In this document: positions 1 through 41,696 of the stretch, one piece after another
How positions within the stretch are numbered: position 1 is the stretch's first letter
How the letters are laid out: each line of letters begins with the position of its first letter
Source of the DNA: a virus
DNA length: 41,696 bases
IMG/VR virus record: IMGVR_UViG_3300032069_000022
Location: 1-41,696 of that record
Reading direction: 5' to 3' (one strand)
Notes under the pieces: model-generated
What the model saw: the letters and a program-made list of their open reading frames with translations, nothing else
Database searches by the model: none
What the model was told of the DNA's origin: nothing
Made by a program: the position numbers and the translations under genes

Positions 1-404
1 GTCATAAAGGTAAATTTATCCGTCACGGCCTTAACCAGGGCCAGGTTTGCAGCGGTCCCCATGTATTTATAGATGTTGTAAAGTTCAATCTCCGCATCGC
101 TAACGATCGACATCGTACCGATACCAACCATCGTATCGGCCACAGGAGAAGGAGATCCCCCAACCTGATTATAGGCCACGATATCGTAAGTTCCGTCGTT
201 CCATACGGTTCGGCTTTCGTCCTTTTCATATCGACCCTTAATCGTTCCATCCTCAGTCAAGGTAACAAAAGGGTCTGCTGGCGCTGCACCAAAAGAGCCA
301 TCGGAATCGTCCAATAGATACTTATCAACTTCGCGCCGAATGATCGCATAGACCACATGAGCGGTTACTCCATAATCCGCACTTATTCTCTTAATATTGG
401 GCAT
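1..404 (-). CDS. Phage virion/tail-region protein, C-terminus cut by window edge
   Basis: An open frame starts with ATG at 404 (MPNIKRISADYGVTAHVVYA) and runs off the left edge without a stop, leaving about 134 codons. An AAAGAGGAAC ribosome site lies 5-8 nt upstream. The protein is mixed alpha/beta in character, with a central stretch rich in D, G and T. It is the last visible gene of the late operon, downstream of fibre-like genes, so a tail or baseplate role is an inference from position; I do not recognise a named family. An HNH endonuclease gene ends 14 bp upstream, and a degenerate copy of this gene's first 12 codons lies beyond that endonuclease (990-1034). Confidence 0.7.
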   Translation of the reverse strand, partial: MPNIKRISADYGVTAHVVYAIIRREVDKYLLDDSDGSFGAAPADPFVTLTEDGTIKGRYEKDESRTVWNDGTYDIVAYNQVGGSPSPVADTMVGIGTMSIVSDAEIELYNIYKYMGTAANLALVKAVTDKFTFM

Positions 405-418
405 GTTTATGTTCCTCT

Positions 419-1003
419 TTAAATATCACGTTCCAAGTAGCCAGCAAGGCTTCGTAGTCTTGCGGGATCATCATCTGCAAAGCCCAAGATGGCGTTACAC
501 TTTCCACATAATAGACCGCGTACCTTTCCGTTTTTATGATCGTGGTCCACTCCTAGCCTGCTTCGTGCATAACGACCAATATAGAATTCTTTTTTTCCGC
601 AACCTAGACACATACCGTTTTGATGATTCCATAGTTCATGGTATCGTTCTACACTTATTAGATTTCCAAACCTTGATTTAAGATTAATTTTTAAACGTTT
701 GTCCCCTGTCGGGTCTCTCCTGACTCGCAAAACCGGTACGCATTTTTTGCAACACTCCCCAATGTGTTTTCCACCCTTACGAAGTACAAAGTCAGATCGT
801 GGTTTAATGACACCACATACCGGACATTTTTTCTCTGTCTTGATAGAAGGATGTCCAGGATCGGGGGTACATTTCTTGCAAAACGATTTTACCGTTTTAT
901 ATATTACCCCACCCCTTGCTCCCGTATACATCGGATTAAACTCGGATCGTGGCTTAACGATTCCACATATACTACACTTCTTTTCTGCTTTAATATTGGC
1001 CAT
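419..1003 (-). CDS. HNH homing endonuclease, recombination endonuclease VII-like
   Basis: 194 aa. The C-terminus carries the endonuclease VII-type signature: C132-x2-C135, D153-H-D-H156, then C166-x2-C169-N170 within GLLCGKCNAILGFADDDP. The N-terminal half has two repeats of CxxCGxxKPRS-F (residues 10-22 and 60-72) with matching downstream CxxC pairs, so it probably binds two zinc ions and may contact DNA. Family members cut DNA as metal-dependent nickases or resolvases and often behave as free-standing homing endonucleases in phages. It lies between two tail-region genes with no sign of an intron core. Its ATG (1003) overlaps a duplicated fragment of the next gene's start, which suggests insertion. 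Confidence 0.88.
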   Translation of the reverse strand: MANIKAEKKCSICGIVKPRSEFNPMYTGARGGVIYKTVKSFCKKCTPDPGHPSIKTEKKCPVCGVIKPRSDFVLRKGGKHIGECCKKCVPVLRVRRDPTGDKRLKINLKSRFGNLISVERYHELWNHQNGMCLGCGKKEFYIGRYARSRLGVDHDHKNGKVRGLLCGKCNAILGFADDDPARLRSLAGYLERDI

Positions 1004-1034
1004 AGTCCGCCGTTATTCTTTTTACGTTTGCCAT
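990..1034 (-). pseudogene. Duplicated 5' fragment of the left-edge tail gene
   Basis: From ATG at 1034 the minus strand reads MANVKRITADYGQY followed by TAA. The first 12 residues match the start of the gene at 404 (MPNIKRISADYG) at 8 of 12 positions. The fragment has its own TTGGAG ribosome site. It runs directly into the start of the endonuclease VII-like gene, whose first 14 nt also resemble the start of the gene at 404. It looks like a remnant left when the endonuclease gene inserted at the front of the tail gene. Alternatively it is the stump of a second paralog. Confidence 0.65.
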
Positions 1035-1066
1035 TTAAAACTCCAAGGCGAGGTTTCGCCAGTCCA

Positions 1067-1624
1067 TTATTGTTTATATAAAAAATAACCATAAATGGTA
1101 TTCAGTGGGTAACTTAATCCCGATCCTCCAACAACTCCAAGAGCCGAGTTCATTACCAGTGTTCCTGATCCAGTTACTTGTACTAAGCAAGAAATTATTC
1201 CCTGTGCTGATGTTGCAGTAGGATTTTGAAGTAGGGTAATGCCTGTAAGTCCTTGCGGTACAATAACAATCGTTGCAGACCCAGATCCCTGTGATAAGTA
1301 AAGATATGGAGTCACAAGAGCGGTTCCATTTATTATACCGAAGGCCATTAAAAGAAACCGATCTCCACTTGTTACGGAACCGCAATCTAAATTTGCTGAA
1401 TTTGTTGAATTAGAAGTTGTGCCAATTTCTGTAAATCCCAAAGCTGTTCGAGAGTCTGCTATATTTTTAGCCGACACCACTCCAGCCGTTCCAAAAAGGA
1501 AGCCAGCGAGGGAGCCAACCTTGGCCGTTCCGGGAATCACCGCCTGATCCGCAGCGGCCAATTCACCAAGAGAGGTTACAACTCCACCTGTATAGATACT
1601 TTTTACTAGATTTACGTCGCCCAT
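1067..1624 (-). CDS. Probable virion/tail fibre-region protein, unrecognised
   Basis: 185 aa. The sequence is rich in Gly, Ser, Thr, Val and Ala with no Cys clusters or obvious enzyme motif, typical of beta-rich virion proteins. The C-terminal part (about residues 85-185) contains long hydrophobic beta-like runs such as TPYLYLSQGSGSATIVIV. Its ATG overlaps the stop of the collagen-like fibre gene (TAATG), so the two are probably translationally coupled and may act together at the tail tip or as a head fibre. Function is inferred from position only. Confidence 0.75.
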   Translation of the reverse strand: MGDVNLVKSIYTGGVVTSLGELAAADQAVIPGTAKVGSLAGFLFGTAGVVSAKNIADSRTALGFTEIGTTSNSTNSANLDCGSVTSGDRFLLMAFGIINGTALVTPYLYLSQGSGSATIVIVPQGLTGITLLQNPTATSAQGIISCLVQVTGSGTLVMNSALGVVGGSGLSYPLNTIYGYFLYKQ

Positions 1625-2883
1625 TATGTCACCACTCCAATATTATTAGAGGACCCCGCTGCATTGAAAAACGGAAGACTTGGACCGTCCAACATTAAAA
1701 CATTATTCGCGGCTCCCGTTGAATCAAAAAAGGGAAACTTTTTAAATGTAGGATTGCCCGGAAATACCATCGGAAGGTCTTCGGAGGGATCTACATCTCC
1801 AAAACTAAGAATAGTTCCGGTTCCTCCAGATCCAGATCCGGCCTCTCCAGGATCACCCTTATCCCCTTTATCTCCCTTGGCCCCGGGAATCACGATAGGA
1901 TCTTCTGGCTGATCGGGCTCCAGAAACATAACAGGGCCAGGTTGTCCTTGTGGACCCTGCCCTTGAATAAGAATTCCGGGCGGAATCATCGGGAGATCCT
2001 CGGGAGGCTCCGCTGGCTCCACAAACACAGAAAGGTTTCTCCTGGTAACCGCGTCTGCAATCTCAGCATCCGTGTTAGATCCGGAGACCAGATTTTTATC
2101 TACATCAGTTACCACAACCCTGGACGGGGTAAGCTGTTTAAGGTTCAGGACCCCCGCCGTGGTCAATGTCATCCAGTAATCGGTATTCCAGAACTGGAGT
2201 TCGTGGGTTGTTGGCTTATGAAGTATCTGCCACGGATTTAACTGATCCTCCGTCAATTCCAAAATTGCATAATTTCCCGATGGAGCATTGATCCTGGAAT
2301 ACACTGGACCGGCATCAGATCTCTGAACCTGAAATTGGGCTGCGGCTCCAGCGGGAGCTATACCGATGCTGACCAAAGATCCATCTATATAAATCGGTGA
2401 ATCCACCATAAGGGTGGCCGATTTATATGGAACTTGATTGGTGGTTAAGTTTGTGCTCACCAATTTTTTAGCGACATCGGTTGAGACTGACTGGTTAGGA
2501 GAAAGATTGTCTGCAATAAGATAGGGGAGATTTGGAGTCCCCGGAAATACCATCGGAAGGTCTTCGGAGGGATCTACATCTCCAAAACTAAGAATAGTTC
2601 CGGTTCCTCCAGATCCAGATCCGGCGTCCCCGGGATCTCCCTTGTCCCCTTTTGCTCCGGGGGCTCCAGGAATAACGATCGGGTCTTCAGGTTGGTCGGG
2701 ATCTAAAAATATTACGGGTCCGGGCAGACCGGTAGCTCCTGTAAATCCAGGAGGTCCGGGAATAAGTACCGGCTCCTCCTGATCTCCAGTGTCAAGAAAG
2801 GCAGGGAATCCCATCCCCGAACTAGACTTCGGAATGACGGGATCTGTCTGGGGATATTCATGGAACAGTTTTTCAAGAAGCAA
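1624..2883 (-). CDS. Collagen-like tail fibre protein with internal duplication
   Basis: 419 aa. It contains short collagen-type Gly-X-Y tracts (GPPGFTGATGLPGP near residue 43, GAPGAKGDKGDPGDAG near 70, and a second set near 310-345). A module PEDPIVIPG...GDKGDPG...SGGTGTILSFGD...EDLPMVFPG occurs twice, near residues 65-115 and 325-380. The intervening region may form a beta-rich knob. Collagen-like repeats in phage proteins form trimeric shafts of fibres or spikes, so a host-binding or head-fibre role is likely. The duplication is visible in the DNA as an identical 86-bp repeat. The stop overlaps the next ATG (TAATG). Confidence 0.8.
   Translation of the reverse strand: MLLEKLFHEYPQTDPVIPKSSSGMGFPAFLDTGDQEEPVLIPGPPGFTGATGLPGPVIFLDPDQPEDPIVIPGAPGAKGDKGDPGDAGSGSGGTGTILSFGDVDPSEDLPMVFPGTPNLPYLIADNLSPNQSVSTDVAKKLVSTNLTTNQVPYKSATLMVDSPIYIDGSLVSIGIAPAGAAAQFQVQRSDAGPVYSRINAPSGNYAILELTEDQLNPWQILHKPTTHELQFWNTDYWMTLTTAGVLNLKQLTPSRVVVTDVDKNLVSGSNTDAEIADAVTRRNLSVFVEPAEPPEDLPMIPPGILIQGQGPQGQPGPVMFLEPDQPEDPIVIPGAKGDKGDKGDPGEAGSGSGGTGTILSFGDVDPSEDLPMVFPGNPTFKKFPFFDSTGAANNVLMLDGPSLPFFNAAGSSNNIGVVT
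1757..1842. repeat. 86-bp perfect direct repeat, copy 1
   Basis: This segment is identical over 86 bp to 2540-2625. Both copies lie in the same frame of the collagen-like fibre gene and encode SGSGGTGTILSFGDVDPSED plus flanking residues. Identity without synonymous differences points to recent duplication or ongoing gene conversion, and would allow deletion of about 783 bp by recombination. Confidence 0.95.
2540..2625. repeat. 86-bp perfect direct repeat, copy 2
   Basis: Partner of 1757-1842 and identical over all 86 bases. Similarity continues imperfectly on the collagen side (GDKGDPG tracts), showing that the whole module was duplicated and only this core stays identical. Confidence 0.95.
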
Positions 2884-2895
2884 GGTGGCTCCAGT

Positions 2896-3273
2896 TTATA
2901 AAACTCCAACCTCTCCCTCACCCTGTATAACCAGTGCGGACGCCGTCCCCGCAATTCCGGTTAAAAAGTCTGCGGCGTCGAGACGGAGCATCCCATACCA
3001 GTCATACGGAGAATGGGCGGCAATCGAAAGGGTGCCACCAAGAAACTCTGTACCTGCCGCACTTCCACCAGTTGCACCGATATAAAGAATGCAGGTGGCT
3101 GCGCTGGCCGTCTTATTGACGATCCGGATATGACGGATAATCAAATAGAGAGCTGCGATAGTGGGAATTATACCAGTCGGTCCGGTGAAGGACGACACGG
3201 TACAATTCAAGATGTTGGCGATAGAATCGGAAATATACGCCGGTCCAAAACGAATTACCTTATTGGCTGCCAT
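2896..3273 (-). CDS. Small virion-associated protein, conserved phage type
   Basis: 125 aa. It begins MAANKVIRFGPAYISDSIANIL and contains the motif LIIRHIRIVNKTASAATCILYIG-ATGG-AAGTEF, followed by DWYGMLRLDAADFL and a terminal IQGEGEVGVL. This pattern is familiar from small proteins in structural operons of metagenomic phages, probably a beta-sandwich, but I know of no assigned function. It lies between the adaptor and the collagen fibre, so a head-tail or fibre-attachment part is a reasonable inference. The ribosome site AAAGGAG precedes the ATG. Confidence 0.78.
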   Translation of the reverse strand: MAANKVIRFGPAYISDSIANILNCTVSSFTGPTGIIPTIAALYLIIRHIRIVNKTASAATCILYIGATGGSAAGTEFLGGTLSIAAHSPYDWYGMLRLDAADFLTGIAGTASALVIQGEGEVGVL

Positions 3274-3286
3274 TTTTTAATCTCCT

Positions 3287-4165
3287 TTACGGAAGCGGAT
3301 CTGAACCGCCCCGTTTGTCGATCGATTTGCTTTTGGCGAGCTTCAACTTCATCTTCTCCACACCTTCATTAAGTTCGTTTTTCCAGAACGTGATATTTTG
3401 AAGAAGAGGCCGAATCGCCATCTGATTGATAATTTTAAAATTTCGGATAATAACCCACGGAACTAAAACATCGTGATGGAATTCATCATCAAGACCATCA
3501 GGAATATTGTTGGGCAAAACCATCGGATTGGGGGATCTATAAAAATACATCGATATAACATCAGTCACCCGAGGATAGGACCCAAGGAATTTATCTTCTA
3601 TCCCAACTTGCTCGGCGTATGTCCCGGTGTCGTTGTGCCTGGAGTCGAGATTCTCAATCATGGCCATCTCATAGGAAACCGGAATAACCTCCCACTGATT
3701 CTGATACGAACGGACTCCAGTTACCTTTTTATGATAGGTCACGTTGGTTGTGTAAAGCTTTCTCCATTTACCGGCAGCAAGATCAGTGGCAAAAACCCCA
3801 GACGTATGTGCAACCTTACACTGATAAACTGCATTGGTAGTGGCATCATAAACCAGGTCACCGATCACCGGCTGAGCCACAGGAACGGCTGGCGCTGTAC
3901 CGGTAGGAGTGTCTACCACAAATGGAGTATAGGCAGAATACGCATGACTGGTAACCCATGCGGCCTGCTGCGATGGCATAGGATAATACCATTCGTCCGG
4001 ATAAAGATAGAAGTAAATAGGTTTAATAAGCTTCAGGGGAGGTAACTCATAATCCCGGGCGATCTCCACCATGGCATTATTTAGCCAATTCACATAACGC
4101 GGAATATAAGCATCGTTCTGCGCGAATTCCGCGATATCGACGGTCAACTCAGCGAGAGAGGCCAT
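3287..4165 (-). CDS. Head-tail adaptor protein (SU10 adaptor-like)
   Basis: 292 aa. The N-terminus, LTVDIAEFAQ then YIPRYVNWLNNAMVEIARDY, matches the amphipathic helical start of podovirus adaptor/connector proteins, in which each subunit bundles under the portal ring. Residues 75-125 form a variable insertion with a carbohydrate-binding-like motif (GDLVYDATTNAVYQCKVAHTS). The C-terminus is a charged helix (WKNELNEGVEKMKLKLAKSK). It would bridge the portal and the tail. Position, three genes downstream of the capsid cluster, agrees. Its ATG overlaps the stop of the preceding gene (TAATG). The family call rests on pattern memory and needs a profile search. Confidence 0.65.
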   Translation of the reverse strand: MASLAELTVDIAEFAQNDAYIPRYVNWLNNAMVEIARDYELPPLKLIKPIYFYLYPDEWYYPMPSQQAAWVTSHAYSAYTPFVVDTPTGTAPAVPVAQPVIGDLVYDATTNAVYQCKVAHTSGVFATDLAAGKWRKLYTTNVTYHKKVTGVRSYQNQWEVIPVSYEMAMIENLDSRHNDTGTYAEQVGIEDKFLGSYPRVTDVISMYFYRSPNPMVLPNNIPDGLDDEFHHDVLVPWVIIRNFKIINQMAIRPLLQNITFWKNELNEGVEKMKLKLAKSKSIDKRGGSDPLP

Positions 4166-4479
4166 TACATTCTCCGTTTTTCCTCGGCCTTATTCATGGC
4201 ATCTTCCATACTGGCCGGTTCTTCCCTGAGAAGTTGGATCTTAACCTTATCCTGAGTAACCTCAATCCGAGCCGCATCGTTGAAATCGTTTTTCTTACCG
4301 CGCTTGCTCCGGTTGGTTGCATAGATCTTTCCGGTAATGACGATTCTCACTTCATCGTCAATATCGAAATTTTCAAAATCCTTCGGAACTTTTTTCTCTT
4401 CGCGAAAGGTTATTGAAACCGTCTCGGGAGGAATTTCTACTTTCTCGGGAGTGGCAATTCCAGGACCAGTCTTCGCCAT
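4165..4479 (-). CDS. Small charged protein of the structural operon, unrecognised
   Basis: 104 aa, highly charged (K, E, D, R). A predicted beta-rich middle (SITFREEKKVP, then DEVRIVITGKIYAT and DAARIEVTQDKVKIQLL) is followed by a short acidic/basic tail. The alternating beta pattern would suit a small beta-barrel decoration or stabilising protein, but no family is recognised. It starts just after the tRNA gene and its stop overlaps the adaptor's start. Confidence 0.72.
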   Translation of the reverse strand: MAKTGPGIATPEKVEIPPETVSITFREEKKVPKDFENFDIDDEVRIVITGKIYATNRSKRGKKNDFNDAARIEVTQDKVKIQLLREEPASMEDAMNKAEEKRRM

Positions 4480-4494
4480 AACAACTCCTTCTCT

Positions 4495-4570
4495 TGGATC
4501 CCCCGCGAGGTCTTGAACCCCGAACCCGCTGCTTACAAGGCAGCCGCTCTACCCGTTGAGCTACGGAGGC
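4495..4570 (-). tRNA. tRNA-Thr (anticodon TGT)
   Basis: A full 76-nt cloverleaf reads from 4570 to 4495. Acceptor GCCTCCG pairs with CGGGGGA except for a terminal G1-A72 mismatch. The D-stem is GCTC/GAGC, the anticodon stem GCTGC/GCAGC with loop CTTGTAA (anticodon TGT, Thr, reading ACA), and the T-stem CGGGG/CCTCG with loop TTCAAGA. CCA is encoded. It lies inside the late operon, between a zinc-ribbon gene and the 104-aa gene, so it would be processed out of the structural transcript. Confidence 0.9.
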
Positions 4571-4576
4571 AAAACT

Positions 4577-4813
4577 TTAATAGAACTTTGCTCCAGAGCC
4601 CCCATCCGTTCCACCACCCGGCTGGCGATGCTCCTCAAATTCGTCTTTCACATCCTTGATGAGTTTATATCCGCACCGAGGGCAATAGAGTCCGGGCTTC
4701 TTATGTTGGTTTGGGTCCGGCTTGTAAACAAGCATACAGTTCGGACAGTATCGAACCCAATCCACAGTTAAGAAGTCGTTTATATCTACGGTGTCCCAAA
4801 AACTCTGCCCCAT
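4577..4813 (-). CDS. Small zinc-ribbon protein
   Basis: 78 aa with two CPxC knuckles (YCPNC near residue 24 and YCPRCGYKL near 44) separated by about 20 residues, the spacing of a rubredoxin-like zinc ribbon. The C-terminus is polar and Gly-rich. Such proteins in structural operons may be minor virion parts or regulators, and no specific role can be given. It begins 20 nt after the previous gene ends and is followed at once by the tRNA. Confidence 0.72.
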   Translation of the reverse strand: MGQSFWDTVDINDFLTVDWVRYCPNCMLVYKPDPNQHKKPGLYCPRCGYKLIKDVKDEFEEHRQPGGGTDGGSGAKFY

Positions 4814-4833
4814 TTGTCCCCTTCATGTCCCGT

Positions 4834-5394
4834 TTAAGATTCCTCTTCTTCGGGATCACCGTCAGGATCTCCAGGTAAGTTTGCCTCGGCCTGCGTTTCG
4901 GATTCAACAGCAGCCTGCTCTTTGGTCTCCAGGGTGGCCTTCAATTTATCGATGGCATCCTGTTCCTTACTCTTTGAGATACCCACAGGAGCCTGCGCCT
5001 GGACTTCCTTGGTCTGGGCCTTGTTCTCGTTTAAAACGAACATCTTTAGGGCCATCTCCAACATCGGGCCAGGGGAAAGATTAGACATAATGTCCGACAT
5101 CGAAGTAATCGGAGACCCATCGTCAAATTTCAGGCTACCATCCGGACCAATAACGATACTCCTTTGGGCCTTGGCAGTAACCTTTCCTCGATTAGCAAAC
5201 CACTCCAGGGCTTCATTAAGCTCCGGTCCCTTGGGAATAATGTTGGTAAGCTCAGTTTTCTTTGTGATGGGCTGGCCGCCTACCTTGCAGTATCCTCCCC
5301 CAACTAACTTTCCGATATGACCAACACCTCCAACAACCCATGTTTTCTCAAACCAGAAAGTACCTCGATCTCTTGTCTCTAGTCTCTGAGGCAT
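4834..5394 (-). CDS. Unrecognised protein of the structural operon
   Basis: 186 aa. The N-terminal 70 residues are globular and Gly-rich (VVGGVGHIGKLVGGGYCKVGG). The C-terminal third is a low-complexity helix ending in an acidic stretch (SETQAEANLPGDPDGDPEEEES), probably disordered. No motif is recognised. Its place after the capsid-associated genes fits a minor structural or assembly role. Confidence 0.72.
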   Translation of the reverse strand: MPQRLETRDRGTFWFEKTWVVGGVGHIGKLVGGGYCKVGGQPITKKTELTNIIPKGPELNEALEWFANRGKVTAKAQRSIVIGPDGSLKFDDGSPITSMSDIMSNLSPGPMLEMALKMFVLNENKAQTKEVQAQAPVGISKSKEQDAIDKLKATLETKEQAAVESETQAEANLPGDPDGDPEEEES

Positions 5395-5399
5395 TTTTC

Positions 5400-5729
5400 T
5401 TACCCCTCCTTCTTGATGGTCATGAATCGATCGTAAAGATCGATATGTTCGTTCGTCAACTTTTCCTCCGTGTTCAGCTTCTCAAGGACCTTTTTGATAA
5501 TTCCCGTGGCCACCTCACCAATGGAAACTTCCTTGGAGCCAACGGTTTTTTCGCCCTCGACACTCCAGACCATACCTCTTTCGTTGGACTGGAATTGCAG
5601 GGCCTTGTTTTCCTCTTCCGAAAAACTCAATTCCTCACGAAGAACGCGAAGAAGTTTGAGGTTGGTTATATTCCCTTCGTTCGGAAGAATAACACTCAAC
5701 AGAAGTCTTTCTTTAACTTTCAGTTCCAT
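5400..5729 (-). CDS. Conserved small phage protein, unknown function
   Basis: 109 aa, helical. It starts MELKVKERLLLSVILPNEGN and continues LKLLRVLREELSFSEEENKAL, with a C-terminal IIKKVLEKLNTEEKLTNEHIDLYDRF. This two-helix pattern recurs in small phage and prophage proteins that I have seen annotated only as hypothetical. It has an adjacent ribosome site and ends 5 bp before the 186-aa gene. A structural or assembly role is inferred only from the operon. Confidence 0.75.
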   Translation of the reverse strand: MELKVKERLLLSVILPNEGNITNLKLLRVLREELSFSEEENKALQFQSNERGMVWSVEGEKTVGSKEVSIGEVATGIIKKVLEKLNTEEKLTNEHIDLYDRFMTIKKEG

Positions 5730-5742
5730 TTTTACCCCCCTT

Positions 5743-5770
5743 GGTAAAATGGGCGGGCCGAAACCCGCCC
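5743..5770 (-). terminator. Rho-independent-type terminator
   Basis: A GC hairpin (GGGCGGG/CCCGCCC, 7 bp, arms 5751-5757 and 5764-5770, 6-nt loop) is followed on the minus strand by ATTTT. It lies 41 bp after the stop of the 453-aa gene, so it should end or attenuate the capsid-cluster transcript before the 109-aa gene. Confidence 0.65.
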
Positions 5771-5810
5771 TATGTTCTGTTTCTTCACTGGATTACTCCA
5801 GGTTAATTGT

Positions 5811-7172
5811 TTAAGTGTGGTATGCGTTGATGTACCAGGTCACTCCCGTTGATCTCTCTTTGAAGAACGGGATCTTGAGGTCATTCCCGCTTGCAGCACC
5901 AGAAGTGGCGTTTAGGTCAAGAAGAGTATTGATGTCAAACATCGCTGTTAAAGCGTTGGAGAAAATGTTGGTTCCGAATAAGAACAGAGATCCGGCATTT
6001 GCTCCACTATCAACGACATAGGACATTCTCACTCCGCAAATAACCTTGGCATTGGCAAGTTCTGAGGCGGGGGCGTACACCCCGACATCTAATGCAGACA
6101 CCTGCTGTGTACCACCAGAAGAACCTGATCCCATGTTAACCCAGGAAGACGTAGCCGCAATCATCCCGGCAACGGTTCCGGTAACATTCAGGTTAACTTC
6201 AACGGCACCGTAGGCGTCTCCGAAGTTGGGATTCGCACTCGTCCCGTTCAACTGAGCAATACGGCCAGCAGCACCAATGGCGGTAAGCTCAAGATAGATA
6301 CCTTTGGTCATCGCTCCTTCGATCAAAAGACCATTAGTCACAGTACCGGCGTAATTTTTAAGCCGGAGAATATCGGTGATCGAACATCCGGTAGCGTTCA
6401 CATCAAATCGTGCAACGGAACGGAATCCTCCACCACCAGAAGACTGGTGATATCCAATTTCCATCACATTGGGTTCATTCGGACAGGTTACAGGACCGGC
6501 TCCAGTTACCTGATAATAGATACCCTGAAGAGACCCGGTGGGGATAGCGACAGCGGCAGAAATATTCAGGCTTCCAGAAAGTCCGGCGAAAGCATAAATA
6601 TTCACTCCAATATCAGACCGAAGCTGCAAGCAACTAATCGCAGTGTTGGCCTGGTTAGCTGTAGCCGCATTAACCCTTAGACGGGCAGCCGCCACCTGGT
6701 TTCCGGGAGTCGCTGCGTTCCCGGCACTGGAAAGGCTGACGTTAATCGGAACAAAAGTCGTTCCGGTATCGGGGATCGTCAGCGGTGTGTTGTAGGTCCC
6801 GATTGCAATCAGATGATTGTCGGCGCTGGTGAAGGTGGACGGAGCACTAAAAGAAAGAGCGCCAGAGCCTAGATCCAGGGCGGTAGCTCCACCGGAAACA
6901 ACGATTTTTAAAGCCGTCATCCCGGCAGCCGCACCTTTGGTCGCGTTAATATAAAGACCGACGTTGGTTCCGGATGCGGCAAGGCTCTCAAAATAATACT
7001 TGATAAACCCTGCGTTAACCACAGTGGTCGTTTCGGAACCACCGATGTTCCCACCGGTCCCGGTATTACCGGCTCCAAAAAGAATACAAGAAGAGTCGGC
7101 CTTTAGGCCGTTTTTGGTGAAGCCCAGAGGATATTTTACCTGAGCCCACAAACCTCTAATACTGTTAATCAT
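5811..7172 (-). CDS. Large Gly/Ala/Thr-rich virion protein, unrecognised
   Basis: 453 aa. It is rich in small residues (G, A, S, T, N) with very few charged or Cys residues, typical of a beta-rich exterior virion protein. Runs such as NAGFIKYYFESLAASGTN and VGLYINATKGAAAGMTALKI alternate hydrophobic and polar residues. It follows the capsid and the 174-aa protein and is closed by a terminator hairpin, so it probably belongs to the head (decoration, head fibre) or is an abundant appendage. No family is recognised. Confidence 0.8.
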   Translation of the reverse strand: MINSIRGLWAQVKYPLGFTKNGLKADSSCILFGAGNTGTGGNIGGSETTTVVNAGFIKYYFESLAASGTNVGLYINATKGAAAGMTALKIVVSGGATALDLGSGALSFSAPSTFTSADNHLIAIGTYNTPLTIPDTGTTFVPINVSLSSAGNAATPGNQVAAARLRVNAATANQANTAISCLQLRSDIGVNIYAFAGLSGSLNISAAVAIPTGSLQGIYYQVTGAGPVTCPNEPNVMEIGYHQSSGGGGFRSVARFDVNATGCSITDILRLKNYAGTVTNGLLIEGAMTKGIYLELTAIGAAGRIAQLNGTSANPNFGDAYGAVEVNLNVTGTVAGMIAATSSWVNMGSGSSGGTQQVSALDVGVYAPASELANAKVICGVRMSYVVDSGANAGSLFLFGTNIFSNALTAMFDINTLLDLNATSGAASGNDLKIPFFKERSTGVTWYINAYHT

Positions 7173-7208
7173 GCTTTTCTCCTTATTTCACTCCCCCAAG
7201 TGAAGATC

Positions 7209-7231
7209 GGGGGCAGTGATTAGCTGCCCCC
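7209..7231 (-). other. Intergenic hairpin after the 174-aa capsid-cluster gene
   Basis: A perfect 8-bp stem (GGGGGCAG/CTGCCCCC) with a 7-nt loop lies 15 bp after the gene at 7246-7770. There is no clear U-run after it on the minus strand, so it is more likely an RNA-stability or processing hairpin than a strong terminator. Confidence 0.55.
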
Positions 7232-7245
7232 AACAGGGTTAGTTG

Positions 7246-7770
7246 TTACGAAGTGAATTCCACCAACTTCGTGCAGTTGGCCCCGATTTCCGGATGGAAG
7301 TCAACCAGCAATCCGAATTCGACCACGCCGGACCCACTGGCAGCGAGAGCAGTCGTACAATAAATCTTGAACTGTTCACCGGGAAGCCAGATGATCGGGT
7401 TGAATAGACGCCTGAAAACCTTACCGGCCACATAACCGGGGGTCACGATCGCCTTGATGGTCATCTTCGCGTAAGCGGTGCTCGCGCCTTCCGGGGCCAC
7501 AAGGGGCACAGCGGCGGCATTTGAATCGCTTTCAGCGGTAGCCATCTTGTAAAGGGTATAAACCCCATCGACCAAGGTTGCCGAAGCCACAACAGCCGTG
7601 GTGACGATCATATAGATCCCCACGATCTCCAGGGGCTCGGGAGTTCTCCAATAATCCATCGTGGCCATAGTTGATCCACTCAGACTACCAAAGTTAATGG
7701 TCGCCCGATCTCCAGTGGTCAAGAGGGCGGGCAGAGCCCGTCTGTTAAAAGAACCGTAATTACCAGCCAT
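7246..7770 (-). CDS. Probable capsid decoration/cement protein
   Basis: 174 aa, directly downstream of the major capsid gene, the usual site for a cement protein. The protein is beta-rich and hydrophobic: PLEIVGIYMIVTTAVVASATLVDGVYTLYKMATAES and a C-terminal ALAASGSGVVEFGLLVDFHPEIGANCTKLVEFTS. The N-terminus MAGNYGSFNRRALPALLTTG is polar. It has a strong AGGAGACAAT ribosome site. The role is inferred from position and composition; no named family is recognised. Confidence 0.72.
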   Translation of the reverse strand: MAGNYGSFNRRALPALLTTGDRATINFGSLSGSTMATMDYWRTPEPLEIVGIYMIVTTAVVASATLVDGVYTLYKMATAESDSNAAAVPLVAPEGASTAYAKMTIKAIVTPGYVAGKVFRRLFNPIIWLPGEQFKIYCTTALAASGSGVVEFGLLVDFHPEIGANCTKLVEFTS

Positions 7771-7793
7771 ATTGTCTCCTAAATTGAGATTTG

Positions 7794-7813
7794 GGGGCGG
7801 AAATTACCGCCCC
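7794..7813 (-). other. Intergenic hairpin after the major capsid gene
   Basis: A 7-bp GC stem (GGGGCGG/CCGCCCC) with a 6-nt A/T loop lies between the capsid stop and the next ribosome site. No U-tract follows on the minus strand. It is the first of three similar hairpins, each placed after one gene of the capsid cluster. Confidence 0.55.
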
Positions 7814-7859
7814 GAAAATTGTTAAAGTAAAATATTAGAAAACTGGTATAACCTATTGA

Positions 7860-8825
7860 TTATAGACCAGTTATCTGAATCATCTTGCTCTCCCGATCGT
7901 TCGCTGTATCCCAGACACTCGCGTAAGCTAGGATTCCTCTCCACGCGATCGCCTTTACCCGCCCGAAGTCGGACTGGTAATTGGGATCGGCATAGAGCGC
8001 GGGAGCTTCGGCCTCGACTCTGTAAACCGCCTCGTCTCCGAAAACCACGCCCTCGGAAATAAGACCGGCCGCGTCAATGCTATTCACAAAGCACTGTTCA
8101 CGGTCAACCTGGACCACCCGTATACCCTCGGCCTTCCCCACTTCACTTCTGAAGAAGAGATCGCCTTTCTGAAGGTACATGTGGACCTGCTGCCACAGAG
8201 GGTCAATTTTGAGACCACGGGTATTTTTTCGAGAGGTCAGCATTACGAAATCGTCTCCCTCGAAAGGTGGGCAGTGGATGTCGCCATCCAGATAGTCCCG
8301 AAGAATTCCCATGTGGTCAAAGGTCAGCGGAGAGGCAACGGTCGTAGCCGCCACACCGCTCGTTGTGAAAGTCCCACCAGAAGCAGAGGTGGGGGCGAAA
8401 ACGATCTTCACGTCAGTTGACATGAAAGCCCGGGCCGCAGCCGCGTCCATGATACGATCCATCTGGCGGGTAAGGGTCTTCTGAAGAATGGACTGAGGAT
8501 CGAATTTCCCAAGCTGCTCGCTCAGGTTCGTGTACTCAACCCCTCGGCCCCATTCCACCATCTTGATCGCCCGGTTACCGTACTGCAATTTGTCGATCGG
8601 AATCCTGGTAGATTCCTCAAGCTGAGCATTCGTGGTCGGATCGGGCAACTCCGTCACGTGCATGATGTTGAAGGTTTCACCCTTTTTCCGGCCAGCGCCA
8701 GGGGCGGGCTTTGTGAAGGGCACCACTTTCAGCTTCAGCGCACTCCAGTAGAGCAACTGATTGCTGATGAAGTGATTTTTATAGACACCGGTGTCGGCGT
8801 CAAAGCGTTCTGTTACTTGATAACC
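7860..8825 (-). CDS. Major capsid protein, exon 2 (main part)
   Basis: Exon 2 gives 321 residues starting GYQVTERFDADTGVYKNHFI, with a frame open well upstream of the first ATG (8756). It contains GAGRKKGETFNIMHVTELPD, STRIPIDKLQYGNRAIKMVEWG, LSEQLGKFDPQSILQKTL-RQMDRIMD and a C-terminal AWRGILAYASVWDT. This is the pattern of HK97-fold coat proteins of the N4-gp56/related type, and it follows a scaffold gene. The first part lies across a group I intron at 9397-9478. Spliced, and without the 4-bp duplication described there, the protein would be 347 aa. Splice borders are inferred from P1 pairing and frame. Confidence 0.85.
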   Translation of the reverse strand, partial: GYQVTERFDADTGVYKNHFISNQLLYWSALKLKVVPFTKPAPGAGRKKGETFNIMHVTELPDPTTNAQLEESTRIPIDKLQYGNRAIKMVEWGRGVEYTNLSEQLGKFDPQSILQKTLTRQMDRIMDAAAARAFMSTDVKIVFAPTSASGGTFTTSGVAATTVASPLTFDHMGILRDYLDGDIHCPPFEGDDFVMLTSRKNTRGLKIDPLWQQVHMYLQKGDLFFRSEVGKAEGIRVVQVDREQCFVNSIDAAGLISEGVVFGDEAVYRVEAEAPALYADPNYQSDFGRVKAIAWRGILAYASVWDTANDRESKMIQITGL

Positions 8826-9396
8826 CTTTCGGGCGGGTGGTCATTTCTGCCACCTCTTCGGGATTTCCCCGAAGACCAGACTATATCATCCCATTTGGGC
8901 CATGCTCATAGTCGTTGAGGATCTCGGAAGGTTTGAACAAGGGCCAGTTCATCTTCGGAATATTCCCTATCCTTATTTGAAAGGTCCTTTTTTGGAAGTC
9001 TCTTTTTTACAAATTGCAACATTAAAACCGCTTTTGTATTTTTAGTAATCAAGTGCGGAATTAATATTGGAAGTAAGATCTCAAGAGACGAAAGCCGGTT
9101 CACGTTTATTCCGTGAATCTGTTTCCTTCCAAAGTGTCCCGTTAAATCCCCGCCATTGCGGTGAAACACATAAAAGGAAACCTTAAGACTTTCATAAATT
9201 TTGGTTATTTCCAAAATCATTCCAGGATCGGTGTTGCAGATCGTTATAATCGGAGTGAATCTTTGATGTCCGCTTTTGTTTGATCCGCCAAACAACAACG
9301 AACCTTCTCCATCCACGATACCAGCTAACCATCCGATCCTTGCTTCCGTTACCTGCTGATTGTCCATTGTTCCATCCTTTATATTTTTACCTAAGC
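8826..9396 (-). mobile_element. Group I intron in the major capsid gene
   Basis: The segment separates two in-frame capsid exons. Core elements on the minus strand: R-type CAACGACTATGAGC (P7 strand GACTA, 8909-8913), P8 hairpin CCCAAATGGG (8890-8899), S-type GATGATATAGTC (P7 strand TAGTC, 8879-8883), then P9 TCTTCGGG/CCCGAAGA (8855-8875) and two further small hairpins. P1 can form between exon end ATTACT and intron GGTAAA, giving the expected U-G at the splice site. The intron then starts GCTTAGG at 9396 and ends in G at 8826, 571 nt. It carries a LAGLIDADG gene whose last codons overlap the P7 strand. The exact 3' site is the least certain point. Confidence 0.85.
8906..9367 (-). CDS. LAGLIDADG homing endonuclease (intron-encoded)
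   Basis: 153 aa with one LAGLIDADG motif (GWLAGIVDGEG, residues 12-22), so it should act as a homodimer that cuts intronless capsid alleles and drives intron homing. Later parts fit the fold: TPIITICNTDPGMILEI, GINVNRLSSLEILLPILIPH and LITKNTKAVLMLQFVKKR. The ATG is preceded by AAAGGATGGAAC. The stop codon lies within the intron's conserved R/P7 sequence, so coding and ribozyme sequence overlap. There is no sign of decay. Confidence 0.92.
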   Translation of the reverse strand: MDNQQVTEARIGWLAGIVDGEGSLLFGGSNKSGHQRFTPIITICNTDPGMILEITKIYESLKVSFYVFHRNGGDLTGHFGRKQIHGINVNRLSSLEILLPILIPHLITKNTKAVLMLQFVKKRLPKKDLSNKDREYSEDELALVQTFRDPQRL

Positions 9397-9478
9397 AGTA
9401 ATAAAGGCTTTAGGATTTTCCAGCATATCGCAAGGTTTATACTGGATCGAATTAATTGGTCCAGTTCATAGCTGCCAT
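9397..9478 (-). pseudogene. Major capsid protein, exon 1, with apparent 4-bp frameshift
   Basis: ATG at 9478 follows AGGAGAAATCTC, 12 bp after the scaffold gene, exactly where a capsid start is expected. It reads MAAMNWTN then TAA. Another frame reads SIQYKPCDMLENPKAFIT up to the intron. AATTAATT at 9450-9457 is a tandem AATT; with one copy removed the two parts join as a 26-codon exon in frame with exon 2. So either there is a real 4-bp duplication, a sequencing or assembly error, or translation starts internally at ATG 9426 (MLENPKAF), which lacks a ribosome site. Confidence 0.75.
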
Positions 9479-9489
9479 GAGATTTCTCC

Positions 9490-10602
9490 TTAGAAGGTTC
9501 TCTGCGCCTTTTCAAGAGCCTCATCCATCGACATCGGTTTTTCCTGTTGGATAACCTCTGCCGGACGATTTCCGCTCCGTTCGAGCACAGAGTTATTTTT
9601 TTGAGTTTTCTCAGCCCTCTCTTTGGCTGAGGCGATAGGACCCGCAATGCGGGCCTTCATCTTCTGTACTTCATTTACTGTCCACTCAATCTTCTTGTCT
9701 GTCGTTTCGCCAGGAGCATAACCGGCAAACTTCCAGAACAAATCGTAGTCAGATGAATTTTCTCGGACCTTCTTACCATTGGCATCGGTGGATTCGATGC
9801 TGGTCCTCATGTCCAAACCAAGTTCGGTAGCCTTGGAATCAGCGTATGAAGTGACCTGGGCCGCTCTACTTCTCTCCTCTTCGGCCTCTTGGTCCCTTTT
9901 TCTCTGATCTTCCTGCTGCTTCGTCAGTTCGGTTTTTGTGGAGGTGAGCTTACTTTCAAATTCCTCGCTCACAATGCTCCGCATTTTATTTAAAACACCT
10001 GACCAGGCCTTGACAGACTTGGCACGATAGTCAGCAGAAGTTGGATCTAGGTTTTCGATCTCATCGAGAGTCTTGCTTACCGATTCCTCAAGTTCCGTTT
10101 CCGGACTTTTCTTGGGAGTCGCTGGTTCAAGATTTCTCTTGGCGGTCAGAACCATAAGTTCCTGGATCTGGCCAGCAAGTTTCTCGTTCTGCTCTCGTTG
10201 CCGCTTGTTATCCTCCCGATTGCTGTGAAATTCAGACTGAGTATCCGTGAGCCTCTTTTGAAGAATCTCGTTTTCCTTCTGTAGCTCAGCTAATTTCTCA
10301 TCGGGAGTTTTTTCTGTCTTGCCCTCCTCCTTCGGTGTTTTCGGAGGCTTCTCCGTTAGAGGGATTACCTTTTCTTCGGGCGGTTTCGTTTCTTTGTCTT
10401 TTTTACCGGACTCCGCAGTTTCGAGATCTTCTTTTTCGTCGTCCTTTACCTTTCCTTCATCCTCATCGCTGGTATCCGCAGGATGACCCTGAAAAGTTAT
10501 TGACGCCTTACCTAGCATTTCATCGAAGGTGGTTCCTTCTTTGATCTCTTCGACCGGAGTGGGGTCCGATACTTTGACTTGAACCTTAGTGCCCTTTGCC
10601 AT
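9490..10602 (-). CDS. Capsid scaffolding protein
   Basis: 370 aa, extremely charged and helical. An acidic, Lys/Glu/Pro-rich N-terminal half is followed by a predicted coiled coil (KLAELQKENEILQKRLTDTQ onward, roughly residues 100-160), a second helical segment rich in E, K, R and Q near 200-250, and a short C-terminal basic/helical tail (SMDEALEKAQRTF) of the kind that contacts coat protein. No Cys, no enzyme motif. It sits just upstream of the major capsid gene, the classic scaffold position. AGGAGGCAGT precedes the ATG. Confidence 0.85.
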   Translation of the reverse strand: MAKGTKVQVKVSDPTPVEEIKEGTTFDEMLGKASITFQGHPADTSDEDEGKVKDDEKEDLETAESGKKDKETKPPEEKVIPLTEKPPKTPKEEGKTEKTPDEKLAELQKENEILQKRLTDTQSEFHSNREDNKRQREQNEKLAGQIQELMVLTAKRNLEPATPKKSPETELEESVSKTLDEIENLDPTSADYRAKSVKAWSGVLNKMRSIVSEEFESKLTSTKTELTKQQEDQRKRDQEAEEERSRAAQVTSYADSKATELGLDMRTSIESTDANGKKVRENSSDYDLFWKFAGYAPGETTDKKIEWTVNEVQKMKARIAGPIASAKERAEKTQKNNSVLERSGNRPAEVIQQEKPMSMDEALEKAQRTF

Positions 10603-10643
10603 ACTGCCTCCTGTGCCAGCGAGAATCCTTGCGGGTCGCTGTT

Positions 10644-11060
10644 TTAATTTTTACCTGTCGGAATCCCTTGCGGGGCGACAATGGGTTTATTATTAATTCG
10701 GGCATAGTTGGTAGCAAAAATATTACCAACATTTAACAATCTCTTTACTTTAGAAAGAACATCCAGGAGAGCCATGCTCCTGGGGTCGGTCTGGATCAGT
10801 TGATTGATCCGGTCGGCCAGAAGCGAAGTAACATATCCGTAAATTATGCCACCTTCGCCTTGTAAATCAGCCAGAAGTTGCTGAGTATCCCGAAAAACCT
10901 TTGCGTATCTTTCTTGCTCATCTGGAGAAAGAACCTCTTTCTCTACGTTAAAATTTTCAGGTTGGCCAGTAACAACATCTACCGGCAATCCAGATTCAGA
11001 CATTGGAACATTCTGAATCACCAGCGGCGGCGCTGGAACCCTGATATCGTCATCTCCCAT
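10644..11060 (-). CDS. Small helical protein between portal and scaffold
   Basis: 138 aa. The N-terminal 45 residues are Pro/Val-rich and probably extended. The rest is helical: SPDEQERYAKVFRDTQQLLADL, IIYGYVTSLLADRINQLIQT and LLDVLSKVKRLLNVGNIFATNY. A role in head assembly (portal-associated, or a scaffold accessory) is inferred from the position between portal and scaffold genes. No named family is recognised. Confidence 0.75.
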   Translation of the reverse strand: MGDDDIRVPAPPLVIQNVPMSESGLPVDVVTGQPENFNVEKEVLSPDEQERYAKVFRDTQQLLADLQGEGGIIYGYVTSLLADRINQLIQTDPRSMALLDVLSKVKRLLNVGNIFATNYARINNKPIVAPQGIPTGKN

Positions 11061-11076
11061 ATTCCCCCCTCAAAAA

Positions 11077-13212
11077 TTACGATTTAGTTGTTGGCCCCTT
11101 TGGTGCCATCAAATTTTTAACTGCGGCCCTGTGTTTCTCTTCCTTGTGTCGCAAGTCTGTCGCATGTTTTTCTTTAGACTGACTTACATCAAGCTGGTGG
11201 GCCTCTTCGGCGTGTCTCATTTGCTGAGCGTTAGACGCCTGGTCGTTGGCGTTCTGGTTTACCACTCCCTGTGTCTCGGCTCCAGCCTTAGCTGTTTCCT
11301 CGGGGGTTGGTTGCTGCGCCTGAGCCCCTGCCTGAGACGCTGCTAATTGGGCGTTGGCCGCCTGGGTTTTTGCATCAGCGGCCTGTTGTTCTAAAGCCTC
11401 TTTCTGTCCAATCGCCTTATCCTGAATGTCCTGTTGCATCTTATCGATCTGTTCGATCTTGGCATCGTCAACAACAATACGCTGATCGATAAGGTTAGCG
11501 CACCTATTAATCGCCTTAATAAGATACCCGGGACGAAGATATGGTTTGAACATATCCCCAAACTTTGTTTGATCGAAAAGGGGAAGGATCACATTCATAA
11601 TAGTCTTCAGGGTATCCTGATCCTTCATAATAGCAGTGATACCATCAACATGAAAACTTCCATTCAACAGAGGAAGCCTTATTCCCGTTGAAGACTGAAG
11701 ATCAATATACTTACCGAGATCTTCTCCCTTAAAAATTTCCTGTAAATCCTGAACCCCTGCATTTGCCTGGATAGTCTCGGCGCCAGCCTGGATTGCCCAG
11801 ATCGCTCCATCCTCCAGGTTGTTGGCCATAAGGGTAACTACGGTATCGCTCTGCTCCAAGTTCTGTGCGTTCTCTCGCGCCGTTACTTCAGCCCGAAATC
11901 CCGGGAGACCCTGGATCGTGTCGTTAATCATCGTCCCCTTTTGAAATGCCTGATCTCCAAAATTCAAATACGCCATTACGTCGCCAGTGATCGCCTTTCG
12001 GTCAACGGTCCTTACGACTTCCTGGCCTTGATTTGTTTCCCTTACAAGCCATGGCTTTCCGGGATAAGTAGTGAGATCTTCCTGGTCCATAATCAAAGGT
12101 AGGGTTATCTCAAGCATAGGATTGACTATCCAATTTAAATAGTCATTGTGTAGCGCGGCAAGGCTGCACATGAAGTACCAAAGAGAACGCACTCCGTGTA
12201 GAAGCCCCCGCCCGTCGAATCGCAAAAAATGAGGTAACGGCGAGAAGGAGATTCCGGGCCATCGTAATCTATTGTAGGGGGACGGTTTGGGTAGCCCGAT
12301 AACAGTGTCTCCCGCCCAAGTGTAAGTTGCGTTATCAAGTAACTTCTCCCCTCGGGGTGAAAGAATCATTCCCCAGAATTCTGACGTTAAAACTGATTTC
12401 CGAAAAACCGAACGAGCCCAGATCATGTCTTTTCGCATCTGAATCTGCTGTTGGGTCATCAGCGGATTGGCGGAGGAGGTGTTGTCACCCGCTGAGGCGT
12501 AATCCTGAACCTGCGCTGTATTTACATATCGTCCTTGCTTCTCTGCCTCCCGGATAACATGATAATCAAGATATTCCTGATGGACCCAATACATTCCAGA
12601 TTGAGGCTCTCTTCCGAAAGCGTCAGGATCGCGGTGGATTTTCCATGGTTCCACCAGGATATATTTTAGACCAAACCCCGGACGCCATACCGGAATCATT
12701 TCCATGCTCTGACCGACCGCAAATCCCATCCCGGCTGCATCAGTAAAGTGAACCGGAAAGTTTGCATGAGAACGGTCGAGATAATGCTTCATTACTTTTG
12801 TCCAGAGGTCTGCGGCCTCCGAATTGGATTCGTTCTGGATACTAACAAAGTCGGTATTAAAAGCCTTCCTAACTCCGGCCATCGCAAACTGAACAGCAGC
12901 ATGAGGTTTCGGGAGAACGACCTTCGATTGCCATTTTTCCTTGCGAGTATAATTAGGAGGATCTTCTTCATAGTAAACCTTCAAACATTCGCGCTGGACT
13001 TCCCGAATCTTACGCATATGATTAATGGATGTTCTAACAGCGTCAACCCCGTAGTCAACAAAATGCTTAGGGGATTCGTGAGCGTAAGCAATAGAGGCTT
13101 CAGTTCTTTCACCCATCTCCTTAGTGTCGGGAAGGTTAGGTTTTGCGTTCGATAATTCCCTGATCCGCGATTGAATCATCGCGGATATTTTTGCGAGATC
13201 AGCATCAGGCAT
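11077..13212 (-). CDS. Portal protein
   Basis: 711 aa, within the size range of podovirus-type portals. The N-terminal part has long helices (SPKHFVDYGVDAVRTSINHM), and the wing/stem region includes KWQSKVVLPKPHAAVQFAMA, ILVEPWKIHRDPDAFG, LPHFLRFDGRGLLHGVRSLW and LPGFRAEVTARENAQNLEQS, which match the layout of portals from SU10-like and related phages. The last 130 residues are Gln/Ala-rich coiled coil (KEALEQQAADAKTQAANAQ), likely the barrel. Portals form the dodecameric DNA entry ring and dock terminase. The gene lies upstream of scaffold and coat as usual. Confidence 0.88.
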   Translation of the reverse strand: MPDADLAKISAMIQSRIRELSNAKPNLPDTKEMGERTEASIAYAHESPKHFVDYGVDAVRTSINHMRKIREVQRECLKVYYEEDPPNYTRKEKWQSKVVLPKPHAAVQFAMAGVRKAFNTDFVSIQNESNSEAADLWTKVMKHYLDRSHANFPVHFTDAAGMGFAVGQSMEMIPVWRPGFGLKYILVEPWKIHRDPDAFGREPQSGMYWVHQEYLDYHVIREAEKQGRYVNTAQVQDYASAGDNTSSANPLMTQQQIQMRKDMIWARSVFRKSVLTSEFWGMILSPRGEKLLDNATYTWAGDTVIGLPKPSPYNRLRWPGISFSPLPHFLRFDGRGLLHGVRSLWYFMCSLAALHNDYLNWIVNPMLEITLPLIMDQEDLTTYPGKPWLVRETNQGQEVVRTVDRKAITGDVMAYLNFGDQAFQKGTMINDTIQGLPGFRAEVTARENAQNLEQSDTVVTLMANNLEDGAIWAIQAGAETIQANAGVQDLQEIFKGEDLGKYIDLQSSTGIRLPLLNGSFHVDGITAIMKDQDTLKTIMNVILPLFDQTKFGDMFKPYLRPGYLIKAINRCANLIDQRIVVDDAKIEQIDKMQQDIQDKAIGQKEALEQQAADAKTQAANAQLAASQAGAQAQQPTPEETAKAGAETQGVVNQNANDQASNAQQMRHAEEAHQLDVSQSKEKHATDLRHKEEKHRAAVKNLMAPKGPTTKS

Positions 13213-13232
13213 AATGGCTCCGCTTAATACTC

Positions 13233-13439
13233 TTAGCGCCGCAACTTTTTTACCGGGCTGCCGACAGTGTGCATCGGGAGGCCTTTTGTTTTTGTTGACG
13301 CAAAATCTTTCACGTCCCCCGGATTCATGGTAGAAGCTATCTTGGCCGAAGCGGTTCCCGGCTTAGCCTTCATCTCGCCCTTCTGAATCGCATGGGCCAT
13401 TCCCATCATTTCCTGTTGAGCTTTTGATTTAGCAGGCAT
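13233..13439 (-). CDS. DUF3008-like small phage protein
   Basis: 68 aa, basic. It starts MPAKSKAQQEMMGMAHAIQKGE and ends with DVKDFASTKTKGLPMHTV, matching the characteristic PAKSK-QQ-MGM...DV-DFASTK-KGLP pattern of the DUF3008 family found beside portal genes. Function unknown; the basic character would allow nucleic-acid binding. It ends 20 bp before the portal ATG. Confidence 0.82.
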   Translation of the reverse strand: MPAKSKAQQEMMGMAHAIQKGEMKAKPGTASAKIASTMNPGDVKDFASTKTKGLPMHTVGSPVKKLRR

Positions 13440-13441
13440 GA

Positions 13442-13603
13442 TTATTCTCCGTATCCACCCATGTCAGATTCTTTCTTAATCGGTGGTTTCATGCGACCAG
13501 ACATCGGACCACTCAATGACTTGTCATAGGGGGTCTCGATCTCTTTCCCGGGCTCATCATCCTTAACAGTTTCGTTAAGTTTTTTGTCTTGAGGCATATT
13601 CAT
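13442..13603 (-). CDS. Small hydrophilic phage protein, unknown
   Basis: 53 aa (MNMPQDKKLNETVKDDEPGK...). I chose the ATG at 13603 because a perfect AGGAGGA lies 7 nt upstream. A longer frame from 13675 would read through a terminator hairpin (13628-13662) and has no ribosome site. The product is polar and probably disordered, ending KKESDMGGYGE. No family recognised. Confidence 0.65.
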   Translation of the reverse strand: MNMPQDKKLNETVKDDEPGKEIETPYDKSLSGPMSGRMKPPIKKESDMGGYGE

Positions 13604-13618
13604 TAAAATTTCCTCCTG

Positions 13619-13662
13619 AAAAATAAAGGGAACCCCTCCGGGGATTATCTTGAGGGGTTCCC
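13619..13662 (-). terminator. Strong Rho-independent terminator upstream of the portal block
   Basis: A 10-bp perfect stem (GGGAACCCCT/AGGGGTTCCC, arms 13628-13637 and 13653-13662, 15-nt loop) is followed on the minus strand by TTTATTTTT. It would separate the lysis/small-gene transcript from the portal-capsid transcript, or attenuate read-through. No clear promoter was spotted immediately downstream, so partial read-through is likely. Confidence 0.75.
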
Positions 13663-13690
13663 ACCCCGTTCCCACCCGGCATTTTAAGCG

Positions 13691-13891
13691 CTACTGCCGG
13701 GCAAGTCTTTTGGAGGCCAGTTTCGCCTCACGTCGCAATGACGTTTCTCGTCTCCGTGTTTTGTTTTTGTTCATTCGATCTTCTCGAAGATACCGAGCAT
13801 GTTTAGCTCGGTGGGCCATTATCTGACGGTCCTTTTTGGAGTTTCCGCCAGCCTTCCGCTTTTTCGGAAGTTTAAGGAGTCTCGCGTCCAC
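13691..13891 (-). CDS. Very basic small protein
   Basis: 66 aa, over one third Lys/Arg (PKKRKAGGNSKKDRQIMAHR, then HARYLREDRMNKNKTRRRE). The start is GTG at 13891 with AGGTGA 6 nt upstream. Such Arg/Lys-rich peptides often bind nucleic acid; no family recognised. The terminator at 13619-13662 follows its stop. Confidence 0.6.
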   Translation of the reverse strand: MDARLLKLPKKRKAGGNSKKDRQIMAHRAKHARYLREDRMNKNKTRRRETSLRREAKLASKRLARQ

Positions 13892-13929
13892 ATGACTTCA
13901 CCTACTTTCCCATTTGAACGTAAGTTACT

Positions 13930-14038
13930 TCGTCATATGAACCTCCTTAATTTTGTATCCGGAATCCGAAGCAACCTCACTCGGACGAAGCCCTTGGCAG
14001 GACCATTGCCCCGAGGGTACGTTTTTCGACGGATTCCG
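13930..14038 (-). ncRNA. Candidate structured RNA with SD-led mini-ORF
   Basis: On the minus strand a 9-bp stem (CGGAATCCG/CGGATTCCG, arms 14030-14038 and 13960-13968) encloses CTCGG/CCGAG (14011-14015 with 13980-13984), itself enclosing GGCA/TGCC around a 7-nt loop. After the outer stem comes AAGGAGGTTCAT and an ATG-ACG-AAG-TAA mini-ORF (MTK, 13928-13939). The segment lies in a non-coding gap between a 21-aa membrane peptide and the basic 66-aa gene, so it could be a regulatory leader or processed RNA. No known class was recognised. Confidence 0.45.
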
Positions 14039-14044
14039 AAGCCA

Positions 14045-14110
14045 TTAACCAAAAATTGCGTGACCAACCACCAGACCTAAAACAACGGCAATAAAAATCA
14101 TCGAGATCAT
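14045..14110 (-). CDS. 21-aa single-span membrane peptide
   Basis: ATG at 14110 overlaps the previous stop (GCATGA). The product MISMIFIAVVLGLVVGHAIFG is almost wholly one membrane span. Short membrane peptides of this kind occur in phage lysis cassettes, and this one lies two genes after the holin, but a lysis role is only an inference. Confidence 0.5.
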   Translation of the reverse strand: MISMIFIAVVLGLVVGHAIFG

Positions 14111-14271
14111 GCCTGTGTCCCCTTTATGGTGGCAAAGTCCTTCGGATACGGAGAAACACCCGGGAGTTTCTTAAGCTTATTGTCCACAATACGAACCGAT
14201 GGGATCTTGGGAATTCCTGGCCCCTTTATGGCCCGATTACTTTTTGATTTCGAGATTCCTGCTTTTGCCAT
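14107..14271 (-). CDS. Small basic protein after the holin
   Basis: 54 aa (MAKAGISKSKSNRAIKGPGI...KGTQA). ATG at 14271 overlaps the holin stop (TAATG), and the stop overlaps the next ATG (ATGA), so translation is probably coupled. It is Lys/Pro/Ile-rich with no Cys and no membrane span. Function unknown. Confidence 0.65.
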   Translation of the reverse strand: MAKAGISKSKSNRAIKGPGIPKIPSVRIVDNKLKKLPGVSPYPKDFATIKGTQA

Positions 14272-14717
14272 TATCCAGTAGCCTTGCCCTTCCCCGGGGA
14301 ACCATCGGTCTGCTTGTCATAACTTCTCAGCCCGGCCAATCCGAGCATTCCAAGAAGCAACGTCATCAACTCGCCTAACTCCAGGGTTGGCATGGTTGTG
14401 TTGATCTCAAAGAGAGAGAATCCCCAGATCAAAAAGGGTTGCGCGACATAATAATAGCCAATTGCAAAGCCGCATACCCAACCGATGAATGGTCGCCAAC
14501 CAGCGACAAAGACGCTTTGCGACCTTGCCTCTTCCTGGTTGATGGCCAACTGGCCAAGGACCATATCCAACTCGCCCTTGAGCTTCATCTGCTCGATCAC
14601 TGCCGCAACGGCAACCTTGGCTTCCTGGGCATCTATCTTTTTATTCGCGTCAGGGAAAATTTTGTCAACGATTGTGTTGACCAGTCCACCTATCGTACTG
14701 ATCGGGTCGAAACCCAT
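14271..14717 (-). CDS. Holin (3-TM superfamily-like)
   Basis: 148 aa. The N-terminal soluble half is helical (AQEAKVAVAAVIEQMKLKGE). It is followed by the signature SVFVAGWRPFIGWVCGFAIG and hydrophobic spans through about residue 135, ending LLGMLGLAGLRSYDKQ. The VAGWRPFIGW motif is characteristic of the 3-TM holin family (GTA-type). Holins form inner-membrane lesions that time lysis. It lies among lysis-type genes between terminase and portal. Confidence 0.82.
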   Translation of the reverse strand: MGFDPISTIGGLVNTIVDKIFPDANKKIDAQEAKVAVAAVIEQMKLKGELDMVLGQLAINQEEARSQSVFVAGWRPFIGWVCGFAIGYYYVAQPFLIWGFSLFEINTTMPTLELGELMTLLLGMLGLAGLRSYDKQTDGSPGKGKATG

Positions 14718-14727
14718 AACCCCTCCC

Positions 14728-15195
14728 TTAAATACTTACACCCTCGATGAACTTCTTAAAGCTGTTGTAATCAGTTGACTTGTTCACCTTAAAGAGAACA
14801 TCGCTAGGTTTCCCGGTTTTCATAAACGAGGAGTCTTCGTAGTTCTCCGAAAGATGAGTTTTCTTGGAATCAAAGTTCGCATATCCCTCTGGACAATAAT
14901 TGACCATCACGGCAAGAATATGCACCTTATTGTCTAAAAGGGCGATAAAAACAATAACGTCAACCGTCTGTTCCTTGTTCATGTGCTCTATAATCTGAGC
15001 AGCGTTTCCGTTGCTAAACATTTTCTGTCCGATAGCCTGACCAGGGAACTTCATAAAGTCAGGAGCCTGCTCGGGCATGGTCACACAGACCTTTTCCTGA
15101 ATATTGGGAACGCACAGTGTCTTCAGGCCTTCCGCTCCGGCCACACCGGCGAATAAGAACAACGCCATCAGTAGTACAGCAAAAAAACCTTTCAT
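14728..15195 (-). CDS. Exported protein, unknown function
   Basis: 155 aa with a clear signal peptide (MKGFFAVLLMALFLFAGVAGA, cleavage likely after the AGA near residue 21). The mature part has three Cys (CVPNIQEKVCV, YCPEG) and a conserved-looking hydrophobic strand TVDVIVFIALLDNKVHILAV. It sits between the DUF5675 protein and the holin, so a periplasmic role in lysis is plausible but unproven. It begins at the previous gene's stop. Confidence 0.72.
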   Translation of the reverse strand: MKGFFAVLLMALFLFAGVAGAEGLKTLCVPNIQEKVCVTMPEQAPDFMKFPGQAIGQKMFSNGNAAQIIEHMNKEQTVDVIVFIALLDNKVHILAVMVNYCPEGYANFDSKKTHLSENYEDSSFMKTGKPSDVLFKVNKSTDYNSFKKFIEGVSI

Positions 15196-15602
15196 TACTC
15201 CTCCCTTTTTATGTCGATGATAACTGTTTCTTTTGCTCCCAAAGAAGCGCTTATGTTTCGATAAAGGATCTCAATGGCGTTAACCGAGTCACCGATAAAA
15301 TCAGTGGCCTTTGTAAACCCAAATCCTATGCAACCCAATACGTCCTTTGGATAATTGGCAACATGCATCTCGATCCCACTGCGATTGGGTACGTTCATAA
15401 CCACAGGTACAGATCGATGCCAATGCTCTGCGGGAAACATCTGGATTGGATAGGTCCCCTCTGGGACGCAAGAGATGTTGTGCTGGTTATCACGCCAGGG
15501 CAACTCCAGAGTGTATCCCAAAAATACCTCATTTATGAACAAATCCCCGATCGTGCTGTTTACGCACTTGTCGAGAGGAGGTCTAATAAGCTTAAGTTTC
15601 AT
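15195..15602 (-). CDS. DUF5675-family protein, possible lysis enzyme
   Basis: 135 aa. It begins MKLKLIRPP and contains STIGDLFINEVFLGYTLELP, CVPEGTYPIQMFPAEHWHR, VPVVMNVPNRSGIEMHVANY and KDVLGCIGFGFTK, the ordered blocks of DUF5675 (TIG-L-ly...f-TLE, iP-GtY-i, L-v---GI-iH-gn---d--GCI). The H/GC arrangement resembles L,D-transpeptidase or amidase-like folds, and members are often found in lysis cassettes. No other cell-wall hydrolase was recognised in the window, so this may be the functional endolysin or an accessory. Confidence 0.8.
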   Translation of the reverse strand: MKLKLIRPPLDKCVNSTIGDLFINEVFLGYTLELPWRDNQHNISCVPEGTYPIQMFPAEHWHRSVPVVMNVPNRSGIEMHVANYPKDVLGCIGFGFTKATDFIGDSVNAIEILYRNISASLGAKETVIIDIKREE

Positions 15603-15865
15603 TAATTATGAATTCCGATGGCGAGCTTTAGAAGCCCAATAACAATCGCCCCTACCGCCCCAGATCCGGTCCCGAGCCCCAATAAAAATCTTTTTTCTTT
15701 TTTCTGATTCAGTTCCAAGCGCTGCCGAACCTTGTCTTGATTTTCCAAGGCGATGCACAATAGATCAAATAGATACATCGATTTCATGTCTGCATCGGCG
15801 GCCTTAAATGTTTCCCGGGATGGAAGAGGTAATTCAAAATTACAACTCTTGGCTTCTTCGGCCAT
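15602..15865 (-). CDS. Small C-terminally anchored membrane protein, possible holin partner
   Basis: 87 aa. A polar N-terminal half with a helix (LENQDKVRQRLELNQKKEKR) is followed by one membrane span (FLLGLGTGSGAVGAIVIGLL). This layout resembles XhlA-type lysis proteins, but the similarity is one of architecture only. It is placed directly upstream of the DUF5675 gene and its stop abuts that start. Confidence 0.68.
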   Translation of the reverse strand: MAEEAKSCNFELPLPSRETFKAADADMKSMYLFDLLCIALENQDKVRQRLELNQKKEKRFLLGLGTGSGAVGAIVIGLLKLAIGIHN

Positions 15866-15883
15866 ACGCCCCTCTTTGTTATT

Positions 15884-16282
15884 TTATTGGAACAAGTTCT
15901 TCGGTTTCTCGATATAAAGTTTAATCTTGAAAATTGCTGAATTCACCAGATTGCTAGTAAGAACCACATGCAGGGTACTGTAAATTCTGCGAGATTCCAT
16001 ATAGACGCTTCCGGTAATCTTCGGAAAATATTGTCCCAAAGTAGCAATAACCGATCCGCCCATCACATCAATCCCGTCAGCATCGAGGAACGTAATTGTG
16101 GCCGCACCCGTGGGGTAGGTCGTAAGATCCGGAATCACCGTTACCATCCGAAGATCCCCGTAAAGCGTATTAGTGTATTGATTAAAGGCTGCCCCGGATG
16201 AAGCAATGCAATCCAGTTCGTCCTGATAATAATCGTGGTTAATCCTTGAAATGGCCTCTGTCATCGTTCCCGCAACTGGCAT
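15884..16282 (-). CDS. Virion-like paralog B (tandem pair)
   Basis: 132 aa. It shares with the next gene upstream the blocks INHDY, TLYGDLRMVTV-P, TFLDADGIDVMGGSV, GQYFPKI and a C-terminal KPKNLFQ; identity is high in the middle. The sequence is beta-rich with no catalytic motif. Tandem paralogs near terminase could be structural (fibre, decoration), but the role is unknown. Spacing to the paralog is 10 bp. Confidence 0.75.
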   Translation of the reverse strand: MPVAGTMTEAISRINHDYYQDELDCIASSGAAFNQYTNTLYGDLRMVTVIPDLTTYPTGAATITFLDADGIDVMGGSVIATLGQYFPKITGSVYMESRRIYSTLHVVLTSNLVNSAIFKIKLYIEKPKNLFQ

Positions 16283-16292
16283 CTAGCTCTCC

Positions 16293-16682
16293 TTACTGAA
16301 ACAGATTCTTCGGAAGCTGAACGAGTATGTTAATTGTGAACACCGCCGCCGCCTGACTATTTGAACCAATCACTATTTCCAGGGGAGTAGAAACCCTTCG
16401 AAAAGCAGCATAGGCTCCGGTTACGATCTTTGGAAAATATTGTCCGATAGCAAGAACAACCGACCCCCCCATAACATCGATACCGTCAGCATCTAAAAAG
16501 GTACAGGTAGCCGAAGAGGTCGGTGCTGGCGATCCAGGTACTACAGTTACCATTCTCAGGTCGCCATATAGAGTGCTCGTAAGTTGGTCAAAGGCAGTAC
16601 CCGCGCTCAAGCACAGCAACGAAAACAATTCAAAGTCGTGATTTATTTTTGATGGAGTTTCCACCATTGTTCCGCTTGGCAT
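16293..16682 (-). CDS. Virion-like paralog A (tandem pair)
   Basis: 129 aa, the partner of the 132-aa gene. Shared blocks are SKINHDF, TSTLYGDLRMVTVVPG, CTFLDADGIDVMGGSVV, IGQYFPKIV and PKNLFQ. It arose by tandem duplication followed by divergence, mostly at the N-terminus and in the last third. Function unknown. Confidence 0.75.
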   Translation of the reverse strand: MPSGTMVETPSKINHDFELFSLLCLSAGTAFDQLTSTLYGDLRMVTVVPGSPAPTSSATCTFLDADGIDVMGGSVVLAIGQYFPKIVTGAYAAFRRVSTPLEIVIGSNSQAAAVFTINILVQLPKNLFQ

Positions 16683-16686
16683 GGGC

Positions 16687-16896
16687 TTACTCCTTTAGCA
16701 GTCCTAGTTTTTTTAGGCCCTGATTTAGAATAGTGACCTTGGGCTTTACTGGTTTAACAGACTTGGTTTTATCCTCTGACGGGATTGGCGGTTTTGTGAC
16801 GGGTTTGGCAGCAGCCGGAGCATCCATTGAACCGGTAATCTCGTCTAGGGCATCCTTACGGCTTTTTATTTTCGCTTTCAAATCTGGGTCTGCCAT
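16687..16896 (-). CDS. Small Lys/Pro-rich protein
   Basis: 69 aa (MADPDLKAKIKSRKDALDEI..., then a Pro/Lys linker and LNQGLKKLGLLKE). I chose ATG 16896 because AAGGAG lies 5 nt upstream; an in-frame GTG at 16902 overlaps that site. No family recognised. Two inverted repeats lie just upstream. Confidence 0.62.
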   Translation of the reverse strand: MADPDLKAKIKSRKDALDEITGSMDAPAAAKPVTKPPIPSEDKTKSVKPVKPKVTILNQGLKKLGLLKE

Positions 16897-16913
16897 GTTC
16901 ACTCCTTTGACAG

Positions 16914-16949
16914 GTTCACTCGATTAGTGAACAGGTGCAAAATTTGCAC
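16914..16949. repeat. Pair of adjacent inverted repeats
   Basis: GTTCACT-cgatt-AGTGAAC (16914-16932) and the perfect palindrome GTGCAAAATTTGCAC (16935-16949) are separated by 2 bp in the gap before the 69-aa gene. No U-run follows. They could be operators for a dimeric regulator or RNA hairpins. Confidence 0.55.
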
Positions 16950-16952
16950 AAC

Positions 16953-17234
16953 CTAGATAGATTTTTCTTTGGGGGTGTCCCACTTAATTTTATCGTAGCC
17001 CCGCATATACTCCCGGGACCACAAAGTTATTCCGTCTTTGCATCGAGCATTCGAGACAGGCGGACTTCCATTCCAGCCAATAGGATTTCCATCTGCATTA
17101 TGAGGTTCAAACACCGCTCCAGTTTCCATATTGCGATAGACTTCCCTTGAAATTTTTTTGCCATCTTCGGTTCTCCCGGTTAGCTCTCGCATGGGCCACC
17201 ATGCCTGAGATCCTGCCTTACTAAGACGTGCCAT
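16953..17234 (-). CDS. Small phage protein after TerL, unknown
   Basis: 93 aa. It begins MARLSKAGSQAWWPMRELTG and contains REVYRNMETGAVFEP and ITLWSREYMRGYDKIKWD, rich in aromatic and charged residues. It starts 1 bp after the large terminase stop, hence probably coupled. No family recognised. Confidence 0.72.
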   Translation of the reverse strand: MARLSKAGSQAWWPMRELTGRTEDGKKISREVYRNMETGAVFEPHNADGNPIGWNGSPPVSNARCKDGITLWSREYMRGYDKIKWDTPKEKSI

Positions 17235-17235
17235 A

Positions 17236-18678
17236 TTACCCCCCCGAATTCTGACCAGAATAACTTGCCGCCCTATCTCTTGCAGCGGCAGAAAGTTTTC
17301 TCATCGTACTGGAATCGAACTGGGCGTCTAATTCTGGAATCAAAATATTGACACCATTTGCAAAAGCGTCTCCCACATGGCTCGCCGTGTTCTTCTCGGG
17401 AAGATTAGAAATAATTTTTCCGCTGTTATCTGTCTTATAGTGCCATTCACCGGAAAGCGCTCTGTGTAAGAATTTTTCTTCTGGACTTATTTGGATGGCC
17501 GGTTTTCCAACCACATTTCGATTGAAGGCGGCCTTAAGACCTATTTTTTGCCTGTCCCAATGAGCGGGACCCCCCTCAAAATAAGTATGCAGCTTTTCTT
17601 CGATAACCTTTGCGGCAGACACTCCCTTGTTAGACTGGTCTCCGTTTTTCATAGACACGTCCCCAACGTCGCGCCACCCCTTACACATACCAAACCATCG
17701 GGGAGAACGAAGCAATGGGGCAAGGGAAAAGTCGATTAGCTGGCTCACGTCTGAATTTTCTAGGTGAATGGTGTCAATAAAAACAAGGCGACCGGTATGG
17801 GTTATTTGGCCAACTAAACAACTTGGGTTGTGCCATCCATCCCAGAAACGAAATCCGACAAGGCCTTTAGCGGGGTCCACGGGAAATTTTAAAAGATGTA
17901 GGTCGGGGTTATATTCCGGACATACCTTTTTGCCCCTAAAAACCGGAGCCGCCTTACCTTCAACGTAGCGTTGCCATAAGCCTGGGTCGTTTTTGTAGGC
18001 AAGTTTTACCGCCTGCCTAGCATAGTCAGATATAAATTTATTTTCCCCGGGCTCCATCCGAAATACTGCCTTGGTAATTAAAGGAAATTCCGGATCAACC
18101 GAGGGAGAATCAATTAGCGTCTGAAAGGTCCAGTGGCTCTCGTCGGGAGGATTCATGGTCACGTTAAGTCGGGGAACGATATCCATGTCCTGCCTGGCGC
18201 AACGGGCTAGGGCACTCTGGTAGACCGACAACGACAACCCCGCGTTTGAACGGTCGATTATGGGGGCCGGTTCCTCCAACCAAACCAAACTATATTCAGG
18301 ACCCTGACCTAACTTAGAAAGGCTGGCCTCGTCATCGATACCAAAAAGATCGCAAGTAATCCTTGGATTGGTTCTGATCTCCAGACTCTTAGAATCATTC
18401 CAGAACCGGTAAAGACCGGGAGAAATAAAATCAAGACACTTCTTAATACTTGGAATCGTACTGTTTTTGATGTTCTCGTGAGTGTCCCTGACGATCGCGG
18501 CCTGAATTGGTTTTCCGGCTCTCTGGGCGCTATTTATCATAGACACAACCGCAGCAAACGTCTTTCCTTCCCCCATGTTAGAGTATAATACATTTATTAT
18601 ACTTCGGGAGAAGACAAAGCGTTCCTGGGTTGGCGAAAGCTTAATAGAAAATTGCTTAGCCCCAGATACATTTTTCAT
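17236..18678 (-). CDS. terL: Terminase large subunit
   Basis: 480 aa. The N-terminal ATPase has a Walker A-like N34-MGEGKT40, a coupling region and Walker B LVWLEE (131-136). The C-terminal RNase H-like nuclease shows the acidic motifs FRFWD280 and a later D340 and HVGDAF. It packages DNA by docking on the portal. The start MKNVSGAKQF has no ribosome site, and the predicted promoter (18690-18718) places transcript initiation only about 5 nt upstream, implying a nearly leaderless mRNA. It is the first gene of the late operon; the small subunit is about 10 kb away. Confidence 0.9.
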   Translation of the reverse strand: MKNVSGAKQFSIKLSPTQERFVFSRSIINVLYSNMGEGKTFAAVVSMINSAQRAGKPIQAAIVRDTHENIKNSTIPSIKKCLDFISPGLYRFWNDSKSLEIRTNPRITCDLFGIDDEASLSKLGQGPEYSLVWLEEPAPIIDRSNAGLSLSVYQSALARCARQDMDIVPRLNVTMNPPDESHWTFQTLIDSPSVDPEFPLITKAVFRMEPGENKFISDYARQAVKLAYKNDPGLWQRYVEGKAAPVFRGKKVCPEYNPDLHLLKFPVDPAKGLVGFRFWDGWHNPSCLVGQITHTGRLVFIDTIHLENSDVSQLIDFSLAPLLRSPRWFGMCKGWRDVGDVSMKNGDQSNKGVSAAKVIEEKLHTYFEGGPAHWDRQKIGLKAAFNRNVVGKPAIQISPEEKFLHRALSGEWHYKTDNSGKIISNLPEKNTASHVGDAFANGVNILIPELDAQFDSSTMRKLSAAARDRAASYSGQNSGG

Positions 18679-18689
18679 TTAATAGCTAT

Positions 18690-18718
18690 ATTGTACTACT
18701 TTCTGTCGCTAAAGTCAA
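18690..18718 (-). promoter_or_regulatory. Sigma70-type promoter for the late (terL) operon
   Basis: Minus strand: -35 TTGACT (18718-18713), 17-nt spacer, -10 TACAAT (18695-18690). AGTAG directly precedes the -10, as in the promoters at 26073-26101 and 27536-27563. The predicted start near 18683 is about 5 nt from the terL ATG. Confidence 0.72.
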
Positions 18719-18751
18719 GCGGATCGACGCTGAACGTCACCTATGATGCCC

Positions 18752-18779
18752 TTGACAAAAAAATCATACGTGATATAAT
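18752..18779 (+). promoter_or_regulatory. Consensus sigma70 promoter for endonuclease/recombinase genes
   Basis: Both hexamers are perfect: TTGACA (18752-18757), 16-nt spacer, TATAAT (18774-18779). The spacer contains ATCA-TACG-TGAT, which could be an operator half-site pair. It diverges from the terL promoter. A TAGGAG ribosome site and the HNH start follow at 18802. Confidence 0.82.
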
Positions 18780-18801
18780 TATTGTCAGATAGGAGATCGA
18801 T

Positions 18802-19329
18802 ATGGGAAAGTTTACTGACTTAACTGGAAAAGTTTTTGGACGTTGGACGGTAGAATATCGTTACGGCATCAACAACTCCGGAAGTGTTTTATGGATGTGT
18901 CGCTGTTCGTGTGGGACCCGAAGAAAGATAAGGAGCCCAGACCTAACAAGAGGTGCCAGTACGAAATGTAAAAGCTGCCTAAAACTACCCCGGGGAGAGG
19001 AAAGATTTAATGCCCTATTTAAACTTACCCAATACAACGCCAGAAAACGTGGGTATTCTTTTGAAATATCAAAAAATCAATTCCGAACATTAATTACAAG
19101 TCAGTGTTTTTATTGCGGATCTAATCCAGGACAAATAATCAATGGTCCTTGAGGTCCATATATTCACGGAGGAATTGATAGAATAAATAATGAAATCGGA
19201 TACTTAATAAATAACTTAGTTCCTTGCTGTAAATGGTGCAATCAAGCAAAACACACAAGATCTGTAGCAGATTTTATGTCCTGGATAAAACAGATATACG
19301 AAAATTTCATAATAAAAGGAGGGAGTTAA
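18802..19329 (+). pseudogene. HNH homing endonuclease interrupted by an in-frame TGA
   Basis: The frame reads 116 codons (MGKFTDLTGKVFGRWTVEYR... CFYCGSNPG...NGP), then TGA at 19150-19152, then continues open to 19329 with the rest of the nuclease: GPYIHGGIDRINNEIGYLI, VPCCKWCNQAKHTRSVADF. The paired CxxC and CCxxC knuckles and the GIDRINN motif define an HNH enzyme, so the TGA splits one protein. It is a nonsense mutation or a read-through site. The N-terminus matches the endonuclease at 21891-22439. The final TAA overlaps the recombinase ATG. Confidence 0.82.
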
Positions 19330-20051
19330 TGGACGCTGTGGGTTACGTCAGGGTGTCGACTTCAGAGCAAAATATCAGCGGGCTCGGACTTGAGTTCCAA
19401 CGCCAGAGAATTACTGAATTTTGTAAGTCTCAAAACTTAAATCTAGTGGAGATTATCGAAGAGGGCAACGGACTCTCGGGTGGGGTTCCTATTGAAAACA
19501 GGCCAGCCGGGTCACGCTTGTGCAAAATGATAATGAGTAAAGGCAGGACCGTCAGGGCCGTCGTGACTCTCAAATTAGACAGGGCCTTTCGGGATACAGA
19601 AGATTGCTTACATCATGCAAAAGAGTGGCTCCATCATGGAGTGGCCGTACATTTCCTTGATCTTGCCGGACTAGATCTGTCGTCCGGGGTAGGGATGATG
19701 CAACTAACAATGATGGCTGGATTTTCTGAGATGGAAAGACGATTGATATCTGACAGAACAAAGTCGGCCTTGAGTATAAAAAAGGCAAGAGGCGAAAAAA
19801 CCGGTGGACACGTTCCTTATGGCTACTCCTGGGAACTGAACAAGGAGGGCGTTAAGATCCTGAAGCCCTGGAAGATCGAGCAGGAGGTGATCGGGCTGAT
19901 AAAGAAAATGCGCGAGATGAAATTAAGTCCAGAAAAGATCGCGGCTAAACTAAATGAGTCCGGAATAAAAACAAAACTCGGGTCGCTCTGGAGTTTCAAA
20001 CAGATCTATAGAATTTTAGCAAGGGAGGATAAGAATGAAAAACCGAAATGA
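19329..20051 (+). CDS. Serine site-specific recombinase (resolvase/invertase family)
   Basis: 240 aa. I chose ATG 19329, which overlaps the previous TAA and has AGGAGGG upstream. The catalytic domain starts MDAVGYVRVSTSEQ, with nucleophile S10 and R8, followed by TLKLDRAFRDTED and the helix E sequence GFSEMERRLISDRT. The C-terminus has GGHVPYGYSW and a helix-turn-helix-like LSPEKIAAKLNESG...WSFKQIYRIL. It is too short for a large serine integrase with a zinc ribbon, and more like small phage integrases or invertases. It would integrate or excise the phage or invert DNA; no att site was identified. Confidence 0.88.
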   Translation: MDAVGYVRVSTSEQNISGLGLEFQRQRITEFCKSQNLNLVEIIEEGNGLSGGVPIENRPAGSRLCKMIMSKGRTVRAVVTLKLDRAFRDTEDCLHHAKEWLHHGVAVHFLDLAGLDLSSGVGMMQLTMMAGFSEMERRLISDRTKSALSIKKARGEKTGGHVPYGYSWELNKEGVKILKPWKIEQEVIGLIKKMREMKLSPEKIAAKLNESGIKTKLGSLWSFKQIYRILAREDKNEKPK

Positions 20052-20199
20052 CGATCCGATCTTTCAAGTACTGGTAGAAAAAATATACGAAGCGATGGAT
20101 GACATGGGCTGGTCTCTTCAGGACGTGATAGAGGCCGCAACCATCGCGGCGCTCCGATACGAGATCCATCACAAAGACGATCCACAGAACCGATTCTAA
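20035..20199 (+). CDS. Small helical protein coupled to the recombinase
   Basis: 54 aa (MKNRNDDPIFQVLVEKIYEA..., YEIHHKDDPQNRF). ATG at 20035 lies inside the recombinase 3' end, behind AGGGAGGAT, so it is translated in overlap. Acidic and helical; the end DVIEAATIAALRY could be a short interaction helix. It might modulate the recombinase (directionality factor-like), but nothing in the sequence proves this. The stop overlaps the converging gene's stop. Confidence 0.6.
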   Translation: MKNRNDDPIFQVLVEKIYEAMDDMGWSLQDVIEAATIAALRYEIHHKDDPQNRF

Positions 20200-20441
20200 G
20201 AATCTATCAGATCTTCGGGCTCGATACCTAAGATCAGAGATCCAGCCCAGGCCCCCGGATGGAGACCTAGAAGCTGAAGAGGGACCTGACACAGTGGGCA
20301 TGGCCTGTTCATCATAGGGTATTTTTTAGGATGGACATGAACGACCTTGCGATCCCCGTAAGCAAAATTTAAGCAAAAAAGACAGATCATTACGATTGGA
20401 CTTTCTGGGTCTGGGGTATGACTCTTTCTAGTTTCCATCAA
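20196..20441 (-). CDS. Small zinc-knuckle protein
   Basis: 81 aa with two CxxC pairs (MICLFCLNFA near residue 19 and RPCPLCQVP near 47) flanking a His/Pro-rich loop (VVHVHPKKYPMM), a likely zinc site. It is the last gene of the minus-strand operon. No specific family recognised. Confidence 0.68.
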   Translation of the reverse strand: MMETRKSHTPDPESPIVMICLFCLNFAYGDRKVVHVHPKKYPMMNRPCPLCQVPLQLLGLHPGAWAGSLILGIEPEDLIDS

Positions 20442-20821
20442 ACCATCCTTTCTTTTTCTACCTGAAGAACCTTTGGCGGAGGAGTCTTAAACTTGCCCTT
20501 GGAATCTCTCGGTTTCTGCTTTGGTAACCTCTCCTCCATCCAAAGCGCGAGCCAGGTTCCCACTATGGACCCTAGTGCATTCGGCGCAAAGTAGATCCAG
20601 TCCCTTACATAGATCAAGACTTCTAGGCAAATCAATGCAGTCAGAGCCCCCGAAAGCAAAGCGGCTGGCAATCTCTTGCCAGAAACCACACGACGCATGT
20701 AGATCACAACTACCACATCGTCCAGGATAGACAAACCGAAGACAATGAAGGCAATCCATGGGCTCATTTCTTTGAACCCGATCAAAACCTGTAGCAAGCG
20801 TAGGGCTATCCATTCGATCAT
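20438..20821 (-). CDS. Membrane protein resembling DUF5698
   Basis: 127 aa with about three membrane spans (SPWIAFIVFGLSILDDVVVV, LPAALLSGALTALICLEVLI, NALGSIVGTWLALWMEERL). The arginine pair between spans 1 and 2 (YMRRVVSGKRLPAALL), the VLIYV and the closing G-W-E-RL motif match the N-terminal membrane domain DUF5698 of UPF0316/DUF2179-type proteins. It lacks the usual C-terminal cytoplasmic domain, having a basic tail instead. Role in the phage unknown. The start overlaps the previous stop by 4 nt. Confidence 0.65.
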   Translation of the reverse strand: MIEWIALRLLQVLIGFKEMSPWIAFIVFGLSILDDVVVVIYMRRVVSGKRLPAALLSGALTALICLEVLIYVRDWIYFAPNALGSIVGTWLALWMEERLPKQKPRDSKGKFKTPPPKVLQVEKERMV

Positions 20822-21072
20822 TCCGTCCTCAGCACTTCGTTCAGGTCGCCCTGGAGGAGCCCGAGTATGTTATTGATCTCTGCATGGGAGCCGGTGGCCT
20901 TGGGCTCATACTCAATGAGCCAATCGTAATACCAGGACAAAAACCGTTCAGCTATCTTTTTGGCTTCAGGAAGGGTTATTCTTCCCCACACCTTACGGTC
21001 ATCGTATGTACGATTAATCTCAATCAGGTCCGGCAATACTTCAAAACTCCAGTCCTTCCGATTAATTCCCAT
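20818..21072 (-). CDS. Small acidic protein, unknown
   Basis: 84 aa. It contains EVLPDLIEINRTYDDRKVWG, LPEAKKIAERFLSWYYDWLI and INNILGLLQGDLNEVL. Mixed fold with two C-terminal helices, no Cys or metal motif. The 4-nt overlap with the following membrane-protein gene suggests coupled translation. Not recognised. Confidence 0.68.
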   Translation of the reverse strand: MGINRKDWSFEVLPDLIEINRTYDDRKVWGRITLPEAKKIAERFLSWYYDWLIEYEPKATGSHAEINNILGLLQGDLNEVLRTE

Positions 21073-21283
21073 TGCGCCGGTCCTCTTTATATTTCTTCTT
21101 CAGGAGCCGATACAGATGGCGACCGCCCTTTGTTACCAAGGTTCCCCAACACTTTCCGGCCCGAAACAATGCCATCCTTGAATCCGGAACATGGATTGTG
21201 TATTCCTGACGGTCTGATCTAAACAGATCTCCGGTTTCCTCAAAAGCTTTTTTGCGCAATCTTCTGGCAACAATGTTGTTCAT
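21062..21283 (-). CDS. Small basic protein, unknown
   Basis: 73 aa. MNNIVARRLRKKAFEETGDL, FRSDRQEYTIHVPDSRMALF, WGTLVTKGGRHLYRLLKKKY. Basic at both ends, one Cys. It overlaps both neighbours. Its composition would suit nucleic-acid binding; no family recognised. Confidence 0.66.
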   Translation of the reverse strand: MNNIVARRLRKKAFEETGDLFRSDRQEYTIHVPDSRMALFRAGKCWGTLVTKGGRHLYRLLKKKYKEDRRNGN

Positions 21284-21480
21284 GGGTGCCTCATCATAAT
21301 CATATCCAGATCAAACACGTGAGCTATGGCTTTTTGAACGTCGTTCTGTCCAGAAGGAAGAAAGGTAAGTCGCAACTCAAACTGCGGCCTGAAGTCGTCC
21401 CCTAAGAAATTCTTATCCACCATACCCATGAATTCTTCAAAGGCCCGCTGAAGAACTTGTTTATCTTTTTTGCTAATCAT
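21280..21480 (-). CDS. Small protein, unknown
   Basis: 66 aa. MISKKDKQVLQRAFEEFMGM, then a beta stretch FRPQFELRLTFLPSGQNDVQ and a final helix IAHVFDLDMIMMRHP. No motif recognised. It overlaps its neighbours by 4-8 nt within the early minus operon. Confidence 0.66.
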   Translation of the reverse strand: MISKKDKQVLQRAFEEFMGMVDKNFLGDDFRPQFELRLTFLPSGQNDVQKAIAHVFDLDMIMMRHP

Positions 21481-21913
21481 TTGGTCTCCATTCCGGCTGC
21501 CCGTATTGCAACCGATCTGCGTCCATCACTACCTCGATATCTGGACGGTGACGCTGAATCAGTTTGCCTATCAAAAGATTGTGACACGCCAGGGTCCCAT
21601 TTTCTGCAAACCACTCCTGGGCGTTCTTGGAGTTTGGGCACCAACATAAAAGCGCCAGATCGATCGCGGGGTCCAGTTCATCCAGCCACCCCTTCACGTA
21701 TTCCCATCTTTCCCTTAACCCTGCTGCGTATGCCGCAGCAAATTCTTTTATCGGATCTTTAAAATCTTCTAAGTGAAGAGGAACTGCGCCAACTCCCTCC
21801 GCTCCAAGAAAATCCAGTACCCGGTAATGCTCTCCTGTGGGCATCCACCTGGCTACCGATGCTTTGGCCATCGCAAACTGAGGAGCGATCTTAAATGACG
21901 TTAGGATTACCAC
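21473..21913 (-). CDS. DUF488-like protein
   Basis: 146 aa from a GTG start at 21913 behind AGGATATTTA. The layout VILTSFKIAPQFAMAKASVA, a central helix pair and the C-terminal ALLCWCPNSKNAQEWF, then GTLACHNLLIGKLIQRHRPD recalls DUF488 proteins, where a late LLC...CHR/CH motif closes the fold. Those proteins have no settled function, with nucleic-acid or phosphatase-like roles proposed. The start lies inside the end of an HNH gene, implying that the endonuclease inserted just in front of it. Confidence 0.55.
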   Translation of the reverse strand: MVILTSFKIAPQFAMAKASVARWMPTGEHYRVLDFLGAEGVGAVPLHLEDFKDPIKEFAAAYAAGLRERWEYVKGWLDELDPAIDLALLCWCPNSKNAQEWFAENGTLACHNLLIGKLIQRHRPDIEVVMDADRLQYGQPEWRPND

Positions 21914-22439
21914 TAAATATCCTCTTATGATTCGGGTCGTTTTGTTCTTCCCATGTTGCCCACCGACAGTTTCTGGGTTCGTAATTTCCGTTTGGATCTT
22001 TTCTATCTAAGGTTTTTCCTTCCGGTCGAATACCCATATCATCAAGAAAATTTTCAAATGATTCAATCCAACGATCACACATCTTAATTCCTAGAGCACC
22101 GTAAATAGGATAGTCTTTGTTCTGGGGATTATTACACCTCTGTTTAATAGATTGCCATGCACGATACGTTGGTTTGGTAGATAATCCATGGGTGGCCCTT
22201 TTGTGCCCCTGTTTTATTGCATTCTCAGTCCTAAGACAACCACACGAACAGGCCCTTCTAGATAAAAGAACGTGGGACCACTCTTCAATATGATTTCCAC
22301 ACTCACAAATACAAAAATACCTAGCTCTCCTGTGTCCGTCTTTTTCACATGGTAAAATTCCAACAAGAGACTCAACGGTTAGTCTTCCAAACACCCTTCC
22401 CTTAAGATCCTTAATTTTACCCACTATATTCAACTCCAT
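21891..22439 (-). CDS. HNH homing endonuclease (zinc/AP2-type layout)
   Basis: 182 aa from ATG 22439. A GTG at 22424, giving MGKIKDLKGRVFGRLTVESL, matches the start of the endonuclease at 18802 (MGKFTDLTGKVFGRWTVE) and may be the true start. Cysteine pairs FCICECGNH and ACSCGCLRT form a zinc knuckle. They are followed by TYRAWQSIKQRCNNPQNKDY, MCDRWIESFENFLDDMG and TLDRKDPNGNYEPRNCRWAT, the catalytic block of this common phage endonuclease family. It overlaps both neighbours, leaving them intact. It is probably active. Confidence 0.85.
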   Translation of the reverse strand: MELNIVGKIKDLKGRVFGRLTVESLVGILPCEKDGHRRARYFCICECGNHIEEWSHVLLSRRACSCGCLRTENAIKQGHKRATHGLSTKPTYRAWQSIKQRCNNPQNKDYPIYGALGIKMCDRWIESFENFLDDMGIRPEGKTLDRKDPNGNYEPRNCRWATWEEQNDPNHKRIFSGNPNVI

Positions 22440-22611
22440 CTTCGATACATACAGGACAACGATGAAGCCATTCACTGTTAACCTTAAACGGTCTCCACCC
22501 CAAAAATCGCATCTCTTCGATGGCATCGTAAATAGTGGAGCAGTCTAGTTCCTCGTAATTAGCACAACAATCGCAACATACCGTATAACCGAATTCATTT
22601 CCTTCGATCAT
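22417..22611 (-). CDS. Small Cys-rich protein
   Basis: 64 aa. Paired cysteines CCDCC near residue 12 and RCPVC near 51 frame AIEEMRFLGWRPFKVNSEWL, giving a likely two-knuckle zinc domain of a type frequent in phage early operons. Its 3' end is overlapped by the HNH start. No function known. Confidence 0.72.
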   Translation of the reverse strand: MIEGNEFGYTVCCDCCANYEELDCSTIYDAIEEMRFLGWRPFKVNSEWLHRCPVCIEDGVEYSG

Positions 22612-22614
22612 AAG

Positions 22615-23307
22615 TCACCTGGTAGTGTGCCTTTCTACAACCTCATCTAAATCATTCTTCACCCCGCGCAACGCGGCCTCCACCTGGTTCCGGCGAGCGC
22701 GTTCGTCTCGTAATTCTTTATGAAGTTCAAAGATAACACGATCATCTTTTTTGATATATTCCCGAAGCCCTTCCATCTCTTCATGGTTCATCAGAACGAC
22801 TTCCTTGAGACGTTTAATCTCCTTGTCCCGATCAAAGTTCTTATAAATTTTAATCAGGTTCTCGGTACGCGAAGGATCGTTGATTCTCTCCTGCCTTTCG
22901 TTCTGAAGATCGTTTTCGAGTTGCTCGATCGTATCGTGCGTCCCCACCAGGGCCACCCCTAAATCCCTGTTCTGCTGTCGAAGATATTTTACTTCGCTAG
23001 GAATATTCTCCAGGGTGGCAATCTTCTCGCGAAGTTTTTCCCGAAATTTGGCCTGAATTCTTCCGCGAGCCTCACCATACTTCATCAACTGACACATGGG
23101 GCATTCGTAGTCGCCGCCCATGGGATAATATATCGGCTTATGAAAATTTCCATTGAAGTCCTGGCAAAAAATGAGGGGGGTTCCCGATTCTTTTTTGGTG
23201 TCCATGTTTTTATATGGACATGAATTTTCCAAAGCACACACTTTCATTTCGCACATGGTCCTGTCGCCAGGTTTCAGGTCTTCGTGAAAAGGGCACACTA
23301 AACTCAT
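22615..23307 (-). CDS. Cys-rich plus coiled-coil protein
   Basis: 230 aa. The first 80 residues hold at least nine Cys in zinc-like pairs (MSLVCPFHEDL, TMCEMKVCALENSC, ECPMCQLMKYG). Residues 85-230 are almost continuous charged coiled coil (LREKIATLENIPSEVKYLRQ ... ELRDERARRNQVEAALRGVK). It could be an oligomeric adaptor or regulator. No family recognised. Confidence 0.75.
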   Translation of the reverse strand: MSLVCPFHEDLKPGDRTMCEMKVCALENSCPYKNMDTKKESGTPLIFCQDFNGNFHKPIYYPMGGDYECPMCQLMKYGEARGRIQAKFREKLREKIATLENIPSEVKYLRQQNRDLGVALVGTHDTIEQLENDLQNERQERINDPSRTENLIKIYKNFDRDKEIKRLKEVVLMNHEEMEGLREYIKKDDRVIFELHKELRDERARRNQVEAALRGVKNDLDEVVERHTTR

Positions 23308-23310
23308 GGA

Positions 23311-23520
23311 TCACCTCGTTGAGGAAGATATTTTATATTTCTTGGTTCTCAAAATTATTATTCGCTGTTCTGCGCTGTCGGCTGCTTTCAAAATACACCT
23401 AGCAAAAACCCTTGCCCTGGCCGGAGTCACCGGACCAACCGCAGACCAATTCACTCCGATAATGGCCCGTTTACCATAAGGTCGCTGATCCCAAATATTA
23501 ACCCAGGTGGAAGTTTTCAC
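23311..23520 (-). CDS. Small basic protein, unknown
   Basis: 69 aa. MKTSTWVNIWDQRPYGKRAI, IGVNWSAVGPVTPARARVFA, RCILKAADSAEQRIIILRTK. A mixed beta-helix-beta pattern, basic, with one Cys. It overlaps the preceding gene by 4 nt. Not recognised. Confidence 0.66.
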   Translation of the reverse strand: MKTSTWVNIWDQRPYGKRAIIGVNWSAVGPVTPARARVFARCILKAADSAEQRIIILRTKKYKISSSTR

Positions 23521-23750
23521 TTTTGCCCTTCCGCTATGTTTAAATTAACCAAGAAGGAATCCTTTATTTCTTCCGGGAATTTGTGCTTCCCGCAGTCGGC
23601 ATCTTCTTTAACCGGGGGGAATTGACCGACAATCATGGCCCCCTGCTTCGTCATGGCCGGAATACAGGAGGGCGGTCCAAAGTGGCATGTCAGGCCCGCG
23701 ATCTTTCCTCCTCTTACGAAAAAGCAATTTTCACATTGGCGCTTAATCAT
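23517..23750 (-). CDS. Small Cys-rich protein
   Basis: 77 aa with five Cys (RQCENCFF, LTCHFGPPSC, DADCGKHKF), arranged like small [Fe-S]- or zinc-binding phage and bacterial proteins (C-x2-C ... C-x6-C ... C). It overlaps both neighbours by 4 nt. Metal identity and role unknown. Confidence 0.7.
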   Translation of the reverse strand: MIKRQCENCFFVRGGKIAGLTCHFGPPSCIPAMTKQGAMIVGQFPPVKEDADCGKHKFPEEIKDSFLVNLNIAEGQK

Positions 23751-24226
23751 TCCTTACTATCCTCCTTCATCTGTGTATATACCGCATCGAGAAGCTGAGT
23801 GATCGGTGTTCTCCATCCGGGATTGTCCGAATTCAACTGCACCTCTGCAACAAAATCTTCTATGTCGTGAGGGGCCAGCTTATACGGACGTACCGAATCA
23901 TTCTCTACCCGCGTGTGCCGAAGTTCATGCCGCATGATCCGCAGTTTGTCATCTGGCTTCTCGGCCAATAGATCCCACAATACATGATCTAGGAAAATGC
24001 AGTAATCAGCGCCCTCGGCCATATCAAACTCACTGATCGTGAGATACCGCGTAAGATCATCAGTCATCTCGATATGAGCCAGTACCAGGCGGCCCTGATT
24101 GATGTGTTTCTTCAGGTTGAAGAACACCTTGAATTTTGCATTGACCAATTCAGGAAATAGCTCCGCGATCAAATCATTCAGCAGTTCATATTCCCTTGGT
24201 CCGGCTTCAATATATCGGGTTGTCAT
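23747..24226 (-). CDS. Putative phage metallopeptidase
   Basis: 159 aa from ATG 24226, chosen because GGAGGAGCC lies just upstream; a longer frame exists but overlaps other genes. It contains the zinc-peptidase motif H100-E-L-R-H104 (IMRHELRHT), preceded by DYCIFLDHVLWDLL, and followed by PHDIEDFVAEV. This order (target-like beta strand, acidic helix, HExxH, D/E-rich tail) matches the small putative phage metallopeptidase family. Substrate unknown; possibly a host-takeover or regulator-cleaving protein. It overlaps the previous gene by 20 nt. Confidence 0.75.
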   Translation of the reverse strand: MTTRYIEAGPREYELLNDLIAELFPELVNAKFKVFFNLKKHINQGRLVLAHIEMTDDLTRYLTISEFDMAEGADYCIFLDHVLWDLLAEKPDDKLRIMRHELRHTRVENDSVRPYKLAPHDIEDFVAEVQLNSDNPGWRTPITQLLDAVYTQMKEDSKE

Positions 24227-24419
24227 AAGGCTCCTCCAGTTCCATCGCTCTATTAATATCGTCAAGGTAGGCAACCAGAGACGGGGCCTCCTCAATCATC
24301 GTTTCCTTAAAGTCATTCGACAATCCATCCCACGCATCGAGAAGGCCACCAATTAAGGGCATAACCCTTTTAGTCTGTTCTTCCCGGAGGTCCTGAACTT
24401 CTTCGGATTCTGTCGGCAT
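24207..24419 (-). CDS. Small acidic protein, unknown
   Basis: 70 aa from ATG 24419 (MPTESEEVQDLREEQTKRVM ... MELEEPYDNPIY), with GGAGGAAGG upstream. Strongly acidic and helical, with no Cys. It lies in overlap with the gene before (50 nt) and after (20 nt). No family recognised; acidic early proteins sometimes mimic DNA, but nothing supports that here beyond charge. Confidence 0.65.
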   Translation of the reverse strand: MPTESEEVQDLREEQTKRVMPLIGGLLDAWDGLSNDFKETMIEEAPSLVAYLDDINRAMELEEPYDNPIY

Positions 24420-24678
24420 ATCCCTTCCTCCTGAACCAATCCAATACCTCATCGGCAAACCGATCGGGGTCAAACATCTTGTAAGTGAAGCACTCGAAGT
24501 TTCCATGGTCAGGTTTCCACACTTCTTGATATTGCTCAACCAAAATCCGATCGAGCAAAAATCTTTCGTCCAGTTCCGTGGCCAAGGTCCCCATCCCGAT
24601 CCATGTCGAAAGAACTGGAAAATTCCTGGAGTCCCAACCCATAGCCTTCGCTATTGCCTTATCTCGTTCTGGATTCAT
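24370..24678 (-). CDS. Phage ABA-sandwich-like small protein
   Basis: 102 aa. The beginning MNPERDKAIAKAMGWDSRNF, a middle YQEVWKPDHGNFECFTYKMF and the helical DPDRFADEVLDWFRRK resemble the phage ABA-sandwich domain family (R-D--ia--MGW ... P). Function unknown. The C-terminus (RIRRSSGPPGRTD) is basic and overlaps the next gene. Confidence 0.6.
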   Translation of the reverse strand: MNPERDKAIAKAMGWDSRNFPVLSTWIGMGTLATELDERFLLDRILVEQYQEVWKPDHGNFECFTYKMFDPDRFADEVLDWFRRKGYADRIRRSSGPPGRTD

Positions 24679-24881
24679 GTTTGGTTTGCGTAAGTTGACC
24701 GGCGCAACCCGAGGCCCTGCGCTAAACAGACCATGCAGATATTAATCGCGTCAACTCCGTATCTCTGTCTGAACCTTATGGCCTCGGGGTGTTGAGATTC
24801 CGGATTATTGGAAAACGCAAAACCAATAATCACATTGCCCCTTCCGTCGTCCATTTCGTGACCACAATTATTGCACTTCAT
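24675..24881 (-). CDS. Small zinc-binding protein, paralog of the 25145-25708 C-terminus
   Basis: 68 aa. MKCNNCGHEMDDG opens with a CxxC knuckle and the end has INICMVCLAQGLGL with a second CxxC. The same order (IKCQACGVNM ... SDVMNVCICCLGKALGLKP) forms the C-terminal 60 residues of the 187-aa protein at 25145-25708, so the two share a domain by duplication. Probably binds one zinc; function unknown. Confidence 0.75.
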   Translation of the reverse strand: MKCNNCGHEMDDGRGNVIIGFAFSNNPESQHPEAIRFRQRYGVDAINICMVCLAQGLGLRRSTYANQT

Positions 24882-24982
24882 TTTTTTCTTTTCCTCCGGG
24901 ATGAAATTCTGTACAGGATCTCCACGACCACGATCCCTGTAATAACACCACCAACAATTATTATTCCTTGATCAAGGGCCAT
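24878..24982 (-). CDS. 34-aa single-span membrane peptide
   Basis: ATG at 24982 behind AGAGGAGAACT. The product MALDQGIIIVGGVITGIVVV plus a short helix ends in a basic tail RRKRKK, so it should insert with the C-terminus inside. The stop overlaps the next ATG by 4 nt. Role unknown. Confidence 0.6.
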   Translation of the reverse strand: MALDQGIIIVGGVITGIVVVEILYRISSRRKRKK

Positions 24983-25001
24983 TCCAGTTCTCCTCTTTCT
25001 T

Positions 25002-25128
25002 CGGTGGCGGGGAACGGATTTGAACCGTCATCTTTCTGGGGAGGGATCTCACGTCGTTCCGGGCCTAGCGTCCGCCCTCCGCCCGTCTCTCCTCCGGAGT
25101 GCTCTGCGTCTTGAGCTACTTTCCCGCC
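25002..25128 (-). tRNA. tRNA-like element with an enlarged or degenerate interior
   Basis: The 3' part is tRNA-like: T-arm ACGG-TTCAAAT-CCGT followed by acceptor strand CCCCGCC and ACCG. The 5' strand GGCGGG at 25128 can pair with it, and a D-arm-like GCTC...GAGC follows. But 127 nt separate the ends, the D-loop lacks GG, and no 7-nt anticodon loop is evident; a GGAGGG/CCCTCC hairpin fills the middle. It could be a decayed tRNA with an insertion, an unusual long-arm tRNA, or another RNA that imitates a tRNA end. Confidence 0.35.
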
Positions 25129-25144
25129 TCCACAATCTTAAGAC

Positions 25145-25708
25145 TCATACCGGCTTCAACCCCAACGCCTTTCCGAGACAGCATATACAGACATTCATCA
25201 CGTCAGAGCCGAACATTGCTATAAAACGCTTCGCCTCCGAGTGATCGCCCATGACGCGCAGATTAATCCCTATCAAGGATTCACCTGATGGATCAGTCAT
25301 ATTGACACCGCAGGCCTGGCACTTTATTACTTTAGACGCATTGTCTTGCCCGATGGAAGCAAGAACAGACCCCTCTTGCGCCTGTTGCGCTCTGAATTCG
25401 GTTCCGCACTGAAGAACCTGTGCGCTCCCGTCTCGTCCGCTGGATTCTGGGCCATCGCCCGCTTCAATTCCTTGTCCTTTCGATTCACCACAGGCCTCCT
25501 CTGCGTCTAGTCCTCTTTCTATCTCTTCGGCTTTGGCATTTATCATGTCAGCGCATTCCAGAAGGACCCACCCCACACGCTGCATTTCACTGGCAAGATC
25601 AACAACATCGTACTTCCCGCTTTCCAATGTGGCCATAAAAGCCTTAAATCCGGTAGCTGCCACGGTAAGTTTTTCCGATACCGTTTCTAAAACTTTTTCT
25701 TCGTCCAT
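25145..25708 (-). CDS. Protein with a C-terminal zinc domain duplicated elsewhere
   Basis: 187 aa from ATG 25708. The N-terminal half is helical (KLTVAATGFKAFMATLESGK ... ECADMINAKAEEIERGL), followed by a flexible acidic/Gly linker (residues 70-120). The C-terminal 60 residues form the CxxC...CxxC domain (IKCQACGVNM; NVCICCLGKALGL) seen alone at 24675-24881. A modular regulator or sensor is possible; no function assigned. The ATG overlaps the preceding TGA (TGATG). Confidence 0.75.
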   Translation of the reverse strand: MDEEKVLETVSEKLTVAATGFKAFMATLESGKYDVVDLASEMQRVGWVLLECADMINAKAEEIERGLDAEEACGESKGQGIEAGDGPESSGRDGSAQVLQCGTEFRAQQAQEGSVLASIGQDNASKVIKCQACGVNMTDPSGESLIGINLRVMGDHSEAKRFIAMFGSDVMNVCICCLGKALGLKPV

Positions 25709-25782
25709 CAATCCTCCCCCATCAAGAGAGCGCCGAAAATAATCATCAAAATCACAAGGACCAAAATTCCTAACTGGCTCAT
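25708..25782 (-). CDS. 24-aa membrane peptide
   Basis: MSQLGILVLVILMIIFGALL followed by MGED. It is one hydrophobic span, with the start overlapping the previous stop (ATGA) and the stop overlapping the next start (TGATG). CGGAGGAGG lies upstream of the ATG. Probably a real small membrane protein because both junctions are coupled. Confidence 0.55.
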   Translation of the reverse strand: MSQLGILVLVILMIIFGALLMGED

Positions 25783-25856
25783 AGCCTCCTCCGAATAAAA
25801 ATAATATAGACGATGTAGGCCGCAGCAGTCAGTAAAAGGAAATCCTTAAGTTCCAT
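25779..25856 (-). CDS. 25-aa membrane peptide
   Basis: MELKDFLLLTAAAYIVYIIF followed by IRRRL: one membrane span with a basic C-terminal end. ATG at 25856 overlaps the previous stop (TAATG) and the stop overlaps the next start. Neighbour of a second membrane peptide; the two may form a pair. Confidence 0.55.
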   Translation of the reverse strand: MELKDFLLLTAAAYIVYIIFIRRRL

Positions 25857-26065
25857 TATTCCAACCCCGAATTAGGACCTTTAAAAATTGTTTCTACCAA
25901 ATCCGCGCTCTCGGCATATTTTTTCGAGACCATACGAATCATGGCGATTAGGCCTTCGGTTTTAACAACCCCTTGAATGTATCCGGCCACGATCGCCTTT
26001 GCATCCGTGTGGACCGGATCGTGCCGGGCAGCCAGATCAATGATTAATTTTGTTTTCCTATCCAT
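25856..26065 (-). CDS. Small helical protein behind its own promoter
   Basis: 69 aa. MDRKTKLIIDLAARHDPVHT, IVAGYIQGVVKTEGLIAMIR, MVSKKYAESADLVETIFKGP. All-helical, no Cys. The promoter at 26073-26101 ends 7 nt before the ATG, so this gene should be translated from a leaderless transcript. No family recognised. Confidence 0.7.
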   Translation of the reverse strand: MDRKTKLIIDLAARHDPVHTDAKAIVAGYIQGVVKTEGLIAMIRMVSKKYAESADLVETIFKGPNSGLE

Positions 26066-26072
26066 GATTTTA

Positions 26073-26101
26073 ATCCTACTACTTCAGTTTTTTCTTGTCA
26101 A
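26073..26101 (-). promoter_or_regulatory. Early promoter within the minus operon
   Basis: Minus strand: TTGACA (26101-26096), 17-nt spacer ending AGTAG, TAGGAT (26078-26073), then TAAAATC and the ATG. AGTAGTAGGATTAAA is shared with the promoter at 27536-27563. The start point should fall at or next to the ATG. Confidence 0.7.
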
Positions 26102-26120
26102 GGGCATCCCAATCGAAAAA

Positions 26121-26282
26121 TCATCGGTCACTCCTTGGAATATTTTTAATCAGGTCCCGGGCCTGGCGCAAACCCAACATAAACGCCATTTTAAAAACAA
26201 CGCTTATTCCGGGAGCCCTCATGTGTTTACGATGCCAATTTATCTCAGCCTGGATAATCGCGATCGCTTCAGATTTTTTCAC
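26121..26282 (-). CDS. Small protein, paralog of 26633-26806
   Basis: 53 aa from GTG 26282 behind GAGGAGGATTT. MKKSEAIAIIQAEINWHRKH ... FMLGLRQARDLIKNIPRSDR. It shares with the gene at 26633-26806 the pattern MK-S--i--IQ--IN-HRK-M and GLRQARD-IK-IP. Basic, helical. Tandem-type duplication separated by two other small genes. Function unknown. Confidence 0.7.
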   Translation of the reverse strand: MKKSEAIAIIQAEINWHRKHMRAPGISVVFKMAFMLGLRQARDLIKNIPRSDR

Positions 26283-26409
26283 AAATCCTCCTCAGAAGAT
26301 TTCGGATGGCCACTTTTTTATATTTAGAAGTACACCATGGACCATGAGTGATCGATGCAATCCACCCGGGGCCAGCTATCAGCTTCTCGATAAAAATTTT
26401 CTTTTTCAT
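26269..26409 (-). CDS. 46-aa basic protein, unknown
   Basis: MKKKIFIEKLIAGPGWIASI ... LRRICEKI, from ATG 26409 that overlaps the previous stop (ATGA). It overlaps the next GTG start by 14 nt, and the end of its frame contains that gene's ribosome site. Basic; possibly real because of the coupled start, but not recognised. Confidence 0.55.
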   Translation of the reverse strand: MKKKIFIEKLIAGPGWIASITHGPWCTSKYKKVAIRNLLRRICEKI

Positions 26410-26636
26410 GTGATATGCACCTTTATTCCAAGGCGTAACCCCATCTCCTCGATGACAGATACGGAATCCACTTCCATTCCCAAGACAACCTTATTTCCCG
26501 GAACCTGAAGACTTATTGTCTCCATATCGTTCTCAAACACTAAAATAGATTCTTCTGGAAGAGGACCGACTCCGGATTTCTGCTGAATAGCGTCCAAGAG
26601 TTCTTTAGCATTTTCCAAACACACAATCGTTTTCAT
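26406..26636 (-). CDS. Small acidic protein, unknown
   Basis: 76 aa. MKTIVCLENAKELLDAIQQK, ILVFENDMETISLQVPGNKV, VVLGMEVDSVSVIEEMGLRL. A beta-rich acidic fold with a single Cys. The start overlaps the paralog gene's stop by 4 nt. Not recognised. Confidence 0.68.
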   Translation of the reverse strand: MKTIVCLENAKELLDAIQQKSGVGPLPEESILVFENDMETISLQVPGNKVVLGMEVDSVSVIEEMGLRLGIKVHIT

Positions 26637-26806
26637 TTACAAAACCTCCACGCCGGAATCTTTTTGATGATATCCCGGGCCTGCCGGAGACCGCAAACGA
26701 CTCCCTGTTTAAATTCAGACTTGCGAAGATATTCCATTTCGTGCATGTCTTTACGATGGGCATTAATATAAACCTGGATCTTTTTGACGATCTGGGATCT
26801 TTTCAT
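26633..26806 (-). CDS. Small protein, paralog of 26121-26282
   Basis: 57 aa from ATG 26806 behind a strong AGGAGGT. MKRSQIVKKIQVYINAHRKD ... GVVCGLRQARDIIKKIPAWR. The shared GLRQARD-IKKIP block with 26121-26282 marks a duplicated family. It overlaps both neighbours by 4 nt. Function unknown. Confidence 0.7.
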   Translation of the reverse strand: MKRSQIVKKIQVYINAHRKDMHEMEYLRKSEFKQGVVCGLRQARDIIKKIPAWRFCK

Positions 26807-27042
26807 GCCTTACCTCCTTCAATAAAACCGCAAGTTCCGATATCTTCAGACTGTGAGTCATTGGCTGTCGATCCGTTATGCCTTACCCGTTCCGTTTTTA
26901 TTTCCACCCAACAGGCGCATCGAGGACCAAGACAACCGGCTGCGCTCAAAGGACCACCGATGCTGTCTCTATTTGCCTGAGCATAAAAAACGATCGCCTT
27001 TGGGCACCAAAATTTATAGGCCTCTCCCACTTTCATAATCAT
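26803..27042 (-). CDS. Small Cys-rich protein
   Basis: 79 aa. MIMKVGEAYKFWCPKAIVFY, GCLGPRCACWVEIKTERVRH, SEDIGTCGFIEGGKA. Five Cys in a C...C-x4-C-x-C...C order suggest a metal site or disulfides, typical of small phage early proteins. TAGGAGGGC precedes the ATG. No family recognised. Confidence 0.7.
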   Translation of the reverse strand: MIMKVGEAYKFWCPKAIVFYAQANRDSIGGPLSAAGCLGPRCACWVEIKTERVRHNGSTANDSQSEDIGTCGFIEGGKA

Positions 27043-27054
27043 GACTGAGCCCTC

Positions 27055-27180
27055 CTACCAGTATTTTAAAATGAAATGGACGATCATCCATCCCCAGGCA
27101 ACGATCAAAACGCAGACTGTGAGCATGAAGCCCATGGCCGCTATCTCGATCCCTGTGTAATATTTTTTCCCGATCTTCAT
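27055..27180 (-). CDS. 41-aa single-span membrane protein
   Basis: MKIGKKYYTGIEIAAMGFML TVCVLIVAWGWMIVHFILKY form a basic N-terminus and one long hydrophobic span, from ATG 27180 behind AGGAG. The stop lies just before the ribosome site of the Cys-rich gene. Role unknown. Confidence 0.6.
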   Translation of the reverse strand: MKIGKKYYTGIEIAAMGFMLTVCVLIVAWGWMIVHFILKYW

Positions 27181-27182
27181 AT

Positions 27183-27368
27183 CTAACTCCTCACTATTTT
27201 TTTATTTTCAGTATAAAAACTTGTTACCGCAAAGCATCGGCCATCATCCAGTCCTACCAAAGGAATAGTATTCAACCATCCCTCAAGTTCTCCTTCAATC
27301 TTGAGCCCGCATGGTTGGATAAAAAATACCCTATCTCCTACCTTTGATTGATACGATAACTTTTCCAT
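27183..27368 (-). CDS. Small beta-barrel-like protein, first gene of the early minus operon
   Basis: 61 aa. MEKLSYQSKVGDRVFFIQPC, GLKIEGELEGWLNTIPLVGL, DDGRCFAVTSFYTENKKIVR. The alternating strands with VGDRVFF suggest an SH3-like barrel. It is preceded by an A-run instead of a ribosome site and by a long hairpin-rich leader behind the promoter at 27536-27563, so translation may be leader-regulated. Not recognised. Confidence 0.65.
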   Translation of the reverse strand: MEKLSYQSKVGDRVFFIQPCGLKIEGELEGWLNTIPLVGLDDGRCFAVTSFYTENKKIVRS

Positions 27369-27388
27369 TTTTTTTTAAATAAAGAAGA

Positions 27389-27480
27389 CTCCCGATTCAT
27401 CCTATCCCGGAATTATTAGCGCTGCTCACCGGGAGCCCTCCTTATTTTTAAAAGTGAGGGAGGGCGGGAATTAACGCCCT
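27389..27480 (-). promoter_or_regulatory. Structured 5' leader of the early minus operon
   Basis: Two hairpins lie in the leader between the promoter and the first start at 27368: AGGGCG/CGCCCT (27461-27480) and CTCCCG/CGGGAG (27389-27394 with 27430-27435). No gene fits here. An attenuation or RNA-stability role is inferred only from position. Confidence 0.45.
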
Positions 27481-27535
27481 TCATTATTTATAGGCTCCGC
27501 GTACCTCACCCGCCCGTCTCCCTCTGTTAGATTTA

Positions 27536-27563
27536 ATCCTACTACTTTTAAAAAAAATGTCAA
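27536..27563 (-). promoter_or_regulatory. Early promoter of the minus operon
   Basis: Minus strand: TTGACA (27563-27558), 16-nt spacer ending AGTAG, TAGGAT (27541-27536), then TAAAT. Shares AGTAGTAGGATTAAA with the promoter at 26073-26101. The start near 27529 gives a leader of about 160 nt before the 61-aa gene. Confidence 0.68.
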
Positions 27564-27712
27564 GGGGATCTTTAATTCGGCGCGACACACTCTCTTTCGC
27601 CGGGGCTCCTTCAAGAGACCCGGCCACCCACCAATATTATTTTTAAAAAATAAAATAAATGATAGAGGCCATTAAATAAAACTAAAACTCTTTCTCTCTC
27701 TAGAGGGGTACA

Positions 27713-27729
27713 GGAGGTTTATTATGTAA
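27713..27729 (+). promoter_or_regulatory. Ribosome site followed by an ATG-TAA start-stop
   Basis: Perfect AGGAGG (27712-27717), 6-nt spacer TTTATT, then ATG TAA. The surrounding plus strand encodes nothing else. It may be a ribosome-parking leader peptide site or a decayed gene start. Confidence 0.4.
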
Positions 27730-27840
27730 ACTAGGCACTTTCCATAATGATTTCAAATACCGACACCTATAAAATGCTCATAACTCTATGATATTATTAG
27801 GGTGCGCCAATCCGCAAAATCATTGAGGAATTTTGAGGCC

Positions 27841-27904
27841 GCGCACCCGAGCGCACCCAAACATACCCAAGTACACCCAACGTACCCAATATACCCAACG
27901 CACC
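27841..27904. repeat. Iteron array (ACCCAA units)
   Basis: Units with period 10,10,10,10,9,9: GCGCACCCGA, GCGCACCCAA, ACATACCCAA, GTACACCCAA, then CGTACCCAA and TATACCCAA, closing CGCACC. The core ACCCAA is kept while the 3-4 nt between units vary, as in protein-binding iterons. It lies in the largest non-coding gap (27369-28252), between an AT-rich stretch and the small-terminase-like gene. A replication origin or a packaging site is inferred. Confidence 0.7.
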
Positions 27905-28085
27905 ATATAAAAATCAAGGAGTTAATGTCAACGGGAAATCCCGCCGACCCAGGCCGAACCCAAGGCAGGAACCTGGGGGTCAAAATTTTTTCGGGATGAC
28001 CACCCTTTTCATAAAAATTTTTAAAAAATAATTACTTTTTGGGATTTTTTACCCATAAGGACCACGATCGATAAGGCGGCGGGGG

Positions 28086-28243
28086 GAGTCCCGGTCTCCG
28101 GTTTCCGTTTTCCGGACCATGCCGGGCGGGATTAGACCTGGAGCGGTCTTCATTAATCTTTATCTGGAGCTGGCTCCAGGCAGAGCTGCCCTACCCTCTA
28201 GGTGCTTATGTCCTGAAGGTTGACCTATGGAGGGATATGTCAA
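28086..28243. other. Hairpin-rich non-coding block beside the small terminase gene
   Basis: No gene is visible. Stems include AGACC/GGTCT (28134-28149), CTGGAGC/GCTCCAG (28164-28179), GGCAG/CTGCC (28179-28190) and the imperfect palindrome TTGACcTAT...ATAtGTCAA (28220-28243), plus repeated CCGG-type tracts near 28090-28115. Either a structured RNA, an operator region or part of an origin/packaging site. The rest of 27564-28085 is AT-rich apart from the iterons. Confidence 0.5.
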
Positions 28244-28252
28244 TAGGTAGGA

Positions 28253-28708
28253 TTACTCGACAAGCTTCTTGCGCTCAATAGGCTTGTCATTCTCAGGGGT
28301 TACATCAATAGCGGCCTGCTCTCCGTCCTTAAGTTGCTGCATAATGATAATAGTTGAGCCCTGGAGCCCACTAACTTCGGGTGTCTCTAAACCCTTCCAC
28401 TTGCCAAACAGGGAAGCCGCCCTGACCTGGACATCATCCGGGGAGGTCATCATTTTTTCGTTGACAAGGGCAAAAAGATCCTTGTCTGGAACCATGATGT
28501 CAAGCGTATCCCGAGCAGTCATAGTTTCTTGAAGGTGGGTAGACAGTCTGGACGCTGCGCGGGCTGCGTTTTCTCTGGTTTTAGCCTTAAAACCGGCTGC
28601 CAGATAAGCGTCTGCCTGCACCATGCCGTTAGCTATGTTCTTAAGGAAAAGTATCACTCTGCGGGGTAGTTTGGCAGGTTTCTGCCCTGTTTTGACGATA
28701 TCGGCCAT
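28253..28708 (-). CDS. terS: Terminase small subunit-like protein
   Basis: 151 aa. The N-terminal half carries a helix-turn-helix-like ILFLKNIANGMVQADAYLAA followed by GFKAKTRENAARAASRLSTH, the pattern of the Terminase_2-type DNA-binding subunit (N--qA---AGyk-kta---as-LL). The remainder is helical with an acidic/basic tail. It would recognise the packaging site and recruit the large subunit. Unusually it is far from terL and lies alone between iterons and the plus-strand operon. Its perfect promoter ends 5 nt before the ATG, with no ribosome site, implying a leaderless mRNA. Confidence 0.72.
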   Translation of the reverse strand: MADIVKTGQKPAKLPRRVILFLKNIANGMVQADAYLAAGFKAKTRENAARAASRLSTHLQETMTARDTLDIMVPDKDLFALVNEKMMTSPDDVQVRAASLFGKWKGLETPEVSGLQGSTIIIMQQLKDGEQAAIDVTPENDKPIERKKLVE

Positions 28709-28713
28709 GATTA

Positions 28714-28742
28714 ATTATACCGCTTTCCCGGGCCGGTGTCAA
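28714..28742 (-). promoter_or_regulatory. Consensus promoter of the small terminase gene
   Basis: Minus strand: TTGACA (28742-28737), 17-nt GC-rich spacer, TATAAT (28719-28714), TAATC, ATG. Both hexamers are perfect. The predicted start falls on the ATG itself. Confidence 0.82.
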
Positions 28743-28931
28743 GGACCTGGAGCGCCATAATATAAAAGATAAAGATTTTTAAAAATAAATCCTAAAAGCG
28801 GGCAGGTTGGCATGTTTCTTTCTTGCGTATCTATATGAAGAGTAAGCAAACTATCAGGATGAGGTGGATCATAAAAGGAACAACAACGAGCGTAGGGGAG
28901 CCGGAGCCCACTATCGAAAGAGAGGTGAAAC

Positions 28932-29174
28932 ATGGCAGGACAAGGTAAGACATTCGAGGGACATAATAGTTTTCAGCAAATACAGAGTGAGCAGTTAAAC
29001 CCTAAACTTCTATGGGATAGAGCCTGCCAGTATGACGGTATAGATCCGGGCTCTAAATTCGTGGTCTTCTCAGACTCAAATCCCTGGGTTGAAAAATATA
29101 ACAAAGCCATGCAGCTCTATCTCATGGCCGAAAAATACTACAGAGAACACCGGTCCATATTTATATCCGCCTAA
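28932..29174 (+). CDS. Small protein, first gene of the plus operon
   Basis: 80 aa. MAGQGKTFEGHNSFQQIQSE, LLWDRACQYDGIDPGSKFVV, AMQLYLMAEKYYREHRSIFI. Helical C-terminus, one Cys. GAGGTGAAAC precedes the ATG. No family recognised. The upstream gap 28743-28931 showed no clear promoter. Confidence 0.7.
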   Translation: MAGQGKTFEGHNSFQQIQSEQLNPKLLWDRACQYDGIDPGSKFVVFSDSNPWVEKYNKAMQLYLMAEKYYREHRSIFISA

Positions 29175-29203
29175 CAATAAAAACGAGAGGCAGGTGAAAC
29201 CGA

Positions 29204-29329
29204 TTGAAAAAGAGAATTGAAGTTTTAAGGTTTGCTTTTGTGGTTGCGGCTTCCCGGGGTGACTATACCGAAGTCTATCGTTTAGCCCATAAGATAGTCA
29301 CCCTTAATATGAAGCTATCAGCGGTTTAA
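29204..29329 (+). CDS. 41-aa basic protein, related to 32326-32463
   Basis: TTG start behind AGGTGAAACCGA, giving MKKRIEVLRFAFVVAASRGD YTEVYRLAHKIVTLNMKLSA. It resembles the 45-aa product at 32326 (MKKRLQRLTDSLMVARSRAD, YREAGRILRRIYTL), sharing MKKR...VA-SR-DY-E--R---I-TL. The resemblance supports it as a real gene. Function unknown. Confidence 0.55.
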   Translation: MKKRIEVLRFAFVVAASRGDYTEVYRLAHKIVTLNMKLSAV

Positions 29330-29339
29330 CCTCTTTGCC

Positions 29340-29370
29340 CTGCCCGTGTGGTGAGGTCCGGCGCGGGCAG
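29340..29370 (+). other. GC hairpin in the plus operon
   Basis: CTGCCCG (29340-29346) pairs with CGGGCAG (29364-29370) around a 17-nt loop, followed by GTTTGAG. It lies between two small genes. A processing or partial termination site is possible; the U-run is too short for a confident terminator. Confidence 0.4.
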
Positions 29371-29402
29371 GTTTGAGCGGTTAAATCTTCGAGAGGTGGA
29401 AA

Positions 29403-29672
29403 ATGAAACGAATCAAGGCAAGCAATAATAAACAGCAGTGGCCAAGAAGTGAAGTAAAAAGCATTGAATGCCGTAAACGTGATTTAATTATCCGAATTGC
29501 TAACTGGACCCGTGATAAAGACGAACCTGCGTATGATGTTGAACTGTACATCGGTGGGATTTATGATTTTAATGAATCAAAAACCGTGGCTTTTTCTTCT
29601 GGATATACCAAGGAACAGGCTAAACAAAAAGCCATTGAATTCGCCCAAAAACAAATATCTAAACTTCTTTAG
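29403..29672 (+). CDS. Small basic protein, unknown
   Basis: 89 aa. VKSIECRKRDLIIRIANWTR, DEPAYDVELYIGGIYDFNES, YTKEQAKQKAIEFAQKQISK. A beta-sheet front with a final helix, reminiscent of small RHH-free host-interaction proteins, but no named family. GAGGTGGAAA precedes the ATG. Confidence 0.68.
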   Translation: MKRIKASNNKQQWPRSEVKSIECRKRDLIIRIANWTRDKDEPAYDVELYIGGIYDFNESKTVAFSSGYTKEQAKQKAIEFAQKQISKLL

Positions 29673-29689
29673 TTACTGTTAGGTGAAAA

Positions 29690-29839
29690 ATGGATGCTGC
29701 GAAGGTATTTAAAATAATGGTATCGGCCTACATCGCGGGCATGGGCTTTGTTCTGGGTGGAGCGGTGGCGGTGGGAATAGTTCAAACCTTAATTAATATG
29801 TTTCGGCCTACAGGGCAAGGGCTGAGGTTGTTCTTTTAG
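29690..29839 (+). CDS. 49-aa single-span membrane protein
   Basis: MDAAKVFKIMVSAYIAGMGF VLGGAVAVGIVQTLINMFRP: one long Gly/Ala-rich membrane span then a basic, polar end. AGGTGAAAA precedes the ATG directly. Role unknown. Confidence 0.6.
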   Translation: MDAAKVFKIMVSAYIAGMGFVLGGAVAVGIVQTLINMFRPTGQGLRLFF

Positions 29840-29847
29840 AGGATTAT

Positions 29848-29928
29848 ATGAAATACATTATTTTAGCTGCATCATATTTAGTCGGCCTTTATTTGCTTGT
29901 TCAATTCATGCTTACTTATTGGAGGTGA
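29848..29928 (+). CDS. 26-aa membrane peptide
   Basis: MKYIILAASYLVGLYLLVQF MLTYWR, one span, from ATG 29848 behind AGAGGATT. Its last codons (TGG AGG TGA) double as the ribosome site of the next gene. Weak but plausible small gene. Confidence 0.5.
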   Translation: MKYIILAASYLVGLYLLVQFMLTYWR

Positions 29929-29931
29929 AAA

Positions 29932-30426
29932 ATGAAGTACGCAGAAATGGGAAGTATTAGTAGTGGAACGATGCAGCCAGCGGATTTGATCCCCTGCTTT
30001 TTAGACGAATTAAAATCTCTGGCCATGGAAAACAATAACAAGGAAGACCTTGCCTTTGTCGATGAAGTACAAGGCCGAATTGATGCCAGTGGGGATGATG
30101 AAAACCAAGAAGGGAAAACCATTAACGATGATTATTTTGAGTCTGAAGATTCAGACTTTGACCTTGAAGGGTTGTTTGATAGACTTCAAGCCTATGCCCT
30201 GCCTTATTTCTATTTCGGGGCTCACCCCGGAGATGGCGCGAATTATGGCTTTTGGTTGTCTGAAGGGTTTGAGTATGACTTTGAAGGGAAAAAGGTTTCT
30301 GATCTTTCAGAGATTAAAGAGGAAGATTGGAATCAAGAAATTTTGCACGTTAACGACCACGGGAATACGACTTTGTATTTCTGTAACAACAAGGGCGAAT
30401 TAACTGAAATATGGGCGGTAGTTTAA
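29932..30426 (+). CDS. Conserved phage hypothetical protein
   Basis: 164 aa, acidic. It starts MKYAEMGSISSGTMQPADLI followed by PCFLDELKSLAMENNNKEDL, a beginning I have seen in phage and plasmid hypotheticals. The second half, from GLFDRLQAYALPYFYFGAHP to FWLSEGFEYDFEGK and LYFCNNKGELTEIW, is aromatic and acidic, like DUF-type ligand or host-interaction domains. GGAGGTGAAAA precedes the ATG. Function unknown. Confidence 0.78.
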   Translation: MKYAEMGSISSGTMQPADLIPCFLDELKSLAMENNNKEDLAFVDEVQGRIDASGDDENQEGKTINDDYFESEDSDFDLEGLFDRLQAYALPYFYFGAHPGDGANYGFWLSEGFEYDFEGKKVSDLSEIKEEDWNQEILHVNDHGNTTLYFCNNKGELTEIWAVV

Positions 30427-30482
30427 TAACCTAACATGGAGAGGGAAGGGGAACCAATACCGGAAAATATAAGGGGATAAGG

Positions 30483-30728
30483 ATGGATCAAAAAACTAAA
30501 ATTGAAATGAAAGATTCAATTTGTGTTTTTGATTTCGATGGATATACCGTTCCAGGGCACTTTCACGTTTCCACGTGGGCAGATTATTTTCCCATAAACG
30601 GAATCGTGGTCTTTGGTGGGGAATGGAATGATATTCCCGACTGGATTATAGACCATGAACCGACAGAGGAAGAGGTTACCACTCATGTTGAAAGGATACA
30701 AAACGAAAGGCATCAAGGCAATTTATGA
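30483..30728 (+). CDS. Small acidic protein, unknown
   Basis: 81 aa. ICVFDFDGYTVPGHFHVSTW, FPINGIVVFGGEWNDIPDWI, IDHEPTEEEVTTHVERIQNE. Acidic with aromatic clusters. The FDFDG is not a credible HAD motif because the rest of that fold is absent. AGGGGATAAGG precedes the ATG. Confidence 0.65.
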   Translation: MDQKTKIEMKDSICVFDFDGYTVPGHFHVSTWADYFPINGIVVFGGEWNDIPDWIIDHEPTEEEVTTHVERIQNERHQGNL

Positions 30729-30981
30729 CGCGGGCTGTAAGTGGGCAGATAGATACACCGTCTACTATTCAGATCGGCGCGGGTGGGGCTTTTTGAATGA
30801 GCGAAACGCGCAAGGGAAAAATATTTACCCTTGCGTAGGTATGAGTGCGAGCCCCTTTCACCCGCAAGGCGTGGGCCAGCATGGCAGCGGAGTTTTAGGC
30901 CGCCACAATGGCAAGCGAATTGATTTTAAAGACCTACCTAGGGACTGCCAAGCACTTGTTTTGGGGGATTTAAAAACATGA
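30685..30981 (+). CDS. Small basic protein, unknown
   Basis: 98 aa from ATG 30685 (MLKGYKTKGIKAIYDAGCKW), within the end of the gene before, with AGAGGTTACC upstream. A Gly/His-rich middle (ASPFHPQGVGQHGSGVLGRH) is followed by a basic end. No family recognised. Confidence 0.62.
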   Translation: MLKGYKTKGIKAIYDAGCKWADRYTVYYSDRRGWGFLNERNAQGKNIYPCVGMSASPFHPQGVGQHGSGVLGRHNGKRIDFKDLPRDCQALVLGDLKT

Positions 30982-31115
30982 AACGCCATACCTGGTATGT
31001 CTGGGATGATAAAGAAAATGAACTTTTCAAGGGCTCTCGTATGTCCTGTTTGCGATATTACAAAAAACATGGTGGAGAAAAAGCCGGTTTACATTTAGGA
31101 TATTATATCGTATAA
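30978..31115 (+). CDS. 45-aa basic protein, unknown
   Basis: ATG at 30978 overlaps the previous TGA. MKRHTWYVWDDKENELFKGS RMSCLRYYKKHGGEKAGLHL GYYIV. Basic and aromatic, beta-rich. Coupled translation supports it. Not recognised. Confidence 0.58.
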   Translation: MKRHTWYVWDDKENELFKGSRMSCLRYYKKHGGEKAGLHLGYYIV

Positions 31116-31139
31116 TCTACAAAAAGGAAAAAAATAAAA

Positions 31140-31319
31140 ATGAAAAAACTTACTCTTAAGGAATTTCTAAAACTTCAAAAAATCTTGTTCATGTTTCAAG
31201 AGTGCAAAGAAACTATCGCCCACTACGAGGCGGATCGTGGAGATCCGAAATGCATTACACGTATAAAATTAGAATTGTTAATTGAGGAAATCCGAGAAGA
31301 GTTAAATTCTAACAAATAA
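31140..31319 (+). CDS. 59-aa helical protein, unknown
   Basis: MKKLTLKEFLKLQKILFMFQ ECKETIAHYEADRGDPKCIT RIKLELLIEEIREELNSNK. Two amphipathic helices around a short turn with two Cys. AAGGA precedes the ATG. No family recognised. Confidence 0.6.
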   Translation: MKKLTLKEFLKLQKILFMFQECKETIAHYEADRGDPKCITRIKLELLIEEIREELNSNK

Positions 31320-31334
31320 ATAGGAGGGATAATT

Positions 31335-32084
31335 ATGAAAACGCTCGAATTCAAGTGGACGGTAAGCAGGGCAAGGGATACCGAAGGGTACAATATTTGT
31401 TCTCTCTACGTGGATGGTCAAAAGGTATCCTCTTGTAATGGCGGAGGGTACGACATGAAGGGAACGGCTTTGGGTAATTGGATTGCTCGGGCCTATGCCG
31501 ACAGGCTTTTGAAGCTTACCCCAAAGCAAATGCCGAAACAAAGTCATTGGGAAAGGGCCGAAAGCCGGAATATCTGGGAAAATAAGTGTGGAAGGTGCGG
31601 CTTTGAATTCAAAACGGATTACCAAAAGTCAACCGTTCCTACTTGCCCGATCTGTAAATCTCCCCTAACCGATGAAATGCGAAAGAAAGAATTCGGAACC
31701 CTCGGAATGAATGACGGGAAAACCATTGATGATGGTCGGTATTTTTACGGCCTATCGTTCCATGATCCGAATTTTGATCCTGGAAAGGCCGTAATTGGGA
31801 CGGAAAAGGTAACAGATCAAACCTTTAGTAAGGACGCAAAAGGAAAAACCGTGGAACAAGCGGAAAAGGACGGTGAGTCGTTGGGCCTTGAAAGGTATCA
31901 AGCCTTTTATTCTGCGTCGTCAAAAGTTCCTACTAAAAAACACACCGTCCCGCTTATCGATGGGGGCTGCGGTTTCTCATCGGTTGAGAAGATCATGGAG
32001 GCTATTGGTTTAAGCCTTGAATATGTCCCGGTAAGAAGTAAAAAGACCGATATTCACAATTTACACGACGAAAGAGAGGTTTGA
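31335..32084 (+). CDS. Conserved phage protein with a central zinc ribbon
   Basis: 249 aa. The N-terminal 80 residues (MKTLEFKWTVSRARDTEGYN, SSCNGGGYDMKGTALGNWIA) form a pattern shared by phage/plasmid hypotheticals. A zinc ribbon follows (NKCGRCGFEF near residue 84 and TCPICKSPL near 104). The second half repeats the style of the first (HTVPLIDGGCGFSSVEKIME), so it may hold a related second domain. It is the largest product of this operon. Function unknown. AGGAGGG precedes the ATG. Confidence 0.75.
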   Translation: MKTLEFKWTVSRARDTEGYNICSLYVDGQKVSSCNGGGYDMKGTALGNWIARAYADRLLKLTPKQMPKQSHWERAESRNIWENKCGRCGFEFKTDYQKSTVPTCPICKSPLTDEMRKKEFGTLGMNDGKTIDDGRYFYGLSFHDPNFDPGKAVIGTEKVTDQTFSKDAKGKTVEQAEKDGESLGLERYQAFYSASSKVPTKKHTVPLIDGGCGFSSVEKIMEAIGLSLEYVPVRSKKTDIHNLHDEREV

Positions 32085-32086
32085 AA

Positions 32087-32248
32087 GTGAGATATAGAAT
32101 TTATTTTTACATAGCTGGTCATTGGATTTTAGATTGCATTGTTGAGGGCGAAGAGGTTGGACAGAAATTTGATCGTCTCGAAACCGAAGGCCATAAGTTA
32201 CTTCGAGCCATACCAAACGCGGGAACCGTTTATAGTTCCAAGGAGTGA
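32087..32248 (+). CDS. 53-aa protein, unknown
   Basis: GTG start 3 nt after the previous stop: MRYRIYFYIAGHWILDCIVE GEEVGQKFDRLETEGHKLLR AIPNAGTVYSSKE. A strand-helix-strand pattern. The end of its frame (AAGGAGTGAGGTG) carries the next ribosome site. Not recognised. Confidence 0.6.
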   Translation: MRYRIYFYIAGHWILDCIVEGEEVGQKFDRLETEGHKLLRAIPNAGTVYSSKE

Positions 32249-32257
32249 GGTGATTTG

Positions 32258-32329
32258 ATGGACATTCTTTCTTTTATTGTCGCGGCGGTTCTTCTAACTC
32301 TATTCTTCTATAAGGCAGGTGTAAAATGA
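32258..32329 (+). CDS. 23-aa membrane peptide
   Basis: MDILSFIVAAVLLTLFFYKA GVK, a single span with GAGTGAGGTG upstream; its stop overlaps the next ATG (AAATGAAA). A plausible small membrane protein. Confidence 0.5.
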   Translation: MDILSFIVAAVLLTLFFYKAGVK

Positions 32330-32463
32330 AAAAAAGACTTCAGAGACTTACTGATTCATTGATGGTAGCGCGGAGCCGGGCGGACTACCGAGAGGCCGGG
32401 CGAATCTTGAGACGGATTTATACACTCCGCCACGAATCAAAAACAATTTACGGAAGGGGGTGA
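32326..32463 (+). CDS. 45-aa basic protein, related to 29204-29329
   Basis: MKKRLQRLTDSLMVARSRAD YREAGRILRRIYTLRHESKT IYGRG. Basic amphipathic helix of the same type as the 41-aa product at 29204. The start overlaps the previous stop (ATGA). Possibly RNA/DNA-binding by charge; function unknown. Confidence 0.58.
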   Translation: MKKRLQRLTDSLMVARSRADYREAGRILRRIYTLRHESKTIYGRG

Positions 32464-32466
32464 GCC

Positions 32467-32667
32467 GTGAAGTGTCAGGACATTTTCAAAGTCCATATCG
32501 AAAAACATCAAGCCGAAAACAAAGTCACGGTTGTTAAGGACTGGCAACATACGGATCGGTTTTATCTGTGCTCTGAATGTACGGGTAAACTAAAAGACCA
32601 CGATGATTATAAAAAACAGGAAATCGTGGTAGAAAAAATAATTCACAGGGAAGAAAAAAGGGCTTAA
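32467..32667 (+). CDS. Small protein with one CxxC, unknown
   Basis: 66 aa from a GTG start: MKCQDIFKVHIEKHQAENKV, WQHTDRFYLCSECTGKLKDH, VVEKIIHREEKRA. The YLCSEC pair plus an early Cys and two His could form a zinc site. AGGGGGTGAGCC precedes the start. Not recognised. Confidence 0.62.
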   Translation: MKCQDIFKVHIEKHQAENKVTVVKDWQHTDRFYLCSECTGKLKDHDDYKKQEIVVEKIIHREEKRA

Positions 32668-32715
32668 GGTTTTCAAAATAGGTGCCGATAAGAAATACAC
32701 AGGGAGGTAAAAAGA

Positions 32716-32907
32716 ATGACTAACAGGGAATTTTCGAAGACGGATCAAATTTTCCTGAAGTCCTGCGAAATTGCATGGCGGCTTAATTCTAAATTCAAGC
32801 CGACAGTCAGGCAGGCGTCTAAATTCCGGATGGAAAAAGGTACGGCCTTCCAATTTAGGGCCGTGGCTCGAAGGGAATTAAATCTGAACATAGAGGAGGA
32901 AGATTGA
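32716..32907 (+). CDS. Small basic helical protein, unknown
   Basis: 63 aa. MTNREFSKTDQIFLKSCEIA WRLNSKFKPTVRQASKFRME, then TAFQFRAVARRELNLNIEEE. Contains a possible helix-turn-helix (TVRQASKFRMEKGTAFQFRA), but too short to be sure. GGGAGGTAAAAAG precedes the ATG. Confidence 0.62.
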   Translation: MTNREFSKTDQIFLKSCEIAWRLNSKFKPTVRQASKFRMEKGTAFQFRAVARRELNLNIEEED

Positions 32908-33218
32908 GACACTTAATGCTTATAACAGCTTACGGGGATTATTATCAGGTAAATCCCAAGGGAGAAATCATCCGGATGGATATCAAAGGATTTGAGCCCT
33001 CCGGAGGATGGATCTTTTTGGGGCTGGAGCACGTCAAAAGAAATCAGTTTATTCCCTTGGCCGACATTACCCCCGAAACGGTAGCTAGTTTCACAACCTA
33101 CAAAAACGGAAATCCACAATGGACTGTAAGAGACCGGGACCATGGAACCATGAGAACCTGGGGAAATACAAAATATCACGGAATCAAGAGAGTATATTTT
33201 CTGGAGGTGAAAAATTGA
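32904..33218 (+). CDS. Small protein, unknown
   Basis: 104 aa from TTG 32904, supported by AGAGGAGGAAGA directly upstream; ATG 32916 is a less well placed alternative. MRHLMLITAYGDYYQVNPKG, then PSGGWIFLGLEHVKRNQFIP and MRTWGNTKYHGIKRVYFLEV. Beta-rich. The end carries the next ribosome site. Confidence 0.66.
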   Translation: MRHLMLITAYGDYYQVNPKGEIIRMDIKGFEPSGGWIFLGLEHVKRNQFIPLADITPETVASFTTYKNGNPQWTVRDRDHGTMRTWGNTKYHGIKRVYFLEVKN

Positions 33219-33625
33219 GAGTAGATACGGAAAAATATCGAGTTAGAAACGGAACTTATTACGACAGGCGTACGCCTTTTGAGATTACCACCTGTCTTGA
33301 ATTAGCCCGCTTAGGAGAACAACGCATCCGATTGTATTACGGGGACCGCGAAACCGGACGTGATTGGAACGAGCGTTATGATGTTACGGGACGGATAGGC
33401 CGCTCAATGGGGCCGATTAGAATCCCCATCCTTCTCCACAATCGGCGCTCGATAGGGGGCGGGGGTATCCTCGATCATTGTATTGTTCGAATTGACACAG
33501 CAGCAGGCAGAAAGGTCCTCTATCAGCATCCGAACTATTTTGATCCTGAGTCTATTGAGTTTGAGCTACATCAGCTTGAAGAAATAGAGGCCATAGTTTA
33601 CAGGGCTTGTGCGGAGGTTTGTTAA
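33215..33625 (+). CDS. Conserved phage/plasmid hypothetical
   Basis: 136 aa from TTG 33215 behind GGAGGTGAAAA; the frame is open further upstream but overlaps the previous gene. RVDTEKYRVRNGTYYDRRTP, RIRLYYGDRETGRDWNERYD, VTGRIGRSMGPIRIPILLHN, RRSIGGGGILDHCIVRIDTA. This block pattern (nG-yYD--TP ... Gd--TGrdW-e-yd--G-iGRS-G---IPlL--nrrS-GG) recurs on plasmids and phages as a hypothetical. Function unknown. Confidence 0.76.
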   Translation: MRVDTEKYRVRNGTYYDRRTPFEITTCLELARLGEQRIRLYYGDRETGRDWNERYDVTGRIGRSMGPIRIPILLHNRRSIGGGGILDHCIVRIDTAAGRKVLYQHPNYFDPESIEFELHQLEEIEAIVYRACAEVC

Positions 33626-33814
33626 ATGGAAAGATGTTTTATGTGCGGTGCAGAAATTGAGCGGAGATGATATTTTAAATTTAAAAAAAGCGTGCCGAAT
33701 ATGCCGGACAGTTATTATCCTGTTTGCTCTCAGGCTTGCGCAGTGGCCGATATCAAGGATCGAAAGTTTGATCCGGGGGAGCGGGAGGGGTTATGCACTT
33801 CGAGCAAGGCATAA
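33626..33814 (+). pseudogene. Small zinc protein interrupted by an in-frame TGA
   Basis: ATG 33626 reads MERCFMCGAEIERR, then TGA (33668-33670), then continues open as YFKFKKSVPNMPDSYYPVCS QACAVADIKDR... to TAA at 33814. The first CxxC pair lies before the TGA and the second (CSQAC) after it, so one zinc knuckle is split. It is a nonsense mutation (TGG or CGA/AGA to TGA) or a read-through site. The next gene starts inside its 3' end. Confidence 0.65.
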
Positions 33815-33915
33815 TCATTGGATGGTTGACCTGTATCGGTTTCCTGTTTGCCCTTAGTTTCCTGAACGAGAAAATACAGGCAAACAGGAAAGCCGGGAGG
33901 AGGGCAAAGAAGTGA
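33793..33915 (+). CDS. 40-aa membrane protein
   Basis: MHFEQGIIIGWLTCIGFLFA LSFLNEKIQANRKAGRRAKK: one span then a strongly basic tail. ATG behind GGGAGGGG. The final AAG AAG TGA overlaps the next GTG. Role unknown. Confidence 0.58.
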   Translation: MHFEQGIIIGWLTCIGFLFALSFLNEKIQANRKAGRRAKK

Positions 33916-34049
33916 AGTTTAGGATTCTTCTTATTGTATCGGCGATTCTTGCCGCCCTGTGGGTACTCTGTAATATACAGGGCTGCATATTTTCCTTAAC
34001 CTGCAAAGACACGGCCACGGGCCGGATTGAAAACTGTGAAGGGAGGTAG
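33912..34049 (+). CDS. Small exported or lipoprotein-like peptide
   Basis: 45 aa from a GTG overlapping the previous stop. MKFRILLIVSAILAALWVLC NIQGCIFSLTCKDTATGRIE. A signal-like N-terminus followed by IQGC, a weak lipobox, or a membrane anchor with two later Cys. Not recognised. Confidence 0.55.
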   Translation: MKFRILLIVSAILAALWVLCNIQGCIFSLTCKDTATGRIENCEGR

Positions 34050-34054
34050 GGGAC

Positions 34055-34681
34055 ATGAGAGTATGTTTTTTCTGTGATATTTCAAAAGAGGAAACGGAAA
34101 TGATACCGGAAGAATTCGAGTACCAGACTTGCGATCTTCCGATATGCGTGAAGTGTGTTAATGGGTTTATATCCGAAAATGTTCCCGGAATGGCGGTCAA
34201 AAAAATGTACGATGCAGTAGATCTAAAGATGGGGAGAATAAAAGGGCAAAAAACAATAATAAAAAAGCATTTAAGGTGGTGGAGATTTAAAAAATGGTTT
34301 GGAGTTGCGTTAATAGCGGGGGCGTTTTTAATACCGGGATGCACTCATTCCGAGGGAGTATGGATTCGATGGCACTATAATCCCGGATATGTATTTACTG
34401 ATTCATCGACAAATAAAAAGCACTATCAAAAGCCAATATGGGGATGGATGGCCGCTTATCCCAACTACCAAGCCTGCGTACAGGGTATAAAAAACGAAAT
34501 AAAAGCAGAAAAAGCGTATTTGTCCAAAGAAGGGAAGGGCGAGATCTTTGATTTTGATTTCAATGATGACACCCTGGAGGTATATTCCAGTAAAGATCAC
34601 GACAAGCTTCAGCTTAAATCGCAATGTTTTTCGGAAAGTTCTAGCCCAATAAAATTAGACAAGGAGGAAGGTCTTGACTAA
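34055..34681 (+). CDS. Zinc-motif protein joined to a lipoprotein-like segment
   Basis: 208 aa. The first 40 residues form a zinc pair (RVCFFCDISKEE ... ICVKCVNG). At residues 75-97 comes WWRFKKWFGVALIAGAFLIPGC, a basic, hydrophobic, LIPGC-ending segment that looks exactly like a lipoprotein signal. The last 110 residues are soluble and polar with YSSKDHDKLQL. A signal placed this far inside is unusual: two genes fused, an internal start (ATG giving MGRIKGQKTIIKKHLRWWRF), or a mid-protein membrane anchor. AGGGAGGTAGG precedes the first ATG. Confidence 0.7.
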   Translation: MRVCFFCDISKEETEMIPEEFEYQTCDLPICVKCVNGFISENVPGMAVKKMYDAVDLKMGRIKGQKTIIKKHLRWWRFKKWFGVALIAGAFLIPGCTHSEGVWIRWHYNPGYVFTDSSTNKKHYQKPIWGWMAAYPNYQACVQGIKNEIKAEKAYLSKEGKGEIFDFDFNDDTLEVYSSKDHDKLQLKSQCFSESSSPIKLDKEEGLD

Positions 34682-34847
34682 TATTTCTTGCGAAGAAAAA
34701 GAATGTATTTATAATTCATCGGATGGGTGTCGGGCCAAAGAGATTTTTATTAGAGAAAGGTTAATGAAGTTATATGACATCAAAACCACAACTCAGGTTA
34801 TTCATCTTAGTTTCTGCGAAACAATGAAACTAGAGGAGGTGAGGTAA
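34674..34847 (+). CDS. 57-aa Cys-containing protein, unknown
   Basis: TTG start behind AAGGAGGAAGGTC: MTNISCEEKECIYNSSDGCR AKEIFIRERLMKLYDIKTTT, then FCETMKLEEVR. Four Cys (C-x4-C-x7-C ... C) suit a small metal-binding fold. TAATG links it to the next gene. Confidence 0.62.
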   Translation: MTNISCEEKECIYNSSDGCRAKEIFIRERLMKLYDIKTTTQVIHLSFCETMKLEEVR

Positions 34848-35050
34848 TGGCAGCATTCCAACATTGTCCATCAAGAAAGTCAATTTGCAGGGAACAAGGA
34901 AGGGACTGGAACCGGGTAAAATTGACAACGGCCCTGAACGTGATGCGTCGATCACCAAAAACCTCGGGTCGGTCCCTGGGAATTCCCCGGTATTCATGGA
35001 AATTCTTTTTGCATTTACTCTTTAACCCCAAACCAAAAGAGGAGGCGTAA
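34847..35050 (+). CDS. Small basic protein, unknown
   Basis: 67 aa. MAAFQHCPSRKSICREQGRD, LTTALNVMRRSPKTSGRSLG, FLHLLFNPKPKEEA. Basic with two Cys. ATG overlaps the previous TAA. Not recognised. Confidence 0.58.
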   Translation: MAAFQHCPSRKSICREQGRDWNRVKLTTALNVMRRSPKTSGRSLGIPRYSWKFFLHLLFNPKPKEEA

Positions 35051-35051
35051 A

Positions 35052-35450
35052 TTGTTAGAGGGAAAAGGAAGAAATGGTTACTTTCATCTCGGAGCGGTAG
35101 AGGTAGGCATCGAACCGGGTAATCCACAGGGCCAGATGTCGATTGATTTTATGGCCGTAAACACTATCGGCGCGATTGGTCCTTCCCGAATCACCGGAGA
35201 GCCTGGCGAGATCCTGGCGCTGGCCACAAAGATTAAACGTATGGTCATGGCCGCTATGGGAAACCCGGCTGAGGATTTTACGGATCGGGCGGAACTAGAA
35301 GAGATCTTGAACGCGCAGGCTGATTCTGATGCAGCCTATCGAGCCGTAATGTCCTGTGCCAAGCTGGTTATCCTTCATTGGGATACCGGGGACCTTGCCG
35401 GAGCGGTGCGGGCTCTTGCTCAGGCCGTCAAAGATGTGGAAGGGAGGTAG
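35052..35450 (+). CDS. Unrecognised helical protein
   Basis: 132 aa from TTG 35052 behind AGAGGAGGCGT. An N-terminal beta part (YFHLGAVEVGIEPGNPQGQM) is followed by helices (GEILALATKIKRMVMAAMG, ADSDAAYRAVMSCAKLVILH, DLAGAVRALAQAVKDVEGR). No known motif. Possibly a repeat-like alpha domain. Confidence 0.66.
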   Translation: MLEGKGRNGYFHLGAVEVGIEPGNPQGQMSIDFMAVNTIGAIGPSRITGEPGEILALATKIKRMVMAAMGNPAEDFTDRAELEEILNAQADSDAAYRAVMSCAKLVILHWDTGDLAGAVRALAQAVKDVEGR

Positions 35451-35453
35451 GCT

Positions 35454-35672
35454 GTGGGTTTACCGGAACTGATTAGGGCGGTCAGGGAAACTCCTTATCG
35501 TAATATCCGGGCTCCCGAGGTGGATCTTGAAACGCTGAAAAAAATATGCCTAACCCAGGAGCAGGATTTATTTGAAACCGTGGCGTCTTTAATGCATGCC
35601 CATGAATTTATAGAAAAACATGGGCTTAAGGAGGAATATGAAAAAGAAAGACCACAAAGATACGATGAATGA
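35454..35672 (+). CDS. Small helical protein, unknown
   Basis: 72 aa from GTG 35454: MGLPELIRAVRETPYRNIRA, LETLKKICLTQEQDLFETVA, LMHAHEFIEKHGLKEEYEKE. Acidic and helical. Overlaps the next gene by 35 nt. Confidence 0.62.
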   Translation: MGLPELIRAVRETPYRNIRAPEVDLETLKKICLTQEQDLFETVASLMHAHEFIEKHGLKEEYEKERPQRYDE

Positions 35673-35847
35673 TTGTAATGTGAGGGTTGATTTAAACGAT
35701 TGGCTAGAGCAATCAAAATATGAAGCCGCAGAAAGTCTCCGCAAGCTTTCCAGGAAAGACCTTAAGGATTTCTACGAAATTGTAGTTGACCTTTTCGGGA
35801 AACCCGAAGCGGATTCTTTTTTTGACCGCGAAGAACTTGAAAGATGA
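35638..35847 (+). CDS. Small protein, unknown
   Basis: 69 aa from ATG 35638, chosen because AAGGAGGA lies 7 nt upstream (the longer frame begins inside the previous gene without a site). CNVRVDLNDWLEQSKYEAAE, SLRKLSRKDLKDFYEIVVDL, FGKPEADSFFDREELER. Helical, acidic. Overlaps the HNH start by 4 nt. Confidence 0.62.
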   Translation: MKKKDHKDTMNDCNVRVDLNDWLEQSKYEAAESLRKLSRKDLKDFYEIVVDLFGKPEADSFFDREELER

Positions 35848-36370
35848 CTACCGAAAAACAGAAGGCTGCTCGTAAGCGCTGGAAGAAAAATAATCCAGAA
35901 AAAGTCAAAGCTATGCAGCGCCGGTGGAGAGAAACGCATAAAAACTACCGACAGAGGAGTGAACGGGCGTGGAGGTTGGCTAATCCTGAAAGAACGAAAG
36001 GGTATGGTAAAAAAAATTACCAAAAACACAAGGAGCGGTACGCTTCCTATGCCCGTAAAAATTATCTTAAAATAAAATCTCGGGTGAAAAAAACAGCAGG
36101 GACCTATTTGATGCTGTTCTTAATTATTATGGCCATTCCTGCGTGTTGTGTGGCCACAACAAAGATTTATGTATGGATCATGTTGGTGGAAACGACGGAA
36201 AAAGTCCGGCAGGAGGAGAATCTTTATGGAGGTGGATTATCAAAAACAACTTTCCCGACAATTTTAGAACCCTTTGCCGGGACTGTAATACTTTGGATGG
36301 ATTTTTGCGTCGCCATGTTCGATTGGGAATTCGGGGAATTGATGAATTAATAGATTTAAAGTGGAGGTGA
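35844..36370 (+). pseudogene. HNH endonuclease with a 1-nt frameshift
   Basis: The N-terminus is very basic (MTTEKQKAARKRWKKNNPEK, VKAMQRRWRETHKNYRQRSE) and ends KKTAGTYL. The next frame then gives DAVLNYYGHSCVLCGHNKDL, CMDHVGGNDGKSPAGGESLW, RWIIKNNFPDNFRTLCRDCN to a stop at 36370. This HNH core (CVLCG ... DHVGG ... NFRTLCRDCN) continues the N-terminal part if one T is added to TTT at 36107-36109 (TYFDAVLNYYG). So the gene is a decayed endonuclease or the run is miscounted. ATG overlaps the previous stop. Confidence 0.8.
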
Positions 36371-36374
36371 AAAA

Positions 36375-36467
36375 TTGATCTATCTTTTTTCGATCATCGC
36401 CCTGACGATTATGGTGTTATCATTCTGGCTGGCCGGGAGGCCCCCGGCGAAAGGAGGAAAGAGATAA
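36375..36467 (+). CDS. 30-aa membrane peptide
   Basis: TTG 36375 behind GGAGGTGAAAA: MIYLFSIIALTIMVLSFWLA GRPPAKGGKR, one span with a basic end. Its TAA overlaps the next ATG. Plausible. Confidence 0.52.
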   Translation: MIYLFSIIALTIMVLSFWLAGRPPAKGGKR

Positions 36468-36664
36468 TGAACAAGCCATTACCGATTGTCAAGGCCGATA
36501 TTTATCCTACCCGGATCTATCTCGACGGGATGCGGGTAGAAAGTTCGGAGTTAAAAGAAACCGTCCATGGTCTTTATCGAGGATTCAAATTTCAGGTAGG
36601 CTTTGTTTGCCGATTCTGTACCCCGGAGCGGGTTGCTGAGGTCAAGGCAATTCTGGGGCTGTAA
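36467..36664 (+). CDS. Small protein, last gene of the plus operon
   Basis: 65 aa. MNKPLPIVKADIYPTRIYLD, GMRVESSELKETVHGLYRGF, KFQVGFVCRFCTPERVAEVK. A beta-sheet part followed by a CRFC pair. AAAGGAGG precedes the ATG. Followed by the hairpin at 36703-36731. Not recognised. Confidence 0.64.
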   Translation: MNKPLPIVKADIYPTRIYLDGMRVESSELKETVHGLYRGFKFQVGFVCRFCTPERVAEVKAILGL

Positions 36665-36702
36665 TCTAGTGCCAAAAGGAATCTTCAAAACCTGCATTTA
36701 GA

Positions 36703-36731
36703 GGCTCCCGGTACGACCATAGCCGGGAGCC
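36703..36731. terminator. Bidirectional hairpin between convergent operons
   Basis: A 9-bp stem GGCTCCCGG/CCGGGAGCC with an 11-nt loop lies midway between the plus-operon end (36664) and the minus-operon end (36790). No long U-run follows on either side, so termination is likely but not certain. Confidence 0.55.
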
Positions 36732-36789
36732 CCAAAAACCTCAAAATTCGTCCAAAAAATCTCAATAAAATCAGCAGCGTACAGGGAGT

Positions 36790-37131
36790 CTAAATGCGGG
36801 TGTCGGACCTGGATGACTTCTCTTTTTCCAGGGTTCTCGCTCGCTCATTCCTCGCAGCCCGCCGACACGCCGGGCATACCTCTTGCCGATTGTTGGCCGG
36901 TTTGAAGGGCTTATTGCACCCCGGCCTTTTGCAAAACCGAACATCCTTACTGGAGCCCTGCAATTTACGGGGCGCTACGTCTGTCTTCTTCAGGTTGTAT
37001 TCATCCGGATGATGTTCGACGTGGACCATAGCGCCCATGCAACACCAGGAGCAGGCCACAACTCGATCAGGATCTACATTACCCCGCTCTGTGTTGGCAC
37101 ATTTAGGGCAGGTGTATTCATCCGGAGACAT
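36790..37131 (-). CDS. Double zinc-knuckle protein
   Basis: 113 aa from ATG 37131; a longer frame exists but runs into the previous gene. CPKCANTERGNVDPDRVVAC, ACSWCCMGAMVHVEHHPDEY form one zinc pair, and FCKRPGCNKPFKPANNRQEV, CPACRRAARNERARTLEKEK another. The last part is very basic. A nucleic-acid-binding regulator is plausible. No named family. Confidence 0.66.
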   Translation of the reverse strand: MSPDEYTCPKCANTERGNVDPDRVVACSWCCMGAMVHVEHHPDEYNLKKTDVAPRKLQGSSKDVRFCKRPGCNKPFKPANNRQEVCPACRRAARNERARTLEKEKSSRSDTRI

Positions 37132-37135
37132 AAAA

Positions 37136-37387
37136 TTAGGAAGTTTTGCGCTCAAAATCGATCCTCCTTGTCGGGGCAAAATCCCATTGCTTGACCATGA
37201 TTCGGTACTGAGGTCCATCAGGTTCCGGCTTCTCGATCTTAAAAACAAAAAGATCGAGTCTAAGGGGAATCATGTCTTTCGTAAATTCCAGATACCCAGA
37301 CATAAATTTCCCCTTCCTTCCCTCTTTGAGCCACAGCCCTCCGGTGCCGACAAACTCAGGATAACTCGTCTTGCTCTCCCGTCCCAT
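37136..37387 (-). CDS. Small replication-module protein, unknown
   Basis: 83 aa. MGRESKTSYPEFVGTGGLWL, KEGRKGKFMSGYLEFTKDMI, DLFVFKIEKPEPDGPQYRIM. The GGLWLKEGRKGKF-SGYLE pattern resembles the DUF736-like small beta-barrel proteins found in phage and plasmid replication regions. This would suit a single-stranded-DNA or RNA-binding role, but this is a guess from composition. It overlaps the following Cys gene. Confidence 0.6.
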   Translation of the reverse strand: MGRESKTSYPEFVGTGGLWLKEGRKGKFMSGYLEFTKDMIPLRLDLFVFKIEKPEPDGPQYRIMVKQWDFAPTRRIDFERKTS

Positions 37388-37550
37388 ATTTTTTCTCCTG
37401 GTACTTTAATTTGCGAGGATCGGTCTTCTTCTTATTGTGTGTGCAAAAAGGAAGATGATCCTCGAACCACTGGCGATTCTCCCAAGGCTCGAAACAGGTG
37501 AAGATAGAGCCACATTCCTTACATTCGATATAGGTATCTTCAATGGGCAT
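37356..37550 (-). CDS. Small treble-clef-like zinc protein
   Basis: 64 aa. MPIEDTYIECKECGSIFTCF, EPWENRQWFEDHLPFCTHNK: a CxxC near residue 10, then an H-x3-C at about residue 32, the ligand order of a zinc finger. The rest is basic (KLKYQEKKYG). It overlaps the primase-helicase end by 11 nt and the following gene by 32 nt. Confidence 0.66.
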   Translation of the reverse strand: MPIEDTYIECKECGSIFTCFEPWENRQWFEDHLPFCTHNKKKTDPRKLKYQEKKYGTGEQDELS

Positions 37551-39210
37551 TGGGGTTTCGGGGCTCCCCTATTTCGGGATCGTGCCATTCGCATTCTGGT
37601 ACAAAAATAGATCCATTATGAAGTTTGAATGTCCTAATCCACCCTCGGGGATTCCTCCCTTTGTATGATTTTGCATCCACAATCTTCGCCAGATTAATCC
37701 TTCTTGGGTTTCCCCTTTCGTCCTGCCCCATAAAATGATCCAAGGTAATATACAATCTCGATTTCTCAATGCTGAACGTTCCACCTCTACCATAAGTGGC
37801 ATTGGGGTCTTTGTGTAGAGCGATAAAACAAATTCCCTCTTTCAGCTTGTCATGGATCAAGCGGATCTCTCCGGCGATTTTATAGAAGTCATCGGTAATC
37901 TCTATGAAGTCAACGATAAATATTTTCTTTTCCTGGGTAATCAGATCGGACCAATTATTACCGCGAGATATTGGGGTGAAACTCCAATGCTCCAAGGGCA
38001 TTTCAAACTTAACAAGGCGATTTCTTAATTCGGTGGCTCCCATTTCGCTGTTCATGTAAACCAAGTCTTCGGCTTTCCAGTTATTAATACCTTGGTTTTC
38101 CTTGACTACGTTTAACATAAAAGCGGTCTTGCCTGCCGACTTGGAGCCTGCAATCACCACAATGTTTCCAGGGTACAGGCTGACATATTCATGGATAGAA
38201 AGAGGAATCTTGATTTTAAATTCCGTGGTCGGAGCGTGAAGAAAATCCATTACCTGAACATCGTCCTTATCTATACGTCTCCAGGACCCGTCCCGGGTGC
38301 CCACCTTCTCTACTATATTTTTATCTCGAAGCTTTTGAAGGGTAGATCTGACGACAGCCATATCTTCGGGAGATTTAGCGCCAAGAGCAAAGCAAACATC
38401 CTTGACGTAAAACATCCCGTCAGTCATCGAAACATAATTTTCTACATCCTGAATCCACGAACGCCCTTCCTTGCCCGTGGCCTTGATTGCCGACTGAAGC
38501 TTTATTTCTGCTTCTTTTTCAGAGAAAGGAGGATTACACGCTTCTGCATTTTTATAGATAACTTCCCTAACTTGTTCAACGCCCATCCCTCCCCGGAGCA
38601 AGCTACAGGCGGTGAAAAATAAGGCCTTATCTCGATTGCCCTGCTCAAAGAGTGAGCCTTCAATCGGGGGTAAACTTTTTCGGTCATCAGTTTTTACCTC
38701 AGCCTTATTTCCAAATAAGGCAGCCAGCACCGCAGAAGGAGCCTCGGCAATGGGGCAGGAGTCTGGGGGGATGATCCATATATATTTCTTTCCGTCTGTT
38801 TTGATTGAAGGAGGCGCAACCACATATCCCCCTTCCCCTCGCACGTCATAACCAAGTGCCTTCGAGGAATTCCTAACTCCATTGTGATACTGAAGATACA
38901 GGTGTTGTCCTCTTGGTGTTTGCGCCGTAACTGTAAGAAAATTTTCCGGTAAAAGGCTTTCGATTTTTTTAATTGATTCATCATCATCTCCATCCAGGAC
39001 CATTACTCCGCTCAGTTTCCCGGTTACAATAGCCACCATGGAGAGCGGGAATTTTTGCCACCACTCTCGGATTTCTTTTTCCGAGGCGCGAGCCTTTTGA
39101 TAAAGAAGCCAATTAACTAGCGGCTTTTTATTTTCAGGATGGCAAGGTATAACAGAGAATCCATATTTATTTCTATATTCTAATGCAGCCTCAAGTGTTG
39201 CGTTATTCAT
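37540..39210 (-). CDS. Primase-polymerase/helicase fusion
   Basis: 556 aa from ATG 39210 (MNNATLEAALEYRNKYGFSV), chosen over an upstream start inside the HNH gene. The N-terminal bifunctional primase-polymerase domain has VLDGDDD (D73, D75), TPRGQHLYLQY (H103) and YDVRGEGGYVVAPPS (D122). A winged/linker region follows to about 340. The C-terminal RecA-like helicase has Walker A G355-SKSAGKT362 and Walker B FIVDFIE. It would start and unwind replication. Its ATG overlaps the HNH stop, so the endonuclease sits right in front of it. Confidence 0.88.
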   Translation of the reverse strand: MNNATLEAALEYRNKYGFSVIPCHPENKKPLVNWLLYQKARASEKEIREWWQKFPLSMVAIVTGKLSGVMVLDGDDDESIKKIESLLPENFLTVTAQTPRGQHLYLQYHNGVRNSSKALGYDVRGEGGYVVAPPSIKTDGKKYIWIIPPDSCPIAEAPSAVLAALFGNKAEVKTDDRKSLPPIEGSLFEQGNRDKALFFTACSLLRGGMGVEQVREVIYKNAEACNPPFSEKEAEIKLQSAIKATGKEGRSWIQDVENYVSMTDGMFYVKDVCFALGAKSPEDMAVVRSTLQKLRDKNIVEKVGTRDGSWRRIDKDDVQVMDFLHAPTTEFKIKIPLSIHEYVSLYPGNIVVIAGSKSAGKTAFMLNVVKENQGINNWKAEDLVYMNSEMGATELRNRLVKFEMPLEHWSFTPISRGNNWSDLITQEKKIFIVDFIEITDDFYKIAGEIRLIHDKLKEGICFIALHKDPNATYGRGGTFSIEKSRLYITLDHFMGQDERGNPRRINLAKIVDAKSYKGRNPRGWIRTFKLHNGSIFVPECEWHDPEIGEPRNPNAH

Positions 39211-39688
39211 TAGAACCTTTCTTTTTAAGGTTCTCAACTAACCTTATGGCATGATCCAAGAGTTCTTTCTCGGATCGATCCCCCTTCATTAAATTACACT
39301 GACAACAGATTACCTGAACGGTATCTATTTTAATGGAGTGTCCGTTGTTAATTCGGTCTAGGCTTGGTGAGTTTGGTTTGGTCTTACCTTTTGTTCCTAA
39401 GCTCCAGTCTAAAACGGAGGAACAATAAAGGCATTCCCTTACTTGGGTTGCCATTCTCTCCAGTTCATCTACGGAGATTGCAACATCATAACCCCTTCTT
39501 CGATGATTTTTTATGGTAGACCTGCACCACAGCCTAACAGGATTTGCCTCGTTAGCCCTGCGTAGTTGTTCCTTGTATTTTTCTGGATTATCAGATCTCC
39601 ACCTCCGAAGATATTTACGAGCCTCGTCTTTATGTTTTTTTCGATACTTCTTTTGGGTATTGGACCTTAAGGCTTCGGGTTCGGACAT
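39203..39688 (-). CDS. HNH endonuclease, intact, in front of the primase gene
   Basis: 161 aa. The basic N-terminus (KKYRKKHKDEARKYLRRWRS, DNPEKYKEQLRRANEANPVR) resembles that of the broken HNH at 35844. The HNH core is ECLYCSSVLDW, SLDRINNGHSIKIDTVQVIC, CQCNLMKGDRSEKELLDHAI, with paired CxxC and CCxC ligands and the N of CN. It overlaps the Cys-rich gene by 22 nt and the primase start by 8 nt, leaving both whole. A free-standing homing endonuclease, probably active. Confidence 0.86.
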   Translation of the reverse strand: MSEPEALRSNTQKKYRKKHKDEARKYLRRWRSDNPEKYKEQLRRANEANPVRLWCRSTIKNHRRRGYDVAISVDELERMATQVRECLYCSSVLDWSLGTKGKTKPNSPSLDRINNGHSIKIDTVQVICCQCNLMKGDRSEKELLDHAIRLVENLKKKGSNE

Positions 39689-39879
39689 TTAATCTCCCCG
39701 CTGACAATTTTTAGGATATACTCAAGACCACAAAAGAAAAAATAAGAGTGCCCACAAAAACAAAAGAGCCGGTGTCCCCATAGATCATCAAGGGATTGAA
39801 AGCCCAACTTTCTTTTGCAGGCAGGACAGGTCTTTGTTAATAAAAGATCGTACCGTTTTTCGGGTACATCATTATTCAT
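39667..39879 (-). CDS. Small Cys-rich protein
   Basis: 70 aa. CPACKRKLGFQSLDDLWGHR, LFCFCGHSYFFFCGLEYILK, ending IKCPNPKP. Six Cys with a His give a likely zinc-binding fold. The 3' end is overlapped by the HNH start. No family recognised. Confidence 0.68.
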   Translation of the reverse strand: MNNDVPEKRYDLLLTKTCPACKRKLGFQSLDDLWGHRLFCFCGHSYFFFCGLEYILKIVSGEIKCPNPKP

Positions 39880-40235
39880 ATGCCCCTGTTCGCTTTCTGG
39901 TTTGCAATGAGCAATTCCGAAAGATAGCCCATGACGTTAAATAGTAGGGCGCAAGTAGCGTCTTCCAGGCCAGTAATTCCCTCTCTGGATAGCTGATGAT
40001 TTTTCCGATGACAAAGCCATACGTCCATAAGGTGACGCCACATACTCTTCATGTAAACGTCCCGAGGAATTCCGTGTTGCCAGTTATCGCTGTCGCGGAT
40101 AGTTTTATCTGCCTGGACCCGATGTTTAGTCATGTACTGCCCAAATCTCTCAATAACCGCAGGAGAGAGGTAGCCTTCGTAATCTGGTTTTTCTTTATCT
40201 TCATCCCTGGTGGCTCCAGTTGTAAAGGTTCTCAT
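39876..40235 (-). CDS. dATP/dGTP diphosphohydrolase N-terminal-like protein
   Basis: 119 aa. MRTFTTGATRDEDKEKPDYE, GYLSPAVIERFGQYMTKHRV, RDSDNWQHGIPRDVYMKSMW, RHLMDVWLCHRKNHQLSREG and the terminal ALLFNVMGYLSELLIAN match the family sometimes called the dATP/dGTP diphosphohydrolase N-terminal domain (GATRD ... KPDYEG-LSP ... SDNWQ-GIP-dvY--S--RH--D-W). The H-D pair and acidic helices fit a metal-dependent all-alpha NTP hydrolase. It may act in nucleotide metabolism with the HAD and phosphoesterase. It overlaps both neighbours. Confidence 0.78.
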   Translation of the reverse strand: MRTFTTGATRDEDKEKPDYEGYLSPAVIERFGQYMTKHRVQADKTIRDSDNWQHGIPRDVYMKSMWRHLMDVWLCHRKNHQLSREGITGLEDATCALLFNVMGYLSELLIANQKANRGI

Positions 40236-40624
40236 GTCATTTTCACCTCATAAGGATAAACCGGAAATCCGGTATTGTGAATTACCTGAATACATCGATC
40301 ATCATAAAGAAGATCCATGTACCAGTCTTTCATATTGGTTATTTCAAGATCCCCGGGTAGTCCAGCCTCTAGGAGCCACCTTCTGATGTAGGGGATTGCA
40401 AGATCCGGATGGGTACAAACCCTTGCTGTAAAAATTTTTATTTTTTTCCCTTCGGCCAAAAGCCTATTTACGAGCATCACCATGGGGATTAGGGGCCGTC
40501 CGATATACGAATACCCCTCCCTCTCCCATCGGTCCATATCAAAATGAGCAAGGGTCCCATCAAGATCGACACCTATCCATCTTGGTTCTTCGGGACCCAT
40601 TCCAAGATCATATCCTATCGGCAT
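40232..40624 (-). CDS. HAD-like phosphatase
   Basis: 130 aa from ATG 40624, behind AGGAGGTTTT. WIGVDLDGTLAHFD has the nucleophile D20 and acid D22 of the HAD superfamily. LLAEGKKIKIFTARV provides the T/S of motif II, and ITNMKDWYMDLLYDDRCIQV the K-x-DD of motifs III/IV. The size suits a small HAD with a minimal cap. Substrate unknown, perhaps a nucleotide or 5'-phosphate, given the neighbours. Coupled by 4 nt to the next gene. Confidence 0.82.
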   Translation of the reverse strand: MPIGYDLGMGPEEPRWIGVDLDGTLAHFDMDRWEREGYSYIGRPLIPMVMLVNRLLAEGKKIKIFTARVCTHPDLAIPYIRRWLLEAGLPGDLEITNMKDWYMDLLYDDRCIQVIHNTGFPVYPYEVKMT

Positions 40625-40632
40625 AAAACCTC

Positions 40633-41490
40633 CTATTTCAAGGTAATTTCCCAATGTCCGTCTGGTTCAAGGATCACTCTGGCCATCATCGTATCGCTGG
40701 CCGCGAGCCCGGCTATCTCAGCAAAGGTGTTCCAATAATCCAGGAAGGATGAAGACATTACCCCGGCGATTTTTTGAAGTTTGACGTGACCCCCCTCGCG
40801 GTATTGTCGCCAGTCGTATGTTGCTACAACGTCGTGTAAATGACCGACAAGGTATAGCTGAGAATCTCCCTCTTGCATAAACCGGTGTACCACGTTAAGG
40901 CGAGCCCCCTTGGTTCGGGCTGTCCCAAAACCATGCCAAATACTGATCTTGAAAGGGTCGTGATCTCCGTAGTGGATGTCGATAAGCTGCTTTCCCCGGG
41001 AATACTGGATCTTAAGGAGTTGAGCAATAAGGGCTCCAGCATCTCCGAAAGTCTTTCCAGTTCGTCGTTCGTGGTTGCCGCCGACAGATCCCAATATTCT
41101 ATGGGACATTGGAACAAGGAGGTCAACCGCGTGTTGTATTTGGACGGAGGGCTCCCATTTATTTTCGTAGGGGGACTGGACAGAGAGCGGAGTAGCTGCG
41201 TCCACGATATCCCCGGTAAGGACAATGAAGCGATTTGGCCTCGACAAAATCCATTTTCGATATTCCAAGAACCGATCTTCCTTAAAAGCATAATGTCCAA
41301 TCTGGGTGTCCGTTATCTGAAGGATCTCGATTGTCGGATACTCGCTCGGCAGGAAGTAATGCTTTATCAGTTTCACTTCCCCGTCCCGAATCATATGGGC
41401 CGATGACTGGACTATCTTGGCGGGCCTCCTGGCCTCCAGGGAATCCAGGTATTCCCCCACTGTGGGAATTAACCCTCGCTCGTCTATCAT
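40633..41490 (-). CDS. Calcineurin-like metallophosphoesterase
   Basis: 285 aa. Metal-binding motifs in order: D61-TQIGH (in place of the usual D-x-H), G93-D94 (VLTGDIVDA), G138-NHE (GSVGGNHERR), IWHGFG and GHLHD near the C-terminus. The N-terminal 55 residues precede the fold. It would be a Mn/Fe- or Zn-dependent phosphatase or nuclease, in the nucleotide cluster with the HAD and dGTPase-like genes. AGGAAACAAAAG precedes the ATG. Its 5' 209 nt overlap another open frame. Confidence 0.86.
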   Translation of the reverse strand: MIDERGLIPTVGEYLDSLEARRPAKIVQSSAHMIRDGEVKLIKHYFLPSEYPTIEILQITDTQIGHYAFKEDRFLEYRKWILSRPNRFIVLTGDIVDAATPLSVQSPYENKWEPSVQIQHAVDLLVPMSHRILGSVGGNHERRTGKTFGDAGALIAQLLKIQYSRGKQLIDIHYGDHDPFKISIWHGFGTARTKGARLNVVHRFMQEGDSQLYLVGHLHDVVATYDWRQYREGGHVKLQKIAGVMSSSFLDYWNTFAEIAGLAASDTMMARVILEPDGHWEITLK

Positions 41491-41696
41491 CTTTTGTTTC
41501 CTCCAGCCTTCTTCTTGCTATTGCAAGCTGATTTGAAAAATTAGGAATTCTGGCATCCAGCAAATCAAGAGCCCTGATGACCTGATGATTTCTCCCATGA
41601 ATAATATCGTATAGCCAGCCCTTCTCTTTACCACACGCTAATGATGCTGCATTAGCAGTAATTCCGCACCGATCAAGCGCTGACCTTATCAGGTAT
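41282..41696 (-). CDS. HTH-like protein, N-terminus cut by window edge
   Basis: 138 codons are open from the right edge. YLIRSALDRCGITANAASLA, CGKEKGWLYDIIHGRNHQVI, RALDLLDARIPNFSNQLAIA reads like a helix-turn-helix domain of a phage regulator. The frame then runs 209 nt into the phosphoesterase gene in another phase before stopping, with a low-complexity Gly/Arg/Asp tail. Either a real long overlap or a frameshifted end. The start is outside the window. Confidence 0.5.
   Translation of the reverse strand, partial: YLIRSALDRCGITANAASLACGKEKGWLYDIIHGRNHQVIRALDLLDARIPNFSNQLAIARRRLEETKDDRRARVNSHSGGIPGFPGGQEARQDSPVIGPYDSGRGSETDKALLPAERVSDNRDPSDNGHPDWTLCF

Follow-up and report, generated by a model that had tools for sequence, protein, structure and literature searches.

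The minus-strand segment 8806-9458 of the phage record IMGVR_UViG_3300032069_000022 (41.7 kb; the window, i.e. the whole stretch of 41,696 nt that was analysed) is very probably a group I intron with a homing endonuclease gene at the 5' end of the major capsid protein (MCP) gene, which would use a C·A pair at its 5' splice site and be capable of splicing and homing. Its assignment, from sequence comparison and modelling, to the group I introns with a LAGLIDADG homing endonuclease gene in a major capsid gene is well supported, since core helices with covariation, related introns, a restored reading frame and the protein fold all point to it. The element itself is of an ordinary kind, group I introns with an endonuclease in phage late genes being already known. 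The gene and its insertion comprise the following features:

9459-9478, minus strand: MCP exon 1, 20 nt, encoding MAAMNW plus bases 1-2 of a Thr codon; intron-less homologs read M..NWTFDAD unbroken
9452-9454, minus strand: in-frame TAA ending MCP translation of unspliced RNA, with an 8-aa product
8806-9458, minus strand: predicted group I intron, 653 nt (restored frame, core helices, blastn matches to phage introns, weak RF00028 match)
8906-9367, minus strand: LAGLIDADG homing endonuclease ORF, 153 aa, with the motif WLAGIVDGEGS (PHROG 5046)
7860-8805, minus strand: MCP exon 2, 946 nt including the stop codon

Insertion point in the major capsid gene

The MCP gene runs on the minus strand from 9478 to 7860, with a Shine-Dalgarno-like AAGGAG upstream of exon 1. 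Exon 2 falls into PHROG 1357 (major head protein, E 1.1e-7) and shows 52-68% identity to environmental phage MCPs from 16 IMG/VR loci; that MCP sequence flanks the intron on both sides had been recognised in the original prediction. The homologs, i.e. the 16 IMG/VR loci and two Thermodesulfobacteriota metagenome-assembled genomes, start with an unbroken M..NW(T/E)(F/Y/W)D, and the junction NWT|FDAD is continuous in 16 of 16 close relatives. In the window, 653 additional bases separate ATGGCAGCTATGAACTGGAC (9478-9459) from CTTTGACGCC (from 8805). When 9478-9459 is joined to 8805-7860, the result is MAAMNWTFDADTGVYKNHFISNQ, in frame and with zero added residues, and the encoded MAAMNWT-FDADTGVYKNH corresponds to the uninterrupted N-terminus of the MCP homologs; likewise, removal of 8806-9458 leaves MAAMNWTFDADTGVYKNH in frame. 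By homolog comparison, the insertion point lies between bases 2 and 3 of Thr codon 7. At the sequence level, the intron-less homologs thus demonstrate the insertion and fix its ends.

Since the exon join matches the homologs without an extra residue, the element comprises 8806-9458 and not 8826-9396. The original prediction had placed a 571-nt intron at 9396-8826, behind an 82-nt first exon, 26 codons after the start and with a U-G pair in P1. Nothing speaks for this version beyond core motifs that both models have in common, and it retains next to no probability: a TAA at codon 9 lies within the proposed exon, the homologs have no extra residues here, and the terminal G and P9.0 sit at 8806-8808. 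Both the homolog junction and the stop in the reading frame rule out the 82/571 boundaries, so that the first exon measures 20 nt, the intron 653 nt and the splice-site pair becomes C·A. Homologs with continuous sequence had been named as a possible refutation, which was wrongly framed, as such intron-less homologs prove the insertion.

An assembly artefact or chimera in the metagenomic contig is extremely unlikely. It is true that the intron comes from a single IMG/VR record, with no second copy in the collection, but both halves of the ribozyme core are in register with the exons, the flanks fit together precisely, and the layout recurs in relatives from many independent contigs.

With regard to the remainder of the window, a tRNA gene (4498-4570, 52 bits) lies on the minus strand among structural genes, and a serine recombinase gene (19233-20051; Resolvase, Pfam 6e-27), which may encode an integrase, lies on the plus strand among minus-strand genes. 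Two of the MCP homologs (L055 and L056) are found in metagenome-assembled genomes of Candidatus Desulfaltia and of another member of the Thermodesulfobacteriota, a hint of the host group.

Ribozyme core and endonuclease gene

The P7 (GACUA/UAGUC, 8913-8909 / 8883-8879), P8 and P9 helices that had been predicted are present, as is the LAGLIDADG ORF (9367-8906), and the core can be assigned as follows, in the direction of transcription:

9459-9465, minus strand: P1 exon strand ACUGGAC, its final C being the 5' splice-site nucleotide
9441-9447, minus strand: P1 internal guide sequence AUCCAGU, with A9447 opposite C9459 and 22 nt upstream of the P4 UGC
9430-9435, minus strand: P3 5' strand CCUUGC, pairing with GCAUGG (8905-8900) with one U.U mismatch
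9421-9425, minus strand: P4 5' strand UGCUG
9374-9416, minus strand: P5 domain AUCC ... GGAU, pairing assigned by eye
9354-9358, minus strand: P4 3' strand CAGCA, within endonuclease codons 4-5
8909-8913, minus strand: P7 5' strand GACUA, in the last ORF codons; A8915 pairs with U8878, and C8914 is bulged
8900-8905, minus strand: P3 3' strand GCAUGG
8890-8899, minus strand: P8 hairpin CCC AAAU GGG
8879-8883, minus strand: P7 3' strand UAGUC, part of the S motif GAUAUAGUC
8856-8874, minus strand: P9 hairpin CUUCGGG GAAAU CCCGAAG
8836-8854, minus strand: P9.1 hairpin GGUGG ... CCACC, almost identical in the IMG/VR intron L136
8806-8808, minus strand: intron 3' end, AC pairing with GU (8876-8875) as P9.0, then the terminal G (omega-G)

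Covariation was assessed in fixed-length core segments of the window intron and 15 relatives, aligned without gaps. Across these 16 introns, 97.7% of the cells of P1, P3, P4 and P7 are paired, with 66 two-sided changes that affect 14 of the 24 pairs, and the covariation value (0.415 vs a shuffled mean of 0.144) was reached in 0/500 shuffles; sliding the alignment by one to three columns leaves at most 47% paired. P3 in particular varies among the relatives (CUUGGC/GCCGAG, UUUAAC/GUUAAA, CGCAAC/GUUGCG, CACUGC/GCAGUG and others), and the outer pair of P7 is A-U in seven and G-C in nine of the 16 introns. The window intron keeps every counted pair except for one in P3 and the splice-site pair of P1.

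In addition, the 5' half of the intron (around 80 bases) matches phage introns by blastn, i.e. those of PBS1 (2e-7), AR9 (1e-5) and Lak phages (1e-4), as well as Thomasclavelia and Staphylococcus phage introns, several of the matched introns being confirmed by RF00028 with up to 81 bits. Given these blastn matches to AR9/PBS1/Lak/Staphylococcus phage introns, the window intron is a candidate member of the phage-type subgroup IA. The homology to the RNA polymerase introns of Bacillus phage AR9/PBS1 lies in the core (around 80% over 72 nt by blastn), and these and other phage IA-type introns share the P3-P4-P5 and P7-P9.0 layout of the window. They differ in their location, the annotated ones lying within or next to genes for RNA polymerase, DNA polymerase, nrdA and endolysin, and in that any endonuclease they carry is of the HNH type.

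In the search with the Rfam group I model, which had been proposed as a check, RF00028 matches only weakly, with 20.1 bits vs a gathering score of 50 (E 0.013, all Rfam families, 901 nt), and at the gathering threshold Rfam returned no match in the intron region. The gathering score is a detection threshold and not a biological trait, and other phage introns also score below 50 bits with RF00028 (L019, 48.6; L022, 43.3). The low score is probably explained by the ORF sitting in P6, and the missing gathering match is not a refutation, because the blastn and covariation evidence is stronger.

The AlphaFold model of the endonuclease has a pLDDT of 91.3, and its best fold matches in the PDB are I-CvuI, I-CreI and I-MsoI; by its modelled fold, the ORF product is an I-CreI-type LAGLIDADG enzyme. 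These enzymes of algal organelle introns have a single-motif LAGLIDADG fold and around 150 aa like the window enzyme (TM-score 0.6-0.7), but are only 16-22% identical to it over aligned columns and belong to another host gene and host domain. Among 42 relatives, A15-G16 and G20-E21-G22 of the motif are invariant, and L14 and D19 are conserved in at least 90%. A Pfam search of the window endonuclease returned no match, and the protein of the related locus L050 gave sub-threshold LAGLIDADG matches. PHROG 5046 is labelled as HNH endonuclease and behaves as a LAGLIDADG family (L062-L141), the label being misleading.

The ORF lies in the P6 region. Its start, AUGGACAAUCAGCAG, doubles as J5/4 and P4', and the 3' side of P5 holds the Shine-Dalgarno-like AAAGGA of the ORF. 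It ends in CAACGACUAUGA, of which GACUA is a P7 strand. The predicted overlap of ribozyme and coding sequence is therefore real, at the P4' start as well as at the P7 end of the ORF, but the stop codon, which had been placed inside the P7 strand, lies just past it: UGA (8908-8906) follows directly 3' of the strand, clear of P7 and P3', and the last sense codons CGA CUA are within P7. Because both ORF ends overlap the core, the ribozyme in part dictates the two protein termini (NQQ and QRL, found also in several relatives). Overlaps of this kind between an ORF and a group I intron core have already been described (PMC3984707, Figure 2b).

Splice sites and the proposed C·A pair

The 3' splice site is fixed by four agreeing lines, i.e. 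the likeness to L136, the P9.0 pairing GU/AC, the terminal G and the homolog junction. L136 is an IMG/VR capsid gene intron with a related endonuclease and the same P9.1 hairpin, and its 3' end (GUAACAGAGCG) is nearly identical to that of the window (GUAACAGAACG). It interrupts a distant MCP at another site (KFR|QFC), with the junction GUUAUCAAGUAACAGAGCG^CAGUUCUGC compared with GUUAUCAAGUAACAGAACG^CUUUGAC (AACG^CUUUGAC) in the window, and has a canonical U·G 5' splice site. In 10/10 introns with an assigned 3' end, the two bases preceding the terminal G are complementary to the P9.0 dinucleotide; of these introns, the window, L136 and L083, where capsid homology sets the junction, are the independent cases, as the assignment itself used the P9.0 rule. 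P10, with only one possible pair in the window intron, was left out as evidence for the 3' site.

Given the frame and this 3' site, exon 1 can only end at codon position 2. A canonical U·G 5' splice site was considered and rejected, as no nearby exon ending in U keeps the capsid frame with this 3' site. A scan that allowed any splice-site pair returned as the top P1 of the window the helix with six Watson-Crick pairs and C·A at the splice site. Around 20 different introns have U·G at the identical 22-nt distance between guide and P4 UGC, a count of relatives that is somewhat favoured by the P1 scans, which gave ranking bonuses to U·G and to 22-23-nt spacing. In the counted alignment, U·G was found in 9/9, the window being the sole exception; the splice-site count excludes four introns whose P1 was not assignable (L077, L113, L067 and L103). 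The 5' splice site of the window intron thus appears to be set by C·A instead of the near-universal U·G, an assignment that concerns one genome.

The U·G pair at the 5' splice site is among the most conserved traits of group I introns, without being absolute, and group I membership therefore rests on the core. Early mutational work by Doudna in 1989 is said to have indicated that wobble geometry is what matters at this pair, and rare natural C-G exceptions were reportedly described by Hur and Waring in 1995. A literature search, excluding older subscription papers, returned no report of a C·A pair at the 5' splice site of a group I intron.

The exon C occupies position 2 of a Thr codon (ACN) that most homologs keep; nearly all others have Glu (GAR), and a U, which would alter the protein, was never seen. 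Opposite a C, a guide G would form a Watson-Crick pair, and a guide A a C·A wobble, for which the A has to be protonated. As C is indispensable for coding at the second base of the conserved Thr codon, the guide position may have changed from G to A, keeping the wobble geometry.

The same intron might also be spliced one nucleotide further 3' at both ends, so that exon 1 would end in ...GGACC, the pair would be C-G and the intron would end in C. As a C is common to both junctions, the spliced product would be identical; moreover, the G just before A9447 pairs with the next C, and C-G exceptions to U·G were reportedly described by Hur and Waring. We nevertheless regard this shift as quite unlikely: group I introns have a near-invariant terminal G, which would have to be replaced by C, the P9.0/omega register of the 10 relatives with an assigned 3' end would be lost, and the guide nucleotide would lie 23 nt from P4, where 22 is usual.

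Since P3 contains one U.U mismatch and P10 offers one possible pair, the intron assigned here, with its C·A pair, could be weak. The mismatch and the C·A pair, two departures from the family consensus, might even be early lesions of an intron that is decaying or has lost splicing, with the phage defective or the MCP made from an internal start. Degenerate members of the family may exist, as two relatives (L050 and L087) seem to be without a terminal G. Still, decay strikes us as unlikely, because neither the two exons, which are in frame, nor the endonuclease ORF show any damage, P9.0, P7 and P9 are perfect, and no change other than the one to C·A restores a wobble opposite the exon C; an internal start (TTG 8756) would also lose the conserved FDADTGVYKNHFISNQ stretch.

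In a functional intron with the C·A site, standard two-step guanosine-initiated splicing would restore the MCP: the ribozyme would bind guanosine in P7 and cut after C20 of the coding sequence, and the exons would be joined after the terminal G, giving a 321-aa MCP. On unspliced RNA, MCP translation would halt after eight codons, which would keep ribosomes out of the ribozyme, and the enzyme would be translated from this RNA by means of the AAAGGA in P5. Considering the enzyme class, homing into intron-less MCP genes may be expected; the enzyme would cut those of co-infecting phages near NWT|FDAD, upon which the intron would be copied in. Intron-less MCP alleles do exist, as seen in the IMG/VR homologs.

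A LAGLIDADG lineage possibly specialised on capsid genes

A single-sequence endonuclease scan of viral contigs found nothing, and an alignment of related endonucleases yielded 80 loci; in 25 of them, a motif search detected the 5' and the 3' half of a group I core. In 51 of the 80, a same-strand MCP gene lies within 1 kb, nearly always within 330 nt, and 49 of 73 non-redundant clusters are beside an MCP gene (including one more locus found only by PHROG); these proportions carry a bias toward capsid association, as the relatives were ranked and chosen by similarity to a capsid-located enzyme. The neighbouring capsid proteins belong to at least eight PHROG families (10, 267, 371, 752, 1328, 1357, 9953 and 14242). 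For an unrelated HNH family (from window 21891-22526), only 1/79 loci is beside an MCP gene, a control that may be undercounted since the capsid queries were drawn from the test set. Together, this suggests a homing endonuclease lineage concentrated at phage major capsid genes. Clustering near essential genes, among them capsid genes, is known from other homing endonucleases as well (PMC10448857); a comparable capsid clustering for one LAGLIDADG lineage was not found in the literature searched.

The phage of the window is rich in possible homing genes, with an endonuclease VII (419-1003, Pfam E 2e-19), two possible zinc-finger/HNH proteins and a possible HNH protein (18802-19152, 21891-22526 and 39203-39688).

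Among the closest known systems is that of Mycobacteriophage LittleE, which has a probable group I intron with a LAGLIDADG gene in its major capsid gene and is spliced in vivo (PMC3706429). Its endonuclease is homologous to that of the window by profile comparison (hhalign 98.6%, E 1.2e-15), but is encoded on the opposite strand, whereas that of the window is encoded on the sense strand, in overlap with the core. Furthermore, exon 1 ends in U in LittleE and in C in the window, and the LittleE insert (819 bp) is located deeper in a different capsid gene.

Several related loci show other arrangements. At L050:1740-2500 (IMGVR_UViG_3300032173_001324), the MCP gene of a relative is broken by a second intron, situated around 20 nt further downstream (VG|IYKN), that contains a homologous LAGLIDADG ORF (31% identity, E 9e-17), a P10 of 5 bp and U·G at the 5' site; if its 3' end is placed in accordance with the homologs and P10, the terminal nucleotide is A instead of G, and an RF00028 search of this locus returned no match. 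The capsid intron at L087:2880-3600 occupies the KFR|QFC site and, judged by the homolog junction, likewise ends in A (ACUCA|CAAUUUUG); it is possibly degenerate or has an unusual 3' splice site. In Stenotrophomonas phage StenR_269 (L057:2420-2940), a free-standing LAGLIDADG gene of the same family lies within the first MCP codons and the MCP start is duplicated (MSFSGMHFS* ... MSFSGMQYG), which is an endonuclease insertion with gene-start repair instead of an intron.

On balance, we lean towards a scenario in which a natural C·A pair replaces U·G because U is incompatible with the protein encoded at the invaded site, in an intron of a capsid-specialised LAGLIDADG lineage, comprising introns and free-standing endonucleases, that has been re-targeting across unrelated capsid families. 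The Rfam default threshold misses the window intron, and gene callers overlook or shorten such capsid genes. The apparent concentration at capsid genes would bear on the competition between co-infecting phages. If true, the natural C·A would mean that wobble geometry rather than the bases is conserved at the 5' splice site, and would tie the evolution of the ribozyme to the coding constraint of the gene it invades.
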